A stretch of 64,000 bases of DNA. Source: Tolypothrix sp. PCC 7910. Its GTDB lineage: Bacteria > Cyanobacteriota > Cyanobacteriia > Cyanobacteriales > Nostocaceae. Below are positions 1-64,000 of this stretch, one piece after another; the stretch's first letter is position 1; every line of letters begins with the position of its first letter. The position numbers and the translations under genes were made by a program. A model generated the notes under the pieces. That model searched no databases. It had not been told where the DNA came from and saw only the letters and a program-made list of their open reading frames with translations. The stretch lies in assembly GCF_011769525.1 (NCBI RefSeq), contig NZ_CP050440.1, positions 186,001-250,000 on the forward strand. Direction: 5' to 3'.

Positions 1-1437
1 AACATCAATCAATTGTCTGATGATTGGTCTGAACATACTAAAGATTTACTTGATAGCTTACCCCAAGTTTGGACTAGGGGTATTTTGTATTTGTTACTCA
101 GTTTTATCTCTATTTCTCTACCTTGGGCGATGCTATCAAAAATAGATGAAACTGGTACAGCCAGAGGAAGACTTGAGCCAAAAGGTAAAACATTTCAGTT
201 AGATAGTGCTGTACCAGGGACAGTTACATCTATCCCCGTCAAAGAAGGCGATCTAGTCAAACCTGGAGAACCTGTAATGATATTAGATGCAGACTTAGTT
301 AAGTCTGATTTGCGGCAAAGTAAGGAGAAATTAGAAGGGCAATTAAATAGGCGATCGCAATTAAATCTGCTGAAAAATCAAATCATCGTCTCTTTAGCCA
401 CTCAACGCCAACAAAATCAAGCCCAAGAGTTAGAAAAACAAGCCCAAATTGAGCAAGCACAGCAAAATTTAACGGCTTTAAAAAACTCCTACGAAATTCA
501 ACAAACCGAAAAAATCACCCAAGTTAATCAAGCAAGACAAACTATTGAACAAACTCAAACAGCAAATAAATTGTTAGAAAATAGTCTAACCAGCGCCCAA
601 AGAGAAGTAGAACGCTACAGTAAGCTTAAACAAGCCGGTGCTATTCCCGAAATTAATGTTGTTGATAAGCAAGATATCGCCAAAGACAGACAGAGATTAT
701 ACGAACAAAGTAAATCAGATATCAAACAAGCTAATCTCCGTCTAGCTGAACAACAAAGTAGTTATCAGCGTACAATTCGTCAAGCCAAGGCAGAAATTGA
801 ACAAGCATATTTGCGTTTAAAGGAACAAAAACGCAGTTATCAAACATTAACTCATGCTGGAAAACTAGCAGTACTTAAAAGTGAGGAACAATTAAATAAT
901 TTAGACACAGAAACTACTACCTTACAAGCAGAAATTGCTCAAACTAATAGTCAAATCAACAGCTTGCAATTGCAATTACAGCAACGAGTCTTAAAATCTC
1001 CCATTGCAGGTAGAGTATTTCAACTCCCAATTCAGCGTCCTGGTGCAGTTGTTCAACCTGGAACAATGGTTGCAGAAATTGCTCCCGAAAATTCACCATT
1101 AATTATGCGCGCGCAAATGCCTACATCTGAGAGTGGTTCTTTACGGAAAGGATTGCCCGTAAAACTAAAATTTGATGCCTATCCTTTCCAAGATTATGGA
1201 ATTATTGAAGGTGAGTTATTAGAGATTTCACCAACCACAACAGAAATCGATACACCTAATGGAAAAATCGCTGCATATAATTTAGAAATTGCCCTGAAAA
1301 GTAATTGTATTTCTAGTAAAAATAAATGTACACCTTTACGTCCTGGCGATACAGCAACCGCAGAAGTAATTGTTCGTCAGCGTCGGATTATTGACTTTTT
1401 ACTAGACCCATTCAAACAGTTGCAACAAGGAAGCTAA
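1..1437 (+). CDS. HlyD-family secretion adaptor (5' end outside window)
   Basis: Periplasmic adaptor of an ABC or type I export system, likely for the neighbouring lanthipeptides. The reading frame is open to the left edge, so the true start may lie outside; a TTG at 13 is the first possible start inside. After a short cytoplasmic stretch there is one membrane segment (about residues 24-43), then a lipoyl-like half (GTVTSIPVKEGDLVKPGEPV), a very long Gln-rich coiled coil (about 95-320), the second lipoyl half (RVLKSPIAGRVFQLPIQRPG) and a C-terminal beta-barrel. This is the classic HlyD order. An isomerase gene follows 56 bases after the stop. The partner ABC transporter, probably with a C39 peptidase domain for double-glycine leaders, is expected upstream of the window; that is inference. 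Confidence 0.88.
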   Translation, partial: NINQLSDDWSEHTKDLLDSLPQVWTRGILYLLLSFISISLPWAMLSKIDETGTARGRLEPKGKTFQLDSAVPGTVTSIPVKEGDLVKPGEPVMILDADLVKSDLRQSKEKLEGQLNRRSQLNLLKNQIIVSLATQRQQNQAQELEKQAQIEQAQQNLTALKNSYEIQQTEKITQVNQARQTIEQTQTANKLLENSLTSAQREVERYSKLKQAGAIPEINVVDKQDIAKDRQRLYEQSKSDIKQANLRLAEQQSSYQRTIRQAKAEIEQAYLRLKEQKRSYQTLTHAGKLAVLKSEEQLNNLDTETTTLQAEIAQTNSQINSLQLQLQQRVLKSPIAGRVFQLPIQRPGAVVQPGTMVAEIAPENSPLIMRAQMPTSESGSLRKGLPVKLKFDAYPFQDYGIIEGELLEISPTTTEIDTPNGKIAAYNLEIALKSNCISSKNKCTPLRPGDTATAEVIVRQRRIIDFLLDPFKQLQQGS

Positions 1438-1493
1438 AATTTAATAGCTCATCCTATATTTGTGTAACCGTCAGTTATTTGTGGAGCAAAAAT

Positions 1494-2231
1494 ATGTCGC
1501 AACCCATCACAATCAGCAACCAAGATATTCTGCATATTGTCAAACAATACCGCCAAATCCCTGATTTAATTGAAAAGATTATTACCCATAAGATCATTGA
1601 AATCACTGTATCAAAGCTAGGGATTCAAGTAGAGACTGAGGAGTTGCAAGAAGCAGCAGATAATTTCCGTTTAATGAATGCTCTGGAAACATCTGAAGAC
1701 ACCTGGAAATGGTTGGAAAAACACGCTTTATCTTTAGATGATTTTGAAGAATTAGTTTACCGCAATTTGTTGACTAATAAGTTGGCTCAACATCTATTTG
1801 TAGACAAAGTTGAACCATATTTTTTTGAAAATCAACTAGAATATGCTGGTGCAGTTATATATGAAGTTATCTTGGATGATGAAGATTTAGCAATGGAGTT
1901 ATTTTATGCGGTTAAAGAAGGTGAGACTAGTTTTTATGATGTAGCTAATCAATACATCCAAGATATAGAATTACGTCGAAAATGTGGATATCTAGGGAAA
2001 GTAAATCGTAAAGATTTAAAGCCAGAAATTTCTGCGGCTGTCTTTGCAGCTAAACCTCCCCAACTTCTCAAGCCAATTATTACTTCTAAGGGAGTACATT
2101 TGATTATGGTAGAAGAGATTATTCAACCAGAATTGAGTGAGAAATTAAATTATCAAATTATGTCAGAATTTTTTGACGAGTGGGTAAAGCGGCACATCGC
2201 CAAATTTGAGATTATCAAACAACTGGACTAG
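1494..2231 (+). CDS. Peptidylprolyl isomerase, parvulin/SurA type, linked to peptide export
   Basis: About 245 residues. An N-terminal helical SurA-like part (ITISNQDILHIVKQYRQIPD) precedes a diverged parvulin domain containing RKCGYLGKVNRKDLKPEI and KPIITSKGVHLIMVEEI, the places where parvulins carry their conserved Gly-rich and substrate-contact strands. The ATG at 1494 is chosen because GGAG lies seven bases upstream; a TTG at 1479 would add five residues but has no better ribosome site. Isomerases of this type often sit beside HlyD and C39 ABC transporters in cyanobacterial bacteriocin clusters. A role in folding the exporter or its cargo is inferred. There is no signal peptide, so it probably acts in the cytoplasm or on the inner face of the membrane. 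Confidence 0.75.
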   Translation: MSQPITISNQDILHIVKQYRQIPDLIEKIITHKIIEITVSKLGIQVETEELQEAADNFRLMNALETSEDTWKWLEKHALSLDDFEELVYRNLLTNKLAQHLFVDKVEPYFFENQLEYAGAVIYEVILDDEDLAMELFYAVKEGETSFYDVANQYIQDIELRRKCGYLGKVNRKDLKPEISAAVFAAKPPQLLKPIITSKGVHLIMVEEIIQPELSEKLNYQIMSEFFDEWVKRHIAKFEIIKQLD

Positions 2232-2260
2232 AAAGTAATACAGTATTAAACTAATCCTAT

Positions 2261-2300
2261 AATAGGCAGCCAACTACTTAATAAGTAATTGTCTGCCTAT
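2261..2300 (+). terminator. Hairpin between convergent operons (probable terminator for HlyD/PpiC)
   Basis: ATAGGCAG at about 2262-2269 pairs perfectly with CTGCCTAT at 2293-2300, and ACTTA/TAAGT pair inside the loop. It starts 30 bases after the isomerase stop. The T-run after it is weak, so termination efficiency is uncertain. Confidence 0.5.
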
Positions 2301-2331
2301 GACAATAAATAATTTTACTCAAGATGAGTCA

Positions 2332-2372
2332 AAATAAAAAAGATGATGGTTTTCTGTAAAACGAATCATCTT
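2332..2372 (-). terminator. Rho-independent terminator of the precursor genes
   Basis: AAGATGAT (2340-2347) pairs with ATCATCTT (2365-2372), with a second stem GTTTT/AAAAC inside. On the minus strand the stem runs into six T residues. It lies about 100 bases beyond the last precursor stop. Confidence 0.75.
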
Positions 2373-2474
2373 GATATACTGTGAAAAACTATCATTATTA
2401 TATTTCTGATGCATCCTACTCCATTTTATATACAAGTAGCTTCGATGCAAACTATACCACCACAAATTCCATCA

Positions 2475-2681
2475 CTATGCCATGATCATTGATTCTCCTT
2501 TACACCATACTGAAGTATTGGCACAATTACATGATGGCGTTGGAAAAGTTAAATTAATTCCACCACCAAATATCTGATTATCATCCTCACTGAACTCTTT
2601 TAAGAAGCTTTCTAAATCATTAAACAACTCAGTACCAGCCAAGTTAAGATTCAATAAATCATTGACTTTGATATTAGCCAT
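2475..2681 (-). CDS. Lanthipeptide precursor 3 (double-glycine leader)
   Basis: 68 residues. The leader (residues 1-40) is nearly identical to those of the next two genes: it begins MANIKVNDLLNLNL, continues ELFNDLESFLKEFSEDDNQ and ends IFGG. A 28-residue core follows, with Cys at core positions 11, 13 and 20 and Ser/Thr at 5, 8, 10, 16, 17 and 24. That supplies enough Ser/Thr for up to three thioether rings. The core has no resemblance to the other two cores, which suggests a different product made by the same enzymes. It is the last gene before the terminator at 2332-2372. A stretch reading GAGATAAAATC lies upstream of the ATG, so ribosome binding looks modest. Confidence 0.85.
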   Translation of the reverse strand: MANIKVNDLLNLNLAGTELFNDLESFLKEFSEDDNQIFGGGINLTFPTPSCNCANTSVWCKGESMIMA

Positions 2682-2761
2682 TTGATTTTATCTCCATGAT
2701 TTTTTGTTTTTATTCTGGCTATTAATAAAACAATTTCTGCTTAATTAAAAGTTTTATTAGA

Positions 2762-2786
2762 GATGCATTGACGCGATTTAACGCAT
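2762..2786. repeat. Degenerate palindrome between precursors 2 and 3
   Basis: ATGCATTGA faces TTAACGCAT around a short loop, an imperfect relative of the GGATGCGTTA palindromes found elsewhere in the window. It lies 15-40 bases beyond the stop of precursor 2, at the place equivalent to the perfect hairpin after precursor 1. Confidence 0.45.
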
Positions 2787-2800
2787 TTGTAATAATGTGG

Positions 2801-3022
2801 TTATGCTTGCATACCTACTGCCATCTGTGTAAAATAGATCGTCATCGTCATGCAGACATTCGTCACTTCCTGACAGCTAGTAGGAACGCAATAGCCACCA
2901 TAAATTCTATTAATTTGCTCACTTTCGTCACTCAGTTCAGTCAGAAAACTTTCTGAATCATTAAATAAATCAGCACCATTCATATTGAGATATAATAAAT
3001 CATTTACCTTGATATTATTCAT
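2801..3022 (-). CDS. Lanthipeptide precursor 2 (double-glycine leader)
   Basis: 73 residues. The leader of 43 residues (MNNIKVNDLLYLNMNGADLF, then NDSESFLTELSDESEQINR, ending IYGG) is three residues longer than its siblings just before the cleavage site. The 30-residue core begins YCVPTSCQEVTNVC, so Cys occupies core positions 2, 7 and 14. It shares the spacing of C, CQEVT and C with precursor 1, so both probably form the same ring pattern. The tail is rich in Met, Thr and hydrophobic residues. It lies between precursors 1 and 3, with hairpins on both sides. Confidence 0.85.
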   Translation of the reverse strand: MNNIKVNDLLYLNMNGADLFNDSESFLTELSDESEQINRIYGGYCVPTSCQEVTNVCMTMTIYFTQMAVGMQA

Positions 3023-3098
3023 TTAAGTTGACTCTATAATTTTTTGTTTTTCTTGTGGTTGCCAATCGATTTTTTTGCTTAATTAATAGTTTTATTAA

Positions 3099-3126
3099 GG
3101 ATGCGTTAACGCAATTTAACGCATCC
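3099..3126. repeat. GGATGCGTTA palindrome between precursors 1 and 2
   Basis: Perfect 10-base inverted repeat (GGATGCGTTA / TAACGCATCC) with an eight-base loop, starting 13 bases beyond the stop of precursor 1. Copies of the same family occur at 14674, 18024, 21013 and 21083. Here it could protect the upstream message or limit read-through. Confidence 0.7.
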
Positions 3127-3138
3127 CTAATAATACAA

Positions 3139-3342
3139 TTAGACTAGAGCATGGACTATTATTTGCGTAGTCCTGAGGCAGAGAGGTGTTACCTCCTGAC
3201 AGGTACCAGGAACGCAAGCTGTACCGCCAAATATCTGATTCTCATCTTCACTCAACTCTTTTAAGAAGCTTTCCGAATCGTTAAATAACTCAGCACCAGT
3301 CAGGTTAAGATTCAATAAATCATGTACCTTGATATTAGCCAT
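3139..3342 (-). CDS. Lanthipeptide precursor 1 (double-glycine leader)
   Basis: 67 residues. The leader (1-40) ends NQIFGG, and a 27-residue core begins TACVPGTCQEVTPLC. Cys is at core positions 3, 8 and 15, with five Thr as dehydration candidates, and the tail IIVHALV is hydrophobic. The leader matches the other two precursors over nearly its whole length. The acidic ELSEDE segment is the kind of region recognised by LanM enzymes and C39 peptidases. GGAGAAC lies a few bases upstream of the ATG. It is the first of the three precursor genes and lies 404 bases beyond the LanM stop. Confidence 0.87.
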   Translation of the reverse strand: MANIKVHDLLNLNLTGAELFNDSESFLKELSEDENQIFGGTACVPGTCQEVTPLCLRTTQIIVHALV

Positions 3343-3647
3343 TAGCTTTGTTCTCCATTTTTTTGTTTTTACTTAACTTATTTATAAATCAAACTTTTCT
3401 GCTTGATTTATATTCTTATAATAGCTGTTTAATTTTTCAACAACCATGATAATTTAAGTATTTGGATGACATAAAAAATGCAGTTATTTAACTTTTTTAA
3501 TAAGAGATTTTAGATAAATATGTGAACAGCTATAGCTATATTCGATGTTTTAAAAATTAATTTTTGTTGAATAAAAGCCATATTTAATAGACAAAAGTAA
3601 AATATTTTTGTCACTCTAATGTTATTAGCAAACTTAAAAATAAAAAA
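3343..3647. promoter_or_regulatory. AT-rich leader region ahead of the precursor genes
   Basis: About 300 bases, very rich in A and T, with no convincing reading frame. A terminator-like palindrome (3648-3671) lies between it and LanM, so this stretch probably carries the separate promoter of the precursors. I cannot assign a single -10/-35 pair with confidence. Confidence 0.4.
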
Positions 3648-3671
3648 TCAGCACAAAATTTTGTGCTGATA
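3642..3671 (-). terminator. Terminator after LanM
   Basis: A perfect 24-base palindrome (arms ATCAGCACAAAA / TTTTGTGCTGAT, 3648-3671) is followed on the minus strand by a run of T. It lies 75 bases beyond the LanM stop and separates synthetase from precursor transcription. Confidence 0.72.
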
Positions 3672-3745
3672 AATGAGAAAGTATTCAAAACTCAAATTGT
3701 GATTGATAAAATAGAATTGTTACTTACTTATAGTAAGCAGTTATA

Positions 3746-6700
3746 TCATTCCCCAATTAAGACTGAAGGTAAAGATTCAGGAAATGCTAAACGTAGCAAT
3801 TGATAACCTACACCCGCTTTACCTCGGAAAAAGTTAGAGCTATAGGCGGATTGATAATAGTGAGAAGAAAAAGAATACTCTCCATTTGCTTTTGCCCGTT
3901 CTATAACCCATGCAGCCTGTTTTATGGCAGTGTTTAGCCATTCCTGATTGCCCAGTTTTTGGGATGCTAAAATAAACAGTTCTACTCTACCCATGTGTCC
4001 ACAGCAAAGATGGTCTGTATCTGTGCTAGGCGTTCCATACTTTTGGGTAGTTTCTAAAGCGATATTAATGTCTGAGTAAATTTCCTCTGTCTGTATAATT
4101 GACAAACTACCTAAACGGGCTAACCCAATTCCAGCACTTCCATGACACCATGCGTGCAAGAAATTAATTTGATTTGTTTTTTCGGATAAACGGAAGTCGG
4201 GCCAGTTTTGCACTGATTCATCAAAGACGCTTTTTTCATATTCAATTGCTTCTTTTGCAGCTTCTAAAAAAGCTATATCTGCTGTAGCAGCGTATAACCG
4301 CAATAGAGATAAAGAAATAGCTGCTGCGCCGTGAGAAAAACCAGTTAAAGGTTTTTTGCTTTCTATTGTTACCCATGCTCTAGGTTTGCTATTACTTCGT
4401 TGTGATAATAAATGATTGCCACAGGTAACTGCTATGTCTAAAACAGTTGGTTCACCTGTTTGATCATAAAGGGTCAATAAACCTGGAATAGCTCCCGCAA
4501 CACCCCACATGATGTCAAACTTTTCATCAGTAGCAATTACCTCTTTTGTCAGTAGTTTTGCAGCAAGTTGGGCAGATTCTAAAAGACTTGGATCTTCCAA
4601 AAATTGACTAATTTTAACTAGACTGTAAATAAAACCACCTATACCCAATAAACCAAATTCTGACTCTAGTATTTTTTGGCGGATTTCTGATTTTTTTAGT
4701 GATTGTTGCAAAGGTAATAAAGCAATTAAAGCTACTTCTTTAAATTCATGTTTACCAGTTATTTTTGCTAATGCTGCTAGGAACAAACTCACTCCAGCAC
4801 GTCCTCTATATAAAGAATCATCTAACGGCTGAAGTTGATAGCGGTTAGCCTGGAACATATAACCTAAATTAATCCAGTTGCATCCGTTAGAATTACAAAT
4901 TCCATTAGAGACCAGACTATTGCCAATTTTTACAGCTTCTTGCAGTAATTCTTCATTAGTAAGTGAGTGAAATTGTGGTGAATTACCCTGTAAAGCAGTA
5001 TCTTTCAGGGTTAAATGAGCAAACTTGGCATCAAAACTCATCCGAATTAATTTAATTTGTAGGGCTAAATTCTGTTCATCAAGATTTTGCAGTTGAGTAA
5101 TTAAACTTTGGTAACTGGATATTTTAAAAAACTGCTTGATTAGCTTGTCTCGTTCAATTTCTAAGTCACTGCTATTACAGGATACAGAGAAATAGGGAAT
5201 ATCTTGCTGTTGTAAAAACCTTGTTTCTGCTTGCCAAATTGCCCAATTTTCTGGATTAGCTTCAACTTCTAATAAAGAACGACTAAAAGTATCAATTAAG
5301 CTATTAATCAAAATGCTATATTCTATGCCATTACGCAAAGATTGAGGATTGAGACTGTTTTTAGCGACGATAACATATAGTATGGATGGATGAGGGATAA
5401 ATCGAGACTTTAATGATTTGGTAGTTGATAGAGGGCTGTATTGACCCAACAAAGTTTCTTTATTTTTGATTAATAAGCGGTATATCTCCTCAAAACCAGT
5501 GACAATTTCCTCTACATAGTTCCTGGGTGAAACAGATTTACCTTCTAAAATTACCGCATTAGTACCAGAAGGAATAATTGCTGTTTTAGAAGTTAGATGC
5601 ATTCCATCTGTATTAATAAATTGCCACTCTCTAGAAGCATTGACTTGTTGGGGATAAATATTGCCCAGGACACTGGAATCTTGAGCATTGGCTGAGAATG
5701 TATTACCTTCCCAAGCAGGTAAAAATCCCGCTTTTAGAACTGAATCTTGAAACCAGTCTTCTGATTCATCATTACTTTTAACTATAGGCTGCATTAATAT
5801 GTCAGCATCAATCAGAATTGAATATTCAGAATTGGCGATCACATTTTCTGAGCCACAGTCTTTAGCGCCTAATACAAACAGCAGTGATAATAACATTCCG
5901 GCTCTTTTATAAAAGTTGTTGACTGCGGTTTGATTCTCACAAGGTTGGTGAGCAATAAATTCAACCCAGGCATATTCTTGTCGTTGAAGAATTTTGGTAA
6001 TTTTAAATGGTAAAGATATTCTTTGTTGATTACACCAATCTAGTAAATTATTAAAAGCTACATCTAAGCTCAAATCTTTAGGTTTATAGACAATTTTGAT
6101 TCCTGAATCAAAGGTAATAGCTAAAATACTGCGTCCACCATGATGACGGTTTGATAGCGATGTTTCTATTTCCTTTACTTTTCCTAGGTTTGTATCTTCA
6201 GAGAAAGTCTGCTCAATTTCTGTGATGTCAGCTTGTAACCTTTGGATAAATTCAGTGGTATTAGTTACCCAAAAATTAATATTAGTGGCGATCAGTCTTG
6301 CTAAAACAGGGTAATCCTCAAAAAACTTTAAGCCTCCATCTTCAAGAATATTTTGAATGAATTGATCATAAAGAATTCGATTTTTACTTTCTTCTGTATG
6401 GTTATCTTGCTTTGCAGAAGCTTGATTTGAGCGCAATTTATCAAACTCAAATAATAATGTTTCGGTACCTAAACTTACTAGTTGTTGCAGTAAGCCATAT
6501 TCTAAAGTTAAATATGCTTCTGTACTTAATAACACTAAATCATGATTTAGAGATAACGCCGCAGATAATTTACGGCGTGCTACTAAGATAAATGGAAAAT
6601 AAAAATCTTCAAAAGGTAAAGGTTTTTGGGAATCAAGTGGTAATTTTTCTGCTACTTCTAGATTTAGTAAAGATATACCACTTTCAACTAATTCTTTTAG

Positions 6701-6976
6701 GGTTTCTGCCCAAGCTGGTAATTTATCATCTTTACCAAAACCTGCTGTTACTAATAAAGAACGTACTATATTGAAATCTAATCCATCCCAATGAAGACGT
6801 TGTTTTAGCTTTTCTTCTCCGCCAATTGCTTGACACCAATTTTGCAGACGTTTTTCAATTAGGTTTTGATCAAGTTGCTGAGAATTTATATTGTGGTAAT
6901 CTTTGGTATTGAAGTTTTCAGACAGGAAAGTAGCGTTAATAACTATTTGGGATATTTTTGAGTCAGATATTTTCAT
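3746..6976 (-). CDS. lanM: LanM lanthipeptide synthetase with altered dehydratase residues
   Basis: 1076 residues, normal length for a LanM. The N-terminal two thirds are a DUF4135 dehydratase fold and the C-terminal part (about 690-1076) is a LanC cyclase. The cyclase looks intact: GFSHGAA (His882), AWCHG (Cys944) and LCCGHMG (Cys991, Cys992), the three-Cys zinc pattern known from ProcM. The dehydratase is unusual. The family motif G-D-x-H is S-N-R-H (275-278); D-x-H-x-E-N is DCGSEN (373-378), so the His is Gly; D-x-E is DAD (390-392); and R-F-x-x-R-P-T is RFIPHPS (525-531). The lysine in VYKPK (Lys298) is kept. It lies 48 bases after the HopA1-like gene and after a kinase gene, all in one direction. 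It may cyclise only, with dehydration supplied by its neighbours; residual dehydratase activity cannot be excluded. Confidence 0.9.
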   Translation of the reverse strand: MKISDSKISQIVINATFLSENFNTKDYHNINSQQLDQNLIEKRLQNWCQAIGGEEKLKQRLHWDGLDFNIVRSLLVTAGFGKDDKLPAWAETLKELVESGISLLNLEVAEKLPLDSQKPLPFEDFYFPFILVARRKLSAALSLNHDLVLLSTEAYLTLEYGLLQQLVSLGTETLLFEFDKLRSNQASAKQDNHTEESKNRILYDQFIQNILEDGGLKFFEDYPVLARLIATNINFWVTNTTEFIQRLQADITEIEQTFSEDTNLGKVKEIETSLSNRHHGGRSILAITFDSGIKIVYKPKDLSLDVAFNNLLDWCNQQRISLPFKITKILQRQEYAWVEFIAHQPCENQTAVNNFYKRAGMLLSLLFVLGAKDCGSENVIANSEYSILIDADILMQPIVKSNDESEDWFQDSVLKAGFLPAWEGNTFSANAQDSSVLGNIYPQQVNASREWQFINTDGMHLTSKTAIIPSGTNAVILEGKSVSPRNYVEEIVTGFEEIYRLLIKNKETLLGQYSPLSTTKSLKSRFIPHPSILYVIVAKNSLNPQSLRNGIEYSILINSLIDTFSRSLLEVEANPENWAIWQAETRFLQQQDIPYFSVSCNSSDLEIERDKLIKQFFKISSYQSLITQLQNLDEQNLALQIKLIRMSFDAKFAHLTLKDTALQGNSPQFHSLTNEELLQEAVKIGNSLVSNGICNSNGCNWINLGYMFQANRYQLQPLDDSLYRGRAGVSLFLAALAKITGKHEFKEVALIALLPLQQSLKKSEIRQKILESEFGLLGIGGFIYSLVKISQFLEDPSLLESAQLAAKLLTKEVIATDEKFDIMWGVAGAIPGLLTLYDQTGEPTVLDIAVTCGNHLLSQRSNSKPRAWVTIESKKPLTGFSHGAAAISLSLLRLYAATADIAFLEAAKEAIEYEKSVFDESVQNWPDFRLSEKTNQINFLHAWCHGSAGIGLARLGSLSIIQTEEIYSDINIALETTQKYGTPSTDTDHLCCGHMGRVELFILASQKLGNQEWLNTAIKQAAWVIERAKANGEYSFSSHYYQSAYSSNFFRGKAGVGYQLLRLAFPESLPSVLIGE

Positions 6977-7024
6977 TTTATTATTCTCGATAAACTTTAG
7001 TTAAGTATTTTCTAATTACATTAG

Positions 7025-8137
7025 CTAAGATAGGTTTAGGACTTGGTAAATATCTTCAGAATTAGCATTGAGATGAACACGTTCTAAATCAATTCCTAGC
7101 TGCAAAAATTGCTCTTGAATTGCTTGTATCCGTCTTTGAGGGGAATTATCTCCTTGATACCAAGCTGTGAGTAACCCATTTGCAATTATCTGACAGCGAT
7201 TCATGCCAAAACTTTCTTGTTCGGCAAACTTTTGATTTGGTTCTTCTGCTAAACCTAAACCTGGTGCTAGTTCCTTGGTGAATAGAGGAATTTCTGATTT
7301 AAAGTATTCACGATTTTCAAGATAAATATTACTTAATAATTTGCTCAACAATTCATAATCACTTTTATCGAAATACAAGACTCCAGAATCGTAGCGATTA
7401 TAATCTTTGGGATGGTATAAAACCTTAAGTTGAAAAGGTATATTTATCTGATTTAAATGCTGTGTTATATTACCCATAACAGCAATAGCACCTGCTGGGG
7501 TGAGATTGAAATATATCCGCACAATTTGTAGATTTGCTGCATTAGAGCGAGATAATCCGGCATTACTAACTGCCATGTAAAAGCCGCTTTGGACAATATT
7601 TTTTGGCATTTTAATCGGAACTAAATCGCCGATAGTAGCAGATGTGTGAGATGAAGGTAAATGTTTATCACGTTGAATGTGCAGCCTCAAACCAGCCTTA
7701 CTAACTATTAAGCTATTATCACTCTCTTCTTTTAAGATTGACCATCCTGACTGAAAATATCCCTCTCCATAATTACTTTCGTGCAACTGTTTATAAAAAG
7801 CTACATCTACCCCTAAAACTGTATTATTTTCTAAATCTAATGGTAAATTATTTGTTTTTTTATCGCCTGCTAGTTCACTTCGCATTGAGCCGTTGTAATA
7901 AATACCATAAAGAAAACTTCGCAATTGCAAACTGAGATATTTTTGCTGAATTTCTTCAGAAAATTTTTGAAAGCGTTCAACAGCCTCAGCAGGTACTTCT
8001 AAGGGTTGATAATCTGGATGGCGAATGGAAAAATCAGAGCGAATTTCAATGTTGTTAACAATATCCTCGAGAACATCGACTAAGCGCTGATTTATGCCAG
8101 GGTTAAGCTGAGTTTGCACAGAATTAAGTAATTGCAT
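7025..8137 (-). CDS. HopA1-like protein, probable phospho-Ser/Thr lyase partner
   Basis: 370 residues. The C-terminal two thirds match the HopA1 effector-like family: IVRIYFNLTPAGAIAVMGNI, a segment ending PFQLKVLYHPKDYNRYDSGV, then LYFDKSDYELLSKLL. Members were first named from a Pseudomonas effector. In class V lanthipeptide and thioamitide pathways a HopA1-like protein pairs with an APH-like kinase to dehydrate Ser and Thr. Here it lies 24 bases after such a kinase and 48 bases before LanM, so the same role is the best guess. No signal peptide or membrane segment is seen. I cannot point to catalytic residues with certainty. Confidence 0.78.
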   Translation of the reverse strand: MQLLNSVQTQLNPGINQRLVDVLEDIVNNIEIRSDFSIRHPDYQPLEVPAEAVERFQKFSEEIQQKYLSLQLRSFLYGIYYNGSMRSELAGDKKTNNLPLDLENNTVLGVDVAFYKQLHESNYGEGYFQSGWSILKEESDNSLIVSKAGLRLHIQRDKHLPSSHTSATIGDLVPIKMPKNIVQSGFYMAVSNAGLSRSNAANLQIVRIYFNLTPAGAIAVMGNITQHLNQINIPFQLKVLYHPKDYNRYDSGVLYFDKSDYELLSKLLSNIYLENREYFKSEIPLFTKELAPGLGLAEEPNQKFAEQESFGMNRCQIIANGLLTAWYQGDNSPQRRIQAIQEQFLQLGIDLERVHLNANSEDIYQVLNLS

Positions 8138-8161
8138 AATGATTGAATGATAAAAAGTCTA

Positions 8162-9325
8162 TTAAGCAGTTAAAGCAGTTTGCTGAATTAATTCGCTTGT
8201 ACCAATCGCACCAAAAATTGTTGGTATTGACTGTTCTGGACGACATAATAAACTTTTAGCAACCTGAAGCATGGCAATACCTGTATTGCCAAAAGATTTT
8301 TGATACTGAATCATTGCTTGAATCCCTTGAATTAAAGCAAAACCTGTAAATTGCATCACACGCAGCAAGAAATCAGGACGGTGTTTTAAAATTTCTGGGA
8401 ATGTCTGCAAATAAACTTGGGTTAATGTCGCAATTGAAGGCTGAAGCTTTTCTAGGGGAGTTATCGCTAAACTTAGAGATTCTTCCAGACTCAAAGATTT
8501 ACTGATAACTAAGCTACCCAGCCATAATTGGACGTAGCTACTAATTAGTGTTCCTAAATCAAATGCGGGATCTCCCCAAGCAGAACGTTCCCAATCAATT
8601 ATGCGGATAATATTGTTAGTTGATTGCTGCCAATTGTGATGAAGTAATATATTATTTAGCTTGAGATCATTGTGAGTTAAACAACAAGGAATCACAGCAT
8701 TACCCAATTTTTTTAAAGCTGTTCCTAAGCTATCAAAACGTTGATATAGGGCAAAAAATCTTAACCCATCATTAGGGACTAAACCAAAAATTTCTGGTTC
8801 TATTATTTCTAAATACTGAACTATTTTTCTTACTTGTTCTGTGTAAGAATTATCTGAATTAACCGATAGGAAATTCTGATATTCTTGATAGTTGAAAGTA
8901 TGACGATGAATATTAGCTAAGAAATTACCTATTGCCGCGGCAATTTTACTATCAAAAATTTTCTCTTTGGTATAAAATTCCATTAAATCTTGATAATCAT
9001 CTAGATATCTCGCTACCATAATGGAATTGTCTGCATCATAATGCAGTATTTCTGGTAGAGAAGGGCGAAGATGATTTAATTCAGGAAATTTTTGTACAAA
9101 TTTTTGAATGCGCCACTCACTTAAAAATTCTCCCGATGCTTTTCCTTCGTGATTGTGCCGTTCTTGCTTGACTAACAGTTTTTGATGATTTGGCAGTGTT
9201 AGTAATAAATTAAAATTTTTAGCAGATTTTAATTCTATGTCAATCTGGTTTGTTTCGCTTGGAGAACAAAGGTTATGTCTAGCTAAATAATCGCAGACAT
9301 TCTGAGCATTTAATAAAAAAGTCAT
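8162..9325 (-). CDS. Aminoglycoside-phosphotransferase-like kinase of the lanthipeptide locus
   Basis: 387 residues, APH/choline-kinase fold. The catalytic loop reads THNDLKLNNIL (His218, Asp220, Asn225) and the metal-binding motif reads IIDWERSAWGDP (Asp244). A candidate ATP lysine is in LLVKQERHN (Lys53). All core kinase residues are therefore present. It is the first gene of the minus-strand set kinase, HopA1-like, LanM (24 and 48 bases apart), which argues that its substrate is the precursor peptide rather than an antibiotic. In class V lanthipeptides such kinases phosphorylate Ser/Thr before elimination. An unrelated small-molecule kinase remains possible. Confidence 0.8.
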   Translation of the reverse strand: MTFLLNAQNVCDYLARHNLCSPSETNQIDIELKSAKNFNLLLTLPNHQKLLVKQERHNHEGKASGEFLSEWRIQKFVQKFPELNHLRPSLPEILHYDADNSIMVARYLDDYQDLMEFYTKEKIFDSKIAAAIGNFLANIHRHTFNYQEYQNFLSVNSDNSYTEQVRKIVQYLEIIEPEIFGLVPNDGLRFFALYQRFDSLGTALKKLGNAVIPCCLTHNDLKLNNILLHHNWQQSTNNIIRIIDWERSAWGDPAFDLGTLISSYVQLWLGSLVISKSLSLEESLSLAITPLEKLQPSIATLTQVYLQTFPEILKHRPDFLLRVMQFTGFALIQGIQAMIQYQKSFGNTGIAMLQVAKSLLCRPEQSIPTIFGAIGTSELIQQTALTA

Positions 9326-10049
9326 GGGTAACTGAAAAATATCAGATTTTGCATTTAGCAGGTTACTGCTGTTAAGCTATTCTGCTTTTAAGTTGCATAA
9401 TCCATCATGAGGGCTGTTGACAGTTGACCGTTAACATTTAAATGTCAACAGCCCTTATTAGTATTTATACAATTTAGAGGCGCATTAGCCTAATTACTAT
9501 CTTCTGCAAGGATTTGATATTTTTCTAGAATTGTTAAATTCTAAAAGTGACAAAAAAAATCTAGTTTGAACCTATTATTTAGGGTAAATTACCTAGAAAA
9601 TATGTTTATGAGTAGAGATATTGATGATCTGGAATGATTACTATAATATTTATGTCCTATTTTGATGCGATCGCACCTCATAAGCTGGTATGCATTTAAG
9701 TTGCACATTCTCTTTTTGAGACTGTCATTTGCCTTTTGTAAATACAAATGGCAAATGACTAATGACGAAGGGATACCTTCACGGGTAGTTATGTAATTTA
9801 GATGTTTTTGAGCTTACTACCCTAAATATAGGGTTTAGCATTACTTGCCCATAAAATCAACGATAATCTGTACATCACCAAACTGTAATCTGCTGTATAT
9901 ACTTCCCTAAAGAAGGCGGGGTAAAGGGTAAGGGGAAAAAGGTAAAAGGGATAAAAACTTTTCCCTTGCTTTATTGCAATAATATAGACAATCTCTGAGC
10001 AGGCGCTTGCTATCATCTAAAGTTTTCACCATTTTTTAAATTCCTTTGT
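9326..10049. other. Gene-poor stretch upstream of the kinase operon
   Basis: No gene could be supported. It holds a 12-base stem, AGGGCTGTTGAC (9410-9421) with GTCAACAGCCCT (9444-9455), whose loop contains a near-perfect palindrome around GTTAAC. This lies 85 bases upstream of the kinase start and lacks a T-run in that direction. A second hairpin (CATTTGCC 9726-9733 / GGCAAATG 9750-9757) follows. The promoter of the kinase-HopA1-LanM unit should lie between 9326 and about 9600. Confidence 0.4.
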
Positions 10050-10262
10050 TTATTTTATAGTTAGTAGCTGATTGCTAAATTCTTGGAGTTGATGGTGAAT
10101 CCAATCGCTACCTCTAGCTGTACATTGGGGACAAATATCTCCGTAGCCGTCACCTTCGTCATTGCAAACAATTAATCTTGCTGCCAACATCTGAAAACTT
10201 TGATGGCAAATTAAACAAACTTTGCGAGTTTTTTCTGTATTGCATTCTATTTGAAATTGCAT
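10050..10262 (-). CDS. Small four-Cys (zinc-ribbon-like) protein
   Basis: 70 residues starting MQFQIECNTEKTRKVCLICH. The ATG at 10262 is preferred over a start 24 bases earlier because TTAGGAGAA lies just before it. Two pairs, CLIC and CPQC, spaced about 30 residues apart suggest a structural zinc site. The middle contains NDEGDGYGD. No family is recognised and the neighbours give no clue. It is likely a soluble cytoplasmic protein. Confidence 0.6.
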   Translation of the reverse strand: MQFQIECNTEKTRKVCLICHQSFQMLAARLIVCNDEGDGYGDICPQCTARGSDWIHHQLQEFSNQLLTIK

Positions 10263-10415
10263 ATTTTTTCTCCTAATTGAAGGCAATTAAATAAATTAAT
10301 TCTTGAGCAAATGGATAAAATCACTCACTGAAAAATTATTAAAGTCTCTGACAAACCGCACCTACAAATAGATGCGGTTGTTTATAGAAGAAGCTTCCTT
10401 TAAACAATAGGTGAG

Positions 10416-11288
10416 TTATTTTTGAGTAAAGACAGCTACCTTATCTTGACCTTGGGTCATATAAGCACAAGCCATGTGTGATGAGTTATACGCCCAGCCT
10501 ATGCGTCCTTGACGGTCTACAAGGATGCACCCAGCCTCACCTTTAACTTTAGATTTCAAAGCCTCAATCGCCATCTGTGCAGCTTCATCTGGATGTCTAT
10601 CTCCAGTTAAAAAATCGATGGCAGTTTTCGCCAAAACTACTGGGATAATCGACTCGCCATCACCTGTGGTTGAGCAAGCACCTAGTTTATTATCAGCGTA
10701 CAATCCAGAGCCAACAACCGCAGTGTCACCGACGCGACCTTGTTGTTGCTTGGTAGTGCCGCCAGTTGAAGTACCGGCAGCTAAGATGCCACTAGCATCT
10801 AAAGCTACGCAACCTACAGTATTAGGGCGATCAATTACTTTCTCATCTTCCTTCCACTGCTGCCACTGCTCTTCGGCTATCAAGTCTTCTTTTTTACACA
10901 TCTCCGCCCCGGATTCTGCGGCGAAGCGTTCTGCACCCCTTGCTACTAGTAGCCTGGGTTTGTCATCCATAATTTTGCGTGCTACTGAAATGGGATGACG
11001 GACACCTTGGACTGCTGCAACTGCTCCCCAACTTAAAGAGCCTTCCATAATCGCTGCGTCTAACTCTACTTCGCCATCGCTGTTGAGAGTTGCACCCAGA
11101 CTGGCGTTAAATGTCTGGTCTGCTTCTAACACGCGGATAGCTGCTTCTACAGCTTCTGCAGCACTACCACCACTAATCAGTACTGCCCAACCAGCTTCTG
11201 CAGCTGCTGTACAGCCTGCATTGTTAGCAGCAACTTTTTCTTCCGTGATGGTTTTTGCTCCACCATGAACAATGATCGTCGGTATCAT
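10416..11288 (-). CDS. Plant-type L-asparaginase / isoaspartyl peptidase
   Basis: 290 residues, Ntn-hydrolase (threonine peptidase T2) family. It hydrolyses isoaspartyl dipeptides and asparagine after cleaving itself before Thr157 in the motif PNTVGCVALD. The N-terminal signature IIVHGGAKTI and the substrate-site GRVGDTAVVGSG are present, and the length fits a complete precursor. The protein is expected in the cytoplasm, turning over damaged proteins or storage-polymer dipeptides; cyanophycin breakdown in cyanobacteria yields beta-Asp-Arg for such enzymes. HflX begins upstream after 14 bases of spacer, so the two may be cotranscribed. Confidence 0.9.
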   Translation of the reverse strand: MIPTIIVHGGAKTITEEKVAANNAGCTAAAEAGWAVLISGGSAAEAVEAAIRVLEADQTFNASLGATLNSDGEVELDAAIMEGSLSWGAVAAVQGVRHPISVARKIMDDKPRLLVARGAERFAAESGAEMCKKEDLIAEEQWQQWKEDEKVIDRPNTVGCVALDASGILAAGTSTGGTTKQQQGRVGDTAVVGSGLYADNKLGACSTTGDGESIIPVVLAKTAIDFLTGDRHPDEAAQMAIEALKSKVKGEAGCILVDRQGRIGWAYNSSHMACAYMTQGQDKVAVFTQK

Positions 11289-11302
11289 AGAATTTCCTTT
11301 AG

Positions 11303-12991
11303 TTAATATGAGTTTTGCGGGATTGCAATCGCCTCTAGGGGTTTGTCTATTAATTGGAGCGATCGCATTTTTAATGTTTCTAAACCCAAGCGCTCAGTTG
11401 CAGATATAAACACCGCTTCGGGATACCTTTGTTGAGCTTCCACCAAAGTTTGCCTATCTACGCGGTCAATTTTGTTAAAAACAATCACACTCTTGCCGGG
11501 AATTTCGGGCATATCTGCGAGGATTTCCTCTACACTCACAATATGGTCTTCCCAGGCTGGATGGGATAAATCCACGACATGAAGTAAAGCATCTGCTTCC
11601 ACTACTTCCTCTAATGTGGCGCGAAATGCATCCATTAATGAGGGTGGGAGTTCGTGAATAAACCCGACTGTATCTGTCAGCAGAATTGACCGTCGTTGTT
11701 GTGTTTCCGGTTCTGTAATTACTACTTTGCGTGTTGTCGGGTCGAGGGTGGCGAAGAGTTGGTCTGCGGTGTAAACTTCCGCATTAGTTAGCACATTCAA
11801 CAACGTAGATTTACCTGCATTGGTATACCCCACTAATGCCAATACTGGGATTTCTTGCTGTTGTCGTTGTTGTCTAATCCGGGCGCGATGTGCTTGTAAT
11901 TGGTTGACTTCTTGCTGTAGTTGAGCAATTCGCCGTTGAATTACTCGCCTTTCTGTCTCTAGTTTTGTTTCACCAGGCCCCCGCGTCCCAATTCCCGCAC
12001 CCAATCTCGACATTTCCTGACCGCGACCGCGTAGACGAGGTAGCATATATTCGAGTTGCGCCAATTCTACTTGTAATTTACCCTCTTGAGTCCGCGCACG
12101 TTGAGCGAAAATATCCAGAATGACTTCTGTGCGGTCTACAACTGAGATGCCTATTTCTTGCTCTAAATTGCGGGCTTGAGATGCAGAAATATCGCGGTCA
12201 AAAACAATCAAATTCGCGCCCACTTTTTGAGCTAAAAGTGTGATTTCTTCCACCTTTCCCTTACCAACAACTGTTTGCGGATGAGGGCGATCGCGTTTCT
12301 GTTGCATTGTATCTAGGACAATTCCACCAGCGCTTTCAACCAAACGTACCAATTCAGCAAGTCCATCTTCAAAGCGTCGGCTAGAAATATCTTCTGTTTG
12401 TACTCCTACTAACAACACTTTATCTTGATTAGATACGATGTCTTGAGATGAAAATACCCCGTCTCCTGCATCAGTAATTTGGCTTTCCCATTCTGCAACT
12501 AAAACATCAAATTCTTGTTCGGTAAGGTCATCTAAAGTCAAAGGAGGTGAAACCACCCAAGGATTTTCTGGATCGGGGAAAAGATAAGCTAAAAAAGTTT
12601 CGTCTACTTGCCCATCAACTACAGCCAAAATAATCAGAGCATCTAAGCGTTGCCGTGTCATTGCCACTAACGCTGCATCATCCGGCGATGATGATTTAAA
12701 TTGAGTAGTAATACAACGAATGCCGCTTAAACGGTCTGCACTACGTCGGGGTAATTCATCAGCTGGAATTTGAGTTTGACTTGGTGTACCAATGGCAACT
12801 CGGATAACTTGTCCACGCCGATTGATATAACAACAAATTTGATGATGGATCTCTGTACTCAACTGCGCTAAAAGTTGAGCAAATTCCGGCGTAATAAATC
12901 TATCTCCTGGTTCCCGTTGCTCGTAAAGCTGCTGTAATCGTTTGATTTGGCTAGCTCTTATTCGCTGCGTATTGCCATAAATATTTTGCAT
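11303..12991 (-). CDS. hflX: Ribosome-associated GTPase HflX
   Basis: 562 residues. HflX GTPases bind the 50S subunit and split stalled ribosomes after stress. An N-terminal extension (about 1-190) precedes the HflX N-domain with its Gly-rich stretch LRGRGQEMSRLGAGIGTRGP. The GTPase domain then shows G1 VGYTNAGKST (about 387-396), the DTVGF G3 segment and NKID. Proteins of this length, longer than the E. coli protein, are usual in cyanobacteria. A perfect 12-base palindrome ACTGTTAACAGT sits at the start codon and might be an operator. Confidence 0.93.
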   Translation of the reverse strand: MQNIYGNTQRIRASQIKRLQQLYEQREPGDRFITPEFAQLLAQLSTEIHHQICCYINRRGQVIRVAIGTPSQTQIPADELPRRSADRLSGIRCITTQFKSSSPDDAALVAMTRQRLDALIILAVVDGQVDETFLAYLFPDPENPWVVSPPLTLDDLTEQEFDVLVAEWESQITDAGDGVFSSQDIVSNQDKVLLVGVQTEDISSRRFEDGLAELVRLVESAGGIVLDTMQQKRDRPHPQTVVGKGKVEEITLLAQKVGANLIVFDRDISASQARNLEQEIGISVVDRTEVILDIFAQRARTQEGKLQVELAQLEYMLPRLRGRGQEMSRLGAGIGTRGPGETKLETERRVIQRRIAQLQQEVNQLQAHRARIRQQRQQQEIPVLALVGYTNAGKSTLLNVLTNAEVYTADQLFATLDPTTRKVVITEPETQQRRSILLTDTVGFIHELPPSLMDAFRATLEEVVEADALLHVVDLSHPAWEDHIVSVEEILADMPEIPGKSVIVFNKIDRVDRQTLVEAQQRYPEAVFISATERLGLETLKMRSLQLIDKPLEAIAIPQNSY

Positions 12992-13099
12992 ACTGTTAAC
13001 AGTTGAAAAACTTGTTTAAATTTGGTGTTTTTAAATCAAAAATTAAGGGAATTTCTTCAAAAAAGGGTTATATAGCCGTTACCATCTTGGTGAAGTATC

Positions 13100-13202
13100 A
13101 ATACTTGTCGGTCAAGGGAAAAAAGGGGAATGGGAAAAGCGAACGAAAAAACTTTTTCGCCAAAACCCATTTTGGGATCAAAAGGCTATCCCTTGTAGTA
13201 TT
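13100..13202. repeat. MITE-like element, degenerate copy C
   Basis: 103 bases beginning AATACTTGTCGGTCAAGGG and ending in TAGTATT, with a G/A-rich inner part. It matches the two 123-base copies at 24451 and 29389 at its left end, while its right end has decayed. Confidence 0.6.
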
Positions 13203-13360
13203 GGGTGAGGTATAGGAATAAAAAATTAACACCCAATGGAAGAGGATGAACGCAGATAAATTTGTACCTCAGTAGATTAGGTGAGGCTATATTATACGTA
13301 CTTATTTATAAATATCTCTCTAAAATTTTGTTTTAATCTATCAAGCGGCATAAGATTTAT

Positions 13361-13422
13361 GGCGTTGCATATTTGCGGGATGAATTCAGAATTCTGGGTA
13401 CAGATTAAAGTCGATTCTTTGC
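13361..13422. repeat. 62-bp dispersed repeat, copy 1
   Basis: Begins GGCGTTGCATATTTGCGGG and includes ATTCAGAATTCTGGG. The copy at 34108-34169 differs at about four positions. It lies in the 560-base spacer between HflX and CrtW, which otherwise holds only the MITE copy and simple sequence. No coding frame was found in either copy. Confidence 0.8.
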
Positions 13423-13552
13423 CAACGCCAAAACTAACTGGTGGAGGGTGTCATTGATTATTTGTCAATTGTCATTTGTCCTCAGTTATTCGTGAGAGGA
13501 AACAAGGCCAAGCATGATTAATTATTTCCCTTGCCCCCTTTCCCTTATAACT

Positions 13553-14332
13553 TCAATTTTGCCCAATACTTACTCTCTGCCTATATACAGATGGTAGTTG
13601 CCACCAAGATACATGGGGATACTCGTGATGTTCTTCATGGTAACCAAAGTGGTAGCAAGCGATGAATGACCAAAAAGTTGGTAAGGCAATTGTTTGGCTG
13701 CAATGGGGATAAATGTACCCTGTATCTGGTTCCCGATGAGGTAAATATGTGCCGAAATAAAACAGTTGAATCGAACTTAAAATTGGCGGAATACTCCAAA
13801 ATAAGATGAGATTTATTTCAGAGATATGCAAAACATATTTGGCTAAATTAAATACGATACTTAGAAATATTAATTGTTGCCAACTAGAGTATTCTAGCAT
13901 GAAGCGAAAATACCATGAGATAGGATTTTCTTGCTTGCTATCATGAAAATCAGGGTCAATTTCGCTAGCTGGATGACGATGATGTAGCCAATGCTTTTTT
14001 AACATCTTTTGATAGGGAAAAAAAGCATAAAGTGCTACAGCTAGCGACCCAATAAAATTATTAATTTTCGGATTTTTGCGAAAAACCGACCCATGCATAG
14101 CATCATGTGCCGTAATAAATAGCCCTGTATACAGGAACATTTGCCAAACTATCGCTATGGGTATCAACCAAATTGGGAACTTGGCAAAGTTAACGCTAAG
14201 TAACAGAGCTAAACTACCTGCCCAAAGGCTAATAATTAGGATAGCAATTGCTAACCCATAAATACTATCTTGTTGAGTGGTAAATTCCTCAACTTCCACA
14301 TAATAGCTAAGTGGTTTCTCACAAATATTCAA
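13553..14332 (-). CDS. crtW: Beta-carotene ketolase CrtW
   Basis: 259 residues. CrtW adds 4-keto groups to beta-carotene or zeaxanthin, giving echinenone, canthaxanthin or astaxanthin-type pigments. It is a membrane di-iron enzyme. The His clusters are HDAMH (76-80), HWLHHRH (114-120) and HFGYHEEHH (about 228-236), with hydrophobic segments between them. The start is a TTG at 14332, chosen because AGGGG stands eight bases upstream and no ATG fits. No other carotenoid gene is nearby, as is usual in cyanobacteria where these genes are scattered. Confidence 0.93.
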   Translation of the reverse strand: MNICEKPLSYYVEVEEFTTQQDSIYGLAIAILIISLWAGSLALLLSVNFAKFPIWLIPIAIVWQMFLYTGLFITAHDAMHGSVFRKNPKINNFIGSLAVALYAFFPYQKMLKKHWLHHRHPASEIDPDFHDSKQENPISWYFRFMLEYSSWQQLIFLSIVFNLAKYVLHISEINLILFWSIPPILSSIQLFYFGTYLPHREPDTGYIYPHCSQTIALPTFWSFIACYHFGYHEEHHEYPHVSWWQLPSVYRQRVSIGQN

Positions 14333-14719
14333 GCCGATACCCCTTTTGGTTCACAACTTAAATTAGAAAATTAATTGTAGTTATTTAGCTAATTTTTTTA
14401 AATTTTATAGCAAAACTACTGAAACCAATATCTAATTTAATGTTTTTATTTTATCGATGCTAATCTAGCCTAGATTCTATCTTTAGGTGCAAAAGTAACA
14501 TCATCTCTGTCTAACCTAAAGATAAATATATTGATATAAGCAGGTTAATCATCTAATAATTGGTATCGGATAATTCTAACTTATGGATGTATAAACAATT
14601 TATATCTTCCTAATCTATAGGAGTGCGATTTAATAGGGTGCGTGAGCTGTAACGCACGAAAAAGATTTCCAAAATGCGTTAGCGATAGCGTAACGCATCC
14701 TACTATTAACAAATTCAAC
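14333..14719. other. Intergenic stretch with a GCGTTA palindrome
   Basis: 387 bases without a gene. AT-rich sequence occupies the CrtW side. Near GalE a palindrome pairs ATGCGTTA (about 14674) with TAACGCAT (14691-14698), preceded by GGGTGCGTGAGCTGTAACGCAC, a partial relative. On the minus strand this follows the GalE stop and may act as its 3' hairpin. Confidence 0.5.
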
Positions 14720-15709
14720 TTAAATATGGCGTTTATGATGCCATTGCCAAGCGTGGCTAATAATTTCGTCTAAATTTGGATATTGAGGTTGCCAGCCTAA
14801 TTTTTGGATTGCTTTATCGCTACTACCAACCAAAATTGGAGGGTCACCAGGGCGGCGATCGCGTTCTTCAATTTTGATTGCTTTTCCTGTTACTTTCTTG
14901 GCAGTTTCTATTACTTCTCTCACTGAAAAACCACTACCATTACCGAGATTAAATACTTCACTTTCTCCGCCTTTTAGTAGATATTCCAACCCTAAAATAT
15001 GTGCTTGTGCTAAGTCCGTCACATGAATATAATCTCGGATACAAGTGCCATCTGCGGTAGGGTAATCGGTACCGAAAATAAAAATAGATTCGCGCTTACC
15101 TAAAGCAGCTAATAGCACTAATGGTATGAGATGAGTTTCCGGTTCGTGGTCTTCACCTAACAAGCCATTCGGGTCAGCACCTGCGGCATTAAAATAGCGA
15201 AAACGTACAGATTTTAAATTATAAGCTGTATCAAAATCAGATAAAATGCGCTCTACCATCCATTTGCTAGTAGCATAAGGGCTAATGGGGTCTTGGGGAT
15301 GGTCTTCTGTTAGAGGAATAAACTGTGGTACACCATAGAGAGCGCAAGTAGAAGAAAAGATAAATTTATTGACTGACGCTTGTATCATTGCTTCTAAAAG
15401 TGTCAGAGTACCAACAACATTATTTTGATAATATTTGGCTGGATGAGTAACAGATTCACCCACAGCAATATAGGCTGCAAAATGCATCACAGCATCTATA
15501 TTGTGGGAGGAGAATATATTATCAAGCAGGGCGCGATCGCTCATATCGCCCACAATCAATTTTATCTGCAAAACATCTTCTACAAGTTCTCGATGTCCAT
15601 TCGACAAATTATCTAAAACAATTACTTCATAACCCGCATTTTTGAGGGCTAATACTGCATGGGAGCCAATATATCCGGCTCCTCCTGTTACTAAAATGGT
15701 GTTTGTCAT
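14720..15709 (-). CDS. galE: UDP-glucose 4-epimerase GalE
   Basis: 329 residues, short-chain dehydrogenase fold. It interconverts UDP-glucose and UDP-galactose with bound NAD. The N-terminal Rossmann motif is GGAGYIGSH, the catalytic Ser-Ser-Thr stretch reads FSSTCALYG, and the Tyr-Lys pair is in SPYATSKWMVE. The length is normal. It is followed upstream by the GH1/RmlD and GT/Glf fusion genes on the same strand; its product UDP-galactopyranose is the substrate of Glf, which links the three genes into a galactofuranose pathway. Confidence 0.95.
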   Translation of the reverse strand: MTNTILVTGGAGYIGSHAVLALKNAGYEVIVLDNLSNGHRELVEDVLQIKLIVGDMSDRALLDNIFSSHNIDAVMHFAAYIAVGESVTHPAKYYQNNVVGTLTLLEAMIQASVNKFIFSSTCALYGVPQFIPLTEDHPQDPISPYATSKWMVERILSDFDTAYNLKSVRFRYFNAAGADPNGLLGEDHEPETHLIPLVLLAALGKRESIFIFGTDYPTADGTCIRDYIHVTDLAQAHILGLEYLLKGGESEVFNLGNGSGFSVREVIETAKKVTGKAIKIEERDRRPGDPPILVGSSDKAIQKLGWQPQYPNLDEIISHAWQWHHKRHI

Positions 15710-15787
15710 TGGTCATTTGTTATTTGTCATTTGGTAATTGGTAATGGGGATTTCTCTTTGTCCCCTTGTCTCCTCATCCCCCTTTCC

Positions 15788-17980
15788 CTATCTTCTTGCT
15801 TCCAAGTAGCGAGAAATTGCATGATCGAGGTGTGGCATTAATTCAGCGCGACTGCTACCGAGAACGCTGTAAGCTGGGCGGGGAGCGATGAAACCTAGTT
15901 CTTGGCTAGGCACAGAAATTAGACTATTGACGCTCACACCTGCTTTTTTCGCTGCTAACCGTGCCAAGTCAGCCCAAGCGACAGCGCCTTTATTAGCTAA
16001 GTGCCACAAACCGTTTTCGCCATCAATTAGTAAATCTAGGCTGGTATGCACCAGATCCGGTACATAGGTAGGTGAGACGATCGCATCTTCTGCGGCGACA
16101 AAAGTATTACCAGCTGCTAATTGTTGCAAGGCAATGGTGACGAAGTTATATTCATCCCAAGGGCCAAAAAATGCACTGGTGCGAATTACTAAAGATGCTG
16201 GATAAGCCTGCAATACCAGCTTTTCTGCTAAAACTTTGCTGCACCCATAGACATTGAGAGGAGCAACGTTATCAGTTTCCACATAAGGATTAGACACAGC
16301 ACCATCAAATACTAAATCTGATGAGAAAGTTAGCAGTGCTACATGATGTTGAGCGCAAGCAGCAGCTAAAATTGCTGGGCCTTCTGCGTTTACCTTTAAA
16401 CAAATGTGGGGTTCGCGTTCTGCATCGTCTACCCGCACGTATCCTGCAGCGTTCACAACTGCCCAAGGTTGTAATTCGGTAAGTACTTGCTCAATGGAAG
16501 CGGGATTGGCAATATCCATATCTTGGCGTGTCAGCAGGCGATATGAAATTCCTCGCACTTCGCACAACCGCGCAAAAGCCCTGCCAAGAGTTCCTGTGGC
16601 TCCAATTATTGCTAGGGGACGAGAACCATTACCCCCTCTGCTCCTCTGCCCCTCTGCTCCGCTGCTGTTACCACAGCTAACTGCTGGATACACCAAACGC
16701 GCTGGACGATGCCACCATCCTGGGGTTTCGAGTATGGGGTGATTGGGTTTGCGTCCTGCGGCTAACTCTTGCACCATTTTGGCGATCGCAGTTTTTCTCG
16801 GACTTCGCGAACGCAAATCAAATACGCCTGACTCGTAGTATCCTACACAGCGAGTTAGTAAACTATTCCAATCGTAACTCCCCAGAAGTGCCCAAACCGT
16901 TACCGCACGTACATCTGCACCCTGGTCTTTTAGTTCTTGGGCTGCATTCCACACTTCATGAAGCCAGCGTAATTGTTCCTCACGGGTGCAACTAAGATGA
17001 ACTTCTGTGACGGCTAGGGGCAGTTGATAGCGTTCCCATGTTTCTTGCAGCAATGTGCGCGGCCCTGCCAAACCTTCGCTGCAAACTCGCACAGCTTCCA
17101 CATCTGCATAATTGTCCCGCCCATTACCGCCATGCGTCCAGGCGGGATAATTTTCTAGATGTTCATCTAAAAAGCGCTCGCTTGTTAGGTAATGGTTAAT
17201 GCCAATAATGTCAGGAGGGCAGGTATTTTGTAAAAATACTTCCAGTTCAGCTTCGGTAACACCACCGTGGCGTAAATAACCCCACATGGGATGACTGGGA
17301 GTGATTCGACCACACAATAAATCTAAGCTTAACCAGCGGCGTTCATTCTCCAATTCGGCTTGATAAGCTAGCTTGGGTGTACTGTAAGTCTTACCCAAAT
17401 CCTCGGTTTGTACCAATTGGGCATCGGGATTAACTTCGCGGATAGCTTGCATTGAAAGTGCGATCGCTCGACATTCCCCTAATAAAGCACGGGCAAAAGT
17501 TAAATCGTCCCGGCCGTGAGGATACCAGTGACCATACATCCCACTGAATCTGGCGGTTGTTAGTGGCTCATTGACAGGTGTGTAATGTGTGACCCAAGGA
17601 TAGCGTTCTGCCACTGCACGGGCAAAAACCGCTAATTTATTGGGAAATTCTGGGTCTAGCAAGCTCGTATCACGCGGGCCGCTACCATGATGCACTAATC
17701 CCACAATTGGAAGGATACCCAGTTCCCGCAAGCGTTCCAAGCGTTCATCCGCCCACGACCAATCAGCATTCTCCAAACCATTAGGCGCGATGCGTTCCCA
17801 CAGTACTGGATAGCGGATTGCCTGTATACCTAGTTCAGCGAATAAATCCAGGTCATCCAAGCGCGTTGCATGACCATTGCGTTCTAATTGATCGAAATAC
17901 TCTTCACCCACACGATTAACCGTACACTCGATACCAGCCCACACTTCTAGGGGAAGTGACGATTTGAAAGCAGAAGCCAT
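15788..17980 (-). CDS. Fusion: GH1-like glycosidase + RmlD-like sugar reductase
   Basis: 730 residues. Residues 1-410 resemble glycoside hydrolase family 1: the acid/base motif is VNEPL (Glu138), and the nucleophile position reads VTEVH (Glu326) instead of the usual TENG. Residues 457-730 are an RmlD-type reductase with IIGATGTLG, NAAGYVRVDDAE and Tyr578-x3-Lys582 (YGCSK). RmlD makes dTDP-rhamnose from the 4-keto sugar. The two halves are joined by a Gly/Ser-rich linker (about 436-455) encoded by simple repeats. Whether the GH1 half still cleaves glycosides is uncertain. Position between GalE and Glf suggests surface polysaccharide metabolism. Confidence 0.85.
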   Translation of the reverse strand: MASAFKSSLPLEVWAGIECTVNRVGEEYFDQLERNGHATRLDDLDLFAELGIQAIRYPVLWERIAPNGLENADWSWADERLERLRELGILPIVGLVHHGSGPRDTSLLDPEFPNKLAVFARAVAERYPWVTHYTPVNEPLTTARFSGMYGHWYPHGRDDLTFARALLGECRAIALSMQAIREVNPDAQLVQTEDLGKTYSTPKLAYQAELENERRWLSLDLLCGRITPSHPMWGYLRHGGVTEAELEVFLQNTCPPDIIGINHYLTSERFLDEHLENYPAWTHGGNGRDNYADVEAVRVCSEGLAGPRTLLQETWERYQLPLAVTEVHLSCTREEQLRWLHEVWNAAQELKDQGADVRAVTVWALLGSYDWNSLLTRCVGYYESGVFDLRSRSPRKTAIAKMVQELAAGRKPNHPILETPGWWHRPARLVYPAVSCGNSSGAEGQRSRGGNGSRPLAIIGATGTLGRAFARLCEVRGISYRLLTRQDMDIANPASIEQVLTELQPWAVVNAAGYVRVDDAEREPHICLKVNAEGPAILAAACAQHHVALLTFSSDLVFDGAVSNPYVETDNVAPLNVYGCSKVLAEKLVLQAYPASLVIRTSAFFGPWDEYNFVTIALQQLAAGNTFVAAEDAIVSPTYVPDLVHTSLDLLIDGENGLWHLANKGAVAWADLARLAAKKAGVSVNSLISVPSQELGFIAPRPAYSVLGSSRAELMPHLDHAISRYLEARR
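16632..16680. repeat. Simple repeat encoding the GH1-RmlD linker
   Basis: On the coding strand this reads as short GCAGAGGGG / AGCAGAGG units, the kind of low-complexity sequence usual between genes in this group. It is in frame and encodes the Gly/Ser/Arg-rich linker. Confidence 0.6.
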
Positions 17981-18023
17981 AAGTTACAACTCATACCAAT
18001 TTTAGATTCAAGATCCTTTCCAT

Positions 18024-18050
18024 GTAGGATGCGTTAATAACGCATCCTAC
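18024..18050. repeat. GTAGGATGCGTTA palindrome after the Glf gene
   Basis: Perfect 13-base arms, GTAGGATGCGTTA and TAACGCATCCTAC, around a single base. It starts nine bases beyond the stop of the GT/Glf gene on the minus strand and may stabilise or end that transcript. It is the best preserved member of this family in the window. Confidence 0.75.
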
Positions 18051-18058
18051 CCTTGTTT

Positions 18059-20509
18059 TCAAGCTTTAACCGCAATTTGCTTGTACACAGAAAGAGCCTG
18101 AGCCACACATTGATCCATGTTGTAGTATTTGTACGTTGCCAGTCGCCCAACAAAATAGACTCCTGGTGTACTATCAGACAGCGCTTTATACTGCTTGTAC
18201 ATTTCGTTATTTTCTGGACGTGGCACAGGATAATAAGGATCGCCCTCAGCTTTGGGGAACTCGTACACAATACTAGTTTTAGTGTGTTCTTGCCCAGTCA
18301 AGTATTTAAACTCCGTCACACGGGTATAAAGCTGTTCATTTGGATAGTTAATAACTGGCGCTGATTGAAACACAGGTATGTTGTGTGTCTCATGCTTAAA
18401 ATCAAGCGAACGGTATGGTAGTTTGCCGTAGCGATAATCAAAGAATTCATCCACTGGCCCTGTATACACCATCTCCCGACAAGGAATGGCTTTTTGAATT
18501 TCTTGGTAATCTGTGTTTAGCATTACCTTGATATTCGGGTGATTAAGCATATTCTCAAACATTCGCGTAAAGCCGTGCCGTGGCATTGCTTGATAAGTAT
18601 CTGTAAAATAGCGGTCGTCGCGGTTAGTACGCGTTGGTATACGGGCAATTACTGACTTATCTAGTTCTGAGGGGTCGAGTCCCCATTGCTTGCGGGTATA
18701 ACCCCGGAAAAACTTTTCATACAGTACTCGACCAACTTTGCTAACGACCACATCCTCACTAGTGCGGATTTGTTCTATGGGTTCAGCAAGTGATTCATAA
18801 AATTCCTTCACCTCAAATGAATTGAGACGCATACCATACAACTTGTTAATGGTGTCGAGGTTGATGGGGATAGGAACAAGTTGCCCATCTACACTGGCAA
18901 GAACACGATGTTCGTAAGACCGCCACTGCGTAAAGCGTGAGAGGTATTCAAAGACTTCGCGAGAGTTGGTGTGAAATATATGCGGGCCGTATTTATGTAC
19001 AAGAACACCATGCTCGTCATAATGGTCGTAAGCATTGCCACCAATGTGATTGCGTTTGTCTACAACCAGCACTTTTTTACCAGACTGAGTTGCCAAGCGT
19101 TCAGCAATGACGCTACCGGAGAAACCAGCACCAACAATTAAGTAATCGAAGACAAAATCTCTGGTGATGATATTTGGTGCTTGTGTACCTACCGCCCCTT
19201 TAGAGCTAACTTTATCTTCAGTATCACGAGCTGCGATCGCAGAATCAATCAGTTTCATCATTGCAGCCCAAGTCCGATCCCAAGAAATCTTCTCTAAAAA
19301 TGTATCTACTTCAGTTAACCATTCTGATGTTCTGGTATCCTCTTGCATTGCTTTTTCAGCGGCGGCGACGAACTCAGGAACCGTGTCTGCAATTCGCACC
19401 AAATTCGACTCTCCGTAAGGACGCACCACATCTTGAATTGATGTAGATACTACAGGTCTACCTGCGGCGAGATATTCTGGAGTTTTGGTAGGGCTAATAA
19501 AGCGTGTTGAATCGTTCAGCGCAAACGGTAGCATTGCTAAATCCCATCCTGCTAAATATGCAGGTAGCTGTTTATAGTCTCTACTACCGAGATAATGTAT
19601 ATTCTCCCGCTGTGGTAAAGTGGCTGGATCGATTTTGACTACCGGGCCAATAATTACTAAATGCCAATCTGGACGGCTATCGGCAATCCCAGCAAGTAAT
19701 TCTATATCCATCCGTTCGTCAATCACGCCAAAAAAGCCAAGGCGCGGATGGGGAATGTGGGCTTGATCTGCTGGTTCTTGCAGATGTCTTGCTTGGCCAA
19801 AGTGTGGCACATCTACACTGCTAGGAAAGGCATAGACGTTGGGGTGCTGGTTTACCTTACTTTCGTAAAGGCTTTGTCCCCCTGTAAATACTAAGTCTGC
19901 AAGGCGGAATAGTTCGGCTTCGTAATTCTTTAAAGTCGGTGATGCACCTTTGAATGCAGACAACTCATCCATGCAATCGTACACCACAGCTTGAGGTTGC
20001 AAGTGGCGAGTAAAAGCGATCGCCATTGGCGTGTAGTACCAACAAATGTATTTGTTAACTTTCTGCTCTGCCAACAAACTATCAATCAGTACTTGTAAAT
20101 CTGCGTTAATTGCTTCTTGGCTAAGATTCTGTGGTAGATGTGGCACAACCACAACTACTCCACTCCCATCTTCGCTGATGTCTAACCGTGCCACGGGATC
20201 GGCAGAGAAAATTGGCTCCTCAATAAAGAAAACTCGTTTGCCTTGAGCGCAGCGGCTCAAAAGATGTTGTGGTCTTTGATAAACGAAATTCCAACGCAAA
20301 TGAGATAAGCAAATTATATCGGGAGTATCTTTAAAGGTTTCTGTCGGTTGAGTTTTTTTATGGGATGAACTGGAATGTAGCAGTGATGTACCTGATGATG
20401 ACGTTTCGTCTATTTCTCTTTGTTGTGTTTTACCTGGCTGTGGTGAAATGATATTACGGACACCGTTGTTTTTAACTTTAGCTTTTTCACTGGGCATAAA
20501 AGCTCTCAT
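18059..20509 (-). CDS. glf: Fusion: glycosyltransferase + UDP-galactopyranose mutase (Glf)
   Basis: 816 residues. An N-terminal disordered stretch (1-60) leads to a glycosyltransferase of GT-B type (about 65-410: RWNFVYQRPQHLLSR, GFFGVIDERMD, SPTKTPEYLAAGRPVVST). Residues from about 450 form a full Glf: the FAD motif YLIVGAGFSGSVIAERLA, HIGGNAYDH, KYGPHIFHTN. Glf converts UDP-galactopyranose to UDP-galactofuranose; the fused transferase may use it directly, though that is inference. GalE two genes away supplies the precursor. The start is ambiguous: ATG at 20509 or at 20497. Both halves look intact. Confidence 0.92.
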   Translation of the reverse strand: MRAFMPSEKAKVKNNGVRNIISPQPGKTQQREIDETSSSGTSLLHSSSSHKKTQPTETFKDTPDIICLSHLRWNFVYQRPQHLLSRCAQGKRVFFIEEPIFSADPVARLDISEDGSGVVVVVPHLPQNLSQEAINADLQVLIDSLLAEQKVNKYICWYYTPMAIAFTRHLQPQAVVYDCMDELSAFKGASPTLKNYEAELFRLADLVFTGGQSLYESKVNQHPNVYAFPSSVDVPHFGQARHLQEPADQAHIPHPRLGFFGVIDERMDIELLAGIADSRPDWHLVIIGPVVKIDPATLPQRENIHYLGSRDYKQLPAYLAGWDLAMLPFALNDSTRFISPTKTPEYLAAGRPVVSTSIQDVVRPYGESNLVRIADTVPEFVAAAEKAMQEDTRTSEWLTEVDTFLEKISWDRTWAAMMKLIDSAIAARDTEDKVSSKGAVGTQAPNIITRDFVFDYLIVGAGFSGSVIAERLATQSGKKVLVVDKRNHIGGNAYDHYDEHGVLVHKYGPHIFHTNSREVFEYLSRFTQWRSYEHRVLASVDGQLVPIPINLDTINKLYGMRLNSFEVKEFYESLAEPIEQIRTSEDVVVSKVGRVLYEKFFRGYTRKQWGLDPSELDKSVIARIPTRTNRDDRYFTDTYQAMPRHGFTRMFENMLNHPNIKVMLNTDYQEIQKAIPCREMVYTGPVDEFFDYRYGKLPYRSLDFKHETHNIPVFQSAPVINYPNEQLYTRVTEFKYLTGQEHTKTSIVYEFPKAEGDPYYPVPRPENNEMYKQYKALSDSTPGVYFVGRLATYKYYNMDQCVAQALSVYKQIAVKA

Positions 20510-21487
20510 TCCTTAAGTTTATTAATCCTGGCTAGCAAATCTCTAATACCTTTTCGCTATAAGGCAGCGCCAGAATGACTTTCAGCAAAAGCTTGTAACC
20601 TAGTTTGGCGCATTTTTATCTCGAATTGGTATAACAAATATTTCGGATGCTTCTTTATAAAAGTAATATTTATACTTTGTACCTATCATCTATCAAAGTA
20701 GATATAGGTTAAACCTATTCTTAAATCTCAAGTATTAGAAATTATATTAATATCAAAAGCAAAAAATAATTAATCAATACATATATGTATTGATGCCGGA
20801 TATATCTAGAAATTTGAAAGTTGCGCTATGTAAGTAAGTATTAACTAATAAATTATGAAAATTATTTGTAGCCTTTGGCACACATGATTTTATTGTTGCT
20901 AGTCATTTTCTAAATTTACTAATAAAATCAGCTTGAGTCTGTTCGCTTGCGTACATAAGCAATTTAAAATTATATCTAATAAAGCAATAAGACTTGATAA
21001 ATAGGATTTGTAGGATGCGTTAATAACGCATCCCCCGAATCATCTGGTGCTCACACAGTGCATCTGTATCGACTGCGGGTGTGGTGCGTTACGCTACGCT
21101 AACGCACCCTACTGAACTGAGATTTTTTCAGCAATCAAATTGAATTCTTATATTTGATTAAATTGTGATTTTTATCACATTGATTTGTAATAATTTTCCA
21201 ACAAATTTCACCCAGTGAACTCATTGGTTGGATTTTTCTTGCCTGGCAAACAAATATTAGTAATTTACTCCTGGTGATATAGCTATCCTCTCCGCCTTAG
21301 GTAGGTTAAAACCTGTTTGACCATGCATAAAATTCTTTTAATGCAATTGACAAAGCTCAGGTTATTGCTTCCCTGATTGGCATTAATGTTCAATATTAGT
21401 TTTTATAAACTTTTACGTTCGGAAAAACCTGCCAGAGCTTTTTAAAGATGAATTTGACCACTTTCCACAAAAAAGATAAGGACAACA
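20510..21487. other. Large intergenic region with palindromes
   Basis: 978 bases without a supported gene, AT-rich. It holds a perfect 22-base palindrome at 20773-20794 (half site ATCAATACATA), about 265 bases upstream of the GT/Glf start, which could be an operator. Two palindromes of the GCGTTA family stand at 21013-21033 and 21083-21108. No tRNA or other RNA gene was recognised. Confidence 0.5.
21013..21108. repeat. Pair of GCGTTA palindromes
   Basis: GGATGCGTTA / TAACGCATCC (21013-21033) and GGTGCGTTA / TAACGCACC (21083-21108), 50 bases apart. The second differs by the ATCC to ACCC change seen also at 46361. Confidence 0.7.
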
Positions 21488-21667
21488 ATGATTGATTTAG
21501 AACACTTTGGCTTCTTTTTTCTGATACTAACAGTTATGATATTGACATTGAATGAAATGAGCTTGGCGTTGGATGAATTTGATATTGAGAGTTTTTCTTT
21601 GTGGACAGGTATTGCTGCGGTAATTGCTGGTTTACCGATGATTTTCTATCGAGTTTTAGCATTTTGA
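21488..21667 (+). CDS. Small two-span membrane protein, 59 residues
   Basis: A 59-residue frame from ATG at 21488 with AAGGA ten bases upstream. It begins MIDLEHFGFFFLILTVMILT and ends GLPMIFYRVLAF. Two hydrophobic stretches (about 7-22 and 38-58) flank an acidic middle with DEFDIES, as in small membrane proteins. No family recognised. The good ribosome site and clean segment pattern argue it is real. The next gene, a VKOR-like protein, starts 157 bases downstream with a palindrome between. Confidence 0.6.
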   Translation: MIDLEHFGFFFLILTVMILTLNEMSLALDEFDIESFSLWTGIAAVIAGLPMIFYRVLAF

Positions 21668-21699
21668 GGTAGTAATTTTAATTGCGTCAAGAGTTGCAG

Positions 21700-21719
21700 A
21701 GACGCGATTCATCGCGTCT
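21700..21719. repeat. AGACGCGAT palindrome, copy 1
   Basis: Nine-base arms AGACGCGAT / ATCGCGTCT, followed by GTACTCAA. The same unit with the same right flank occurs at 63445-63464. It lies 33 bases beyond the small membrane protein gene and may be its 3' hairpin. Confidence 0.65.
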
Positions 21720-21823
21720 GTACTCAAGAGTCAAAAATTGGACTTTTGAAGCTGGATAACCGCCAAAAATTTCTCAGCTATCTAATCTCAGCGTCAACAA
21801 ACATTCAGTAAAGATTGAACTTT

Positions 21824-22357
21824 ATGGAACCACAACAACTGAGTCAAGAACTGCGTCAAGGCAAGAACCCTCACATGAGCCGCAGACGAGCAATTATCGG
21901 CTTATCTATGCTTGGAGGCACAATGGGGCAAGTCGTCACACTCTACCAAACAGGAATCGTTAGCCATTTACCAGATCCACCAGTGCCTATATTTGATGCT
22001 GATCGAGTTGACGCTTCTAATTATGCTTACAGCAGATTTAACTCACCAGATGGGCCGATTATGGTACTTAATTATGCGCTTACTGCTTGGTTGGCTGCTG
22101 CTGGGGGACTGGATCGCGCACGGCGTAATCCGTGGTTACCAATTGCTATGGGTGTGAAGCTAGTATTAGACACTGCTGTTTCCGCCAAGCTAGCGCAGGA
22201 AGAGTGGAGCGAGAATAAAGCATTTTGCGAGTATTGCCAAGTTGCAACAGTGTCATCGATCGCATCTTTAGTGCTTGCAGTACCAGAGATTATGACTGCT
22301 GTTCGTACCCTACTGGGACAGGAAAAGAATACCCCAGCAGAGGTGAAAACACAGTAG
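21824..22357 (+). CDS. Vitamin K epoxide reductase (VKOR)-like membrane protein
   Basis: 177 residues from ATG at 21824. The C-terminal half carries the VKOR-type Cys pair FCEYCQ (Cys135, Cys138) next to a hydrophobic segment (VATVSSIASLVLAVPEIM). Two more hydrophobic stretches occur at about 23-42 and 78-95. VKOR proteins pass electrons from periplasmic disulphide oxidation to quinones. This version is shorter than the VKOR-thioredoxin fusions of cyanobacteria and I do not see the second loop Cys pair, so it may not do full disulphide chemistry. The basic stretch MSRRRAIIG before the first span suggests the N-terminus stays inside. Confidence 0.65.
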   Translation: MEPQQLSQELRQGKNPHMSRRRAIIGLSMLGGTMGQVVTLYQTGIVSHLPDPPVPIFDADRVDASNYAYSRFNSPDGPIMVLNYALTAWLAAAGGLDRARRNPWLPIAMGVKLVLDTAVSAKLAQEEWSENKAFCEYCQVATVSSIASLVLAVPEIMTAVRTLLGQEKNTPAEVKTQ

Positions 22358-22453
22358 GGAGCAAGGGGAAGAAAATATTATTTGAGTTTGGGTAATTTAT
22401 TTTTTGTAAGTTTCGTGGTAACGATGATTGTAAGGACTCACATCTGTGTGTCC

Positions 22454-22729
22454 TTACTTTTCTTTATTTGTACTAGAGCGAATAGCTTTATCTAAATCTC
22501 GCAGTAATTCTTCTTCTGCATCTCGTTCTTGCTTGAGTTCGCGAACCATTTCTTGACTGGAGCCAATCAGCAAACCAGCAGCGCCACCGATAATGGCGTA
22601 TTTTGCCGCCAAATCCTTATACATTGGGCTTGTATAGGGGGAAGGAAGTAAATAGGCAATAATAAAACCTATTCCTGCGCCTAGTAGTGCAGTGACAATT
22701 CCAGAGAAAGCGATCAGTTTGGCATTCAT
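22454..22729 (-). CDS. Small membrane protein of unknown function
   Basis: 91 residues from ATG at 22729; a GTG 24 bases earlier is possible but GGAGCAAGG precedes this ATG. Two hydrophobic Gly-rich spans (LIAFSGIVTALLGAGIGFII and YAIIGGAAGLLIG) are followed by a charged helical tail, MVRELKQERDAEEELLRDLD. The pattern suggests a glycine-zipper-like hairpin in the membrane with a cytoplasmic coiled tail. No function can be assigned. Confidence 0.65.
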   Translation of the reverse strand: MNAKLIAFSGIVTALLGAGIGFIIAYLLPSPYTSPMYKDLAAKYAIIGGAAGLLIGSSQEMVRELKQERDAEEELLRDLDKAIRSSTNKEK

Positions 22730-22753
22730 TTGCCTTGCTCCGATACTCAACAC

Positions 22754-23201
22754 CCCTGTTATATTGTGTTTGGTTAAAGACTCATGATGAAGAATGCAGG
22801 GAGGGGGAAAGAGAGTTTCCTAGTTTTTGCACAGATGCCCGCATCATAATTAATTAACCGGACTTGATATTAAATTATCGGGGTACACTTTTATTGTCTC
22901 AGTGTATTTCTAAGTCGGATCTGAATCTTTAAAATTTTTTAATCAGCTGATATGGGTTTAGAGCTAGGTGTGTTAAGTATCGCGTCTACAGTTTTTTGCA
23001 TTGTTTAACAAGGTGAGAACTTCAAATACGCTTGGGTTAAGTTTATTAGCGATTGATTTGTCATTTATTAAAGAAGCCAGCAGAATTGGGGGATTCTCCC
23101 CCAAACCCCCGATTGGGTGACGGTTGCGTCCCCCAAACCCCCTCCAAAATTATTGTTCTGTTTTTTTGTTGAGTAACGAGTGTTTTGGTTTTGTTATCAA
23201 T
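22754..23201. other. Intergenic region with dispersed repeat, ahead of the IS element
   Basis: 448 bases without a gene. It holds copy 1 of the long dispersed repeat and, at its right edge, the target of the IS5-family element. Confidence 0.5.
23026..23183. repeat. Long dispersed repeat, copy 1 (with 30-base internal duplication)
   Basis: Starts ATACGCTTGGGTTAA, continues TTAGCGATTGATTTG, then GGGGGATTCTCCCCCAAACC and CTCCAAAATTATTGTTCTG. The copy at 56010-56147 has the same order. This copy carries about 30 extra bases inside, apparently a partial duplication of CCCCCAAACCCC. GGGGGATTCTCCCCC forms a small hairpin. Confidence 0.8.
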
Positions 23202-24350
23202 AGACCCGTCCGAAAACTCGCAAGCCTATATTTACAAGGCTTTGAGACCAGTCCTTGCAGATTCTGTTGCAATGGAACAATAAGTGTTTGATATAGTTAC
23301 TGATAGTTTAGAGCAGAAAAATACATAATCTTGCCTAACGCAAACACAATTTTTAATTGATACTAATTTATGGCGCTATTCGGTAATACGAAAGTGCCAA
23401 TTCGCAGTCTTACTAGACCACAAACTAACAAAACTATTTCATTATAAACATCAGCATTTAATCTAAATCTTTGTGATGCCACTTGGAAAATTTTTACAAT
23501 ACGTATTAAATGCTCAACAAATATACGCTTACTTGATAGAGCTTTATTTTCTTCTTTTTGTTGTTCATTTAATTGTTGTTTTCTTTTCTTCTTATGAGGG
23601 GTAGTAATATTATTCCCACCTTGATACGCTTTATCTCCCGTAAATTCTTGTTTTTCATCAAATTTTGTTTGTTGCTCTCTAAATAATTTTATGTCTGCTG
23701 TTGGCCCTGGAGAGCCTACTGTAACATCAATAATATCTTTTCCCTCTGGCAAGGAAACTATCTGGTTTTTTATAGTATGCTGTTTTTTCTTTCCCGAAAA
23801 GAACTTTTTCTGTTCTTCGTTGTCAGATGGTCTATCTATAGGCTGTTCTACGCTATCAACTAGCAACTTAAAATTCGTTAATATTTCTTGTATAATGAGC
23901 AAATCTCCTTCTTTATTTTCTACTTGCTCTATTAAACTAGAAGGGAGAATCTTACGTAATATTTTTCTCCAGTAATGAAAAGTATCATTAGATAAAGTTT
24001 TTGATATACCAAACATTATTCCTAAAACTTCAAATGTGGGTATTTGTCTCAGATAAAACAAGCACAAACATACTTGTTCTGGGATGGATAATAATTCTTT
24101 GCGTCCACCTCCACGACGATGTATTCTAACTTTCTTCTGTTCCAATTTGAGTTGTTCTTCTTCATGACTGTTTTTAGCATAGTTTACAAGGTCAGTAAAT
24201 TGGTCATAACTAATCCCCAAAAGTTGCTTTGCTCTTCGTGGATACTTTTGTATATAATCAAATATACTAATCATTTAATTAAATTTTGGTAGAGGGTCAA
24301 TTTTACTTTCTACCATTTTTTTGTACCCAATTCATATTCCGGACGTGTCT
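23202..24350 (-). mobile_element. IS5-family insertion sequence, complete
   Basis: 1149 bases. The left end reads AGACCCGTCCGAAAAC and the right end, read inward, AGACACGTCCGGAAT, an imperfect terminal inverted repeat. AAT stands directly outside both ends (23199-23201 and 24351-24353), fitting a three-base target duplication. One full transposase gene lies inside. The element looks intact. Confidence 0.8.
23363..24274 (-). CDS. IS5-family transposase (DDE_Tnp_4 type)
   Basis: 303 residues, complete. An N-terminal helix-turn-helix part ([20 protein letters not shown], then EVLGIMFGISKTLSNDTFHY) precedes a DDE catalytic core. The first Asp is in LLVDSVEQPIDRP, the second in FTGDKAYQG, and the Glu in RIFVEHLIRIVKIF. 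The order and spacing match the HARBI-like DDE_Tnp_4 group of the IS5 family. No frameshift is needed. The surrounding inverted repeats and AAT duplication suggest recent, possibly still active, transposition. Confidence 0.88.
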   Translation of the reverse strand: MISIFDYIQKYPRRAKQLLGISYDQFTDLVNYAKNSHEEEQLKLEQKKVRIHRRGGGRKELLSIPEQVCLCLFYLRQIPTFEVLGIMFGISKTLSNDTFHYWRKILRKILPSSLIEQVENKEGDLLIIQEILTNFKLLVDSVEQPIDRPSDNEEQKKFFSGKKKQHTIKNQIVSLPEGKDIIDVTVGSPGPTADIKLFREQQTKFDEKQEFTGDKAYQGGNNITTPHKKKRKQQLNEQQKEENKALSSKRIFVEHLIRIVKIFQVASQRFRLNADVYNEIVLLVCGLVRLRIGTFVLPNSAIN

Positions 24351-24450
24351 AATTAATTTTCTTAACTGAGCTGTATTTCAATATCACTAGTCACAACAGC
24401 GATCGCAAACCATGTTTTGAGCGCGAATAGAATTTTCTTCCTCTGCTTCC

Positions 24451-24573
24451 AATACTTGTCGGTTAAGGGGAAAAGGGGAATGGGAAAAGGGAAAGAAAAA
24501 ACCTTTAACCCTTAACCTTTAACCTTTTCCCCAAAACCAATTTTGAATTCAAATTGCTTAACCGAGCAGTATT
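24451..24573. repeat. MITE-like element, copy A (123 bp)
   Basis: Ends AATACTTGTCGGTTAAG and, read inward from the right, AATACTGCTCGGTTAAG: 17-base terminal inverted repeats with two or three mismatches. Inside are G/A-rich and C/T-rich arms (AAAGGGAAAGAAAAAACC / CCTTTAACCTTTTCCCC). It lies at the 3' end of the RND genes; copy B lies at their 5' side in inverted orientation and has exactly the same length. Confidence 0.78.
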
Positions 24574-24587
24574 ACCTCTGCTCTCAT

Positions 24588-27500
24588 TTACCTGGAATCA
24601 CCGGAACCGCGCTCATCAACACTTCCCACCCCAGCGGCTACTTGTTCCTCTTGTCTATCAGAGTTAGGCGATTTGGTTTGATGAGCAGGTTTGCGTTTTA
24701 GGAAGCGTTCTTCCAAATTCTTGATGATGACATACAAAACTGGCACAATCAGCAAACTTAAAACTGTTGCTACCAGTAATCCCCCAAATAACGCTGTTCC
24801 TAATGACCAACGGGAGGCGGAACCTGCACCGGAGGCGATGACGAGGGGGAAGAATCCCAGCAGTGAGGCACTGGAGGTCATGACGATTGGTCGAAATCGC
24901 TCTTGGGCGGCTGTTAAGGCTGCTTGGGTAATTGTCATTCCTTGCTCAAAGGCTTGGTTGGCAAACTCGACAATCAAAATGGCGTTTTTGGAGGCGAGTC
25001 CGATTAACATTACCAAGGCGACGTTGGCGTAGACATCGTTTACTAAACCGCGCAATGATAGCGCACTCAATGCACCTAACAAGGCTAACGGTACAGTTAA
25101 CAGAATAATTGCTGGGTCAACATAACTTTCATACTGAGCCGCCAAGGTGAGGAACACCATAATAATCCCGAAGCCAAAAATTAGAATCCCCAAGTTACCT
25201 GCGGATAATTCTTCGCGGGCGGTTCCTGTCCAATCACTACCCACGCCTGGTAATGCGTTGGCGGTTACTGTTTGCTGCATGGCTTGGATTGCTTGTCCAC
25301 TACTGTAACCCTGTGCTTCTCTACCTTGGATACTGATGGAGCGGAAGCCGTTGTAGTGAGAGATGACGGCTGGCCCTGTAATTGGTGTAAGCTTCGCTAC
25401 TTCACTCAAGCGCACCATTTGGTTGTTTGTCGATCGCACATAAAGTTGATTAATATCATCAGGCGATCGCCGATAATTCCCCTCGGCTTGCACATAAACG
25501 CGGTAGCTCTGCTGTCCCAAAGTAAAATCGTTGACATACTGCGAACCGATAGCTGCGCCCAAGGTGTTGACAGCTTGCTGAAAATCAACATTAAGTGCTT
25601 CTAGGCGATTGCGATCAAAGTCGATTTGAAACTGGGGTGTACTGGCGGTAAACTGCGTAAACACACCACCAGCTAGGGATGGTTGTTGGTTGGCTTGAGC
25701 AATCACTGCTTGGGCGTTGGCGAAGAAGTCATCTATTGTCAATCTGCCATTGGTGCGGTCTTCCAGTTGTAACTCAAATCCCCCCAAGGTACTAAAACCT
25801 TGAATTGGCGGCGGATTAACTGCGGTGATAATCGCTTCTGGGATAGTTTGAAATGCGCCATTAATTCGCTTTAAAATTGCTGAGGCGCTTTGGTCTGGGT
25901 TGGTGCGTTCCTCCCAAGGTTTCAGTTTGGCAAAGAAGACACCGCGATTTGAGCCACTACCTGCAAAACCAAAGCCGGAAGTTGCAAAAACGTTTTCAAC
26001 TTCTGGTTCTTTTTGCAGAATTTGCTCAAGTTTGGTAATTACCTGATCTGTATAGTTAAGGGCGACTCCATCGGGGCCTTGAATAATCCCTAAGACAATC
26101 CCCTGGTCTTCATTGGGTACAAATCCGGTGGGGACATGGGTGAACATAAAATAAGTCCCAAATAATCCCACCACAAACAATGCCACGACAGCATAACGCA
26201 GGCGAATTAAAAAACGGACGATCGCCAGAAATCTGTCAATAATCCATCCCAAAATCTGATTAAATTTGTTAAAAAACCAGCCCAAGGGGCCGCGTTTGGG
26301 TTGAGGCGGACGCAGCAGAATCGCCGCCATACTGGGACTGAAGGAAAGGGCGTTAAAGGTGGAAATGGCGATGGAGAAGGCAATTACTAAGGCGAACTGC
26401 TGATACATTTTCCCGGTGGAACCTGGGAAAAATGCCACCGGAATAAACACCGCCATCAATACCAGCGATGTTGCAACTACCGCCCCCGTCAATTCTTCCA
26501 TTGCTTCAAAGGAAGCTTGCAGGGGCCTAACTCCCTGTTCAATTTTACGGGCGATCGCTTCCACAACGATAATCGCGTCATCTACGACTAACCCTGTGGC
26601 TAAGATTAAGCCAAATAAAGTTAAATTGTTGAGTGAAAATTTAAATATATAAGCAAACGCTAACGCGCCAATCAGCGACACCGGAATCGCCACAATGGGA
26701 ATAATTGTGGCGCGCCAGTCTTGGAGAAACAGAAAAATCACCAAGACAACTAGGGCGATCGCTTCCGCCAGAGTTTTCACTACTTCTTCTAGAGAAGCTT
26801 GCACAAACCCCACGGTATCGTAAACGATCTGGGTTTTTAATCCGGGTGGAAACTCTTTGCTTAACTCCTCCATCTGCGCTTCAATGTTTTTCGCTACATC
26901 TAGCGCATTACTTCCTGGCGACTGATAAATTGCCAGCCCAATCGCAGGTTTACCGTTATTTCTGGCATTACTGACGTAAGTCTCTGAGCCGAGTTCCGCA
27001 CGCCCCACATCTCGGAGTTTAATTAAATCCCCATTACTCCCCGTTTTAATTACTAGGTTCTCAAACTCTGACGCATTTTGAAATTGACCATTTACCCGCA
27101 ACGGAATTTCATAGCTTTGTCCTGGGGGTATGGGTGCTTGTCCAATAGTCCCAGCACCAGCGAGAATATTTTGCGATCGCAGTGCTGTCGCCACATCTGC
27201 CACGGTTAATTGCCGACTCGCTAAAGCATTGGGATCGAGCCACAACCGCATGGCATAGCGTTTTTCACCAAAAATCGTTAAATCGCCCACCCCAGGCGTT
27301 CGCAGCAGTTGATCGCGTAAATTTAGGTCAATATAGTTACTAATAAATAGCGGGTCGTACTCGTTATTTTCGGCATAGAACGTATACACCAACAAAATAC
27401 TTGTGGAAGCCGTTTGTGCTGTCACACCAAGTTGTTGCACGCTGGTTGGTAAGCGGGGTGTCGCCCGGGCGATGCGATTTTGGACGTTTACTTGGTCAAT

Positions 27501-27812
27501 ATTTTTATCTGTTCCTGCCCCAAAATATACTGAAATTTGGCTACTGCCAGCGGAACTGTTCGAGGTCATGTATTGCATACCCTCGACACCATTAATTTGC
27601 CGCTCTAGGGTTGTAGTAACAGCACTTTCAACGGTTGACACATCTGCCCCTGTATAGTTAGCAGACACCTGAACGCGAATCGGAGCAATATCTGGCAAAT
27701 AATTGAGTGGTAGTAGCGGAATACACACGCACCCCACAATCAGAATCACTAGGGTACAAACGGTAGTTAATACCGGGCGTTTGATAAAGTTGTTCGCAAT
27801 CGACACGCTCAA
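24588..27812 (-). CDS. RND efflux pump inner-membrane subunit (HAE1/AcrB type)
   Basis: 1074 residues. Proton-driven drug or hydrophobic-compound exporter. The start MSVSIANNFIKRPVLTTVCT is typical of the family, whose first helix begins at residue 12. A large periplasmic loop follows, then a membrane block with VARVEAIARKIEQG-like motif D region (VDDAIIVVEAIARKIEQG, which carries the proton-relay Asp pair), a second loop and a second block ending LLIVPVLYVIIKNLEERFLK. The C-terminal tail is short and charged. It lies 11 bases after its adaptor gene. No outer-membrane TolC gene is adjacent, so a shared TolC is presumed. Substrates cannot be told from sequence. Confidence 0.92.
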   Translation of the reverse strand: MSVSIANNFIKRPVLTTVCTLVILIVGCVCIPLLPLNYLPDIAPIRVQVSANYTGADVSTVESAVTTTLERQINGVEGMQYMTSNSSAGSSQISVYFGAGTDKNIDQVNVQNRIARATPRLPTSVQQLGVTAQTASTSILLVYTFYAENNEYDPLFISNYIDLNLRDQLLRTPGVGDLTIFGEKRYAMRLWLDPNALASRQLTVADVATALRSQNILAGAGTIGQAPIPPGQSYEIPLRVNGQFQNASEFENLVIKTGSNGDLIKLRDVGRAELGSETYVSNARNNGKPAIGLAIYQSPGSNALDVAKNIEAQMEELSKEFPPGLKTQIVYDTVGFVQASLEEVVKTLAEAIALVVLVIFLFLQDWRATIIPIVAIPVSLIGALAFAYIFKFSLNNLTLFGLILATGLVVDDAIIVVEAIARKIEQGVRPLQASFEAMEELTGAVVATSLVLMAVFIPVAFFPGSTGKMYQQFALVIAFSIAISTFNALSFSPSMAAILLRPPQPKRGPLGWFFNKFNQILGWIIDRFLAIVRFLIRLRYAVVALFVVGLFGTYFMFTHVPTGFVPNEDQGIVLGIIQGPDGVALNYTDQVITKLEQILQKEPEVENVFATSGFGFAGSGSNRGVFFAKLKPWEERTNPDQSASAILKRINGAFQTIPEAIITAVNPPPIQGFSTLGGFELQLEDRTNGRLTIDDFFANAQAVIAQANQQPSLAGGVFTQFTASTPQFQIDFDRNRLEALNVDFQQAVNTLGAAIGSQYVNDFTLGQQSYRVYVQAEGNYRRSPDDINQLYVRSTNNQMVRLSEVAKLTPITGPAVISHYNGFRSISIQGREAQGYSSGQAIQAMQQTVTANALPGVGSDWTGTAREELSAGNLGILIFGFGIIMVFLTLAAQYESYVDPAIILLTVPLALLGALSALSLRGLVNDVYANVALVMLIGLASKNAILIVEFANQAFEQGMTITQAALTAAQERFRPIVMTSSASLLGFFPLVIASGAGSASRWSLGTALFGGLLVATVLSLLIVPVLYVIIKNLEERFLKRKPAHQTKSPNSDRQEEQVAAGVGSVDERGSGDSR

Positions 27813-27823
27813 GTCTCCTGGAT

Positions 27824-29137
27824 TTAGGATTGGGGTTGAATGGGTGTGCCTTCTCTCAGTTTGAGAATGCCAGAGGTAACAATGGTTTCGCCTGGTTTAA
27901 GCCCATCAAGAACTTGATAATTCGTTCCTTGAATATCACCAAGGCGCACTAAACGCTGATGCACAATTTGCTGTGGTTTGCCGTTAACAGTTGTGTTTTC
28001 TGTGACAAACACAAAACTCTGTCCGCCAATCCGAGAAATGGCAACGGTGGGAATTAATATCCCTGGTTGGCGATTCCAAATAATCCGCGCCTGCACATAT
28101 TGCCCATCGCGCAATCGTCCTTGGGAATTATTAAAACGGGCCTTGCTCAAAATCGATTGCTGATTGGAACTAACTGTGGGAGAAATATAGTTAATTGCCC
28201 CCGTGCCAATTACTTTTTGTGTCGTCGGCTCGACTAACTGTACAGGTAAACCAGCTCGCAGCTGCTTCAAGCGATTGGAAGGTACAGAAAGATTTAAATC
28301 CAGGGCATCATTTTGAATAATGGTGGTGATTGTTTGCCCGGTGGAAACATAATCCCCAATTTTTACAGGAAATTCACCGACTATGCCATTAATCGGTGAT
28401 ACTACGCGTTTAAGATTCACATTTACTTGCGCCGCCGCCGTACCAGCTTGGGCTTGGCGAATATTAGCCTGAGCTTGCCTAATGCCAGCATTAGCGGCTG
28501 CAACTTCCTTATCTGCAGCTTGTAAATCCGCGATCGCAGCTTGCACATTATTCCTGGCAATATCTAACTGCTGTGTTGCCAATGCCCCCTCACTGACTAA
28601 TTGTTGGGTGCGATTCAATTGGGTTTGCTGGAGTTGAAGATTTGCCGCTACCTTAGTACGCTGTGCCTGGGCTTGTTGTAGTTGCGCTTGCGCCGTTTTT
28701 AACCCCGCTTGGGCAGCATTAGCCGCGGCGATGGAACTAGCAACATTCGCCTGAGTCTGATCTAAACTCAAAGATGCGATCGGCGTTCCCTTCTGCACCC
28801 GTTGCCCGCTAGACACGAGAATATTTTCAATTCGCCCCTGAATTTGCGGTTGTAGGGTCACTTTTTGTTGTGCTTCTAAAGCCCCCACAAAATTGGTACT
28901 TTCTTCAGTTGTGCTAGTGCCAACTTGCTGAACCTTTACTGGTAATGCCGCATTTTTAGCACCTGCGGCGGGAGCAGATTGAGTGGGAGCAGCTGCACGC
29001 TGATTCCCAAAACGAGAAAACACAGTCATCCCGCCAATAGCTAAGACTAAACCCAGCCCCAACCCTACCAGTAGCCCTTGCTGTCCTGAAAGCCTTCTGA
29101 AAGCGGAATTATTGATTTTCGGATTAGGAGTTTCCAT
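27824..29137 (-). CDS. RND efflux periplasmic adaptor (AcrA/MexA type)
   Basis: 437 residues. It bridges the inner-membrane pump to an outer-membrane channel. One N-terminal membrane anchor (LLVGLGLGLVLAIGGMTVF) is followed by an Ala/Pro-rich spacer, the first lipoyl half (GRIENILVSSGQRVQKGTPI), a long Gln/Ala-rich coiled-coil hairpin (about 130-225), the second lipoyl half (RVVSPINGIVGEFPVKIGDY), then beta-barrel and membrane-proximal domains. It is first in a two-gene operon with the pump, 11 bases apart. The transcription start should lie in 29138-29240, close to a strong hairpin. Confidence 0.92.
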   Translation of the reverse strand: METPNPKINNSAFRRLSGQQGLLVGLGLGLVLAIGGMTVFSRFGNQRAAAPTQSAPAAGAKNAALPVKVQQVGTSTTEESTNFVGALEAQQKVTLQPQIQGRIENILVSSGQRVQKGTPIASLSLDQTQANVASSIAAANAAQAGLKTAQAQLQQAQAQRTKVAANLQLQQTQLNRTQQLVSEGALATQQLDIARNNVQAAIADLQAADKEVAAANAGIRQAQANIRQAQAGTAAAQVNVNLKRVVSPINGIVGEFPVKIGDYVSTGQTITTIIQNDALDLNLSVPSNRLKQLRAGLPVQLVEPTTQKVIGTGAINYISPTVSSNQQSILSKARFNNSQGRLRDGQYVQARIIWNRQPGILIPTVAISRIGGQSFVFVTENTTVNGKPQQIVHQRLVRLGDIQGTNYQVLDGLKPGETIVTSGILKLREGTPIQPQS

Positions 29138-29522
29138 TAGTGCAACCTTCCACTACCCAAGCAAAATTAATTAGATGTAAATTTTTAACTTACTTATTAA
29201 CTAGTGATTCATCATCAAAGTTATGAGAATTTGCCAGGGTTCAGCTCACCGACTTCTTTGAGAAGTCGGTGAGCTCGCAGCCCAACATTATTAACGCGAT
29301 AGCCTTCTAAAGCGGAACAATTAATTATTAGCTGAACTAAATAATTAGTCCTCCAACCTGAGTAGGAAAATATTCACTTCAACTCTCAATACTGCTCGGT
29401 TAAGGATTTTTAAGTTGGAATTTGGTTTGGGGAAAAGGTGAAAGGGTAAGGGTTAAAGGTTTTTTATTGCCCCTTTTCCCCTTCCCCTTTTGCCCTTAAC
29501 CGACAAGTATTGCCTCAAAACT
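29138..29522. other. Intergenic region with strong hairpin and MITE copy B
   Basis: 385 bases without a gene. A perfect 14-base stem, GCTCACCGACTTCT (29244-29257) with AGAAGTCGGTGAGC (29261-29274), has a three-base loop. The MITE-like element follows at 29389-29511. The hairpin could end the nitroreductase transcript or influence the RND operon leader. A shorter related hairpin (GACTTCTGAAAGAAGTC) stands near 42531. Confidence 0.6.
29389..29511. repeat. MITE-like element, copy B (123 bp)
   Basis: Inverted relative to copy A: starts AATACTGCTCGGTTAAG and ends CTTAACCGACAAGTATT. Its right end is 12 bases from the nitroreductase stop. Confidence 0.78.
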
Positions 29523-30167
29523 TTAATCTTGGCTGTTGATGACTGGTGAGACTTGATTCCAACTACCAGAGAATACATATGTTTCTAAAGGTTTGCGGCT
29601 GCGTAGCGCCAACTCTCGTTGCTGTAACCTTTCTGAGAGAGTTTGCGGATCGCCAAGATAGCCAAGTGCGATCGCAGCTACAGGCTCATAACCATCTGGA
29701 ATGCTGTATACTTCTTTGGCTTTAGGGACATCAAATCCCGCCATTTGGTGAATAAATAGCCCTAACGCCATTGCTTGGATTGCTAAAGTAGTCGTCGCCG
29801 CGCCGACATCATGAAAAGCGTGCCGATTTTCTACACCGTTGCGCTCAAAGTTAAGTTTGGCTACAGAAATTATCAAAACAGGGGCATTTTTCGCCCATTC
29901 TTGATTTCCTTCAGCTAGACAATCTAATAAACGTTGAAATTCTGCTGGATTATCTTTAGTAGCAACAATAAAACTCCACGGCTGCTCATTATAAGATGAT
30001 GCTGCCCATCCTGCTGCTTCTAAAATAGTGCATAATTTATCTGTTTCCACTGGTTCCTCAGAAAAAGCCAAAGGACTCCACCGTTCCCGCAGCAGTTCTT
30101 CAACTGGATATAGAGTATCAGCTGTTTTGTTAGTCATTAGCAGCTCTTTTCTGGCAGCAATATTCAT
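29523..30167 (-). CDS. Nitroreductase-family flavoprotein
   Basis: 214 residues (204 if the ATG at 30137 is used, which also has a purine-rich upstream stretch). FMN-dependent NAD(P)H oxidoreductase of the nitroreductase fold. Visible motifs: RERWSPLAFSEEPV near the start, ASSYNEQPWSFIVAT (FMN-binding Arg/Ser region), DVGAATTTLAIQAMALGLFI, and YEPVAAIALGYLGDP. These family members reduce quinones, nitro compounds or act as oxygen-insensitive dehydrogenases. Physiological substrate unknown. It reads the same way as the RND genes but is separated by a MITE and hairpin, so likely independent. Confidence 0.88.
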   Translation of the reverse strand: MNIAARKELLMTNKTADTLYPVEELLRERWSPLAFSEEPVETDKLCTILEAAGWAASSYNEQPWSFIVATKDNPAEFQRLLDCLAEGNQEWAKNAPVLIISVAKLNFERNGVENRHAFHDVGAATTTLAIQAMALGLFIHQMAGFDVPKAKEVYSIPDGYEPVAAIALGYLGDPQTLSERLQQRELALRSRKPLETYVFSGSWNQVSPVINSQD

Positions 30168-30229
30168 TAGACCTTTACCTCAAACTTTTATGCGCGCAGC
30201 AATCTATTAATAGTGTGTGTCACGGCTAG

Positions 30230-30264
30230 CTAAAAAAACTCCACCCAGAAGAGGATGGAGTTTT
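30230..30264 (-). terminator. Terminator of the PEP-CTERM gene
   Basis: AAAACTCCA (30235-30243) pairs with TGGAGTTTT (30256-30264), and on the minus strand the stem runs into seven T residues. It starts about 26 bases beyond the stop. Confidence 0.75.
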
Positions 30265-30289
30265 ACGCCGACTTCTATTTGATGGAGAT

Positions 30290-31468
30290 TTATTTTACTT
30301 GTAGTGGATTTGTTACTCTCTTTTTCAAGCTTGAATAGCAAGCCAAAAGTAGCCCTATGAGACTAGGTAATGTTGAAGTTGGTTCTGGTACTGGTTTTAT
30401 TTTATTACTCTCTGAGAAGTAATCACCTTTCATGAAACCGAACTGAGATGAGTTACTAAACCCTAGTATTTGAATCCCCATTGTTGATATTGTAGGGAAG
30501 TCCAATGGTGCTACCAGTGATTTGCTTGAATCTAAGATAGTAGAAGGTGTTACGGTATCTGCCACAAACTTTGCAAGGAGATTTGCTGAAGTGGATGATT
30601 CCTCTAAAACGGTGTCTTTAGAGGTAAAAATACCCAAGTTAATTGATACGTTATCTGTATTGGTTTCTGGATCAGCAGGGTTCAGTGTATTGATGAGAGA
30701 TAACCCAGCTATTATTTGCTGATTATTCTTCATTATGTTATCAAGTTTAGAGTCTACCTCTGCCTCTGTGACAATAGTTCCGTTTAAATCCTTAATTTCT
30801 GCCAGAGAAAAAACTTCATCAGGTTTGGGATTAAACACTTTTGGTATGAAGGTAAACTGAGAGGGTTGTTTTGATACCCAAGTAAAGTTATTTTTACTAA
30901 TGCTAGATGAGCGTTTTGGGTTGATAAAAGCTCCAGTAGAAATACTTTGGTTTGCAACCTTAGTTAGCCTTTTCGAGAAATATGGAAACGAGAAATTTGC
31001 ACCTGGTTGGAATCTAAATGCTTCCTTCTCAGGATTATCAAATGTGATCTGGCGATGATTTACTACTGGAGCAAGGGATGGTAGCTTTGCACTATTAAGT
31101 GGCTTTTTTATGGTGTGTATAAAATCTGGTCTTAAATTGGGAATCGTTTTGTTGTGGTAAGTAGCAACAATATTAGCACCTACAATTGGCAAGCTACTTA
31201 CATAATTACCAGAAATACTGGCATCTTTGCTAATATTTTTACTGTTGATAATGTAATCTGAAAACTGATTATCGTAGGAGCTATCAAACGATAGATTATT
31301 TGATGATACAGAACGTAAACTAATTGCCTTTTGTTGCGTAACTATTGCTTTATTTGGAGAATTAGATAGAGTCCTAGAGTCTCTATCTATCATATAGAAA
31401 GTGGCAGCTTCAGCCTTCCCAGTCAAGCTAATAAATATTATGGGAATAATTATTAATTGGCGTACCAT
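30290..31468 (-). CDS. Exported protein with PEP-CTERM sorting signal
   Basis: 392 residues. A signal peptide (MVRQLIIIPIIFISLTGKAEA) is followed by a Ser/Asn-rich region without recognised domains. The C-terminus reads VPEPTSTLPSLIGLLLACYSSLKKR: the Pro-Glu-Pro motif, hydrophobic span and basic tail of PEP-CTERM proteins, which are processed by an exosortase and usually tied to exopolysaccharide. The function of the main body is unknown; it includes a stretch EIKDLNGTIVTEAEVDSKLD with acidic character. It is transcribed alone, with a terminator behind it. No exosortase gene is in the window. Confidence 0.72.
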   Translation of the reverse strand: MVRQLIIIPIIFISLTGKAEAATFYMIDRDSRTLSNSPNKAIVTQQKAISLRSVSSNNLSFDSSYDNQFSDYIINSKNISKDASISGNYVSSLPIVGANIVATYHNKTIPNLRPDFIHTIKKPLNSAKLPSLAPVVNHRQITFDNPEKEAFRFQPGANFSFPYFSKRLTKVANQSISTGAFINPKRSSSISKNNFTWVSKQPSQFTFIPKVFNPKPDEVFSLAEIKDLNGTIVTEAEVDSKLDNIMKNNQQIIAGLSLINTLNPADPETNTDNVSINLGIFTSKDTVLEESSTSANLLAKFVADTVTPSTILDSSKSLVAPLDFPTISTMGIQILGFSNSSQFGFMKGDYFSESNKIKPVPEPTSTLPSLIGLLLACYSSLKKRVTNPLQVK

Positions 31469-31829
31469 AAGTTTAAAATTACCTTCATACTTCTATCACG
31501 ATTGCAAAATTTTTCGCATCCTATCACTTAGTTGAGAGTACTTACTTTAACGATAGATTAAGGTCACTAGCTCTTTACATAATTAGGCTTTCACATAATG
31601 CTTATGTAAAGTTACTCTGCTACGTTCTGTCATCGATGAACACTAAATACTTTATATATATAAGTTTCAGCAATTTTTATTGGCATTTATTAGATTGCAA
31701 ATCCTCAGTATATACCCGTAGAAAGCCTATAAAATTTATTAAGGTAATTTGAATTGGGCTGCAGGGCAACCATGCTCAAAAATGAAAGAAGCATTTATTG
31801 TGATTCCTGCAGGGGATTTTGAATTAATA
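31469..31829. other. Intergenic, nothing recognised
   Basis: 361 bases, AT-rich, between the PEP-CTERM gene and Dus. No repeat, hairpin with T-run or coding frame stands out. Confidence 0.4.
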
Positions 31830-32852
31830 TCACACGCCTTGATAGGGTTCTAGGGCTAAAGTTTTTGTTTCTTCACTCAGGAGAAAGCGATCGCAGATTT
31901 TAAATAGTTCTACTTCAGTTTGTGCCTGACGCATCAACCGTAGGAAAAGCCCTTGGGCATCTACACTTAAGGCAATGTAATTCAGGAACATTTTCAGGTA
32001 GCCTACCCGCGCGCGCTCTGGTATATTTGGGGCTTCGGGAGTTTGCCATAAACGCTCAATATAGTTGCGTACTTCTACTAATGGCATGGGTGCGATCGCT
32101 TCTTGTCGCAAAGCTTGGCGAATTTGATTAAATAGCCAAGGATTCCCAATCGCCCAGCGCCCGACCATCACACCTGCTGCGCCCGTTTGGGAAAGTACTT
32201 CTAAGGCTTTTTTCGCTGAGTAAATATTACCGTTGGCAAGCACTGGACAATTTACCCACCTTACAGCTTCAGCAATCAAATCATATTTGACTGGCCCGTG
32301 GTACATATCTTTGACCGTGCGACCATGCAAACTTAGTAAATCAATGCTGTGACGATTAATCAAATCTAAAATCTTGTAAAAAGTATCTGTATTTTCAAAG
32401 CCTACACGCATCTTCACAGTTAAAGGGCGATCGCTGATTGCTTGTCGCAATTCTCCCAAAATCCGATCCACTTTTTCTGGTGTGAGCAGCAATCCACCCC
32501 CAACTTGCTTGCGATAGATTCTCGGTGCTGGACAGCCCATATTCAAGTCAACGCCAGCAATATTATAGTTGCAGAGTTCCTTTGCTGTTCTGACCAAATC
32601 TGGAATGCTTTCGCCAATCATTTGAGCAAAAACTGGGCGGCCTGTGTCGTTTTCAGTGATTGCTGCCAGAATGTTACGATTTAGCCGTGAAGTCTCATTG
32701 ACGCGGAAATACTCGGTAAAAAAGTAGTCAGGGCTACCGTATTGGGCAATTACTTTCATAAACCACAGGTTTGTCACATCCTGCATGGGCGCAAGAGCAG
32801 TGATAGGTAAGCCTGTTTGCAGGGATTGAGGGAGCGATACCTGGGACAACAT
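31830..32852 (-). CDS. dus: tRNA-dihydrouridine synthase
   Basis: 340 residues, FMN-dependent TIM barrel that reduces uridines in tRNA. The start ITALAPMQDVTN is the FMN-site signature; VDLNMGCPAPRIYRKQVGGG carries the catalytic Cys (Cys107); LTVKMRVG, LLSLHGRTVKDMYHG and VLANGNIYS follow in the expected order. The C-terminal helical tRNA-binding domain is present. Which of the Dus subfamilies (A, B, C) it belongs to is not clear; the sequence NMGCPAPRIYRKQVGG is closer to DusC-like enzymes than to DusB. It appears to be a single gene. Confidence 0.92.
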   Translation of the reverse strand: MLSQVSLPQSLQTGLPITALAPMQDVTNLWFMKVIAQYGSPDYFFTEYFRVNETSRLNRNILAAITENDTGRPVFAQMIGESIPDLVRTAKELCNYNIAGVDLNMGCPAPRIYRKQVGGGLLLTPEKVDRILGELRQAISDRPLTVKMRVGFENTDTFYKILDLINRHSIDLLSLHGRTVKDMYHGPVKYDLIAEAVRWVNCPVLANGNIYSAKKALEVLSQTGAAGVMVGRWAIGNPWLFNQIRQALRQEAIAPMPLVEVRNYIERLWQTPEAPNIPERARVGYLKMFLNYIALSVDAQGLFLRLMRQAQTEVELFKICDRFLLSEETKTLALEPYQGV

Positions 32853-33126
32853 AGAAGATGAAGAGCATTCGACAAAGCATCACTCTATCAAAAAATCGTT
32901 GCTGTGTTTCCAGGCATCTAGAAAATTAAATATAAAAAATATGTTTATTTATTCTACAAACCGCCTAAAAATCAGCCAATTCCTACATCATAAAAATTGA
33001 AACATACTGTAAGCAAACCTGTGGAAATAGACCCCACTATGTTACGAAAAACAAATAGGCTGGAACCCCTTACAAATGACAAATGATAGCCCTTATCATC
33101 TATCTTTAATTGCTACATTCTACTTA

Positions 33127-33378
33127 TCAAACACGTTGCTTTAAACGCTTTTCTCTACCGAGTAATAAAACTAGATAAAAACGCTTTTTAAAAAAGGGAA
33201 TAGAAAGCCTCATATCTACAGCATGGTTCCTGCTAACTCGATTTTCAAACACCCTTTTTAGCTCTGCTAATTGGGCAGGAGTAAAAGTAGCTGCTGTTTG
33301 AGGAGGTATCCGAGCGAAAAATTTTTGGACAAAAGGATCGGGTTGTGAATTAGGTTTAGTCAAACGGTTTTTAGACAT
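33127..33378 (-). CDS. Small protein, paralogue of the next gene
   Basis: 83 residues. It aligns with the first 80 residues of the gene at 33473: both have a start similar to DPFVQKFFARIPPQTAATFT, then PAQLAELKRVF, a His-Asp-x-Arg segment (HAVDMRLSIPF) and RFYLVLLLGREKR. It is basic at the C-terminus and lacks the membrane segment of its paralogue. AGGA stands eight bases before the ATG. No family is recognised. Confidence 0.65.
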   Translation of the reverse strand: MSKNRLTKPNSQPDPFVQKFFARIPPQTAATFTPAQLAELKRVFENRVSRNHAVDMRLSIPFFKKRFYLVLLLGREKRLKQRV

Positions 33379-33472
33379 ATTACTTTCCTGGCAAGAATTA
33401 ATAAATTTTCTAATAGCTCGTAATTACGAAATTCTCTTAGTATTTATATTTCATATGTTGGAGCCATTGGTA

Positions 33473-33952
33473 TTAGAAATCAGGGCTGTGTTGATAATCC
33501 CAACATTTACCATCACGCCAGCTTCTATTGGTATTTTCACATTCTGATTGTTCAGAAATCCAAGGAATTGAAGTTGGATAATAAGATTGAGATTTGGAAA
33601 TACGAGAAGATAAAGCGAAAGAAAATATAGTATAGCTAGAAGCCGATATAATTGCCAGAATTGCTATGATAAACAGGATATTTTTAATAGTCCAAAAAGG
33701 ATATAACCCTTTTTCATAGCGTAAACGCTTTTGAGAACGGCGTTCTGAACCTCCTAGTAATACCAAATAAAACCTTAATCCGGGAATCGGTACTGTAAGT
33801 CTAATGTCTAAAGAATGACGAGTCCAAGCACTAGAGCCAAAACCCTTTTTGATGGCTGCTAATTGCTCTAATGTAAAGGAATTTGCTACTTCAGGGTCAA
33901 TGTCAGCGAAAAGTTGCTCAAAATTAGGATCTGTATACTTAAGCTTTTGCAT
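33473..33952 (-). CDS. Paralogous protein with one membrane span and Cys-containing tail
   Basis: 159 residues. The N-terminal part (NFEQLFADIDPEVANSFTLE, HSLDIRLTVPIPGLRFYLV, LLGGSERRSQKRLR) repeats the pattern of the gene just downstream. A membrane span follows (about 92-113, IKNILFIIAILAIISASSYT), and the tail outside contains two Cys in SECENTNRSWRDGKCWDYQ, possibly a disulphide. The conserved RFYLVLL-G-E-R pattern marks a small domain shared by both; its role is unknown. The two genes are 94 bases apart on the same strand, a tandem duplication with different endings. Confidence 0.65.
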   Translation of the reverse strand: MQKLKYTDPNFEQLFADIDPEVANSFTLEQLAAIKKGFGSSAWTRHSLDIRLTVPIPGLRFYLVLLGGSERRSQKRLRYEKGLYPFWTIKNILFIIAILAIISASSYTIFSFALSSRISKSQSYYPTSIPWISEQSECENTNRSWRDGKCWDYQHSPDF

Positions 33953-34436
33953 AGTTGCAGTGTTAGAATATACATAATTTTTACATAATTTATCTCCTAC
34001 ATTCCGGACAGATGTTTCGCTTCATCAGAATCATAATCAGGCTTTAAACATACTTCACATACTTTCTAGCCTTCCTAAAGACTAATCGCAACTTGATATA
34101 AAAATTGGGCGTTGCATATTTGCGGGATGTATTCAGAATTCTGGGCATAGATTAAAGTCGATTCTTTGCACCTTTGCGCCTACTCTTTGCTACGCAACGC
34201 TACCGCAAACGAGAAGCATCCCATCAATCAGCAACGCCGCCAGAAGTCAGGGCTTACAAACTTCCCACTATTTCTTGTAAAAGTTATTGATAACTCAAAA
34301 CTCAGCACTCTTCAACTTCTACCGCAGGATAGATAAACACATCCCTCTACTGAGAGATAATCACTGGTAGCAAATGCTATAAAATCGCTCAATTTGTTCA
34401 GTTCCTACTCGAACTCTTCTACAGAAAGGGGCGATT
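33953..34436. other. Intergenic region with the 62-bp repeat, copy 2
   Basis: 484 bases without a gene, apart from the repeat at 34108-34169. Confidence 0.5.
34108..34169. repeat. 62-bp dispersed repeat, copy 2
   Basis: Same orientation as the copy at 13361: GGCGTTGCATATTTGCGGG, ATTCAGAATTCTGGG, AGATTAAAGTCGATTCTTTG. ATTCAGAATTCTG contains the palindrome CAGAATTCTG. Confidence 0.8.
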
Positions 34437-34631
34437 TTGCTGAAGCAAGCAAAAGTTAGCTATCTCACTCATCAACTCTGGCAGCAGTTGGCTGCAAAAT
34501 TGGGAGTCGCTGACTTAACCATAAATAACTGGGAAAATAGTCATATTGAACCTGATGTATTGGCGCTTAAGCAACCTAAAACCATGAGCAAGGAATTGCA
34601 CTATGCACCGGAGATTAACCCTCAGGAGTGA
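34437..34631 (+). pseudogene. Remnant of an XRE-type helix-turn-helix gene
   Basis: 64 codons from a TTG. The middle, LAAKLGVADLTINNWENSHI, then EPDVLALKQ, matches the recognition half of XRE-type DNA-binding domains (consensus like LGVSxxTINxWENG). The first helix and a proper start are lost: the part before is LTHQLWQQ with no ATG or ribosome site. It ends just at the beginning of the histidine kinase frame. A short expressed regulator cannot be excluded. Confidence 0.5.
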
Positions 34632-34681
34632 AGTCAGATACTACTAGAGCAGTACTTTCCAGAAACGGAGTTGAGTGTTTA

Positions 34682-37600
34682 ATGACTGAGGCAGATTCAC
34701 AATTTCTCAAGGGCGATCGCAGCAGGTGGAAGGTATTACTGACCCCAGTATTACACTATAGCGTTGCCTTGTTATCAGTTGCCTTAGCACTAGGGATTAA
34801 CTTTCAGTTAAGTCCATATCTGAATGCAACACCGACTTCACTATTTTTCGCCGCAGTCATGGTGAGTGCTTGGTATGGAGGTTTAGGCGCAGGATTGCTC
34901 GCAACTACTTTGTCTACATTGGCAATTCACTACTTCTTGATTGAGCCGATCTACTCACTCAGTATTTCTAATGTGTCAAGCCTAGTGCGGCTGAGCGTTT
35001 TCCTAATGGCGGCCTTGCTGATCAATTCGCTGAACGAAGCGCAAAGAACAGCGCGGCAAAGGGCTGAAGCAAATTTGCAAGCATTAAAGCAAAGCAAAGC
35101 ACGGTTTAGTTGTTTGGCAGAGTCTAACATTATTGGGATTATTGTGGCGGATTTAAACGGCCCCATCTTGGAAGCCAACGATATATTTCTGCAAATGGTG
35201 GGCTATACCCAAGAGGAGTTACGATCTGGTCGCATGCGTTGGCGGGAGATGACTCCGCCAGAATACCTTGAGGCGAGCGATCGCGCTGTTGAGGAGTTGC
35301 TCACAACTGGAGCCTGTACGCCTTTTGAGAAGGAGTATATTCGTAAAGATGGTTCTCGGATTCCTGTACTGCATGGTGCTGTGATGTCGGGAGAAAACAC
35401 CGTTGTTGGTTTTGTGCTAGATATTACCAACCGCAAAGGGATAGAGGAAAAACTGCAGCGCACGAACCAGACGCTACAAACTCTGATTGATGTCTGTCCA
35501 GTTGCCATTGCTTTTATTGATCCCCAAGGGATTGTCAAATTGTGGAATCGCGCCGCCGAGCAAATCTATGGTTGGAGCGCAGAAGAAGTAATTGGGCAAT
35601 TTATGCCCACCGTTCCCCATCGCACTCAAGAATTTCTGACCAGCATTCAAACAGTATTAAGTGGGCGATCGCTCAATGGTTTGGAAGTCCAGCATCAGCG
35701 TAAAGATGGGCAAATGGTCGATTTGGAGATTTGGTCTAATTTAGCCCATGATGGTGAGGGAAATCCCGGTTGCTTAGGTATCGGTTGGGACATTACCCAA
35801 CGCAAGCAAGTAGAATCGGCACTCCGCCAAAGTGAAGCAAGATACCAAGTGCTAGTTAGTAATATGCCAGGAATGGTTTATCGCTATAGTCCCTGCGCCG
35901 ATGGTTCGGCTGCTTTTACCTATGTCAGTTCCGGCGCTCGGGAATTGGTGGAATTGGAACCGGAAGTGATTGTTCGAGATGCAAATGCCTTTTTAAGCTT
36001 AATTCATCCCGAAGACTGGCCATCTTTTACAGATTCCGTAGCGATCGCTGTTGCTAATTCCCTACCCTGGCAATGGGAAGGACGGCTGATTACACCATCG
36101 GGACAACTTAAGTGGGTTCAAGGGCGTTCTCGTCCAGAGCAAACTGAATATGGTGAGGCTTGGGATGGTCTATTTTTTGATATTAGCGATCGCAAACGTG
36201 ATGAAGAAGCTTTGCGCCGCAGTGAAGAACGCTTCCGCATCAGTCAAGAACTTTCCCTTGATGCCTTTACTATTTTAGATAGCGTGCGCGATCAAACCGG
36301 AGCGATCGCGGATTTTGTTTGGACTTACGTGAATCCGAAAGCTGCGGAGATTCTGCAACATCCTGTAGAAGAACTTGTGGGCCAACGTTTGCTTGAAGTG
36401 CTTCCTGGCAATGAAATTAATACTGAATTATTTAGACGCTATGTCCAGGTTGTAGAAACTGGCAAAGCCCACGATATTGAATTGTTCTACGATGCCGAGG
36501 GTATTACGGGATGGTTCCGGAATATGGCAGTGAAGCTAGGGGATGGGGTAGCCATCTCCTTTAGCGATATTACTAGACGTAAGCAAACAGAGACGGCGCT
36601 GCGTGAAAGTGAAGAACGCTTGCGATTGGCTTTAACAGCCACCAATCAAGGACTTTTCGACCTCAATGTGCAAACAGGTGATGGCGTAGTCAGCCCAGAA
36701 TATGCGCGGATGCTAGGCTACGAGCCCGAAGAGTTTCACGAAACCAATGCTCAATGGCTCGAGCGCCTGCATCCCGATGACTTAGCATCAACTTATCAAG
36801 CCTATGAAGACTACATTGCTGGCAAAATAGATACTTATCGTGCTGAGTTCAGACTGCGAACAAAATCAGGTGCTTGGAAATGGATTCTTTCCATAGGTAA
36901 AATTCTCTCCTGGGATAGCCAGGGTAAACCTTTGCGAATGTTGGGAACCCATACTGACATTACTGAGCGTAAACTTGCAGAAGCAGAGCGAGAACGACTG
37001 CTAGAACGGGAACAAGCAGCCAGAGCAGAAGCCGAAACCGCCAACCGCATCAAAGATGAATTTTTAGCGGTGTTATCCCATGAATTGCGATCGCCGCTCA
37101 ATCCTATTCTCGGTTGGGCAAAACTACTGCAGGCAGGTAAACTAGATGCCAAAACCAGCCAAAAGGCGATCGCAACTATCGAACGCAACGCCAAGCTACA
37201 AACCCAACTAATTGACGATTTACTCGATGTCTCCCGGATTTTACGCGGTAAACTAGCTTTGCAGATTTCGCCAGTCAACATAGTTACAGTGGTGGAATCT
37301 GCTTTAGAAACAGTGCGCCTAGCAGCAGAGGCAAAACAGATTCAAATTCAAACAGTTTTCACCGATGATACTTTACAAGTATCTGGAGATGGGGCAAGGC
37401 TACAACAAATTGTTTGGAATTTGCTTTCTAATGCCGTTAAATTTACACCAGAAGGCGGACAAGTTGAAATTTTTGTAGAGCAAATTAGCAACCATGCCCA
37501 AATTCAGGTTAAAGATAATGGTAAAGGTATCAGTACAGATTTTTTACCTTACGTCTTTGACTATTTCCGCCAAGAAGATAGCAAAACCACCCGCAAATTT

Positions 37601-38155
37601 GGGGGATTAGGTTTAGGTTTAGCGATAGTTCGTCATTTAACGGAACTGCATGGCGGAACCGTTCATGTATATAGCCTTGGGCTTGAACAAGGAGCAACCT
37701 TTACAATTCAACTACCGCTACTGTCTAGTTCTGCCACTATTAATCAGGATGGCGAACCACCGCAAAAAGTTTTGAGTTTAAACGGTATCAAAATTTTAGT
37801 CGTTGATGATGATCAAGATGCCCGTGAATTTGTCGCTTTTCTATTAGAGCAGGAAATGGCAACAGTCGTTATGGCAGCTTCTGGGAATGAAGCTTTAACA
37901 GCTTTAACTCAATTTCAACCCAACATCATATTAAGCGATATCGGAATGCCTGGTATGGATGGCTATATGTTGATGCAGAAAGTGAGAGCATTATCACCAG
38001 AACAAGGCGGATTAACTAAAGCGATCGCTCTCACGGCTTATGCAGGAGAATACGACCAAAAACAGGCTCTCAAAGCTGGCTTTCAAAAGCATATTGCTAA
38101 ACCTATAGAGCCAGAAATTTTAATTAAAGCTATTTGTGAAATGATTAGGGCATAG
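34682..38155 (+). CDS. Membrane hybrid histidine kinase: DUF4118, five PAS, receiver
   Basis: 1157 residues from ATG at 34682; a GTG at 34628 is possible but its AGGAG is too close. Order (from this start): DUF4118-type membrane part (about 20-115, as in KdpD), five PAS domains (about 140-260, 265-375, 390-510, 520-640, 645-765), HisKA with FLAVLSHELRSPLNPI (about His800), HATPase with NLLSNAVKFTPEGG, DNGKGIS and GGLGLGLAIV, and a receiver with phospho-Asp in ILSDIGMPGMDGY. All catalytic residues look present. Signal and output are unknown; no response regulator gene is adjacent, so a phosphorelay to a distant protein is likely. The stop codon falls inside a heptamer repeat. Confidence 0.92.
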   Translation: MTEADSQFLKGDRSRWKVLLTPVLHYSVALLSVALALGINFQLSPYLNATPTSLFFAAVMVSAWYGGLGAGLLATTLSTLAIHYFLIEPIYSLSISNVSSLVRLSVFLMAALLINSLNEAQRTARQRAEANLQALKQSKARFSCLAESNIIGIIVADLNGPILEANDIFLQMVGYTQEELRSGRMRWREMTPPEYLEASDRAVEELLTTGACTPFEKEYIRKDGSRIPVLHGAVMSGENTVVGFVLDITNRKGIEEKLQRTNQTLQTLIDVCPVAIAFIDPQGIVKLWNRAAEQIYGWSAEEVIGQFMPTVPHRTQEFLTSIQTVLSGRSLNGLEVQHQRKDGQMVDLEIWSNLAHDGEGNPGCLGIGWDITQRKQVESALRQSEARYQVLVSNMPGMVYRYSPCADGSAAFTYVSSGARELVELEPEVIVRDANAFLSLIHPEDWPSFTDSVAIAVANSLPWQWEGRLITPSGQLKWVQGRSRPEQTEYGEAWDGLFFDISDRKRDEEALRRSEERFRISQELSLDAFTILDSVRDQTGAIADFVWTYVNPKAAEILQHPVEELVGQRLLEVLPGNEINTELFRRYVQVVETGKAHDIELFYDAEGITGWFRNMAVKLGDGVAISFSDITRRKQTETALRESEERLRLALTATNQGLFDLNVQTGDGVVSPEYARMLGYEPEEFHETNAQWLERLHPDDLASTYQAYEDYIAGKIDTYRAEFRLRTKSGAWKWILSIGKILSWDSQGKPLRMLGTHTDITERKLAEAERERLLEREQAARAEAETANRIKDEFLAVLSHELRSPLNPILGWAKLLQAGKLDAKTSQKAIATIERNAKLQTQLIDDLLDVSRILRGKLALQISPVNIVTVVESALETVRLAAEAKQIQIQTVFTDDTLQVSGDGARLQQIVWNLLSNAVKFTPEGGQVEIFVEQISNHAQIQVKDNGKGISTDFLPYVFDYFRQEDSKTTRKFGGLGLGLAIVRHLTELHGGTVHVYSLGLEQGATFTIQLPLLSSSATINQDGEPPQKVLSLNGIKILVVDDDQDAREFVAFLLEQEMATVVMAASGNEALTALTQFQPNIILSDIGMPGMDGYMLMQKVRALSPEQGGLTKAIALTAYAGEYDQKQALKAGFQKHIAKPIEPEILIKAICEMIRA

Positions 38156-38167
38156 GGCATAGGGCAT
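38147..38167. repeat. AGGGCAT heptamer array at the kinase stop codon
   Basis: Three AGGGCAT units in a row; the second supplies the TAG stop and the first the last codons. The same unit, read from the other strand, is at 39021-39055. Confidence 0.75.
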
Positions 38168-38380
38168 TGGGTATTGGGATTGGTGTCAACTTAAGGTGAA
38201 ACCCATAGCCAGTTATCAAGGAAAATATTAGTGTATTGCTTTCAATATATTCATATATGCAAGGCAAGGAGGTTAGCTAAATGTTCAAATGCTATTACTA
38301 GATAACAACTCGATAATTTGGTAAATAATTCAACCTATAATTAAGTAAGCCAGTAATTGCACCAACCTATAACACCTAAA

Positions 38381-38455
38381 TAGGCTAGAAATGCTTACCA
38401 CTAACCAATTACAAATAACAGCATCAGCCAGTTATCTTTAATTTCGCCGACCTAC
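38381..38455. repeat. 3'-end repeat, copy 1
   Basis: About 75 bases ending in TCAGCCAGTTATCTTT, ATTTCGCC and ACCTACTT, directly against the stop of the nitrogenase-like gene. The copy at 47881-47949 lies at the stop of EgtB in the same way. The spacer to the kinase (38156-38455, 300 bases) otherwise shows nothing but heptamer units. Confidence 0.7.
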
Positions 38456-38743
38456 TTAGCAGTATTTTGTTACATCTTCTCCACATTCATCTACTAAGTA
38501 TGACAAACACTTAAAACGCAGACCAACTACTTCTTCATAGAAGGGGTTAAGTTTACACAAAGGTGGGATTTGAAAAAGCGTATGACCTAAAAATTTGACA
38601 GTTTTTTCAAAAGGGCAATGAGAGGGAATAATTGTGCATAATATTCTAGCCAGATTAGAATTATGGATTTCGATACCATCAATTTGATATCGGATTTGAT
38701 TTAATAAATTGTTGTTCAATTGAGGTTTATTTAGTACTTCCAT
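38456..38743 (-). CDS. Mo-dependent nitrogenase C-terminus family protein
   Basis: 95 residues from ATG at 38743 (GGAG just upstream). It matches the small Mo-nitrogenase C-terminal-like family common in cyanobacteria: ARILCTIIPSHCPFEKTVKF, IPPLCKLNPFYEEVVGLRFK and YLVDECGEDVTKYC. Despite its name this family is not the nitrogenase enzyme; members appear in many copies per genome, and their role is not known. Five Cys are present. It stands alone between a histidine kinase and a cyclic-di-GMP protein. Confidence 0.82.
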   Translation of the reverse strand: MEVLNKPQLNNNLLNQIRYQIDGIEIHNSNLARILCTIIPSHCPFEKTVKFLGHTLFQIPPLCKLNPFYEEVVGLRFKCLSYLVDECGEDVTKYC

Positions 38744-39020
38744 TGCTCCAATTCCTCTAATTAATTTGTTGCACCTATAAAAGTACAACTATCTTCAGAG
38801 AAAAACATCGTATAATTACTAAACTATTTTTTTACTTTTTAAAAATCGATTTCTAATTCAGTAAAATTACTGAAAGAACAGCAGCAATGGTAAATTATCA
38901 GTGTGTCTCATTTTTCAGAGCGATCGCACACCTTATACCAAGTCTCCAAAATAAGGCTACACATAGGCAGCAGGAGGGAATTGGGGAGAGGAGGTAGGGG
39001 AGCAGGGGTAGAAATTACCA

Positions 39021-39055
39021 ATGCCCTATGCCCTATGCCCCATGCCCCATGCCCA
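39021..39055. repeat. ATGCCCT/ATGCCCC heptamer array overlapping a C-terminus
   Basis: Five heptamers (ATGCCCT twice, ATGCCCC twice, ATGCCCA). On the minus strand they encode the last seven codons and the TAG stop of the GGDEF/EAL gene, giving the tail MGMGHGA. Confidence 0.8.
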
Positions 39056-42000
39056 TCAATAATGTTTCAATATCACGATTAGCTAGAGGTTTAGAAAATA
39101 AGTAACCTTGCCCAAATTCACAACCTAGATGCTGCAAAGATTGCAGTTGTTGTTGTGTTTCAATTCCTTCTGCGACAACTCCTAATCCGAGTTGATTGCT
39201 GAGTGTAATTATGGTTTTCACTACTTGATAATTGCGGTTACCTTCTTGCATTTGCTGAATAAAGCAGCGGTCAATTTTTAAGGTATCTGCAGGTAAACGA
39301 TGTAGATAGTTTAGAGATGAATATCCAGTGCCAAAATCATCAATGCTAATTTGGATTCCTAGCCTTTTTAATTGTTCTAAAACTTTGATGGTCTCCATAA
39401 TATTATCAATGAGCATACTTTCAGTAATTTCTAGGGTGAGACATTGCCCATCTAAACCAGTTTGCGCCAATATAGTTTCTACATCCTTAATTAAATTAGC
39501 TTTTCGTAAATCTTGAACTGACATATTAACGCTTACTTTCAGTGGTAATTGGCTAGAAAACTGAGTTTTCCAGGTTGCTAGTTGCTGACAAGCAGTGTAG
39601 AGCATCCACCGATCCAAAGGTACAATTAAACCTGTTTCTTCAGCTATGGAAACAAATTCTATTGGTGAAACAAATCCTCTGGTAGGATGTTGCCAACGTA
39701 CTAATGCTTCAAAGCCAATTAAATTTTGAGTATTGATATCAACAATTGGTTGATAGTAAGCGATAAATTCTTCTCGTTCTAAAGCCTTCCGTAAATCATT
39801 TTCTAAGTTGAGTCGGATGAGTGCTTGATTGTGCATTTGGGCATCAAAGATTTTATAGCAACTTTTTCCTTGAGCCTTTGCTCGATACATAGCAATATCT
39901 GAATCTCGTAGTAAATCAGAAGCTTGATGATAATTGTCTTGTGCAAATACAATACCGATGCTCGTAGTCAGAAAAAATTCATATCCGTTGAGCGTAATTG
40001 GTACTTGAAATTCTTGTATTAAACGTTCAGCGACATAAACAGCTTCTTCAATACCTCGCAAATCTTCCAACAAGACAACAAATTCATCGCCGCCGAGACG
40101 AGCAGCTAAATCTGTAGCGCGGATTTTGGATTTGAGTTTTTGAGCGATGAGAGTTAGTAATTCATCTCCAGCTAAATGCCCTAAACTATCATTAATCAGT
40201 TTGAAGCGATCCATATCGAGAAACAAAACCGCAAAGTGATAATTTTCTCGGCGTTTGGCTCTTTGAATGGCTAATTCTAGCCGTTCCATTAAAAAATTAC
40301 GGTTAGGTAAGCCTGTGAGCGTATCATGGAGCGCGTTGTAAAGTAGCTGTTCTTCGGCTTGTTTGCGATCGCTAATATCTGTGATTGTGCCGATATAACC
40401 TGTAATTTGCCCTGCTGGATTATATTCCGCAACCGCCTGTCCAAATACCCAAGCTATAGTCTTATCAGATTGTTGAAATCGATACTCTAGCTGGAAAGGA
40501 CGATTTTCCTGAGCCGCAGAATACCACTCAGCTGCCACTTTTTGACGATCATCGGGGTGAAGCGCCTTTACCCAACCGCTACCTTGAGCTTCTTCTAAAT
40601 TTAAACCAGCAATTTTGCACCACCGTTCATTGACATAAACGCAGTTTCCTTGAGCATCAGTGCGGAAAATACCGACTGGAGCCGCCGCTGCCAAAGATGC
40701 ATAGCGTTGTTCGCTTTGCCGGAGATTTGCTTCTGTACGTTGCCGTTCTGTGAGTTCTGTTTGCAATTGTTCGTAAGCCGTCGCTTGCTGAATTGCGATC
40801 GCTAACTGTGTCGCTAGCTGTCGCAATAACATAGCTTCTTCAGCTTGCCATTCTCGCGGCTCGCGGCTCTCAACAACGTTTAACAGTCCCCACAAATTAC
40901 TATTATGGATAATTGGCACCAAAATTTTCGCCCGAATGTCCAAGTTGGCTAGAAGTTGGCGATGGCAATCACTCATCGGAGCTTTGTATATATCAGATAC
41001 GACGCGAATCCGTTCATTACGATATACATCAGCTAAATCAGGAGCAAAACACATATCCTGAACTTTTTTATCTTTATAAGAAACACAACCATTGGCTACC
41101 GATTCAGCAACCGCAACAATGCTCCAGTCAGGTTGCAACTGCCAAATCGCAGCGCGATCGCAATTGAGGAGCGATCGCACTTCTTTAACGGTTCTGTCTA
41201 AAATATCTTGCAGGTTGAGTGAAGAACGAATTTGAGTAGCAACATTCGTAATTAATTGCTCCCGTTCGGCTTTGGCTTTGAGTATTGCTGTGCGTTCTTG
41301 AACTTGCTGTTCTAATTCGTTGTTACGATTTTGCAGCAATTCTAATTTTTCTGCTTCTAAACAAGATACGCGATTTTCTAAGACATCAACTAAATGTGAT
41401 AACTCCAGAGGATTGAGGACTTTCAAAATACTGGTTTGGGTGACAATTCCTAACAACTCTCCTTGCTTTCCCGTTACCACAATCCGCTTGACTAAATATT
41501 GTTGCATCACCTGTTGCACACTCCACAGAGATTCTTGTGGACTCACGGAGAACACAGGGGTACTCATCACCGTTTCTGCTTGCAACCGTTCAAAATCTAG
41601 CTCTAGCGCATGAAATTGCACAATATCTCGCTCGGTGACAATCCCAATCGGTAGTTGTAAAACTTGGTTGTGAGTTTTAGGCGATCGCTCCTCTACAATC
41701 ACCACCGAACTCACCCGATATTCTGTCATTAGTTGAGCGATAGTCAGCATTGAAACAGAGGGAGCAGCAGTAATTACTTGGGGAGTCATCACATCTGCTA
41801 CCAAACGTAGGCGCAATAAATCTATCGGACGAGACAATTGCTGTAAACTCTCATGGTTTACCAACCCAATAATGTTGTCTTGCTCGTCAAGAATTGGTAA
41901 ATGGCGAATGTGATACTGCTGAAGTAAATTGATCGCAAAGAAGAAATCAGTAAATGCAGATTGTCGCAAAGTAATTACAGGATGTGTCATCACATCAGCA

Positions 42001-42293
42001 ATGCACAAATTTTCCAGCGATCGCTTTTGCGAACTCAGGCGCACCACATCCCGTTCTGTAAAAATGCCCAATAACTTATTTGCTTCTACAACCAACACGC
42101 AGCTAGAGCGCACCTCCAGATGTAAAGCTTCAATTTCACTATCTGTTTCCCTAGAAGAAGGACACACAGTACGAACCCCACTCATCTGAGCAATTGCCAT
42201 CATCACAGATGTGTCTGGCGAAACTATCAGTGGGTTGAGAACAATAGCTGATTCCAGATCGGCTTGCGTCAAACCATTGGAAGAGATGAACAT
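39033..42293 (-). CDS. Cyclic-di-GMP enzyme: CBS pairs, GAF, PAS, GGDEF, EAL
   Basis: 1086 residues. Order: two CBS pairs (about 15-300, each with TERDVV- or TERDIV-like motifs), a coiled coil (300-345), GAF (about 350-505), PAS (about 520-645), GGDEF (about 650-815) and EAL (about 825-1075). The cyclase motif RLGGDEFVVL is complete, and so are the phosphodiesterase motifs EALVRWQHP and DDFGTGYSSL, so it could make or break cyclic-di-GMP. CBS domains suggest adenine-nucleotide control and GAF binding of a small ligand or bilin; a conserved bilin Cys is not obvious. The C-terminal tail is repeat-encoded. It has no membrane segment. Confidence 0.92.
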   Translation of the reverse strand: MFISSNGLTQADLESAIVLNPLIVSPDTSVMMAIAQMSGVRTVCPSSRETDSEIEALHLEVRSSCVLVVEANKLLGIFTERDVVRLSSQKRSLENLCIADVMTHPVITLRQSAFTDFFFAINLLQQYHIRHLPILDEQDNIIGLVNHESLQQLSRPIDLLRLRLVADVMTPQVITAAPSVSMLTIAQLMTEYRVSSVVIVEERSPKTHNQVLQLPIGIVTERDIVQFHALELDFERLQAETVMSTPVFSVSPQESLWSVQQVMQQYLVKRIVVTGKQGELLGIVTQTSILKVLNPLELSHLVDVLENRVSCLEAEKLELLQNRNNELEQQVQERTAILKAKAEREQLITNVATQIRSSLNLQDILDRTVKEVRSLLNCDRAAIWQLQPDWSIVAVAESVANGCVSYKDKKVQDMCFAPDLADVYRNERIRVVSDIYKAPMSDCHRQLLANLDIRAKILVPIIHNSNLWGLLNVVESREPREWQAEEAMLLRQLATQLAIAIQQATAYEQLQTELTERQRTEANLRQSEQRYASLAAAAPVGIFRTDAQGNCVYVNERWCKIAGLNLEEAQGSGWVKALHPDDRQKVAAEWYSAAQENRPFQLEYRFQQSDKTIAWVFGQAVAEYNPAGQITGYIGTITDISDRKQAEEQLLYNALHDTLTGLPNRNFLMERLELAIQRAKRRENYHFAVLFLDMDRFKLINDSLGHLAGDELLTLIAQKLKSKIRATDLAARLGGDEFVVLLEDLRGIEEAVYVAERLIQEFQVPITLNGYEFFLTTSIGIVFAQDNYHQASDLLRDSDIAMYRAKAQGKSCYKIFDAQMHNQALIRLNLENDLRKALEREEFIAYYQPIVDINTQNLIGFEALVRWQHPTRGFVSPIEFVSIAEETGLIVPLDRWMLYTACQQLATWKTQFSSQLPLKVSVNMSVQDLRKANLIKDVETILAQTGLDGQCLTLEITESMLIDNIMETIKVLEQLKRLGIQISIDDFGTGYSSLNYLHRLPADTLKIDRCFIQQMQEGNRNYQVVKTIITLSNQLGLGVVAEGIETQQQLQSLQHLGCEFGQGYLFSKPLANRDIETLLMGMGHGA

Positions 42294-42675
42294 GCGTGCA
42301 ATCTTTAGAATTTTTTAAGCTGGTTGTTTTATAATTCCCATCGCACTGCCGTATTGAACATGGTAAATTTGCTACTCGCAAACCCTCTCCCTTACCCCCT
42401 ACCCCCTCAATGTGCTTTCTCATATAAGACCTATTGCAAAAGTGCTTTTTGAAAAAAGGGGAAAGGTTAAAGGTTAAGGGGGAAGGGGGAAAATACAAAA
42501 CCTTTCCCCCTTCCCCCTTAACCTTTTCCCGACTTCTGAAAGAAGTCTATGCTTAACTGGCAAGTCAAGGGACTTTAACAGAAATTTCTCCTGGGTTCAG
42601 TTAATGTATGGGAAATATCGTCAAACTTAGTGAATCAAGGACTTTTTGGCTATTTCCAATTTTTCTTTCCCCCCC
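42294..42675. other. Intergenic region with G-rich repeat between signalling and copper genes
   Basis: The stretch holds G/A and C/T arms (AAAGGTTAAGGGGGAAGGGG and CCTTTCCCCCTTCCCCCTTA, about 42460-42520) that could fold back, resembling the inside of the MITE-like element, and the hairpin GACTTCTGAAAGAAGTC near 42531. No gene is supported here. Confidence 0.45.
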
Positions 42676-42710
42676 TTGACACTCCAGTTCACTGGAGGAT
42701 TCAAGATAAA
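42676..42710 (+). promoter_or_regulatory. MerR-type promoter/operator of copA
   Basis: TTGACA (42676-42681) is followed by the perfect dyad CTCCAG-TTCA-CTGGAG and a -10-like CAAGAT about 20 bases after the -35. A long spacer with a central dyad is the hallmark of MerR-family promoters. Near-identical sites stand at 45704 and 46529. Confidence 0.8.
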
Positions 42711-42748
42711 AGCAGTCTTGAACACCACTTGATAATTGGAGTCTGGAG

Positions 42749-45061
42749 ATGAAGAATACCACATTGAAGTTGCGCGGTATGAGTTGCGCTTCTTGTGCCA
42801 GAAGTGTAGAAGATGCAATTCGTTCTGTCCCTGGCGTGAATGAATGTAGTGTAAATTTTGGGGCAGAACAGGCAACGGTTGATTATGACCCCAAAAGGAC
42901 AGATTTACAAGCTATCCAAGATGCAGTAGATGCAGCAGGTTATTCTGCTTTGCCGCTACAAGAACAAAATTTGATGGCAGGAGAAGATGATGAGGAAAAG
43001 CGCCATCGCCTGCAGGAATCCCGTGATTTGCAGCGTAAGGTGACAGTAGGGGGAATTATTAGCGCTGTGTTGGTAATTGGTTCACTACCAATGATGACAT
43101 GGTTCAACCTGCCTTTTATTCCCATGTGGTTGCATAACCCTTGGCTGCAATTAGTGCTGACTACTCCTGTACAGTTTTGGTGTGGTTATTCCTTTTACGT
43201 CAATAGCTGGAAGGCATTAAAGCGCCATGCTGCCACAATGGATACGTTAATTGCTTTAGGTACTAGTGCCGCATATTTCTATTCCCTTTTTGCCACCTTA
43301 GTTCCTAGCTTTTTCATTGCCCAGGGTTTGAGAGCAGATGTATATTATGAAACTGCGGCGATTGTCATTACCTTAATTTTATTAGGGCGACTATTTGAAA
43401 ATCGTGCCAAAGGACAAACTTCCGAAGCTATCCGCAAATTAATTGGTTTACAGGCGAAAACCGCGCGGTTAATTCGTAACGGGCGAGAAGTCGATGTACC
43501 GATTGAGCAAGTACAAATTGGTGATGTGGTGCTAGTGCGTCCTGGGGAGAAAATACCCGTTGATGGTGAAGTAGTTGAGGGTAGATCCACAGTTGATGAA
43601 GCAATGGTGACTGGTGAAAGCGTACCCGTGAAAAAGCAACCAGGGGATGAAGTCATTGGCGCAACCATTAACAAAACTGGCAGTTTTAAGTTCCGCGCCA
43701 CCAGAGTAGGCGCAGATACCGTACTGGCGCAGATTGTGCAATTAGTGCAGCAAGCTCAAGGTTCAAAAGCCCCTATTCAAAGACTAGCAGACCAAGTTAC
43801 CGGGTGGTTTGTCCCGGCAGTAATTGCGATCGCTATCCTCACTTTCATAATTTGGTACAACATCATGGGTAATGTCACCTTGGCGTTGATGACCACAGTA
43901 GGGGTCTTAATTATCGCTTGTCCTTGTGCTTTGGGTTTAGCCACACCTACCTCAGTGATGGTTGGTACTGGTAAAGGTGCAGAAAACGGCATTTTAATTA
44001 AAGGCGCGGAAAGCTTGGAACTAGCGCATCAAATTCAAACCATTGTCTTAGATAAAACAGGCACAATTACCCAAGGTAAACCCACAGTGACAGATTTTGT
44101 CACAGTCAACGGCACAGCTAACGGCAACGAAATGCAGCTGATTCAACTAGCCGCCTCAGTAGAACGCAATTCTGAACATCCCTTAGCAGAAGCAGTTGTA
44201 CGATATGCCGAAACTCAAGAAACGCAATTAATTGACTCTGTACAAAATTTTGCAGCTATAGCAGGTAGTGGTGTCCAAGGTACAGTTGCTAACAGGGTAG
44301 TGCAAATTGGAACACAACGCTGGATGGAAGAATTGGGTATTAACACGCAATTTTTGCTAGCTGACAAAGAACGCTTAGAATACCTAGGGAAAACCGCCGT
44401 GTGGTTAGCAGTTGATGGCGAAATTAAAGGAGTTATGGGGATAGCTGATGCCATTAAACCCACATCACCCCAAGCTGTGAGAGCCTTGCAAAAACTCGGT
44501 TTAGAAGTAGTCATGCTCACAGGTGACAACCAACGCACCGCCGAAAGCATTGCCCGTGAAGTTGGCATTACAAAAATCTTAGCCGAAGTCCGCCCCGATC
44601 AAAAGGCAGCGGTGATTAAGTCACTGCAAGCAGAAAAGCAGAGGAGAATTTTATCTCCAAAATCCAAAATCCAAAATCCAAAATCTAAAATTGTGGCGAT
44701 GGTTGGTGATGGTATCAATGATGCACCAGCCTTAGCCCAAGCCGATGTGGGAATAGCAATTGGCACAGGTACAGACGTTGCGATCGCAGCTAGTGACATC
44801 ACCTTAATTTCTGGCGATTTACAAGCCATAGTTACAGCAATTCAACTCAGCCGCGCCACCATTCGCAACATTCGCCAAAATTTATTCTTCGCCTTCATTT
44901 ACAACGTTGCTGGTATTCCCATCGCCGCCGGGATTCTCTTCCCATTCTTCGGTTGGTTACTCAACCCCATCATCGCCGGTGCAGCAATGGCTTTTAGTTC
45001 AGTTTCCGTAGTCACCAACGCACTACGCCTACGCAACTTCCACCCTAAAACTCTCAGCTAA
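42749..45061 (+). CDS. copA: Copper-exporting P1B-type ATPase CopA/PacS
   Basis: 770 residues. It pumps Cu(I) out of the cytoplasm or into thylakoids. Domain order: HMA domain with GMSCASCA (CxxC) at 10-17, membrane helices, actuator with VTGESVPV, the CPCALG ion motif, DKTGTIT phosphorylation site, [10 protein letters not shown] hinge, and the last helices with YN and [15 protein letters not shown], which is the Cu(I)-specific set. Before the hinge (about residues 634-648) heptamer DNA repeats insert a Lys/Pro/Ser-rich stretch. It has a MerR-type promoter and is followed by a cupredoxin gene. Confidence 0.95.
44657..44691. repeat. CCAAAAT heptamer array inside copA
   Basis: Four CCAAAAT units and one CTAAAAT, in frame. 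Because three heptamers make seven codons, the protein shows the repeat KSKIQNP. The array lies just before the conserved [10 protein letters not shown] motif. Confidence 0.85.
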
Positions 45062-45064
45062 AGA

Positions 45065-45099
45065 AATGACCAATGACCAATGACAAATGACCAATGACC
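45065..45099. repeat. AATGACC heptamer array before the cupredoxin gene
   Basis: Five units of AATGACC/AATGACA. The ATG at 45087 is part of this repeat and is therefore unlikely to be the true start of the next gene. Confidence 0.75.
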
Positions 45100-45107
45100 A
45101 ATCAATT

Positions 45108-45677
45108 ATGAACAAAACAACACTCATCGGTACTATAGCCAGTTTAGGGATTGTATTTGGAATCGCATCAGGTAAAGCTGTTGCCCAAACCTCCCATGAA
45201 ACCCATTCATCACCAACAGTCCAAACTAATCAATTTCAACGTATCGATCAGCCTCTAGGAAATAAAATAGCCGTCACTCTCGGCGGATTGGGATTAATTG
45301 GCTTAGAACTTTGGTGGTTCTTGCTGAGTAAACCCAAGTCTCAGAAAGCAGTTGCAACGAATGAGAATATTCAGGAAGTAACTGTTACTGTTGATGGAGG
45401 ATATGATCCCAGCCGAATTGTAGTGCAAGCCGGGAAACTTGTACGATTGAAATTTGCACGTACAGATCCCAGCAGTTGTTTAGAACAAGTCTTAATTCCA
45501 GACTTTCACATCGCCGCAGATTTACCGCTAAATCAAGTCACAACTGTGGAATTTACACCCAAACAACCAGGTGAGTATATTTTCACTTGTGGGATGAATA
45601 TGTTTCGGGGTGCGATCGCAGTTAAAGCCGCAGACGCAACTGAAGAAACTGCTTCTACTCAACTGAGTTTCTCATGA
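45108..45677 (+). CDS. Exported cupredoxin-domain protein
   Basis: 189 residues from ATG at 45108, giving a signal peptide (MNKTTLIGTIASLGIVFGIA to KAVAQ). A second hydrophobic stretch at about 55-72 (VTLGGLGLIGLELWWFLL) may anchor it. The C-terminal half is a cupredoxin fold: VTVDGGYDPSRIVVQAGKLV, CLEQVLIPDF and EYIFTCGMNMFRG, where Cys, Cys and Met could bind copper. It follows copA after 46 bases, filled with heptamers, and so shares the copper promoter. A periplasmic copper-binding role is inferred from fold and neighbours. Confidence 0.8.
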   Translation: MNKTTLIGTIASLGIVFGIASGKAVAQTSHETHSSPTVQTNQFQRIDQPLGNKIAVTLGGLGLIGLELWWFLLSKPKSQKAVATNENIQEVTVTVDGGYDPSRIVVQAGKLVRLKFARTDPSSCLEQVLIPDFHIAADLPLNQVTTVEFTPKQPGEYIFTCGMNMFRGAIAVKAADATEETASTQLSFS

Positions 45678-45703
45678 GCATGATGAAATGATACTTTTTA
45701 TGC

Positions 45704-45740
45704 TTGACTCTCCAGTTAAATGGAGAGTTTAGTATAAGAT
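45704..45740 (+). promoter_or_regulatory. MerR-type promoter/operator of the regulator gene
   Basis: TTGACT (45704-45709), then the dyad CTCTCCAGTTAAATGGAGAG and TATAAG. It shares CTTGAC, CTCCAGTT and TGGAG with the copA site, suggesting autoregulation. Confidence 0.75.
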
Positions 45741-45773
45741 TAGCAATCATATCTTACTGAGGGTGCGGTCAAG

Positions 45774-46187
45774 ATGTTAGCCCAAGCAGAAGGAAAACAA
45801 ATTGGTGTAGTTGCCAAAGAAAGTGGCGTACCAATTAAAACCATTCGCTACTATGAAGAACTTGGCTTACTCCAATCATCAGGCAGAACAGAAGGCGGAT
45901 TTCGATTATTTAGCTCTGATATTTTAGAACGACTACACTTTATTAAACGCGCGCAAAGCTTGGGATTAAGCTTATCCGAAATTAAAGAATTTCTCAATGT
46001 TCATGATAGTGGCAATTTACCTTGTGAGCATATCAAAATCAAACTAGAGCAAAAGGTAAAAGCCATTGATGAACAAATTCAACAATTAATGATTTTGAGA
46101 CAAGAATTATCTGGTTTACTATCTGGCTGGGAAATTAAACCTGATAATAATCATGCAACTATTTGTCCAATTATTGAACATCAATAA
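45774..46187 (+). CDS. MerR-family metal-responsive regulator
   Basis: 137 residues. N-terminal MerR winged helix (IGVVAKESGVPIKTIRYYEE, then LGLLQSSGRTEGGFRLF), then a long dimer helix and a C-terminal metal loop. Cys84 (LPCEH), His127 and Cys131 (HATICPIIEH) are the candidate ligands. The classical copper sensor CueR uses two Cys in the C-terminal loop, so this pattern is closer to the Zn/Cd/Hg-type members; the operators, however, sit on copper genes. It most likely activates copA, itself and the His-rich protein gene by DNA unwinding at long-spacer promoters. The exact metal is unsure. Confidence 0.85.
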   Translation: MLAQAEGKQIGVVAKESGVPIKTIRYYEELGLLQSSGRTEGGFRLFSSDILERLHFIKRAQSLGLSLSEIKEFLNVHDSGNLPCEHIKIKLEQKVKAIDEQIQQLMILRQELSGLLSGWEIKPDNNHATICPIIEHQ

Positions 46188-46528
46188 ATAAATTTAGAGA
46201 TTATTTATCAAGCCTAATGCACTGTCGCATTGATGATGCGTTACGGCTAAATATCATTATCTCTTTGTCCCAAATCCTTTCATAGCCGTAACACATCCTA
46301 CTTAAGATTTACTGTACCTCACTAACTTGCAATCTGCTGTAATTACTTTAATTATTGTAGGGTGTGTTAGGCGCTCGTTTCTAATATTATTGGTCACGTA
46401 AAAACTATCCTAGCGCCTAACGCACCGTCGCATTGATGATATATTACTAAATTCCTATCTTCAAGCAAGCTAATTTTCAAAATAGAAGCTCTTTTTTTGG
46501 CTCATTAAATCAAAAAATACATTAACTC
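46188..46528. repeat. Two large hairpins between the regulator and the His-rich gene
   Basis: Stem 1 pairs GATGCGTTACGGCTA (46235-46249) with TAGCCGTAACACATC (46283-46297), with one mismatch. Stem 2 pairs GGTGTGTTAGGCGCT (46361-46375) with AGCGCCTAACGCACC (46412-46426), with one mismatch. GTCGCATTGATGAT occurs once near each. These are larger relatives of the GCGTTA palindromes. No gene is seen. Confidence 0.65.
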
Positions 46529-46560
46529 TTGACTCTCCAGTTAACTAGAGTATGTAAAGT
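46529..46560 (+). promoter_or_regulatory. MerR-type promoter/operator of the His-rich gene
   Basis: TTGACT (46529-46534), CTCCAGTTAACTAGAG (slightly degenerate dyad), then TATGTAAAG. The third copy of the copA-type site in the window. Confidence 0.72.
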
Positions 46561-46663
46561 GATTTTGAGTTAAGTAGATAACTTAAAAATTCAGTTAGAT
46601 TTCTGTACTGACTCTCTAAACTTTTTGAGATGACTTGAGTAATTAAGAAATGGAGCCAAATCA

Positions 46664-47560
46664 ATGAAGAAATTTCTAAATTCACTTGCTATAACTACTG
46701 CTTTAGTACTAGCTCAAAGCTGCTCATCAATAACTAAAATTGATGAAAAAGCAATATCTGTTAGCACACATCAGCATGAGGCAATTTCAAGGACTGAGAA
46801 CCATCATGGAGAACATTCAACTAGTGACACTGTTCATCACGATGAAAATCATAAAGACAAGAAAGTATTGACTCAAGCAAACCTCAAAGTTCCTAGTCAC
46901 ATCTCCCCAAATCAAACGATTCCCATATCTATTGATGTGCAAGATTTAAATGGTAAAGCAATTACCAATTTTGAAACTTTTCAAGAAAAGCTGATGCACT
47001 TAATTGTTGTGAGTGATGATCTACAATTTTTTAGCCATATTCATCCCGCATATAAAACTAATGGACAATTTGAAGTTGCAGCTAGTTTTCCCCAAGCAGG
47101 TGGTTACACATTTTTTAGCGATTACAAACCCACTGGAAAAACAGAACAAGTCTCAGTATTGAAAGCACAAGTTTTAGGTAATACTATTCCGGCTCCAGAA
47201 ATTGACATTCAGCGTAGTAAAACTTTCAACGATACTCAAGTCAATCTCGCTCTTTCTGAACCTACTGTAAAAGCAGGTCAAGAAGTTACTTTAATGTTTA
47301 AATTACAAGATGCTGCTAGCAATCAACCGCTAACAGACTTACAACCTTACTTGGGAGAGAACGGACATTTCGTTATCGTGCGAAATTCAAAGCAATTAAC
47401 AGCAGCAGATTACATCCATGCTCATGCACTCAAAAATACCCCGGCTGGACAGGTTGATTTTATGACTAGCTTTCCCCAACGAGGAAAGTACAAGCTTTGG
47501 GGTCAGTTTAATCGCAATGGCAAAATCATTACTGCTGATTTTTGGCTCAATGTCGTCTAG
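46664..47560 (+). CDS. His-rich exported metal-binding protein, likely copper-induced
   Basis: 298 residues. An N-terminal signal (MKKFLNSLAITTALVLAQSC) ends in a possible lipobox Cys, though the -1 to -3 residues are not ideal. A His/Glu/Asp-rich stretch follows (HQHEAISRTENHHGEHS, then HHDENHKD), typical for metal chelation. Two beta-rich repeats (about 68-170 and 185-298) contain HIHPAYKTNGQFEVAASFPQ and HAHALKNTP plus GQVDFMTSFPQRGKY; the shared pattern (H-x-H ... F-P-Q-x-G-x-Y) suggests tandem copies of one domain. Its MerR-type promoter ties it to the copper regulon. Probably a periplasmic copper buffer. Confidence 0.72.
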   Translation: MKKFLNSLAITTALVLAQSCSSITKIDEKAISVSTHQHEAISRTENHHGEHSTSDTVHHDENHKDKKVLTQANLKVPSHISPNQTIPISIDVQDLNGKAITNFETFQEKLMHLIVVSDDLQFFSHIHPAYKTNGQFEVAASFPQAGGYTFFSDYKPTGKTEQVSVLKAQVLGNTIPAPEIDIQRSKTFNDTQVNLALSEPTVKAGQEVTLMFKLQDAASNQPLTDLQPYLGENGHFVIVRNSKQLTAADYIHAHALKNTPAGQVDFMTSFPQRGKYKLWGQFNRNGKIITADFWLNVV

Positions 47561-47731
47561 TTTAGCGGTATGTATTCTTCTTGTGCAGTTTTGATGAAGT
47601 AAATTTGAAGAGTAAGCGATCGCCCTTAGCATCTACTAATTGAGCTGCTACTATGGGGACATATACAGAACTACTTATACCGAAACCTGAATTATCGTCA
47701 AATTCTCTCAGAAGAACATGTACCAAATCAA

Positions 47732-47757
47732 CAGCCCCCAAAAGGGGCTATTTTTAT
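47732..47757 (+). terminator. Terminator after the copper regulon
   Basis: AGCCCC (47733-47738) pairs with GGGGCT (47744-47749), extended by A/T pairs, followed by a run of T. It lies 172 bases after the His-rich gene; no further gene lies between. Confidence 0.82.
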
Positions 47758-47880
47758 TTGCAGTAATTATTAGTGATTACTCTTATGTTCTGAGTAATTA
47801 CTTGTTTTGCAAACCCAGTATTTTTGCGGTAATTTATAATTGCATCGCATGGGGTTGTGGCTCAGTAATCGCCTAGTAAA

Positions 47881-47949
47881 TAGCCTTGAAATCCTTACCA
47901 ATGAGCAATGACAGCCTCAGCCAGTTATCTTTCATTTCGCCAACCTACT
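47881..47949. repeat. 3'-end repeat, copy 2
   Basis: Matches 38381-38455 through TCAGCCAGTTATCTTT, ATTTCGCC and ACCTACTT, and includes the EgtB stop codon at its edge. Confidence 0.7.
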
Positions 47950-49165
47950 TGTCACTAACAGCGCAGCGAAACCCTATAAAAACCTGACGTACACTTGGAT
48001 AATACCAGCTGCGAAAACTAGGGCGTAGTACCCAAGGACGAGTCGCCCAACTTCCGCCTTTTAATACGCGATGTTTTTGGTCAAAATAAACTTGGGAGTA
48101 GCCTGTGTAAGGGAAACTTTTAAATCCTGGATAGCCATCAAACCAGGTAGCTGTCCATTCCCAGACATTACCCAAAGTGTCGTATAAACCATAGGCGCTT
48201 TGTCCACCGGGATAAGCATCAACAGGTGTAGTTTTACCAATTAGGCGATCGCAATTACAATTCTCAGTTATTACTGTTGTTTCGGGATTCCTCCTAGCTG
48301 CTTTTTCCCATTCCGCTTCGGTGGGTAGTCGCTTACCGACAAATCTTGAGTAAGCTTCTGCTTCGTACCAACTAACACCCCAAACTGAATGATTATCCCA
48401 AGTAACATTTCCATCCCAGTATAGCGGTTGAGTTATCTGTTCAGTTTGTAACCATTCCCACCCAGCCTTTGACCACCACTGAGGATTTTGGTAGCCGCCA
48501 GCCTCCATAAATGCGCGATATTGTCTACAAGTGACAGGATAGCGGTCAATATAATAGGTGTCTAAATATACTTTATGTGCTAAAGATTCGTTATCTAGCG
48601 CCTCAATAGAGTTGTTACCTTGTTCAAATTCACCGGCGGGAATTTGGATCATTTCTTCCAGGTTATGAGGCGCAGCTGGACTAACACCATCAAGGTAAAG
48701 TGAGTTGTTTAAGGGAAGTTTTGCTAATTCCAACACCATGCTAATAATTTCACAGTGTTGGCTTTCGTGTTGAATTAAAAAGCGCCACAGACGTTCATGT
48801 TGCTCAATATCAGCAACTTTCAGGATATCCAAAGCTTTGCTTCTGACTGTATCTAAGTAATCAAGAATTTCCCCTAACTCAGGTAATTCCACACGCTTGG
48901 CTTTGGGTAAACCATCAGCTGCAAACAGCTGATGGTATTGTGGAAACAAACATGGTAAACCTGCGATATGTTCTAGCAACCACAAAGATTCAATGTAAGC
49001 AATATGACCTAAGTGCCAACCAACAGGGCTAAAATCTGGATGGGGTTGATTACAGAATGTCTGCCTATCCATACCCTCAAACAGTGTCAGAGTTTTTTTG
49101 CGACATTCAATAAACGCAAGAATAATATCTTCTCTGACACTAGATATGCTCAACTTGGATAACAC
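47945..49165 (-). CDS. egtB: EgtB-type hercynine/thiol-histidine sulphoxide synthase
   Basis: 406 residues from a GTG at 49165, chosen because GGAG lies six bases upstream inside the end of EgtC. EgtB is a non-haem iron enzyme that couples a thiol donor to hercynine in ergothioneine synthesis. The DinB-like half carries HLGHIAYIE and HESQHCE (iron-binding His residues), and the C-terminal FGE-sulfatase-like half has RYPVTCRQYRAFMEAGGY, GKRLPTEAEWEKAAR, GNVWEWTATW and GGSWATRPW. It overlaps EgtC by 26 bases, so the two are translationally coupled. EgtD, the histidine methyltransferase, is not in the window. Confidence 0.88.
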   Translation of the reverse strand: MLSKLSISSVREDIILAFIECRKKTLTLFEGMDRQTFCNQPHPDFSPVGWHLGHIAYIESLWLLEHIAGLPCLFPQYHQLFAADGLPKAKRVELPELGEILDYLDTVRSKALDILKVADIEQHERLWRFLIQHESQHCEIISMVLELAKLPLNNSLYLDGVSPAAPHNLEEMIQIPAGEFEQGNNSIEALDNESLAHKVYLDTYYIDRYPVTCRQYRAFMEAGGYQNPQWWSKAGWEWLQTEQITQPLYWDGNVTWDNHSVWGVSWYEAEAYSRFVGKRLPTEAEWEKAARRNPETTVITENCNCDRLIGKTTPVDAYPGGQSAYGLYDTLGNVWEWTATWFDGYPGFKSFPYTGYSQVYFDQKHRVLKGGSWATRPWVLRPSFRSWYYPSVRQVFIGFRCAVSDK

Positions 49166-49928
49166 GGTCTTCTCCCACACTGATGATACTATTTTCTGGG
49201 CAAGTTGTCCAATTACCATTAAATATCGGTTCAGAAGCAATAATTACCGATTCTGGGAAATTTGAATCATTCTCTAACCAGTAGAGAGAAGGCGCAGGTG
49301 ATTTACTACTAAAGCGACAAGCAATTAGGCGATCGCCATCACTTAAAATGATGTTGGCAGAAACATCACTTTCATACTCTGCTGCTAATTCCAACAAATG
49401 CAGCAACGTCACGTGTAAAGCCTGTTCTACACTCTTACCAGGGTGAGATTGCAACTGATTCAACACTAAAGCAAAGATATGCTCTGAATCTGTACTTCCC
49501 TTAATTGATTGATAAATCTCATTGCTAAGTTGATTGCGAATTGGTCTATATAATGTCTGGCGGAAATTCTCAATTCTGCCATTATGAGTAAATAACAACC
49601 TCTGATACTGAAATGGCTGAGAGTTACTAAAATCTAGAGCTTGGCCTGTTGTCGCACTACGCACATAGCCCAAAATCCGCCCTGATTCCACATAGCGGCT
49701 CAGATGTGGCAGATTTTGGTCATTCCAAATCGGCAAAATATGTTTGTAGATAAATGGTTCGGTATCCTTTTGGGCATGATACCAACCAATACCAAAGCCA
49801 TCAGCGTTTACTACTCCAGAAATCATTTCCTGAGGCTGATAACTCTGCACAATCAAGGAATGTTCTGGTGTGTACAGTAAACGTTCTAAAGAAATCGGCG
49901 AACCGAGGTAAGCAAGTAAACGGCACAT
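49140..49928 (-). CDS. egtC: Class II glutamine amidotransferase EgtC
   Basis: 262 residues. It hydrolyses the gamma-glutamyl group of the EgtB product when gamma-glutamylcysteine is the thiol donor. The N-terminal nucleophile is Cys2 in MCRLLAYLG; ADGFGIGWY and ILGYVRSATTG are class II amidotransferase motifs, and FTHNGRIENF is the His-Asn-Gly loop. It ends inside the EgtB start. Its presence hints that this organism uses the gamma-glutamylcysteine route, but many class II amidotransferases look alike, so EgtC is supported mainly by the coupled EgtB. Confidence 0.85.
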   Translation of the reverse strand: MCRLLAYLGSPISLERLLYTPEHSLIVQSYQPQEMISGVVNADGFGIGWYHAQKDTEPFIYKHILPIWNDQNLPHLSRYVESGRILGYVRSATTGQALDFSNSQPFQYQRLLFTHNGRIENFRQTLYRPIRNQLSNEIYQSIKGSTDSEHIFALVLNQLQSHPGKSVEQALHVTLLHLLELAAEYESDVSANIILSDGDRLIACRFSSKSPAPSLYWLENDSNFPESVIIASEPIFNGNWTTCPENSIISVGEDRVIQVEHI

Positions 49929-50041
49929 AATTTTGAATCTTCGGTATTAAGCGACTTGATTATAATAAGTGGTCACACAACTGTCGCCACTAAGTAGCCC
50001 CAATGCTTGCTCTATTTCGGTTCTTGGATCAAAATTGCCGA

Positions 50042-50584
50042 TTAGCTAGCAACAAACTTTAACGCTACACCATTCATGCAGTAGCGCTTACCAGTGGGTT
50101 TAGGGCCATCATTAAAGACATGGCCTAGGTGTCCACCGCAGCGGCTACAATGTACTTCAACTCTCGTCATAAAAAACGATTTATCTACAGTGGTAGCGAT
50201 CGCACCTTCAATAGGATCGTAAAAACTAGGCCAGCCAGTACCACTGTTAAATTTGGTTTCTGAGGTGAATAAGGGTAAATCACAGCCTGCACACAGGTAT
50301 TGTCCCGCCGCATATTGCTTATCGAGAGGACTGGTACCAGCGCGTTCTGTACCATGTTGACGCAGCACCCGAAACTGTTCAGGTGTCAGTGTTGTGCGCC
50401 ATTCTTCCTGAGTTTTGGCAATTTCAAATTCATTATTCTTTGCAGCTGTCATAACTTTTGGTTTCCTAAGTAGATAATTTGATAACCATACGGTGCCAAA
50501 CATAACGGCACCAGCTTCTAGAAGATATCGCCTTTTCATTCCCCTGTTACCAACTTCGCCTGTTGATTCACTAATATGAGCCAT
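50042..50584 (-). CDS. msrB: Peptide-methionine (R)-S-oxide reductase MsrB, exported form
   Basis: 180 residues. It reduces methionine R-sulphoxide. Zinc site CAGC (98, 101) and CSRC (146, 149); catalytic Cys169 in GKRYCMNG; FNSGTGWPSF and GGHLGHVFNDGP are family signatures. An N-terminal extension with KRRYLLEAGAVMFGTVWLS resembles a Tat-like or uncleaved signal anchor, so it likely repairs periplasmic or membrane-side proteins. The resolving Cys seen in some MsrB enzymes is not present in an obvious place. It is near ergothioneine genes, a stress theme, but is 113 bases from EgtC. Confidence 0.93.
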   Translation of the reverse strand: MAHISESTGEVGNRGMKRRYLLEAGAVMFGTVWLSNYLLRKPKVMTAAKNNEFEIAKTQEEWRTTLTPEQFRVLRQHGTERAGTSPLDKQYAAGQYLCAGCDLPLFTSETKFNSGTGWPSFYDPIEGAIATTVDKSFFMTRVEVHCSRCGGHLGHVFNDGPKPTGKRYCMNGVALKFVAS

Positions 50585-51116
50585 AACCCTGAATTAACCC
50601 TGATAGCAACATGAAAATGCTCTCAGAATCATATCAATTAGGTGTATGAGCCTGAAAATCACTGACTCAACCACAAAGTTTCTGAAGAGGGTAAGTTAAT
50701 CAATACAAGGAGGACTTACCGAACTCCTCGTAGCTTTGTAACATTCTGTTGTATTTTGTTTCAAAACTACATTCTAACGAGAACAGGCAATCTTAACAAA
50801 ACTGGGGACTAGGGACTGGGGATTAGGGATTAGGGATAAGGGAGATGAGGGGAAATAACAAACACCAAACACCCAACACCAATTACCAATTACCCATTAC
50901 CACTGTCCCAATCAGCTATATTGGAATAACGTCAACTTTATCAATCATTTTTATTTATTAAAACAAAAACTAAAAATAATTGCTTCTATCATTGGGAGTC
51001 TCTAAACTTAAAATTAAAATGGTCAACTAAAAGTTGATTTTTAAGCTTCTAGATTCACATATAGAGAAAAAAGTCAACAGTAAGTAAACATCCTATAAAA
51101 TTAAGATATTACGCCT
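50585..51116. other. Intergenic stretch with simple repeats
   Basis: 532 bases; contains short G-rich then C/A-rich units (50805-50910, e.g. GGGATTAGGGATTAGGG and CAATTACCAATTACCC) but no gene. The promoters of the divergent msrB and Rrf2 genes must lie here. Confidence 0.45.
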
Positions 51117-51554
51117 GTGGAACTCTCTAACAAATCTGAATACGCACTTCTAGCTCTGTTAGAGTTGGCTAGTTGTTACCCTAGTGGTGAATCTCTACAG
51201 ATTCGGCAGATGGCAGTGCTGCAAGATATACCGAACCGCTATTTAGAACAATTGCTAGCAACTTTGAGGCGTAGAGGTCTAATTAAGAGCATACGCGGAG
51301 CCAAAGGTGGCTATGTTTTAGCGCGAGATCCGCGAAAAATTACGTTGCTAGAAGCTTGGAGCAGCATTGAAGGAGTAGATGCTGCGGTACCGACTGTTGA
51401 GCAAAATTCCAAAACTCTAGAGACTCAAATTATCAACGAAATTTGGCAGGAAGCACGTCAAGCGGCTAATGCGGTTTTAGAAAAATATACCCTGCAAGAC
51501 CTTTGTGAGCGACGACTTAAGCATCGAGAAAAAGAACTGATGTACTATATCTAA
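51117..51554 (+). CDS. Rrf2-family transcriptional regulator
   Basis: 145 residues from GTG. Winged helix of the Rrf2 family: MELSNKSEYALLALLELAS, then IRQMAVLQDIPNRYLEQLL, then LIKSIRGAKGGYVLARDP. The three-Cys Fe-S cluster motif of IscR or NsrR is missing; only Cys20 and one Cys near 130 exist. It is thus closer to the CymR-type members that do not bind a cluster. It stands divergent from msrB, which makes a redox or sulphur role plausible but unproved. No good ribosome site is seen. Confidence 0.85.
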   Translation: MELSNKSEYALLALLELASCYPSGESLQIRQMAVLQDIPNRYLEQLLATLRRRGLIKSIRGAKGGYVLARDPRKITLLEAWSSIEGVDAAVPTVEQNSKTLETQIINEIWQEARQAANAVLEKYTLQDLCERRLKHREKELMYYI

Positions 51555-51609
51555 CAATAGCAATTAGTGGTGCTGTAGCCAAAATCAAGCATCAAGTCCC
51601 AATGATGAA

Positions 51610-51656
51610 GGGGAACAGGAAAAAGTCAACGACAAATCCTGTTCCCTTTCTGTTTT
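51610..51656 (+). terminator. Terminator of the Rrf2 gene
   Basis: GGGAACAGGA (51611-51620) pairs with TCCTGTTCCC (51637-51646), 10 bases, followed by TTTCTGTTTT. It stands 56 bases after the stop. Confidence 0.8.
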
Positions 51657-51754
51657 ATTGTGTAATCAAATATTATTCACTCAGCAACGCCACTTGCTTT
51701 AAGCCGGGAAACCCGTCCAACGCAGTGGCTCCTCAGCACTCACAACTCCATCTA

Positions 51755-52195
51755 CTAATTTGACGGCTTCTGTTGTTGCGAAATTGAGAGGGTGTAGTTA
51801 TACTGTCGTTTTGATGATTCACCGATATAAAAAGAGTATTCTCCTGCTTGCCAGAAACCAGACATCTCTGCTTTTCCGCCAGAGTAACTGTCTGCTTGAA
51901 CACAGAAGCGTCCTCCTGGGCCAGCAATCAGCAGGGTTGGTTGTCCTTGACTCTCAACTGTAACGCGCAAATAAGGTAATGACTCTTCCACCTTAATAAC
52001 TTGGCTGGGTTCAGCGGGAATATTGCCACAATTACTTGCCACCGAACCGCCAGAATTGCCATTTAAAACTAGCGGATCTGTCCGGAGATTGGCATTAATG
52101 ACGCTGGGGGGATTCTTGGCGAAATTAGCATCAGTAAAAACTAAATTCATCGCCAAAGCTGCGGGAACAACCGTAAATAGTCTGTGCATTTTCAT
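51755..52195 (-). CDS. Exported protein of unknown function
   Basis: 146 residues. Signal peptide MKMHRLFTVVPAALAMNLVF ending near ANFA. The mature part contains a mostly beta-like sequence with GNSGGSVASNCGNIPAEPSQ, LRVTVESQGQPTLLIAGPGG and GEYSFYIGESSKRQYNYTLS. Two Cys (in NCGNI and RFCVQ) could form a disulphide. This resembles pre-peptidase C-terminal-like beta domains, but the match is not strong. GGGAG lies upstream, though far from the ATG. Confidence 0.65.
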   Translation of the reverse strand: MKMHRLFTVVPAALAMNLVFTDANFAKNPPSVINANLRTDPLVLNGNSGGSVASNCGNIPAEPSQVIKVEESLPYLRVTVESQGQPTLLIAGPGGRFCVQADSYSGGKAEMSGFWQAGEYSFYIGESSKRQYNYTLSISQQQKPSN

Positions 52196-52652
52196 ATTAT
52201 TAAATTAATGCTCCCGACTGTGATCGAGCGATATTGTTAAACATAATCTAAGTTTTTAGACGATGCTAATAAATTTGTGTTCCCTAACACAGAGTATAAA
52301 ATTTTATCTTTGCAGACAAAAAAATATACCTTAAATAAGATGAAAAAAGTATAAAGTTGTTGCATAGTAAGTATTTGTAAATAAATAACACTTGCTGGTA
52401 AGTGATATACCAAAGTTACCAGTATGATTTTTCTTTATTAATCTTTGTTTTATGGCAAGTCCCGTACTATTTCGGAATTTCCGGATTAGCAATGAGAAAT
52501 CATGAAATCCTTGCCATGAAGCTGTTTGAAAAATTTATGCCTGTAATTTTTTAAGAAAAAGATACTCTGCCTTAACTAAAAATGTCTAGCAAACACATAC
52601 ATTAGCTAAAATCACAGACAAAACCGCTTATAAGCTGAGGTAGAAAAGATAG
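52196..52652. other. Intergenic, nothing recognised
   Basis: 457 AT-rich bases between divergent genes. No clear repeat or RNA motif was seen. Confidence 0.4.
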
Positions 52653-52997
52653 ATGAATCCTCAACCTGATGAAGATTTGCAACGTCGTCTCCAAAACCTA
52701 GAGGCAGAGATTAATTCCTCCCCAACAGAGGTTTCCCAGCCAGAAAAACAAAAACAGCCATTTGAGTTTAGTTTTGAGAGTTTAAACTCGCAACTAACAA
52801 AATTGCAAAGCTGGTTCAATACCTTGTCTGGAACTAAAAAGATAGTATTTTTAGGCGTGACGGCTGTAGTAGGTATTGTGATGTTGCAAGCAGTACTAAA
52901 ACTCGTAGCTTCTGTAATTAGCCTGGCAGTGTTGGCAGTGTTGGTGTATGTTGGATACAAATTTTTTGTGTCTAATAGTTTTCAGCAGAAAAAATAG
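52653..52997 (+). CDS. Small protein with coiled coil and C-terminal membrane span
   Basis: 114 residues. The start MNPQPDEDLQRRLQNLEAEI forms a short coiled coil, followed by a Pro/Gln-rich linker, LTKLQSWFNTLSGTKKI and one long hydrophobic region (about 69-107: VFLGVTAVVGIVMLQAVLKL onward) that may cross the membrane twice. It stands 54 bases before the RDD/pentapeptide gene on the same strand, so probably in an operon with it. Related proteins are frequent in cyanobacteria, without assigned function. Confidence 0.68.
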   Translation: MNPQPDEDLQRRLQNLEAEINSSPTEVSQPEKQKQPFEFSFESLNSQLTKLQSWFNTLSGTKKIVFLGVTAVVGIVMLQAVLKLVASVISLAVLAVLVYVGYKFFVSNSFQQKK

Positions 52998-53051
52998 TCT
53001 ATTTGTAACGATCCCGTAGTGGTGTGAAATAAAGTTAAAGGGAATTATACG

Positions 53052-55190
53052 ATGGCGACCCCAATTGTTAGGAGAAGTAATAATCAATCTAGTAGGTCAA
53101 AAGACCCGGAAAAATCGAGTTCACTGCCATTATTAAGCAAGCGCTTTGCAGCTTGGGCAACAGAAATGACGCTGGTGGTTGCCAGTGGTTTGGTTCCCTT
53201 CGGCTTTGGAGTGTATGCCAATTCTAGAAGTGATTTGAACCGTGTACCGCTGAATCCTGTTTTAGTGGTCACAGAAAGAGCGATCGCTAGGCCTTTAGCT
53301 TTGCCTGTTAGCTATGGTATTCGTAACGTAGCCTGGCCAACTAATATTTTGTGGAGCCTGGCTTTATTAGGGCCTGTGACGATTTCGACATGGCAGTTAT
53401 ATTTACTAGCAAAAACAGGTAGCACCATTCCCAAACGTAGATTTGGGATTAAAGTGGTGAACGAGCAAGGAACAGCGCCGGGTTTTGGCGCTGTGGTAAT
53501 CCGCGAAGGATTAGGACGTTGGACTGTACCGTTATCTGTAGCCTATCTGCTGTGGCGCTACAGTTTAGCCTTTCCTAACTTAGGAATTTTCGCAGTTTTG
53601 GCCTTATTAGCGATCGCATCTGAAGGAATTGGCTTACCTGCAAAAAATGGGCGGCGGGCAATACATGATATTTTGGCAGGTACTTATACAGTAGATGCCA
53701 CTCGCCCTTTACCAGCTTCATTTTCAGATGCTAGCCGCGAAAGTCAAGCCGCTGTCAGCAGTGATGCTGAGTCATTGGCGGACGATCAAGAAGGAGCCAC
53801 GGCATCAGACAATACACCAGCACATCCTCTAGTGGCACTGATTCGGCGTAATCCTAATCTCACACTGATGGGTGTAACACTGGTTAGTATGGTAGCTGTG
53901 TTGGCAACTTTGGTGGGTACTCAAGTCTACATCCAAACTCAAGAAACTCAGCGGAAATCGCAGCAAATCAACAGCCAACAGTTTCTAGAACTCGTCAAAC
54001 AACTTAACTCTAGCTCAATTGCTACTCTGGAAGAACGCCGCAGTGCAATTGTAGCAATGGGTACTCTTAACGACCCCCAAGCAATTCAATTTTTAGCAGA
54101 TCTACTGGTTAAGGAAACTAACCCTACCCTAGTAGATACAGTACAACAAGCTTTGGCAAATATCGGTATCAAAGCCTTACCGGAGTTAAAAAATCAAAAT
54201 CAGTTTCTTGCTGGAGAATTGGGTTCTGGAGGTAATTATGCATTCCAGCGATTACAACTCAATCAAAAAGCCATCAACAAAATTCTCGCTGTTTACAGTG
54301 GTCAAAGTAACGGCCTTGATTTGAGCCGCAGCCAATTAGGTGTTGTCGGTTCTGGAGAAAATTCCTCGTTCAACTTAGTCTTAGATAACGTTGATTTATC
54401 TGGAATTAAATTCAAATCCGCCAATCTCAATCAAGCTAGCTTTAAAGGCACTCGTTTTCGCAGTGTTGGTGAAGATGGACGCTGGGACACCTACGATGAT
54501 GTCATTGCTGATTTAACTCAGGTGCAGATGAAGCAAGCCAATCTCACCGATGCTAATCTTAGCCGGGTATTGCTAAACCGTAGCGATTTGAGCCGCGCTA
54601 CTCTCAACAGGGCTAACTTATCTGATGCTCGTTTAATTGCTGCTAACCTCAGCAGCGCCCAGCTAGTGGGAGCCGATTTGCGTGGTGCAGTATTAGAAAA
54701 TGCCAGCTTAACTGGGGCAGATTTAGGCGATGCCAAATTAAACGAAGCTGATTTATATGCAGCTCGTTTAGGACGTGTAGTGGCAATAGGCACTCAGTTG
54801 TCCTATGCCAACTTAACCAAAACCGATTGGCAAGGCTCAGATTTATCTGGCGCTGATTTAGAACGTGTTAATCTCAGCAATGCGAACTTGAGCGCTACTC
54901 GTATGACTGGCGCAGTTTTGCGTTCTGCTCAAATGGAAAACGCCAACTTGCAAAATGCTGATTTGAGCCTTGTTGATTTACGGGGCGCAAATGTTGCTGG
55001 CGCTGATTTTAAAAATGCAGTTCTTTCGCCCAACAAACAAGATCCAGCAGATGAATTTGTCCAAACACCATCTAAAGGTTCCGTTTCTGCTGTAGTCCAA
55101 GGAGTTGATTTTTCTCAAGCTAAAAACTTAGATCCCAAACAGCTCGCTTACATTTGTACTCAAGGCGGGATTCATCCGCGTTGTCCGTAG
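53052..55190 (+). CDS. RDD-domain membrane protein with pentapeptide repeats
   Basis: 712 residues. An N-terminal RDD domain (about 25-215, RFAAWATEMTLVVASGLVPF and GRRAIHDILAGTYTV) is followed by an acidic linker, one more span (about 275-297), a HEAT-like segment (320-380: RRSAIVAMGTLNDPQAIQFL) and 30 or so pentapeptides (about 425-660, A(D/N)Lxx pattern such as ANLTDANLSRVLLNRSDLSR). The repeat domain should form a right-handed four-sided helix, likely outside the membrane part. The C-terminal 50 residues end with CTQGGIHPRCP. Function unknown; RDD proteins are sometimes linked to ion transport. Confidence 0.82.
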   Translation: MATPIVRRSNNQSSRSKDPEKSSSLPLLSKRFAAWATEMTLVVASGLVPFGFGVYANSRSDLNRVPLNPVLVVTERAIARPLALPVSYGIRNVAWPTNILWSLALLGPVTISTWQLYLLAKTGSTIPKRRFGIKVVNEQGTAPGFGAVVIREGLGRWTVPLSVAYLLWRYSLAFPNLGIFAVLALLAIASEGIGLPAKNGRRAIHDILAGTYTVDATRPLPASFSDASRESQAAVSSDAESLADDQEGATASDNTPAHPLVALIRRNPNLTLMGVTLVSMVAVLATLVGTQVYIQTQETQRKSQQINSQQFLELVKQLNSSSIATLEERRSAIVAMGTLNDPQAIQFLADLLVKETNPTLVDTVQQALANIGIKALPELKNQNQFLAGELGSGGNYAFQRLQLNQKAINKILAVYSGQSNGLDLSRSQLGVVGSGENSSFNLVLDNVDLSGIKFKSANLNQASFKGTRFRSVGEDGRWDTYDDVIADLTQVQMKQANLTDANLSRVLLNRSDLSRATLNRANLSDARLIAANLSSAQLVGADLRGAVLENASLTGADLGDAKLNEADLYAARLGRVVAIGTQLSYANLTKTDWQGSDLSGADLERVNLSNANLSATRMTGAVLRSAQMENANLQNADLSLVDLRGANVAGADFKNAVLSPNKQDPADEFVQTPSKGSVSAVVQGVDFSQAKNLDPKQLAYICTQGGIHPRCP

Positions 55191-55419
55191 GCTGGGGATT
55201 GGTGATTGGGGACTGGGAACTGGGGAACTCGGGGCCCCCACAACCTTAGGGAGTGGGGATAAGAGAGAAATAAAAAATGCCCATTACCTATTACCTATTA
55301 CCAATCACCAATTACCCATTACCCAATGCCCAATGCCCCGTGCCCAATACCCAATAACAGCGGTAACATAGGTATTAAAAGGAACCATTATAATTTCAAA
55401 TGGTGTGAGGAAACGGGCA

Positions 55420-55914
55420 ATGAAGCATCTCCGGTCTTTGGTTGTAGTTCTGGGTGCTAGTTCGCTGTTGAATATGGGTACAAGCAGTCAACCAGCACAA
55501 GCTCAAGTTGCTTATGGCAGTTATGTTGGTGTGGGCCCTTCTGTAGGATTAAGTGATGGGGCGCAAATTGGTGGGGTGGTTGCGTTTCGTTATAAGCTTT
55601 TGGAATCGCCGATTTCTTTTCGTGCCCAAGCTTTAATCGGTAATGGTACAGCAATTGTGCCTACGGTTTCTTATGATGTCCCTATCAACTGGCAAACTGA
55701 TGCCTACTTGGGTGCGGGATTGGCATTAGCTAGTGGTGATGATCCATCTCCTGTAGGTAATAAGATTAGTTTTGCTTTGCAACCAGGAATTGATTACACC
55801 GTCCCCAATAGCAATACTGTACTTTTTGGCAACGCGATTATCGCTTTTGATGCCTACCGCAATGGTGGTGGTACTGCTTTTTCTTTGCAAGGTGGTGTAG
55901 GTTTAAGATTTTAA
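55420..55914 (+). CDS. Small outer-membrane-type beta protein
   Basis: 164 residues from ATG at 55420, with GAGG about ten bases upstream. Signal peptide MKHLRSLVVVLGASSLLNMG to PAQAQ. The mature part has alternating beta strands with glycines (VAYGSYVGVGPSVGLSDGAQ, QLGGVVAFRYKLL-like, FALQPGIDYTVP) and ends GGVGLRF, a terminal Phe like outer-membrane barrel proteins. About 135 mature residues would allow an eight-stranded barrel. No known family; structure is inferred from pattern only. Confidence 0.65.
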   Translation: MKHLRSLVVVLGASSLLNMGTSSQPAQAQVAYGSYVGVGPSVGLSDGAQIGGVVAFRYKLLESPISFRAQALIGNGTAIVPTVSYDVPINWQTDAYLGAGLALASGDDPSPVGNKISFALQPGIDYTVPNSNTVLFGNAIIAFDAYRNGGGTAFSLQGGVGLRF

Positions 55915-55940
55915 TGTCTGAATTGAATATAAAACCTAAA

Positions 55941-55972
55941 TTCCCAAGTCTTGGAGGCGTGGGATTTTTTTA
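55941..55972 (+). terminator. Probable terminator after the beta-barrel-like gene
   Basis: TCCCA and TGGGA flank an inner CCAAG/CTTGG pair and are followed by seven T. It is 27 bases beyond the stop. Confidence 0.6.
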
Positions 55973-56009
55973 TATTTTTCAACACAGTCCCTATGAACAG
56001 TATGGGTCA

Positions 56010-56147
56010 ATACGCTTGGGTTAAAATCATTAGCGATTGATTTATTACTTGTTAAATTAAGTCAGATCAATTGGGGGATTCTCCCCCAAACCCCCTCCAA
56101 AATTATTGTTCTGTTTTGTTGTTGAGTCACTAGCTTTTTGTTTTTGT
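56010..56147. repeat. Long dispersed repeat, copy 2
   Basis: Same order of blocks as 23026-23183 but without the internal duplication. It stands 60 bases before a cobalamin riboswitch. Confidence 0.8.
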
Positions 56148-56209
56148 AGAACTCAGTACTTTCAAAGAGTAAACACACAGGGACGCAGAGTTGTGTATGA
56201 TCGAACAGG

Positions 56210-56350
56210 TCACTTGGTTCTGGTGGGGATCAGCCATCAGAGGTAACGGGGAAAGTTCGGTGTGAATCCGGCACTGTCCCGCAACTGTGAAGCAATTTGA
56301 GATTAGCAGTCAATTTCTCGATTGTGTAAGTCAGAACGCCCACCAAAGTT
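56210..56350 (+). ncRNA. Cobalamin riboswitch 1
   Basis: The B12 core is clear: GGGGAAAGTTCGGTGTGAATC, followed by CGGCACTGTCCCGCAACTGTGA; the 3' part reads GTAAGTCAGAACGCCC. TGGTGGG (56222-56228) pairs with CCCACCA (56339-56345), giving the closing stem P1. It ends just 33 bases before the DUF1636 start, so it probably blocks translation or transcription of DUF1636-CobK when cobalamin is bound. Confidence 0.93.
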
Positions 56351-56382
56351 GATTGTTTTGTTCTCACATCTGCGAGGTACAG

Positions 56383-56796
56383 ATGACTGCTGTGAATATT
56401 TCTGCAAGTAATTTGGGTGAGTGTTCCCATACTCTATTTGTTTGCAAAACCTGTGCCAGTGTTTGGCAAGATGGAAAGCGTGTAGGCGAAAGTGGTGGGG
56501 AAATGCTATTACAAAAACTAGAAATTCTGGCTCAAGATTGGGAGTTGCGAGATCAGTTTCCCATTCAGCAAGTGGAATGCATGAGTGCTTGTAACCGTTC
56601 CTGTGTTGTCGCCTTTGCTGCACAAGGTAAAACTACATATCTGTTTGGTGATTTGGCGGTGGATGATTGTGCATCTGCTGTTTTGGAATGCGCTAGTCAA
56701 TACTACAGCAAGCCTGATGGTTTACTACCTTGGTCAGAACGCCCAGCAGCCTTGAAAAAGGGTGTTTTGGCGAAGATTCCCCCGATTGGGGGATGA
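56383..56796 (+). CDS. DUF1636 protein, riboswitch-controlled
   Basis: 137 residues from ATG at 56383 with GAGG six bases upstream. The Cys pattern FVCKTCASVW, then QVECMSACNRSCVVAF resembles thioredoxin-like [2Fe-2S] ferredoxins, and members of DUF1636 are often found with cobalamin genes. Its role is unknown; a metal- or cluster-binding helper in corrin synthesis or cobalt handling is a reasonable guess given the B12 riboswitch directly upstream. CobK follows after 134 bases. Confidence 0.85.
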   Translation: MTAVNISASNLGECSHTLFVCKTCASVWQDGKRVGESGGEMLLQKLEILAQDWELRDQFPIQQVECMSACNRSCVVAFAAQGKTTYLFGDLAVDDCASAVLECASQYYSKPDGLLPWSERPAALKKGVLAKIPPIGG

Positions 56797-56930
56797 GGAG
56801 ATTGGGGACTAGGTACTAGGGATTGGGGACTGGGGAAAGGGAGATGGGGGAGATGAGGTAGATGAGGGAGACAATACCAAACACTAAACATCCCATTACC
56901 AATTACCCATTACCCATTACCAAATGACAA

Positions 56931-57677
56931 ATGACAAACACCAAAGTTTTAATTTTAGGTGGGACGGGAGATGCAGCGGAAATAGCTGCAAGAGTTGCTA
57001 CTATCCCAGAAGTGGAAGCGATCGCATCTTTGGCTGGTCGTACTCGTCAACCGTCAATTCCGTCTGGAAATGTGAGAATTGGCGGGTTTGGTGGTGTGGC
57101 GGGTTTGGTTAGCTATTTGCAAGAGATGAGTATTGATTTTGTGATAGATGCTACTCATCCCTTTGCTAGCCAGATTTCTTGGAATGCGGCGGCGGCTACT
57201 GCTGAAGTTGGTATTCCTCGTTTGCTGTTCAATCGTCCTGCATGGGAAAAGCTAAATGGCGATCGCTGGATTGAAGTTGAGAGTATTACTGATGCAGCCG
57301 CAGCACTATCAAATCAAGCACAACGAGTATTTTTAACTGTTGGTAGACAAGAACTCAGCGCTTTTGCACATCTAGAAGGAATTTGGTTTTTGATGCGGGT
57401 AATCGATTCGCCTAGCGCTGATGCTTTGACTCCGCCGGGTTTGGTATTGTGCGATCGCGGCCCTTTTGCTTTAGATAATGAACGAGAAATTCTTATTCAC
57501 TACAAAATAGATACTATCGTTAGCAAAAATAGTGGCGGTGATGCGACTTATGCCAAAATTATTGCGGCACGAGAACTCGGTATACAAGTTGTGATGGTAA
57601 AACGTCCAGCTATACCGCCAGGTGAACAAGTAAGTAATGTTGAAGATGTTGTGGCTTGGTTGCTGGGTAATTTGTAA
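56931..57677 (+). CDS. cobK: Precorrin-6A reductase CobK/CbiJ
   Basis: 248 residues. It reduces precorrin-6A with NAD(P)H in cobalamin synthesis. The N-terminal Rossmann-like start KVLILGGTGDAAEIAARVA, the conserved DATHPFASQISWNAAAA and the C-terminal SKNSGGDATYAKIIAARELG are family motifs. The start codon lies in a short AATGACA repeat. Upstream are DUF1636 and the riboswitch; the next gene is a Uma2-type protein 74 bases downstream. Confidence 0.93.
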   Translation: MTNTKVLILGGTGDAAEIAARVATIPEVEAIASLAGRTRQPSIPSGNVRIGGFGGVAGLVSYLQEMSIDFVIDATHPFASQISWNAAAATAEVGIPRLLFNRPAWEKLNGDRWIEVESITDAAAALSNQAQRVFLTVGRQELSAFAHLEGIWFLMRVIDSPSADALTPPGLVLCDRGPFALDNEREILIHYKIDTIVSKNSGGDATYAKIIAARELGIQVVMVKRPAIPPGEQVSNVEDVVAWLLGNL

Positions 57678-57751
57678 TTCGTCATTAAATGGAAGCAAGA
57701 ACACTCATTTAAAATGAAGGAAAGTATTCACAATACCTGGAGTGATGCTAC

Positions 57752-58465
57752 ATGGTGACACAACGACAGCCACAGCAACCACATATTCATGAAACTCCAG
57801 CTTTAATTCCACCTTTAGAAAGCGGTGATAGATTGTCGCGCCATGAATTTGAGCGTCGCTATCAAGCTATGCCAAATCATAAAAAAGCTGAATTAATTGA
57901 AGGAGTCGTCTACTTGGCATCACCTCTACGTTTTAAACGTCATGCAGAACCACACGGTAAGGTTGTTATTTGGTTGGGAACCTATCAAATTGCAACTCCT
58001 GGTGTCAATTTAGGAATTGAACCAACTGTCAGGCTAGATCAAGATAATGAACCACAACCAGATGCAGTTTTATTCATCGATCAAAGCTGGGGGGGACAGT
58101 CACGTTTAACAGAGGATGACTATATTGAAGGCGCACCAGAGTTAGTTATAGAAATTGCTGCTAGTAGTGCAGCTTATGATTTACACGATAAAAAAAAGGC
58201 TTATCGGCGTAATGGTATTCAAGAATATATTGTTTGGCAGATATTAGAAAATAAGCTGGATTGGTTCTGCTTACAGGAAAGTGAATATGTGCCTTTAGAA
58301 GCTAATGCAGATGGTATTTTGCAAAGTCAAGTAATGCCGGGTTTATGGTTAGCTGTTTCAGCTTTACTGGATGGGGATATGTCTCAAGTAATGGCGGTTT
58401 TACAAGCAGGGTTGAGTTCGCCTGAACATACAGAATTTGTGGCAAGATTAGCAGGGAATAAGTAG
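57752..58465 (+). CDS. Uma2-family (DUF820) PD-(D/E)xK protein
   Basis: 237 residues. Restriction-endonuclease-like fold common in cyanobacteria, often in dozens of copies: MPNHKKAELIEGVVYLASPL, the Asp in EPQPDAVLFIDQ, and ELVIEIAASSAAYDLHDKKK as the catalytic ExK-like segment. GGAG lies nine bases before the ATG. The role of this family is unsettled. Its place after CobK is probably chance, though it may share the transcript. Confidence 0.85.
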   Translation: MVTQRQPQQPHIHETPALIPPLESGDRLSRHEFERRYQAMPNHKKAELIEGVVYLASPLRFKRHAEPHGKVVIWLGTYQIATPGVNLGIEPTVRLDQDNEPQPDAVLFIDQSWGGQSRLTEDDYIEGAPELVIEIAASSAAYDLHDKKKAYRRNGIQEYIVWQILENKLDWFCLQESEYVPLEANADGILQSQVMPGLWLAVSALLDGDMSQVMAVLQAGLSSPEHTEFVARLAGNK

Positions 58466-58525
58466 CAGGATAAACAATAAATAATTACCCACAGATAAAC
58501 GCCGATAAAAACGGGAAATAAATTA

Positions 58526-59767
58526 TTAATGTATAGCAAAAGATTTTATTGCTATCCACTGAGTGACAGGTGCCATTCCTCGCCAGCCTAAAAATTTACC
58601 GATTGGTTCAGCGCGTTGAATTGCAATGCGGGTGAAGTTTCCACCAACTTTTTCATACCAGTTAAATAAGGTTTGTTCGCCTTCAATAGTGACAACATTG
58701 GCAACTAACCTACCACCTGGTTTGAGTGCTGACCAACAAATATCAAATAAACCATCGGCTGTTACGCTACCGCCGATAAAAATAGCATCAGGTTGAGGTA
58801 AATTTTGCAGAGAATTTGGTGCTTTTCCGGCAACAATTTGCAGATTTGGTACACCTAAAGCGGCTGCATTATCGGCAATGTATTGCAATCTAGTTGAGTT
58901 TTGTTCAATCGCGATCGCACGACATCGAGGGTGAGTCCGCATCCATTCTATGGAAATTGAACCGCAACCCGCGCCTACATCCCACAAGAGTTCTCCTGGT
59001 ATTGGTGCTAGGGTAGCTAGGGTAATGGCCCTGACTTCATGTTTGGTTAATTGTCCATCGTGATGATAGGCGTTATCTGGTAATCCTGGGATTCTGGGCA
59101 AAGATACAACCCCAGAATCAGCAACACAATCAACTGCGATCGCATTTAAGGCGGCGATATCTGTTTCATTCCAAGATGCTGCGGTACTTTCTACAATGCG
59201 TTCCTGTGTACCACCCATCCTTTCTAAAACCGTAATTTTACTGTTACCAAAGCCGCGTTGTGTCAAAATTTTTGCCACAATCCCAGGTGTGTCTTTACCT
59301 GCACTCAAAATCAGCAGTCGCGCCCCAGCATAAATATAAGACTGAATCAGTTCAGGTGGACGACCGCACAAGCTGACGGTTTCTACTTCTGTTAATGACC
59401 ATCCTAATCTGGCACAGGCGAGACTGAAAGCTGAAGGTGCAGGAATAATCGTGATTTCGGAGATAGGAATTTGCTTTGTTAAAGTGACACCAATCCCGTA
59501 ACACATGGGATCGCCGCTGGCGAGGACACATACAGCTTGGCCGCGATGTTGGATAATGTCGGCTACTGAGTTGCTAATGGGAGAAGTCCAGGTAATTTTC
59601 TGGCGTTGATCGTCGCTAGGAAGCATTGCTAAATGGCGATCGCCTCCTACTATAATTTCAGCTTGATCCACTAGGGAACGAGCGATCGCACTTAACCCCT
59701 GTAATCCATCTTCACCAATGCCAACAATCGAAAGCCATTTACCTACCATTTTCGCTAAAAAATACAT
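58526..59767 (-). CDS. cobL: Precorrin-6Y C5,15-methyltransferase (decarboxylating) CobL/CbiET
   Basis: 413 residues. Bifunctional enzyme: the N-terminal CbiE half methylates C5/C15 (IVGIGEDGLQGLSAIARSLV, LASGDPMCYGIG), and the C-terminal CbiT half (about 215-413) has the SAM motif LLWDVGAGCGSISIEWMRTH and decarboxylates. The start may be ATG at 59749, which fits the CbiE family better. It follows a SAM-methyltransferase gene after three bases on the minus strand, convergent with the CobK unit. Confidence 0.92.
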   Translation of the reverse strand: MYFLAKMVGKWLSIVGIGEDGLQGLSAIARSLVDQAEIIVGGDRHLAMLPSDDQRQKITWTSPISNSVADIIQHRGQAVCVLASGDPMCYGIGVTLTKQIPISEITIIPAPSAFSLACARLGWSLTEVETVSLCGRPPELIQSYIYAGARLLILSAGKDTPGIVAKILTQRGFGNSKITVLERMGGTQERIVESTAASWNETDIAALNAIAVDCVADSGVVSLPRIPGLPDNAYHHDGQLTKHEVRAITLATLAPIPGELLWDVGAGCGSISIEWMRTHPRCRAIAIEQNSTRLQYIADNAAALGVPNLQIVAGKAPNSLQNLPQPDAIFIGGSVTADGLFDICWSALKPGGRLVANVVTIEGEQTLFNWYEKVGGNFTRIAIQRAEPIGKFLGWRGMAPVTQWIAIKSFAIH

Positions 59768-59770
59768 TAT

Positions 59771-60550
59771 TTAGACTTTAATAGCCACAATCCGAATTCT
59801 GCGGTAGTCTGCTGTCCAATTTCCTGATTGATAAAGAGTCGGACGCAAAGTATCTTCTACTTGCTGGATTACCTGTGCTTGTTGTTCAGTAGACATTCCC
59901 ACAAAGAAAGTGCTGGCAAACATTTTAATCCAGTTGGCGAGGCCTGCTTCTTTATCAGCTAACACAGTTGGGCGAGGATATAAGTTCGCATAAATTACCT
60001 CAAACCCTTGCCGTTCTAGCAGAGTAGTATATTCAGCAATACTGGGATAATACCAAGGATTCCTGGTTTGTGGTTCGGGAATTGCAATTGCTGTCAATGC
60101 ACTATACAAAGCTGAGACAATCGTTTGTACATTACCCTTACCGCCAAATTCTGCCACAAACCGTCCCCTGGGTTTGAGTGCTTGATGTATGGATGCGATC
60201 GCTAAATCTGCTTGTTTCACCCAATGTAAAACAGCGTTAGAAAACACCGCATCTACAGGCTGTTCAACTTGAAAATTTGTTGCATCAGCAACATCAAAGT
60301 GCAGATGAGGATAGTTTTGTCTAGCCTTCTCAATCATCTCAGGTGCGTGATCAATTCCCCATACCTCAGCCCCAGCTTGGGCAATTTTTTCTGTTAATTG
60401 TCCTGTACCACAACCGAGATCCAAAATTGATTCCCCTGGTTGAGGGTTGAGTAATTTTAACAAGTCTTCGCCATATTGCCAGACAAAAGCGTGTTTATCT
60501 TGATAAAGGGCAGTATTCCAATCATTATTTGGTACGGAAATATCAGTCAT
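59771..60550 (-). CDS. Class I SAM-dependent methyltransferase
   Basis: 259 residues. Motif I ESILDLGCGTGQLTEKIAQA, motif II VWGIDHAPEMIEKAR and the post-motif VFSNAVLHWVKQADLA resemble trans-aconitate methyltransferase-like proteins (Tam). It has no membrane span. The substrate cannot be told. It lies four bases upstream of CobL on the same strand, so cotranscription is likely; whether it has any link to corrin synthesis is unclear. Confidence 0.85.
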   Translation of the reverse strand: MTDISVPNNDWNTALYQDKHAFVWQYGEDLLKLLNPQPGESILDLGCGTGQLTEKIAQAGAEVWGIDHAPEMIEKARQNYPHLHFDVADATNFQVEQPVDAVFSNAVLHWVKQADLAIASIHQALKPRGRFVAEFGGKGNVQTIVSALYSALTAIAIPEPQTRNPWYYPSIAEYTTLLERQGFEVIYANLYPRPTVLADKEAGLANWIKMFASTFFVGMSTEQQAQVIQQVEDTLRPTLYQSGNWTADYRRIRIVAIKV

Positions 60551-60603
60551 ATCTAAAAATGAAAAATCTAAATTATGGAAGATATTTTATCTTCATATAA
60601 AAA

Positions 60604-61125
60604 TTATATAAATTCTCTGAAGATAGTTTCCATCGGTAAAAACAGTGAAAGAGGTTTATCTTTAAAAGGAATAAATTCGTATTTTAGATAGAATTCTTTT
60701 GCCTTCATATCTATAGCATCAACTCTCACAGCAAAAATGCCAATTTCTTGAGAAGCTTTGACTGCTCTCAAAAGTGCATCTACTAGTAATTCTCCTCCTA
60801 ATCCTTGCCCTGTGACTGAGTTATCTACAGCTAACTTACCAATTAGTATTGCTGGAATTGGATAGGTAGGCATTCCTTTTTGATCAGATTCTGGTAGAGA
60901 TGCAAACTCTATGACACTAGCACTAACTGTATAAAACCCTTCTATTTTTAAGGATTGAGATTGAGAAATAGCAACAAAAGTTTTAGCAATTCCTTTTTCA
61001 TGATTTTGTCGAGCGTATTTTTTGAGATAATCATTTAAAACTGGATAACCACAGTCAAAATTCTCTTTTTGATGCTTTTTATTAATAGGGACAAAATTCC
61101 ATCTTTTTTCAGACTCATTGTCCAT
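60604..61125 (-). CDS. GNAT acetyltransferase toxin (TacT-like)
   Basis: 173 residues. GNAT toxins of this group acetylate the amino group of charged tRNA and stop translation. Motifs: FDCGYPVLNDYLKKYARQNH and GIAKTFVAIS near the start, then LAVDNSVTGQGLGGELLVDA, the acetyl-CoA loop, and FAVRVDAIDMKAKEFYLKYE. It overlaps the antitoxin gene by 11 bases, the usual toxin-antitoxin arrangement. Activity not tested. Confidence 0.85.
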   Translation of the reverse strand: MDNESEKRWNFVPINKKHQKENFDCGYPVLNDYLKKYARQNHEKGIAKTFVAISQSQSLKIEGFYTVSASVIEFASLPESDQKGMPTYPIPAILIGKLAVDNSVTGQGLGGELLVDALLRAVKASQEIGIFAVRVDAIDMKAKEFYLKYEFIPFKDKPLSLFLPMETIFREFI

Positions 61126-61399
61126 ATTTAGCCCGATATTTTTTGATGGTTGTTTTCAAGTTCCCTTGGAGTTCTGGGGGATTTTCCATCATGGACATAA
61201 ATAAATCGCGATCGCAATCTGAAAGCACTAGCCTTTCCTGATTGTCTATTTCTTGTTTGGCAATGGGTAAAAGGTGAGACAGAGTATAGGCACTTAAGGA
61301 AATTCCTCTGAGGGAAGCGGCTTTTTCTAGGAGTTCCTTTTGTTCTTGGGTCACTCTCAAGTCAATACGGCTATCTTTAGCTGGTGAGGTTTCTGACAT
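61115..61399 (-). CDS. DUF1778 antitoxin (TacA-like, ribbon-helix-helix)
   Basis: 94 residues from ATG at 61399; an earlier ATG at 61468 would add a stretch not typical of the family. The N-terminal ribbon-helix-helix reads SRIDLRVTQEQKELLEKAAS, followed by GISLSAYTLSHLL; the C-terminal part (ENPPELQGNLKTTIKKYR) is the toxin-wrapping tail. It is upstream of and overlapping with the GNAT toxin, and probably represses the pair. Confidence 0.85.
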   Translation of the reverse strand: MSETSPAKDSRIDLRVTQEQKELLEKAASLRGISLSAYTLSHLLPIAKQEIDNQERLVLSDCDRDLFMSMMENPPELQGNLKTTIKKYRAKYGQ

Positions 61400-61743
61400 C
61401 AGGTTTTCTATTGTGTTGAGTTCCCTGATTTTGAGTTTAACAGTTCTAGGCGGACAAAGTACACACATTTACTGACGAGGAAGTTAGAGAATCCTGAATA
61501 CTCAGCAGTGAATATATTTGTAGTTAGGAGATATATACTGATATAAAACAAAGTAAGAGCATGAAAAATGATATTTTAGCCATTAAATAGGCTAAAAATC
61601 TTATTTATTAATTAATAATTGCTATAAAATCACCGTAAAATCAGAATTTCAAAATGTATAGCTTGGTTAAATAAATCTTATTCAGTTGATGAAAAATATA
61701 AAGCAGCGATAATTGCCACTACCTTCTCATGCTAAATTACTAA

Positions 61744-61941
61744 AGCTTGGGCTTGGGAAACTCCGGTGCAATTCCGGGACTGTGCCGCAGCTGTAAAGCA
61801 GTTTTAGATTTTAGATTGTAATTTTGATGGTCGGGAGTATGTTAACAACCGGTGACTCACAAAAATTAGGAGTCCGAGAATTAGCCAAAATTCAGCATCT
61901 AAAATCCAAAATTGAGTAAGTCAGAATGCCAACTCTCAAGC
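61744..61941 (+). ncRNA. Cobalamin riboswitch 2, with extended heptamer-like arms
   Basis: Core GGGAAACTCCGGTGCAATTC and GGGACTGTGCCGCAGCTGTA, 3' part GTAAGTCAGAATGCCAACTC. AGCTTGGG (61744-61751) and CTCAAGCT (61934-61941) form a G-U-tolerant P1. In the variable region GATTTTAGAT (61807-61816) pairs with ATCTAAAATC (61897-61906), each with heptamer-like neighbours, making a long side arm. It ends about 60 bases before CobG. The remaining spacer 61400-61743 shows no gene. Confidence 0.9.
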
Positions 61942-62001
61942 TGTCCTAAAGAGACATAGATCATCTACATCCCTGCGTTGCACAGGGAAGGAGTTATAGT
62001 T

Positions 62002-63429
62002 TTGCTGTCTGGATTTACTAAATGTCCTGGCTTGTTCTACGCCACCCCTGCTCAAGATGGTATACTATCCCGCATTAGAATACCTGGTGGGATTTTAAAT
62101 AGTCAACAGTGTCAGGCGATCGCAGATATCGCTGATAAATATGGCCGTGGCTATGTCGATGTGACTAATCGTGCTAATTTGCAAGTGCGTGAAATCCATC
62201 AGGGGATAAATTCTCTTGTGTTGCAGCATCTCCAAGCTTTAGGTTTAGGTTGTAGTAACACGACTGTAGATCAAATCCGTAATATTATGACCAGTCCAAC
62301 GGCTGGGATTGATCCCCAGGAATTGATCGACACTCGTCCTTTTGTGACAGCTTGGGACAATTACATCACAGCCAATTCACAACTATCAGGACTATCTGCC
62401 AAATTTAGTGTGTGCTTTGATGGTGGCGGAATAGTTTCGGTAAGCGATCGCGTTAATGATATCGTTTTTGCGGCTGTCTTAGTAAATGGTGAAGTTTACT
62501 TCCGTCTGTGTTTGAGTGTTGGCGCAAAGGGTAACCCAGCCCAAGATACAGGAATTTTATTACCACCAGAGCAATGTTTACCCGTTTTGGCAGCTTTAGC
62601 CGATATTTACCTAGCTCATCTAGATTCTACAAGTAAACATAAACTGCGTCTGCGAGAAGTATTGAACAATATAGGCTGTGAAAATTATCTGCAACAAGTT
62701 CAGCAGCGTCTAGCCTTTCCTCTATCCTCCCCAAAAACCCAGAGATGGGAACCAAAATCGGAACCCCAGTTTCAACATATTGGCATTCATCCCCAACGTC
62801 AGCCAGGTTTATTTTATATAGGAATTGTTTTACCCTTAGGTCGTCTAGAAACCAGACAATTATTAAGATTAGCGGAGTTAGCGGAAAAATACGGTAGCGG
62901 TACTCTCAGGCTTACACCTTGGCAGAACATACTATTAACAGACATACCCCAACAATCGATAACTGATGTACAAAAAGAAATTGCTGCTTTGGAATTAGAT
63001 TATTCCATCAGCAATATCAACAGTACATTAGTTGCCTGTTCTGGTAGCAAAGGGTGCGCCTCCTCAGCTACCGACACCAGAGGCGATGCATTGACATTAG
63101 CAGAATATCTCAAAACTCGCGTATCCCTAGATAGTCCTGTAAATATCTACTTTAGCGGCTGTCCTAAATCCTGCGCCCAGCACAGCAAAAGTGATATTAC
63201 CCTACTCGGTGTCAGCATTGAGGAAGACAATCAAAAACTAGAAGGTTATCAAGTTTATGTAGGCGTTGATGACAACGAAGAAAAATTTGGTCGTGAATAT
63301 CAATTTGTAACTGTGGCAAAAATGCCCGCATTCATAGAAAAGATGCTGCTAGTATATAAAACCCAACGCCTCAACCTTGATGAGACTTTCAGGGAATTTG
63401 CCAATCGATGTCTGAAGGATGAAGTCTAA
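62002..63429 (+). CDS. cobG: Precorrin-3B synthase CobG
   Basis: 476 residues from TTG at 62002, chosen because AAGGAG lies nine bases upstream; a TTG at 61978 would place the ribosome site inside the gene. CobG is the oxygen-using ring-contraction enzyme of the aerobic pathway, related to sulphite reductase. It has two ferredoxin-like halves (CPGLFYATPAQDGILSRIRI, QPGLFYIGIVLPLGRLETRQ) and the [4Fe-4S] Cys set in CSGSKGCASSATDT and FSGCPKSCAQH. The presence of CobG suggests the aerobic route, though cyanobacteria can mix both. Confidence 0.92.
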   Translation: MLSGFTKCPGLFYATPAQDGILSRIRIPGGILNSQQCQAIADIADKYGRGYVDVTNRANLQVREIHQGINSLVLQHLQALGLGCSNTTVDQIRNIMTSPTAGIDPQELIDTRPFVTAWDNYITANSQLSGLSAKFSVCFDGGGIVSVSDRVNDIVFAAVLVNGEVYFRLCLSVGAKGNPAQDTGILLPPEQCLPVLAALADIYLAHLDSTSKHKLRLREVLNNIGCENYLQQVQQRLAFPLSSPKTQRWEPKSEPQFQHIGIHPQRQPGLFYIGIVLPLGRLETRQLLRLAELAEKYGSGTLRLTPWQNILLTDIPQQSITDVQKEIAALELDYSISNINSTLVACSGSKGCASSATDTRGDALTLAEYLKTRVSLDSPVNIYFSGCPKSCAQHSKSDITLLGVSIEEDNQKLEGYQVYVGVDDNEEKFGREYQFVTVAKMPAFIEKMLLVYKTQRLNLDETFREFANRCLKDEV

Positions 63430-63444
63430 AGTCAACAGTTAAAG

Positions 63445-63464
63445 AGACGCGATTAATCGCGTCT
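63445..63464. repeat. AGACGCGATT palindrome, copy 2
   Basis: Perfect 20-base palindrome with arms AGACGCGATT / AATCGCGTCT, 16 bases after the CobG stop and followed by GTACTCAA as at 21719. Confidence 0.72.
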
Positions 63465-63492
63465 GTACTCAAAAATCCAATAAATTTCTTAA

Positions 63493-63520
63493 TTTTGAAT
63501 TTTGAATTTTGAATTTTGAA
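63493..63520. repeat. TTTTGAA heptamer array before CobH
   Basis: Four TTTTGAA units between CobG and CobH. Such arrays are typical spacers of this group. Confidence 0.8.
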
Positions 63521-63529
63521 TTATCTATC

Positions 63530-64000
63530 ATGCCTGACTACATCCAAGATGCCAAGGAAATCTATCGTAATTCTTTCGCGATTATCCGGTCGGAAGCAAA
63601 TCTAGAAATATTGCCGCCAGATGTAGCAAAAGTTGCAGTACGTTTAATTCATGCCTGTGGAATGACGGATATTGTTACTGACTTGGGATATTCACCCACA
63701 GCAGCGCAGTCTGGACGGGCAGCTTTGGCTGATGGCGCACCGATACTCTGTGATTGCCGGATGGTGGCTGAAGGGATTACGAGGCGGCGATTACCTGTAA
63801 ATAACCAAGTTATTTGTACGCTTTACGATGCGGAAGTCCCAGAATTAGCTGAGAAAATGGGTACTACGAGATCAGCGGCAGCTTTAGAATTATGGCGATC
63901 GCATCTGGAAGGTGCAGTGGTAGCAATTGGCAATGCGCCCACTGCCTTATTCCGGTTGTTGGAAATGCTGGATGAGGGTTGCCCAAAACCTGCTGTGATA
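63530..64000 (+). CDS. cobH: Precorrin-8X methylmutase CobH/CbiC (3' end outside window)
   Basis: The first 157 codons are visible and the frame runs off the right edge. The protein starts MPDYIQDAKEIYRNSFAIIR and continues with VRLIHACGMTDIVTDLGYSP, ALADGAPILCDCRMVAEGIT and VVAIGNAPTALFRLLEMLDE, all typical of CobH. It moves the C11 methyl group to C12, giving hydrogenobyrinate. It follows CobG by 100 bases and should share the second B12 riboswitch. Confidence 0.92.
   Translation, partial: MPDYIQDAKEIYRNSFAIIRSEANLEILPPDVAKVAVRLIHACGMTDIVTDLGYSPTAAQSGRAALADGAPILCDCRMVAEGITRRRLPVNNQVICTLYDAEVPELAEKMGTTRSAAALELWRSHLEGAVVAIGNAPTALFRLLEMLDEGCPKPAVI

Follow-up and report, generated by a model that had tools for sequence, protein, structure and literature searches.

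The gene run described here probably encodes a lanthipeptide pathway in which a dehydratase pair of the class V type, an APH-like kinase and a HopA1-like lyase, feeds a class II-derived LanM that only cyclises; this reading is drawn from sequence comparisons. The run lies in a 64,000-nucleotide stretch of the Tolypothrix sp. PCC 7910 genome, hereafter called the window. The preliminary description of this DNA had reported that the kinase, the HopA1-like gene and the LanM follow one another with gaps of 24 and 48 bases and that three double-glycine precursors lie downstream. Both observations were confirmed: the coordinates in Table 1 yield exactly these gaps, the three genes share the minus strand, and in each precursor a GG precedes a Cys-containing core.

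Table 1. Coordinates of the gene run and its surroundings (positions in the window unless the genome is named).
Feature	Coordinates	Strand	Evidence
APH-like kinase (LanK-like), 387 aa, first gene of the run	8162..9325	-	PF01636; HxDxxxxN, DWE and Lys intact
HopA1-like phospho-Ser/Thr lyase (LanY-like), 370 aa, putative	7025..8137	-	PF17914; match to PDB 9dk1; CaoY-equivalent residues
LanM, 1076 aa, eroded dehydratase site, intact zinc site	3746..6976	-	TIGR03897; residue alignment
Terminator-like hairpin, 10-pair stem and T-rich tail, between LanM and precursors	3647..3670	-	weak evidence
Precursor peptide 1, 67 aa, core TACVPGTCQEVTPLCLRTTQIIVHALV	3139..3342	-	leader-family match, E 2.1e-21
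Precursor peptide 2, 73 aa, core YCVPTSCQEVTNVCMTMTIYFTQMAVGMQA	2801..3022	-	leader-family match, E 1.1e-20
Precursor peptide 3, 68 aa, core GINLTFPTPSCNCANTSVWCKGESMIMA	2475..2681	-	leader-family match, E 5.6e-20
PpiC-like protein, divergent to the run	1479..2231	+	PF00639; TIGR04500 below cut-off
HlyD-type adaptor of exporter, gene start left of the window	13..1437	+	TIGR01843, 226 bits over cut-off
C39-peptidase ABC transporter, just outside the window	G000:C1:182803-185580		Peptidase_C39, ABC_membrane, ABC_tran

In the proposed pathway the APH-like kinase would phosphorylate Ser/Thr residues of the core, and the HopA1-like lyase would eliminate the phosphate to leave dehydroalanine or dehydrobutyrine. 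The LanM, its own kinase/eliminase centre being eroded, would use its zinc LanC domain only, adding Cys thiols and closing (methyl)lanthionine rings, after which the C39-ABC/HlyD system would cleave at the double glycine and export the product. We infer these reactions, their order, and a role of the DUF4135 domain as a scaffold or leader-docking part from the features described below.

The kinase scored 48 bits against PF01636 (cut-off 23.2) and 80 bits against the NCBIfam LxmK equivalog model, far below the cut-off of 315. The HopA1-like protein scored 204 bits against PF17914 (cut-off 22.7), and its sequence matched PDB entry 9dk1, named 'Lyase' (E 1.4e-6). When mapped by motif and spacing, its residues R207, K238, R248 and Y255 correspond to R187, K219, R229 and Y236 of CaoY; in that enzyme the mutations R187A, K219A and R229Q are described as causing loss or lowering of elimination, and the same account treats dehydration by the kinase/HopA1 pair as established (PMC9486802). 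The hallmark of class V, an APH kinase gene adjoining that of a HopA1 lyase with catalytic residues, is thus present in the window. The kinase motifs HxDxxxxN and DWE, as well as the equivalents of the four CaoY residues, were kept at all 12 LanM-linked loci identified below.

The window LanM has the architecture expected of its family (915 bits against TIGR03897, cut-off 304), with a DUF4135 dehydratase domain at residues 222-598 (393 bits) and a LanC-like cyclase domain at 717-1073 (223 bits). Its dehydratase was compared with nine CylM residues (D252, H254, K274, D347, H349, N352, D364, R506 and T512), which were placed by motif and spacing with a LicM2 alignment as guide. The full set of nine expected of class II is not intact: three are changed, to N276 (D252), G375 (H349) and S531 (T512), and six are kept (D347, K274, N352, D364, H254 and R506); a near-invariant Glu is also replaced, by D392. 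The substitution T512S counts as a mild change. The LanC zinc site and the acid/base His of class II enzymes are in place (C944, C991, C992 and H882), and the three conserved cysteines are presumably the zinc ligands in this type of LanM. None of the active-site changes had been mentioned in the preliminary description. For CylM, it is reported that D347A or D364A abolished activity, that alanine at H349, N352 or K274 nearly abolished it, and that alanine at D252, H254, R506 or T512 impaired elimination, T512A being unable to eliminate; H349A, which is not dead, and H254A retained slow activity (PMC4550811).

To place this protein among its relatives, LanM candidates were collected from three overlapping genome samples, the best two or three per genome being scored. 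At a threshold of E 1e-100, LanM-like matches were present in 112 of the 217 genomes of the family scan. Ten of these matches stood out with 61-100% identity to the window LanM, and the next reached at most 47%. The order sample (388 genomes) added six further members at 54-65% identity, and the phylum sample (386 genomes) yielded no further one. The resulting clade of 16 LanM genes spans four cyanobacterial families and 14 genomes; the gene number is a lower bound given the overlap of the samples and the strict cut-offs applied to order and phylum. Carriers of such loci include Nostoc linckia FACHB-104, Nostoc carneum NIES-2107 and Calothrix membranacea FACHB-236. In a quick tree from which the dehydratase columns were omitted, the clade forms one side of a branch with an SH-aLRT of 100.

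Erosion of the dehydratase site extends throughout this clade. All 16 members carry at least one dehydratase-site change other than T512S; outside the clade, such a change was seen in only two of the 28 LanMs whose cyclase site is intact, both at H349, and in none of the 11 whose cyclase site is broken. Counted by CylM position (n = 16), changes were found at D252 in 14 members, H254 in 1, K274 in 0, D347 in 9, H349 in 13, N352 in 3, D364 in 0, R506 in 2 and T512 in 10. D347, indispensable in CylM, is N, S or K in the nine, which include the LanMs of L062 and L064, and the near-invariant Glu two residues past D364 has become Asp in all 16. The sublineages differ: the window type has N/G/S at D252/H349/T512, the L023 LanM D347N and T512A, that of L065 D252E and D347K, those of L059-L061 D252N, D347S and H349D, and that of L064 six changes; on the LanM tree at least four changes each are required at D252 and D347. 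All 16 retain the GFSHG-type His together with the zinc cysteines.

In near-invariant columns, 13.7% of dehydratase cells and 9.4% of LanC cells were changed. Catalytic cells were changed more often than other near-invariant ones (29/112 versus 61/544, Fisher p 1.3e-4, with seven of the nine catalytic sites passing the invariance filter and cells that are not independent). The cyclase half has features of its own as well, since three near-invariant LanC columns are replaced in all 16 clade LanMs. Decay of the whole dehydratase domain by drift was considered and rejected: the dehydratase/LanC divergence ratio has the same median in the clade and in other LanMs (1.07 in both), and in ten close pairs dN/dS was 0.21-0.28 for the dehydratase and 0.21-0.35 for LanC. 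This purifying selection, with no faster evolution relative to LanC, indicates that the dehydratase domain still does something. Catalysis may have been lost and the DUF4135 fold kept for another use, for example leader binding or docking of the kinase and HopA1; with K274 and D364 retained in all 16 members, it might still bind nucleotide.

A search of cyanobacterial genomes for the three-gene order, which had been proposed as a check, found APH and HopA1 genes near 12 of the 16 clade LanMs, on the same strand as the LanM. No APH or HopA1 relative was present around the 39 LanM genes of 36 other loci, in fetched flanks that mostly spanned about 8 kb on each side and were truncated near contig ends. 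These loci (L015, L028-L058 and L066-L069) were hand-picked from the search listings, not drawn at random, 31 coming from the family search, four from the order search and one from the host genome. With the pair at 12/16 clade LanMs versus 0/36 other loci, the gene run is more than chance. A 13th clade LanM (L061) lies in the L060 cluster as its second LanM, and three clade loci have no pair nearby: L065, which lies at a contig edge, L059 and L064. The genomes of the last two carry a pair elsewhere (L077 and L078). In the HopA1 tree both are placed among pairs linked to a LanM, although L078 comes with a precursor of its own that contains no Cys.

The pair itself is more widespread than the clade LanM. 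Of the 217 family genomes, 78 hold a close relative of the window HopA1 (E 1e-137 or better). Among 20 loci sampled from these relatives, an aldo/keto reductase gene was present at five and a 111-residue LanM fragment at one (L105); an intact LanM was found at none. In the trees of HopA1 and kinase, loci linked to a LanM, loci linked to a reductase and others are intermixed, and LanM linkage has to change four times on the first tree and six times on the second, as expected if partners have been exchanged. The presence of a HopA1 gene somewhere in the same genome was discarded as evidence; it proves nothing, since 214 of the 217 family genomes carry one.

Precursors were compared with one leader model, for which seven leaders from the host genome were used. 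The 44 precursors at LanM loci gave 43 cores and the 25 at reductase loci gave 23, the rest having no recognisable GG/GA cut; cuts were automatic, a few falling too early, identical precursors were removed, and at least one LanM-locus entry held masked letters. Cysteine was present in 42/43 cores at LanM-clade loci, in 1/23 at seven aldo/keto reductase loci and in 7/21 at 18 other kinase/HopA1 loci. A further sample of kinase/HopA1 loci without a clade LanM gave 8/43; here four entries without a core were dropped and identical precursors were kept, one core being counted three times. Core cysteine thus comes and goes with the clade LanM, although the counts are not independent, because related loci share ancestry. 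The leaders are common to LanM and reductase loci and had no match at the 36 other LanM loci, which places the peptides with the kinase/HopA1 systems. At one linked locus (L063) the leader model search found no precursor of this family.

The host genome (8.76 Mb) has six HopA1 loci, each adjoined by an APH gene; only the HopA1 of the window adjoins a LanM. LANC_like matches in this genome were confined to two LanMs, the second of which (L015) has all nine dehydratase residues. At three of the other HopA1 loci (L010, L011 and, on a 52-kb contig, L012) an aldo/keto reductase gene takes the place of the LanM, the L011 reductase matching PF00248. Neither gene is found at L013, and L014 is surrounded by genes with UbiA, MenC-like, AMP-binding and thioesterase domains. 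A mirror case is provided by the LanMs of L051 and L052, in which the nine dehydratase residues are kept and zinc ligands or the His are missing; the same kind of reductase lies beside them, and their precursors have a different type of leader and cores almost devoid of Cys. Either half of a LanM thus seems to disappear where other proteins provide the chemistry in question or where there is no need for it. These sister loci, pair plus reductase with Cys-free cores on one side and broken-cyclase LanMs plus the same reductase on the other, suggest an exchangeable kit of dehydratase, cyclase and reductase parts, which would be useful for peptide engineering. More tentatively, and with somewhat less than even confidence, we propose that DUF4135 is an idle, still nucleotide-binding pseudo-dehydratase, serving as a scaffold for leader binding or for docking of the kinase and HopA1, that the three proteins may form a combined class V and class II lanthionine synthetase, and that the reductase and the LanM could be exchangeable reducing and cyclising partners of one cyanobacterial dehydratase.

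The preliminary description had left two possibilities: either dehydration takes place in trans and LanM acts mainly as cyclase, or the two systems act on different residues. The first is supported at the sequence level and is favoured over the second, since the dehydratase is changed and the cyclase intact in 16/16 clade LanMs, and the partner sites are intact at 12/12 loci. A division of labour, in which LanM would dehydrate some residues and the kinase with HopA1 others, is unlikely by comparison, even though six of the nine sites are kept in the window LanM, the CylM mutants H349A and H254A are slow but active (PMC4550811) and the dehydratase domain is under purifying selection. With D347 lost in 9/16 members and D252 in 14/16, neither the phosphorylation nor the elimination residues are a conserved feature of the clade. 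Some residual dehydration by the window LanM may nevertheless be possible, as D347 is retained there.

Two further readings would deny that LanM and the pair work together as enzymes, and we give very little credence to either. A kinase/HopA1 RiPP system might simply neighbour an independent LanM pathway, as could be argued from the many loci where the same kinase/HopA1 lineage occurs without a clade LanM and from the two genomes in which LanM and pair lie apart; against this stand the linkage at 12/16 loci over four families, precursor leaders that are those of kinase/HopA1 loci and are found at none of the 36 other LanM loci, and the eroded dehydratase site of the LanM itself. It is similarly improbable that the LanM has ceased to be an enzyme and serves as a chaperone, with rings that are spontaneous or absent. 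Class Va is described as cyclising without a dedicated LanC (PMC12328550), and a LanM fragment persists beside the pair at L105, but zinc ligands and His are intact in 16/16 clade members, the LanC half is under purifying selection (dN/dS 0.21-0.35) and core cysteines track the clade LanM.

The pathway favoured here, trans dehydration followed by LanM cyclisation, shares parts with several described systems. Class Vb (SmoA, with LanK/LanY and the LanC SmoC) likewise combines dehydration by an APH kinase and HopA1 with a LanC-fold zinc cyclase; that cyclase is described as a LanC, whereas the window has a full LanM with an eroded DUF4135, so that its LanC domain is fused and not stand-alone (PMC12328550). 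The window system further differs in being cyanobacterial, class V being described in that source as known from actinobacteria only, and in its leaders. The class Va pair of cacaoidin (CaoK/CaoY) has the same catalytic residues as the window pair; however, class Va is described as free of class I-IV synthetases, contains no LanM, and has a Cys decarboxylase and a second APH protein of the LanX type, unlike the window, where a LanM is the third gene (PMC9486802). The same work describes type-B precursor candidates as exclusive to cyanobacteria. HopA1/phosphotransferase Family 1A is also cyanobacterial, with double-glycine leaders and several non-identical precursors, and its section, with which we compared by description only, mentions no LanM with an eroded dehydratase (Eyles 2021, PMC8153245). 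The class II LanMs CylM and LicM2 have the domain order, length and zinc cyclase of the window LanM, in which residues required for dehydration by CylM are changed (PMC4550811). Clostridium CA_C0082, described as a quorum-sensing effector, is a degenerate LanM-like protein also without the dehydratase residues; unlike the window LanM it lacks the zinc site, part of the dehydratase domain and accompanying lanthipeptide genes (PMC10301443).

In the open full-text literature, as distinct from subscription papers and supplements, we found no LanM with an eroded dehydratase acting as cyclase beside a kinase and HopA1. Class V dehydration with a LanC is known, and the predicted use of an eroded, class II-derived LanM as the cyclase is apparently new. 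If true, it would be a natural case of a two-job enzyme ceding one job to a borrowed pair with the idle domain kept. It also allows the separability of the two LanM halves to be tested directly. Such a merger of class V and class II would blur lanthipeptide classes that are each defined by one enzyme set. It also carries a warning for genome mining, whose tools would label the cluster plain class II.

Two features around the run remain to be described. The hairpin downstream of LanM is weak evidence for a terminator, given that five hairpin/T-tail sites were seen in the region against 3.8 expected from shuffles. The best NCBIfam match of the PpiC-like protein was TIGR04500 (putative peptide maturation) at 74 bits, below the cut-off of 180, and a PpiC-like gene was found at most of the linked kinase/HopA1/LanM loci.

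The synonymous divergence between the window LanM (3746-6976) and the LanMs of loci L019-L022 was found to be 0.26-0.66 in the LanC half, as compared to 0.10-0.22 in the dehydratase half. As the LanC value was the higher one in all 10 pairs, the data hint that the cyclase half has recombined. In a separate LanM group (L043, L044, L045, L047 and L048) the cyclase zinc-site residues are replaced by Phe-Asp and Glu-Cys, and T512S is the only change among the nine dehydratase residues; no precursor was recognised in the ORF listings of L045 and L048.

LanMs in which the LanC zinc site or His is broken and the dehydratase residues are intact were observed at L051 and L052. The reductase adjoining them is of the same kind as that found at seven kinase/HopA1 loci (L010, L011, L012 and L079-L082), where the gene set comprises the kinase, HopA1, an aldo/keto reductase and a second PpiC-like gene. 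Cys is nearly absent from the precursor cores at L051 and L052, the leaders of which we take to be of the NHLP-like type, and also from the Ser/Thr-rich cores at the seven kinase/HopA1 loci. At the latter loci, dehydrated residues may be reduced to D-Ala or D-aminobutyrate.

Positions of features at the loci discussed
Feature	Locus	Position	Strand	Remarks
LanM-like fragment	L105	8353-8688	minus	111 residues, 56% identity
LanM + reductase locus	L051	0.9-17.1 kb		
LanM + reductase locus	L052	0.5-13.9 kb		
HopA1/APH pair	L014 (G000:C1:5440000-5456000)	7852-8940 and 9131-10366	minus	

The LanM-like fragment at L105 is probably the remnant of a lost LanM; the genes next to it are a kinase/HopA1 pair and one for a precursor rich in Cys.

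The host's L014 pair is surrounded by UbiA, MenC-like, AMP-binding and thioesterase domain genes, and no leader-family precursor was found at this locus. The catalytic Lys is Gln in all five HopA1 proteins of its tree group (L014, L089, L093, L094 and L095); this type perhaps has a non-lyase role. HopA1 itself is contained in 214 of the 217 family genomes.
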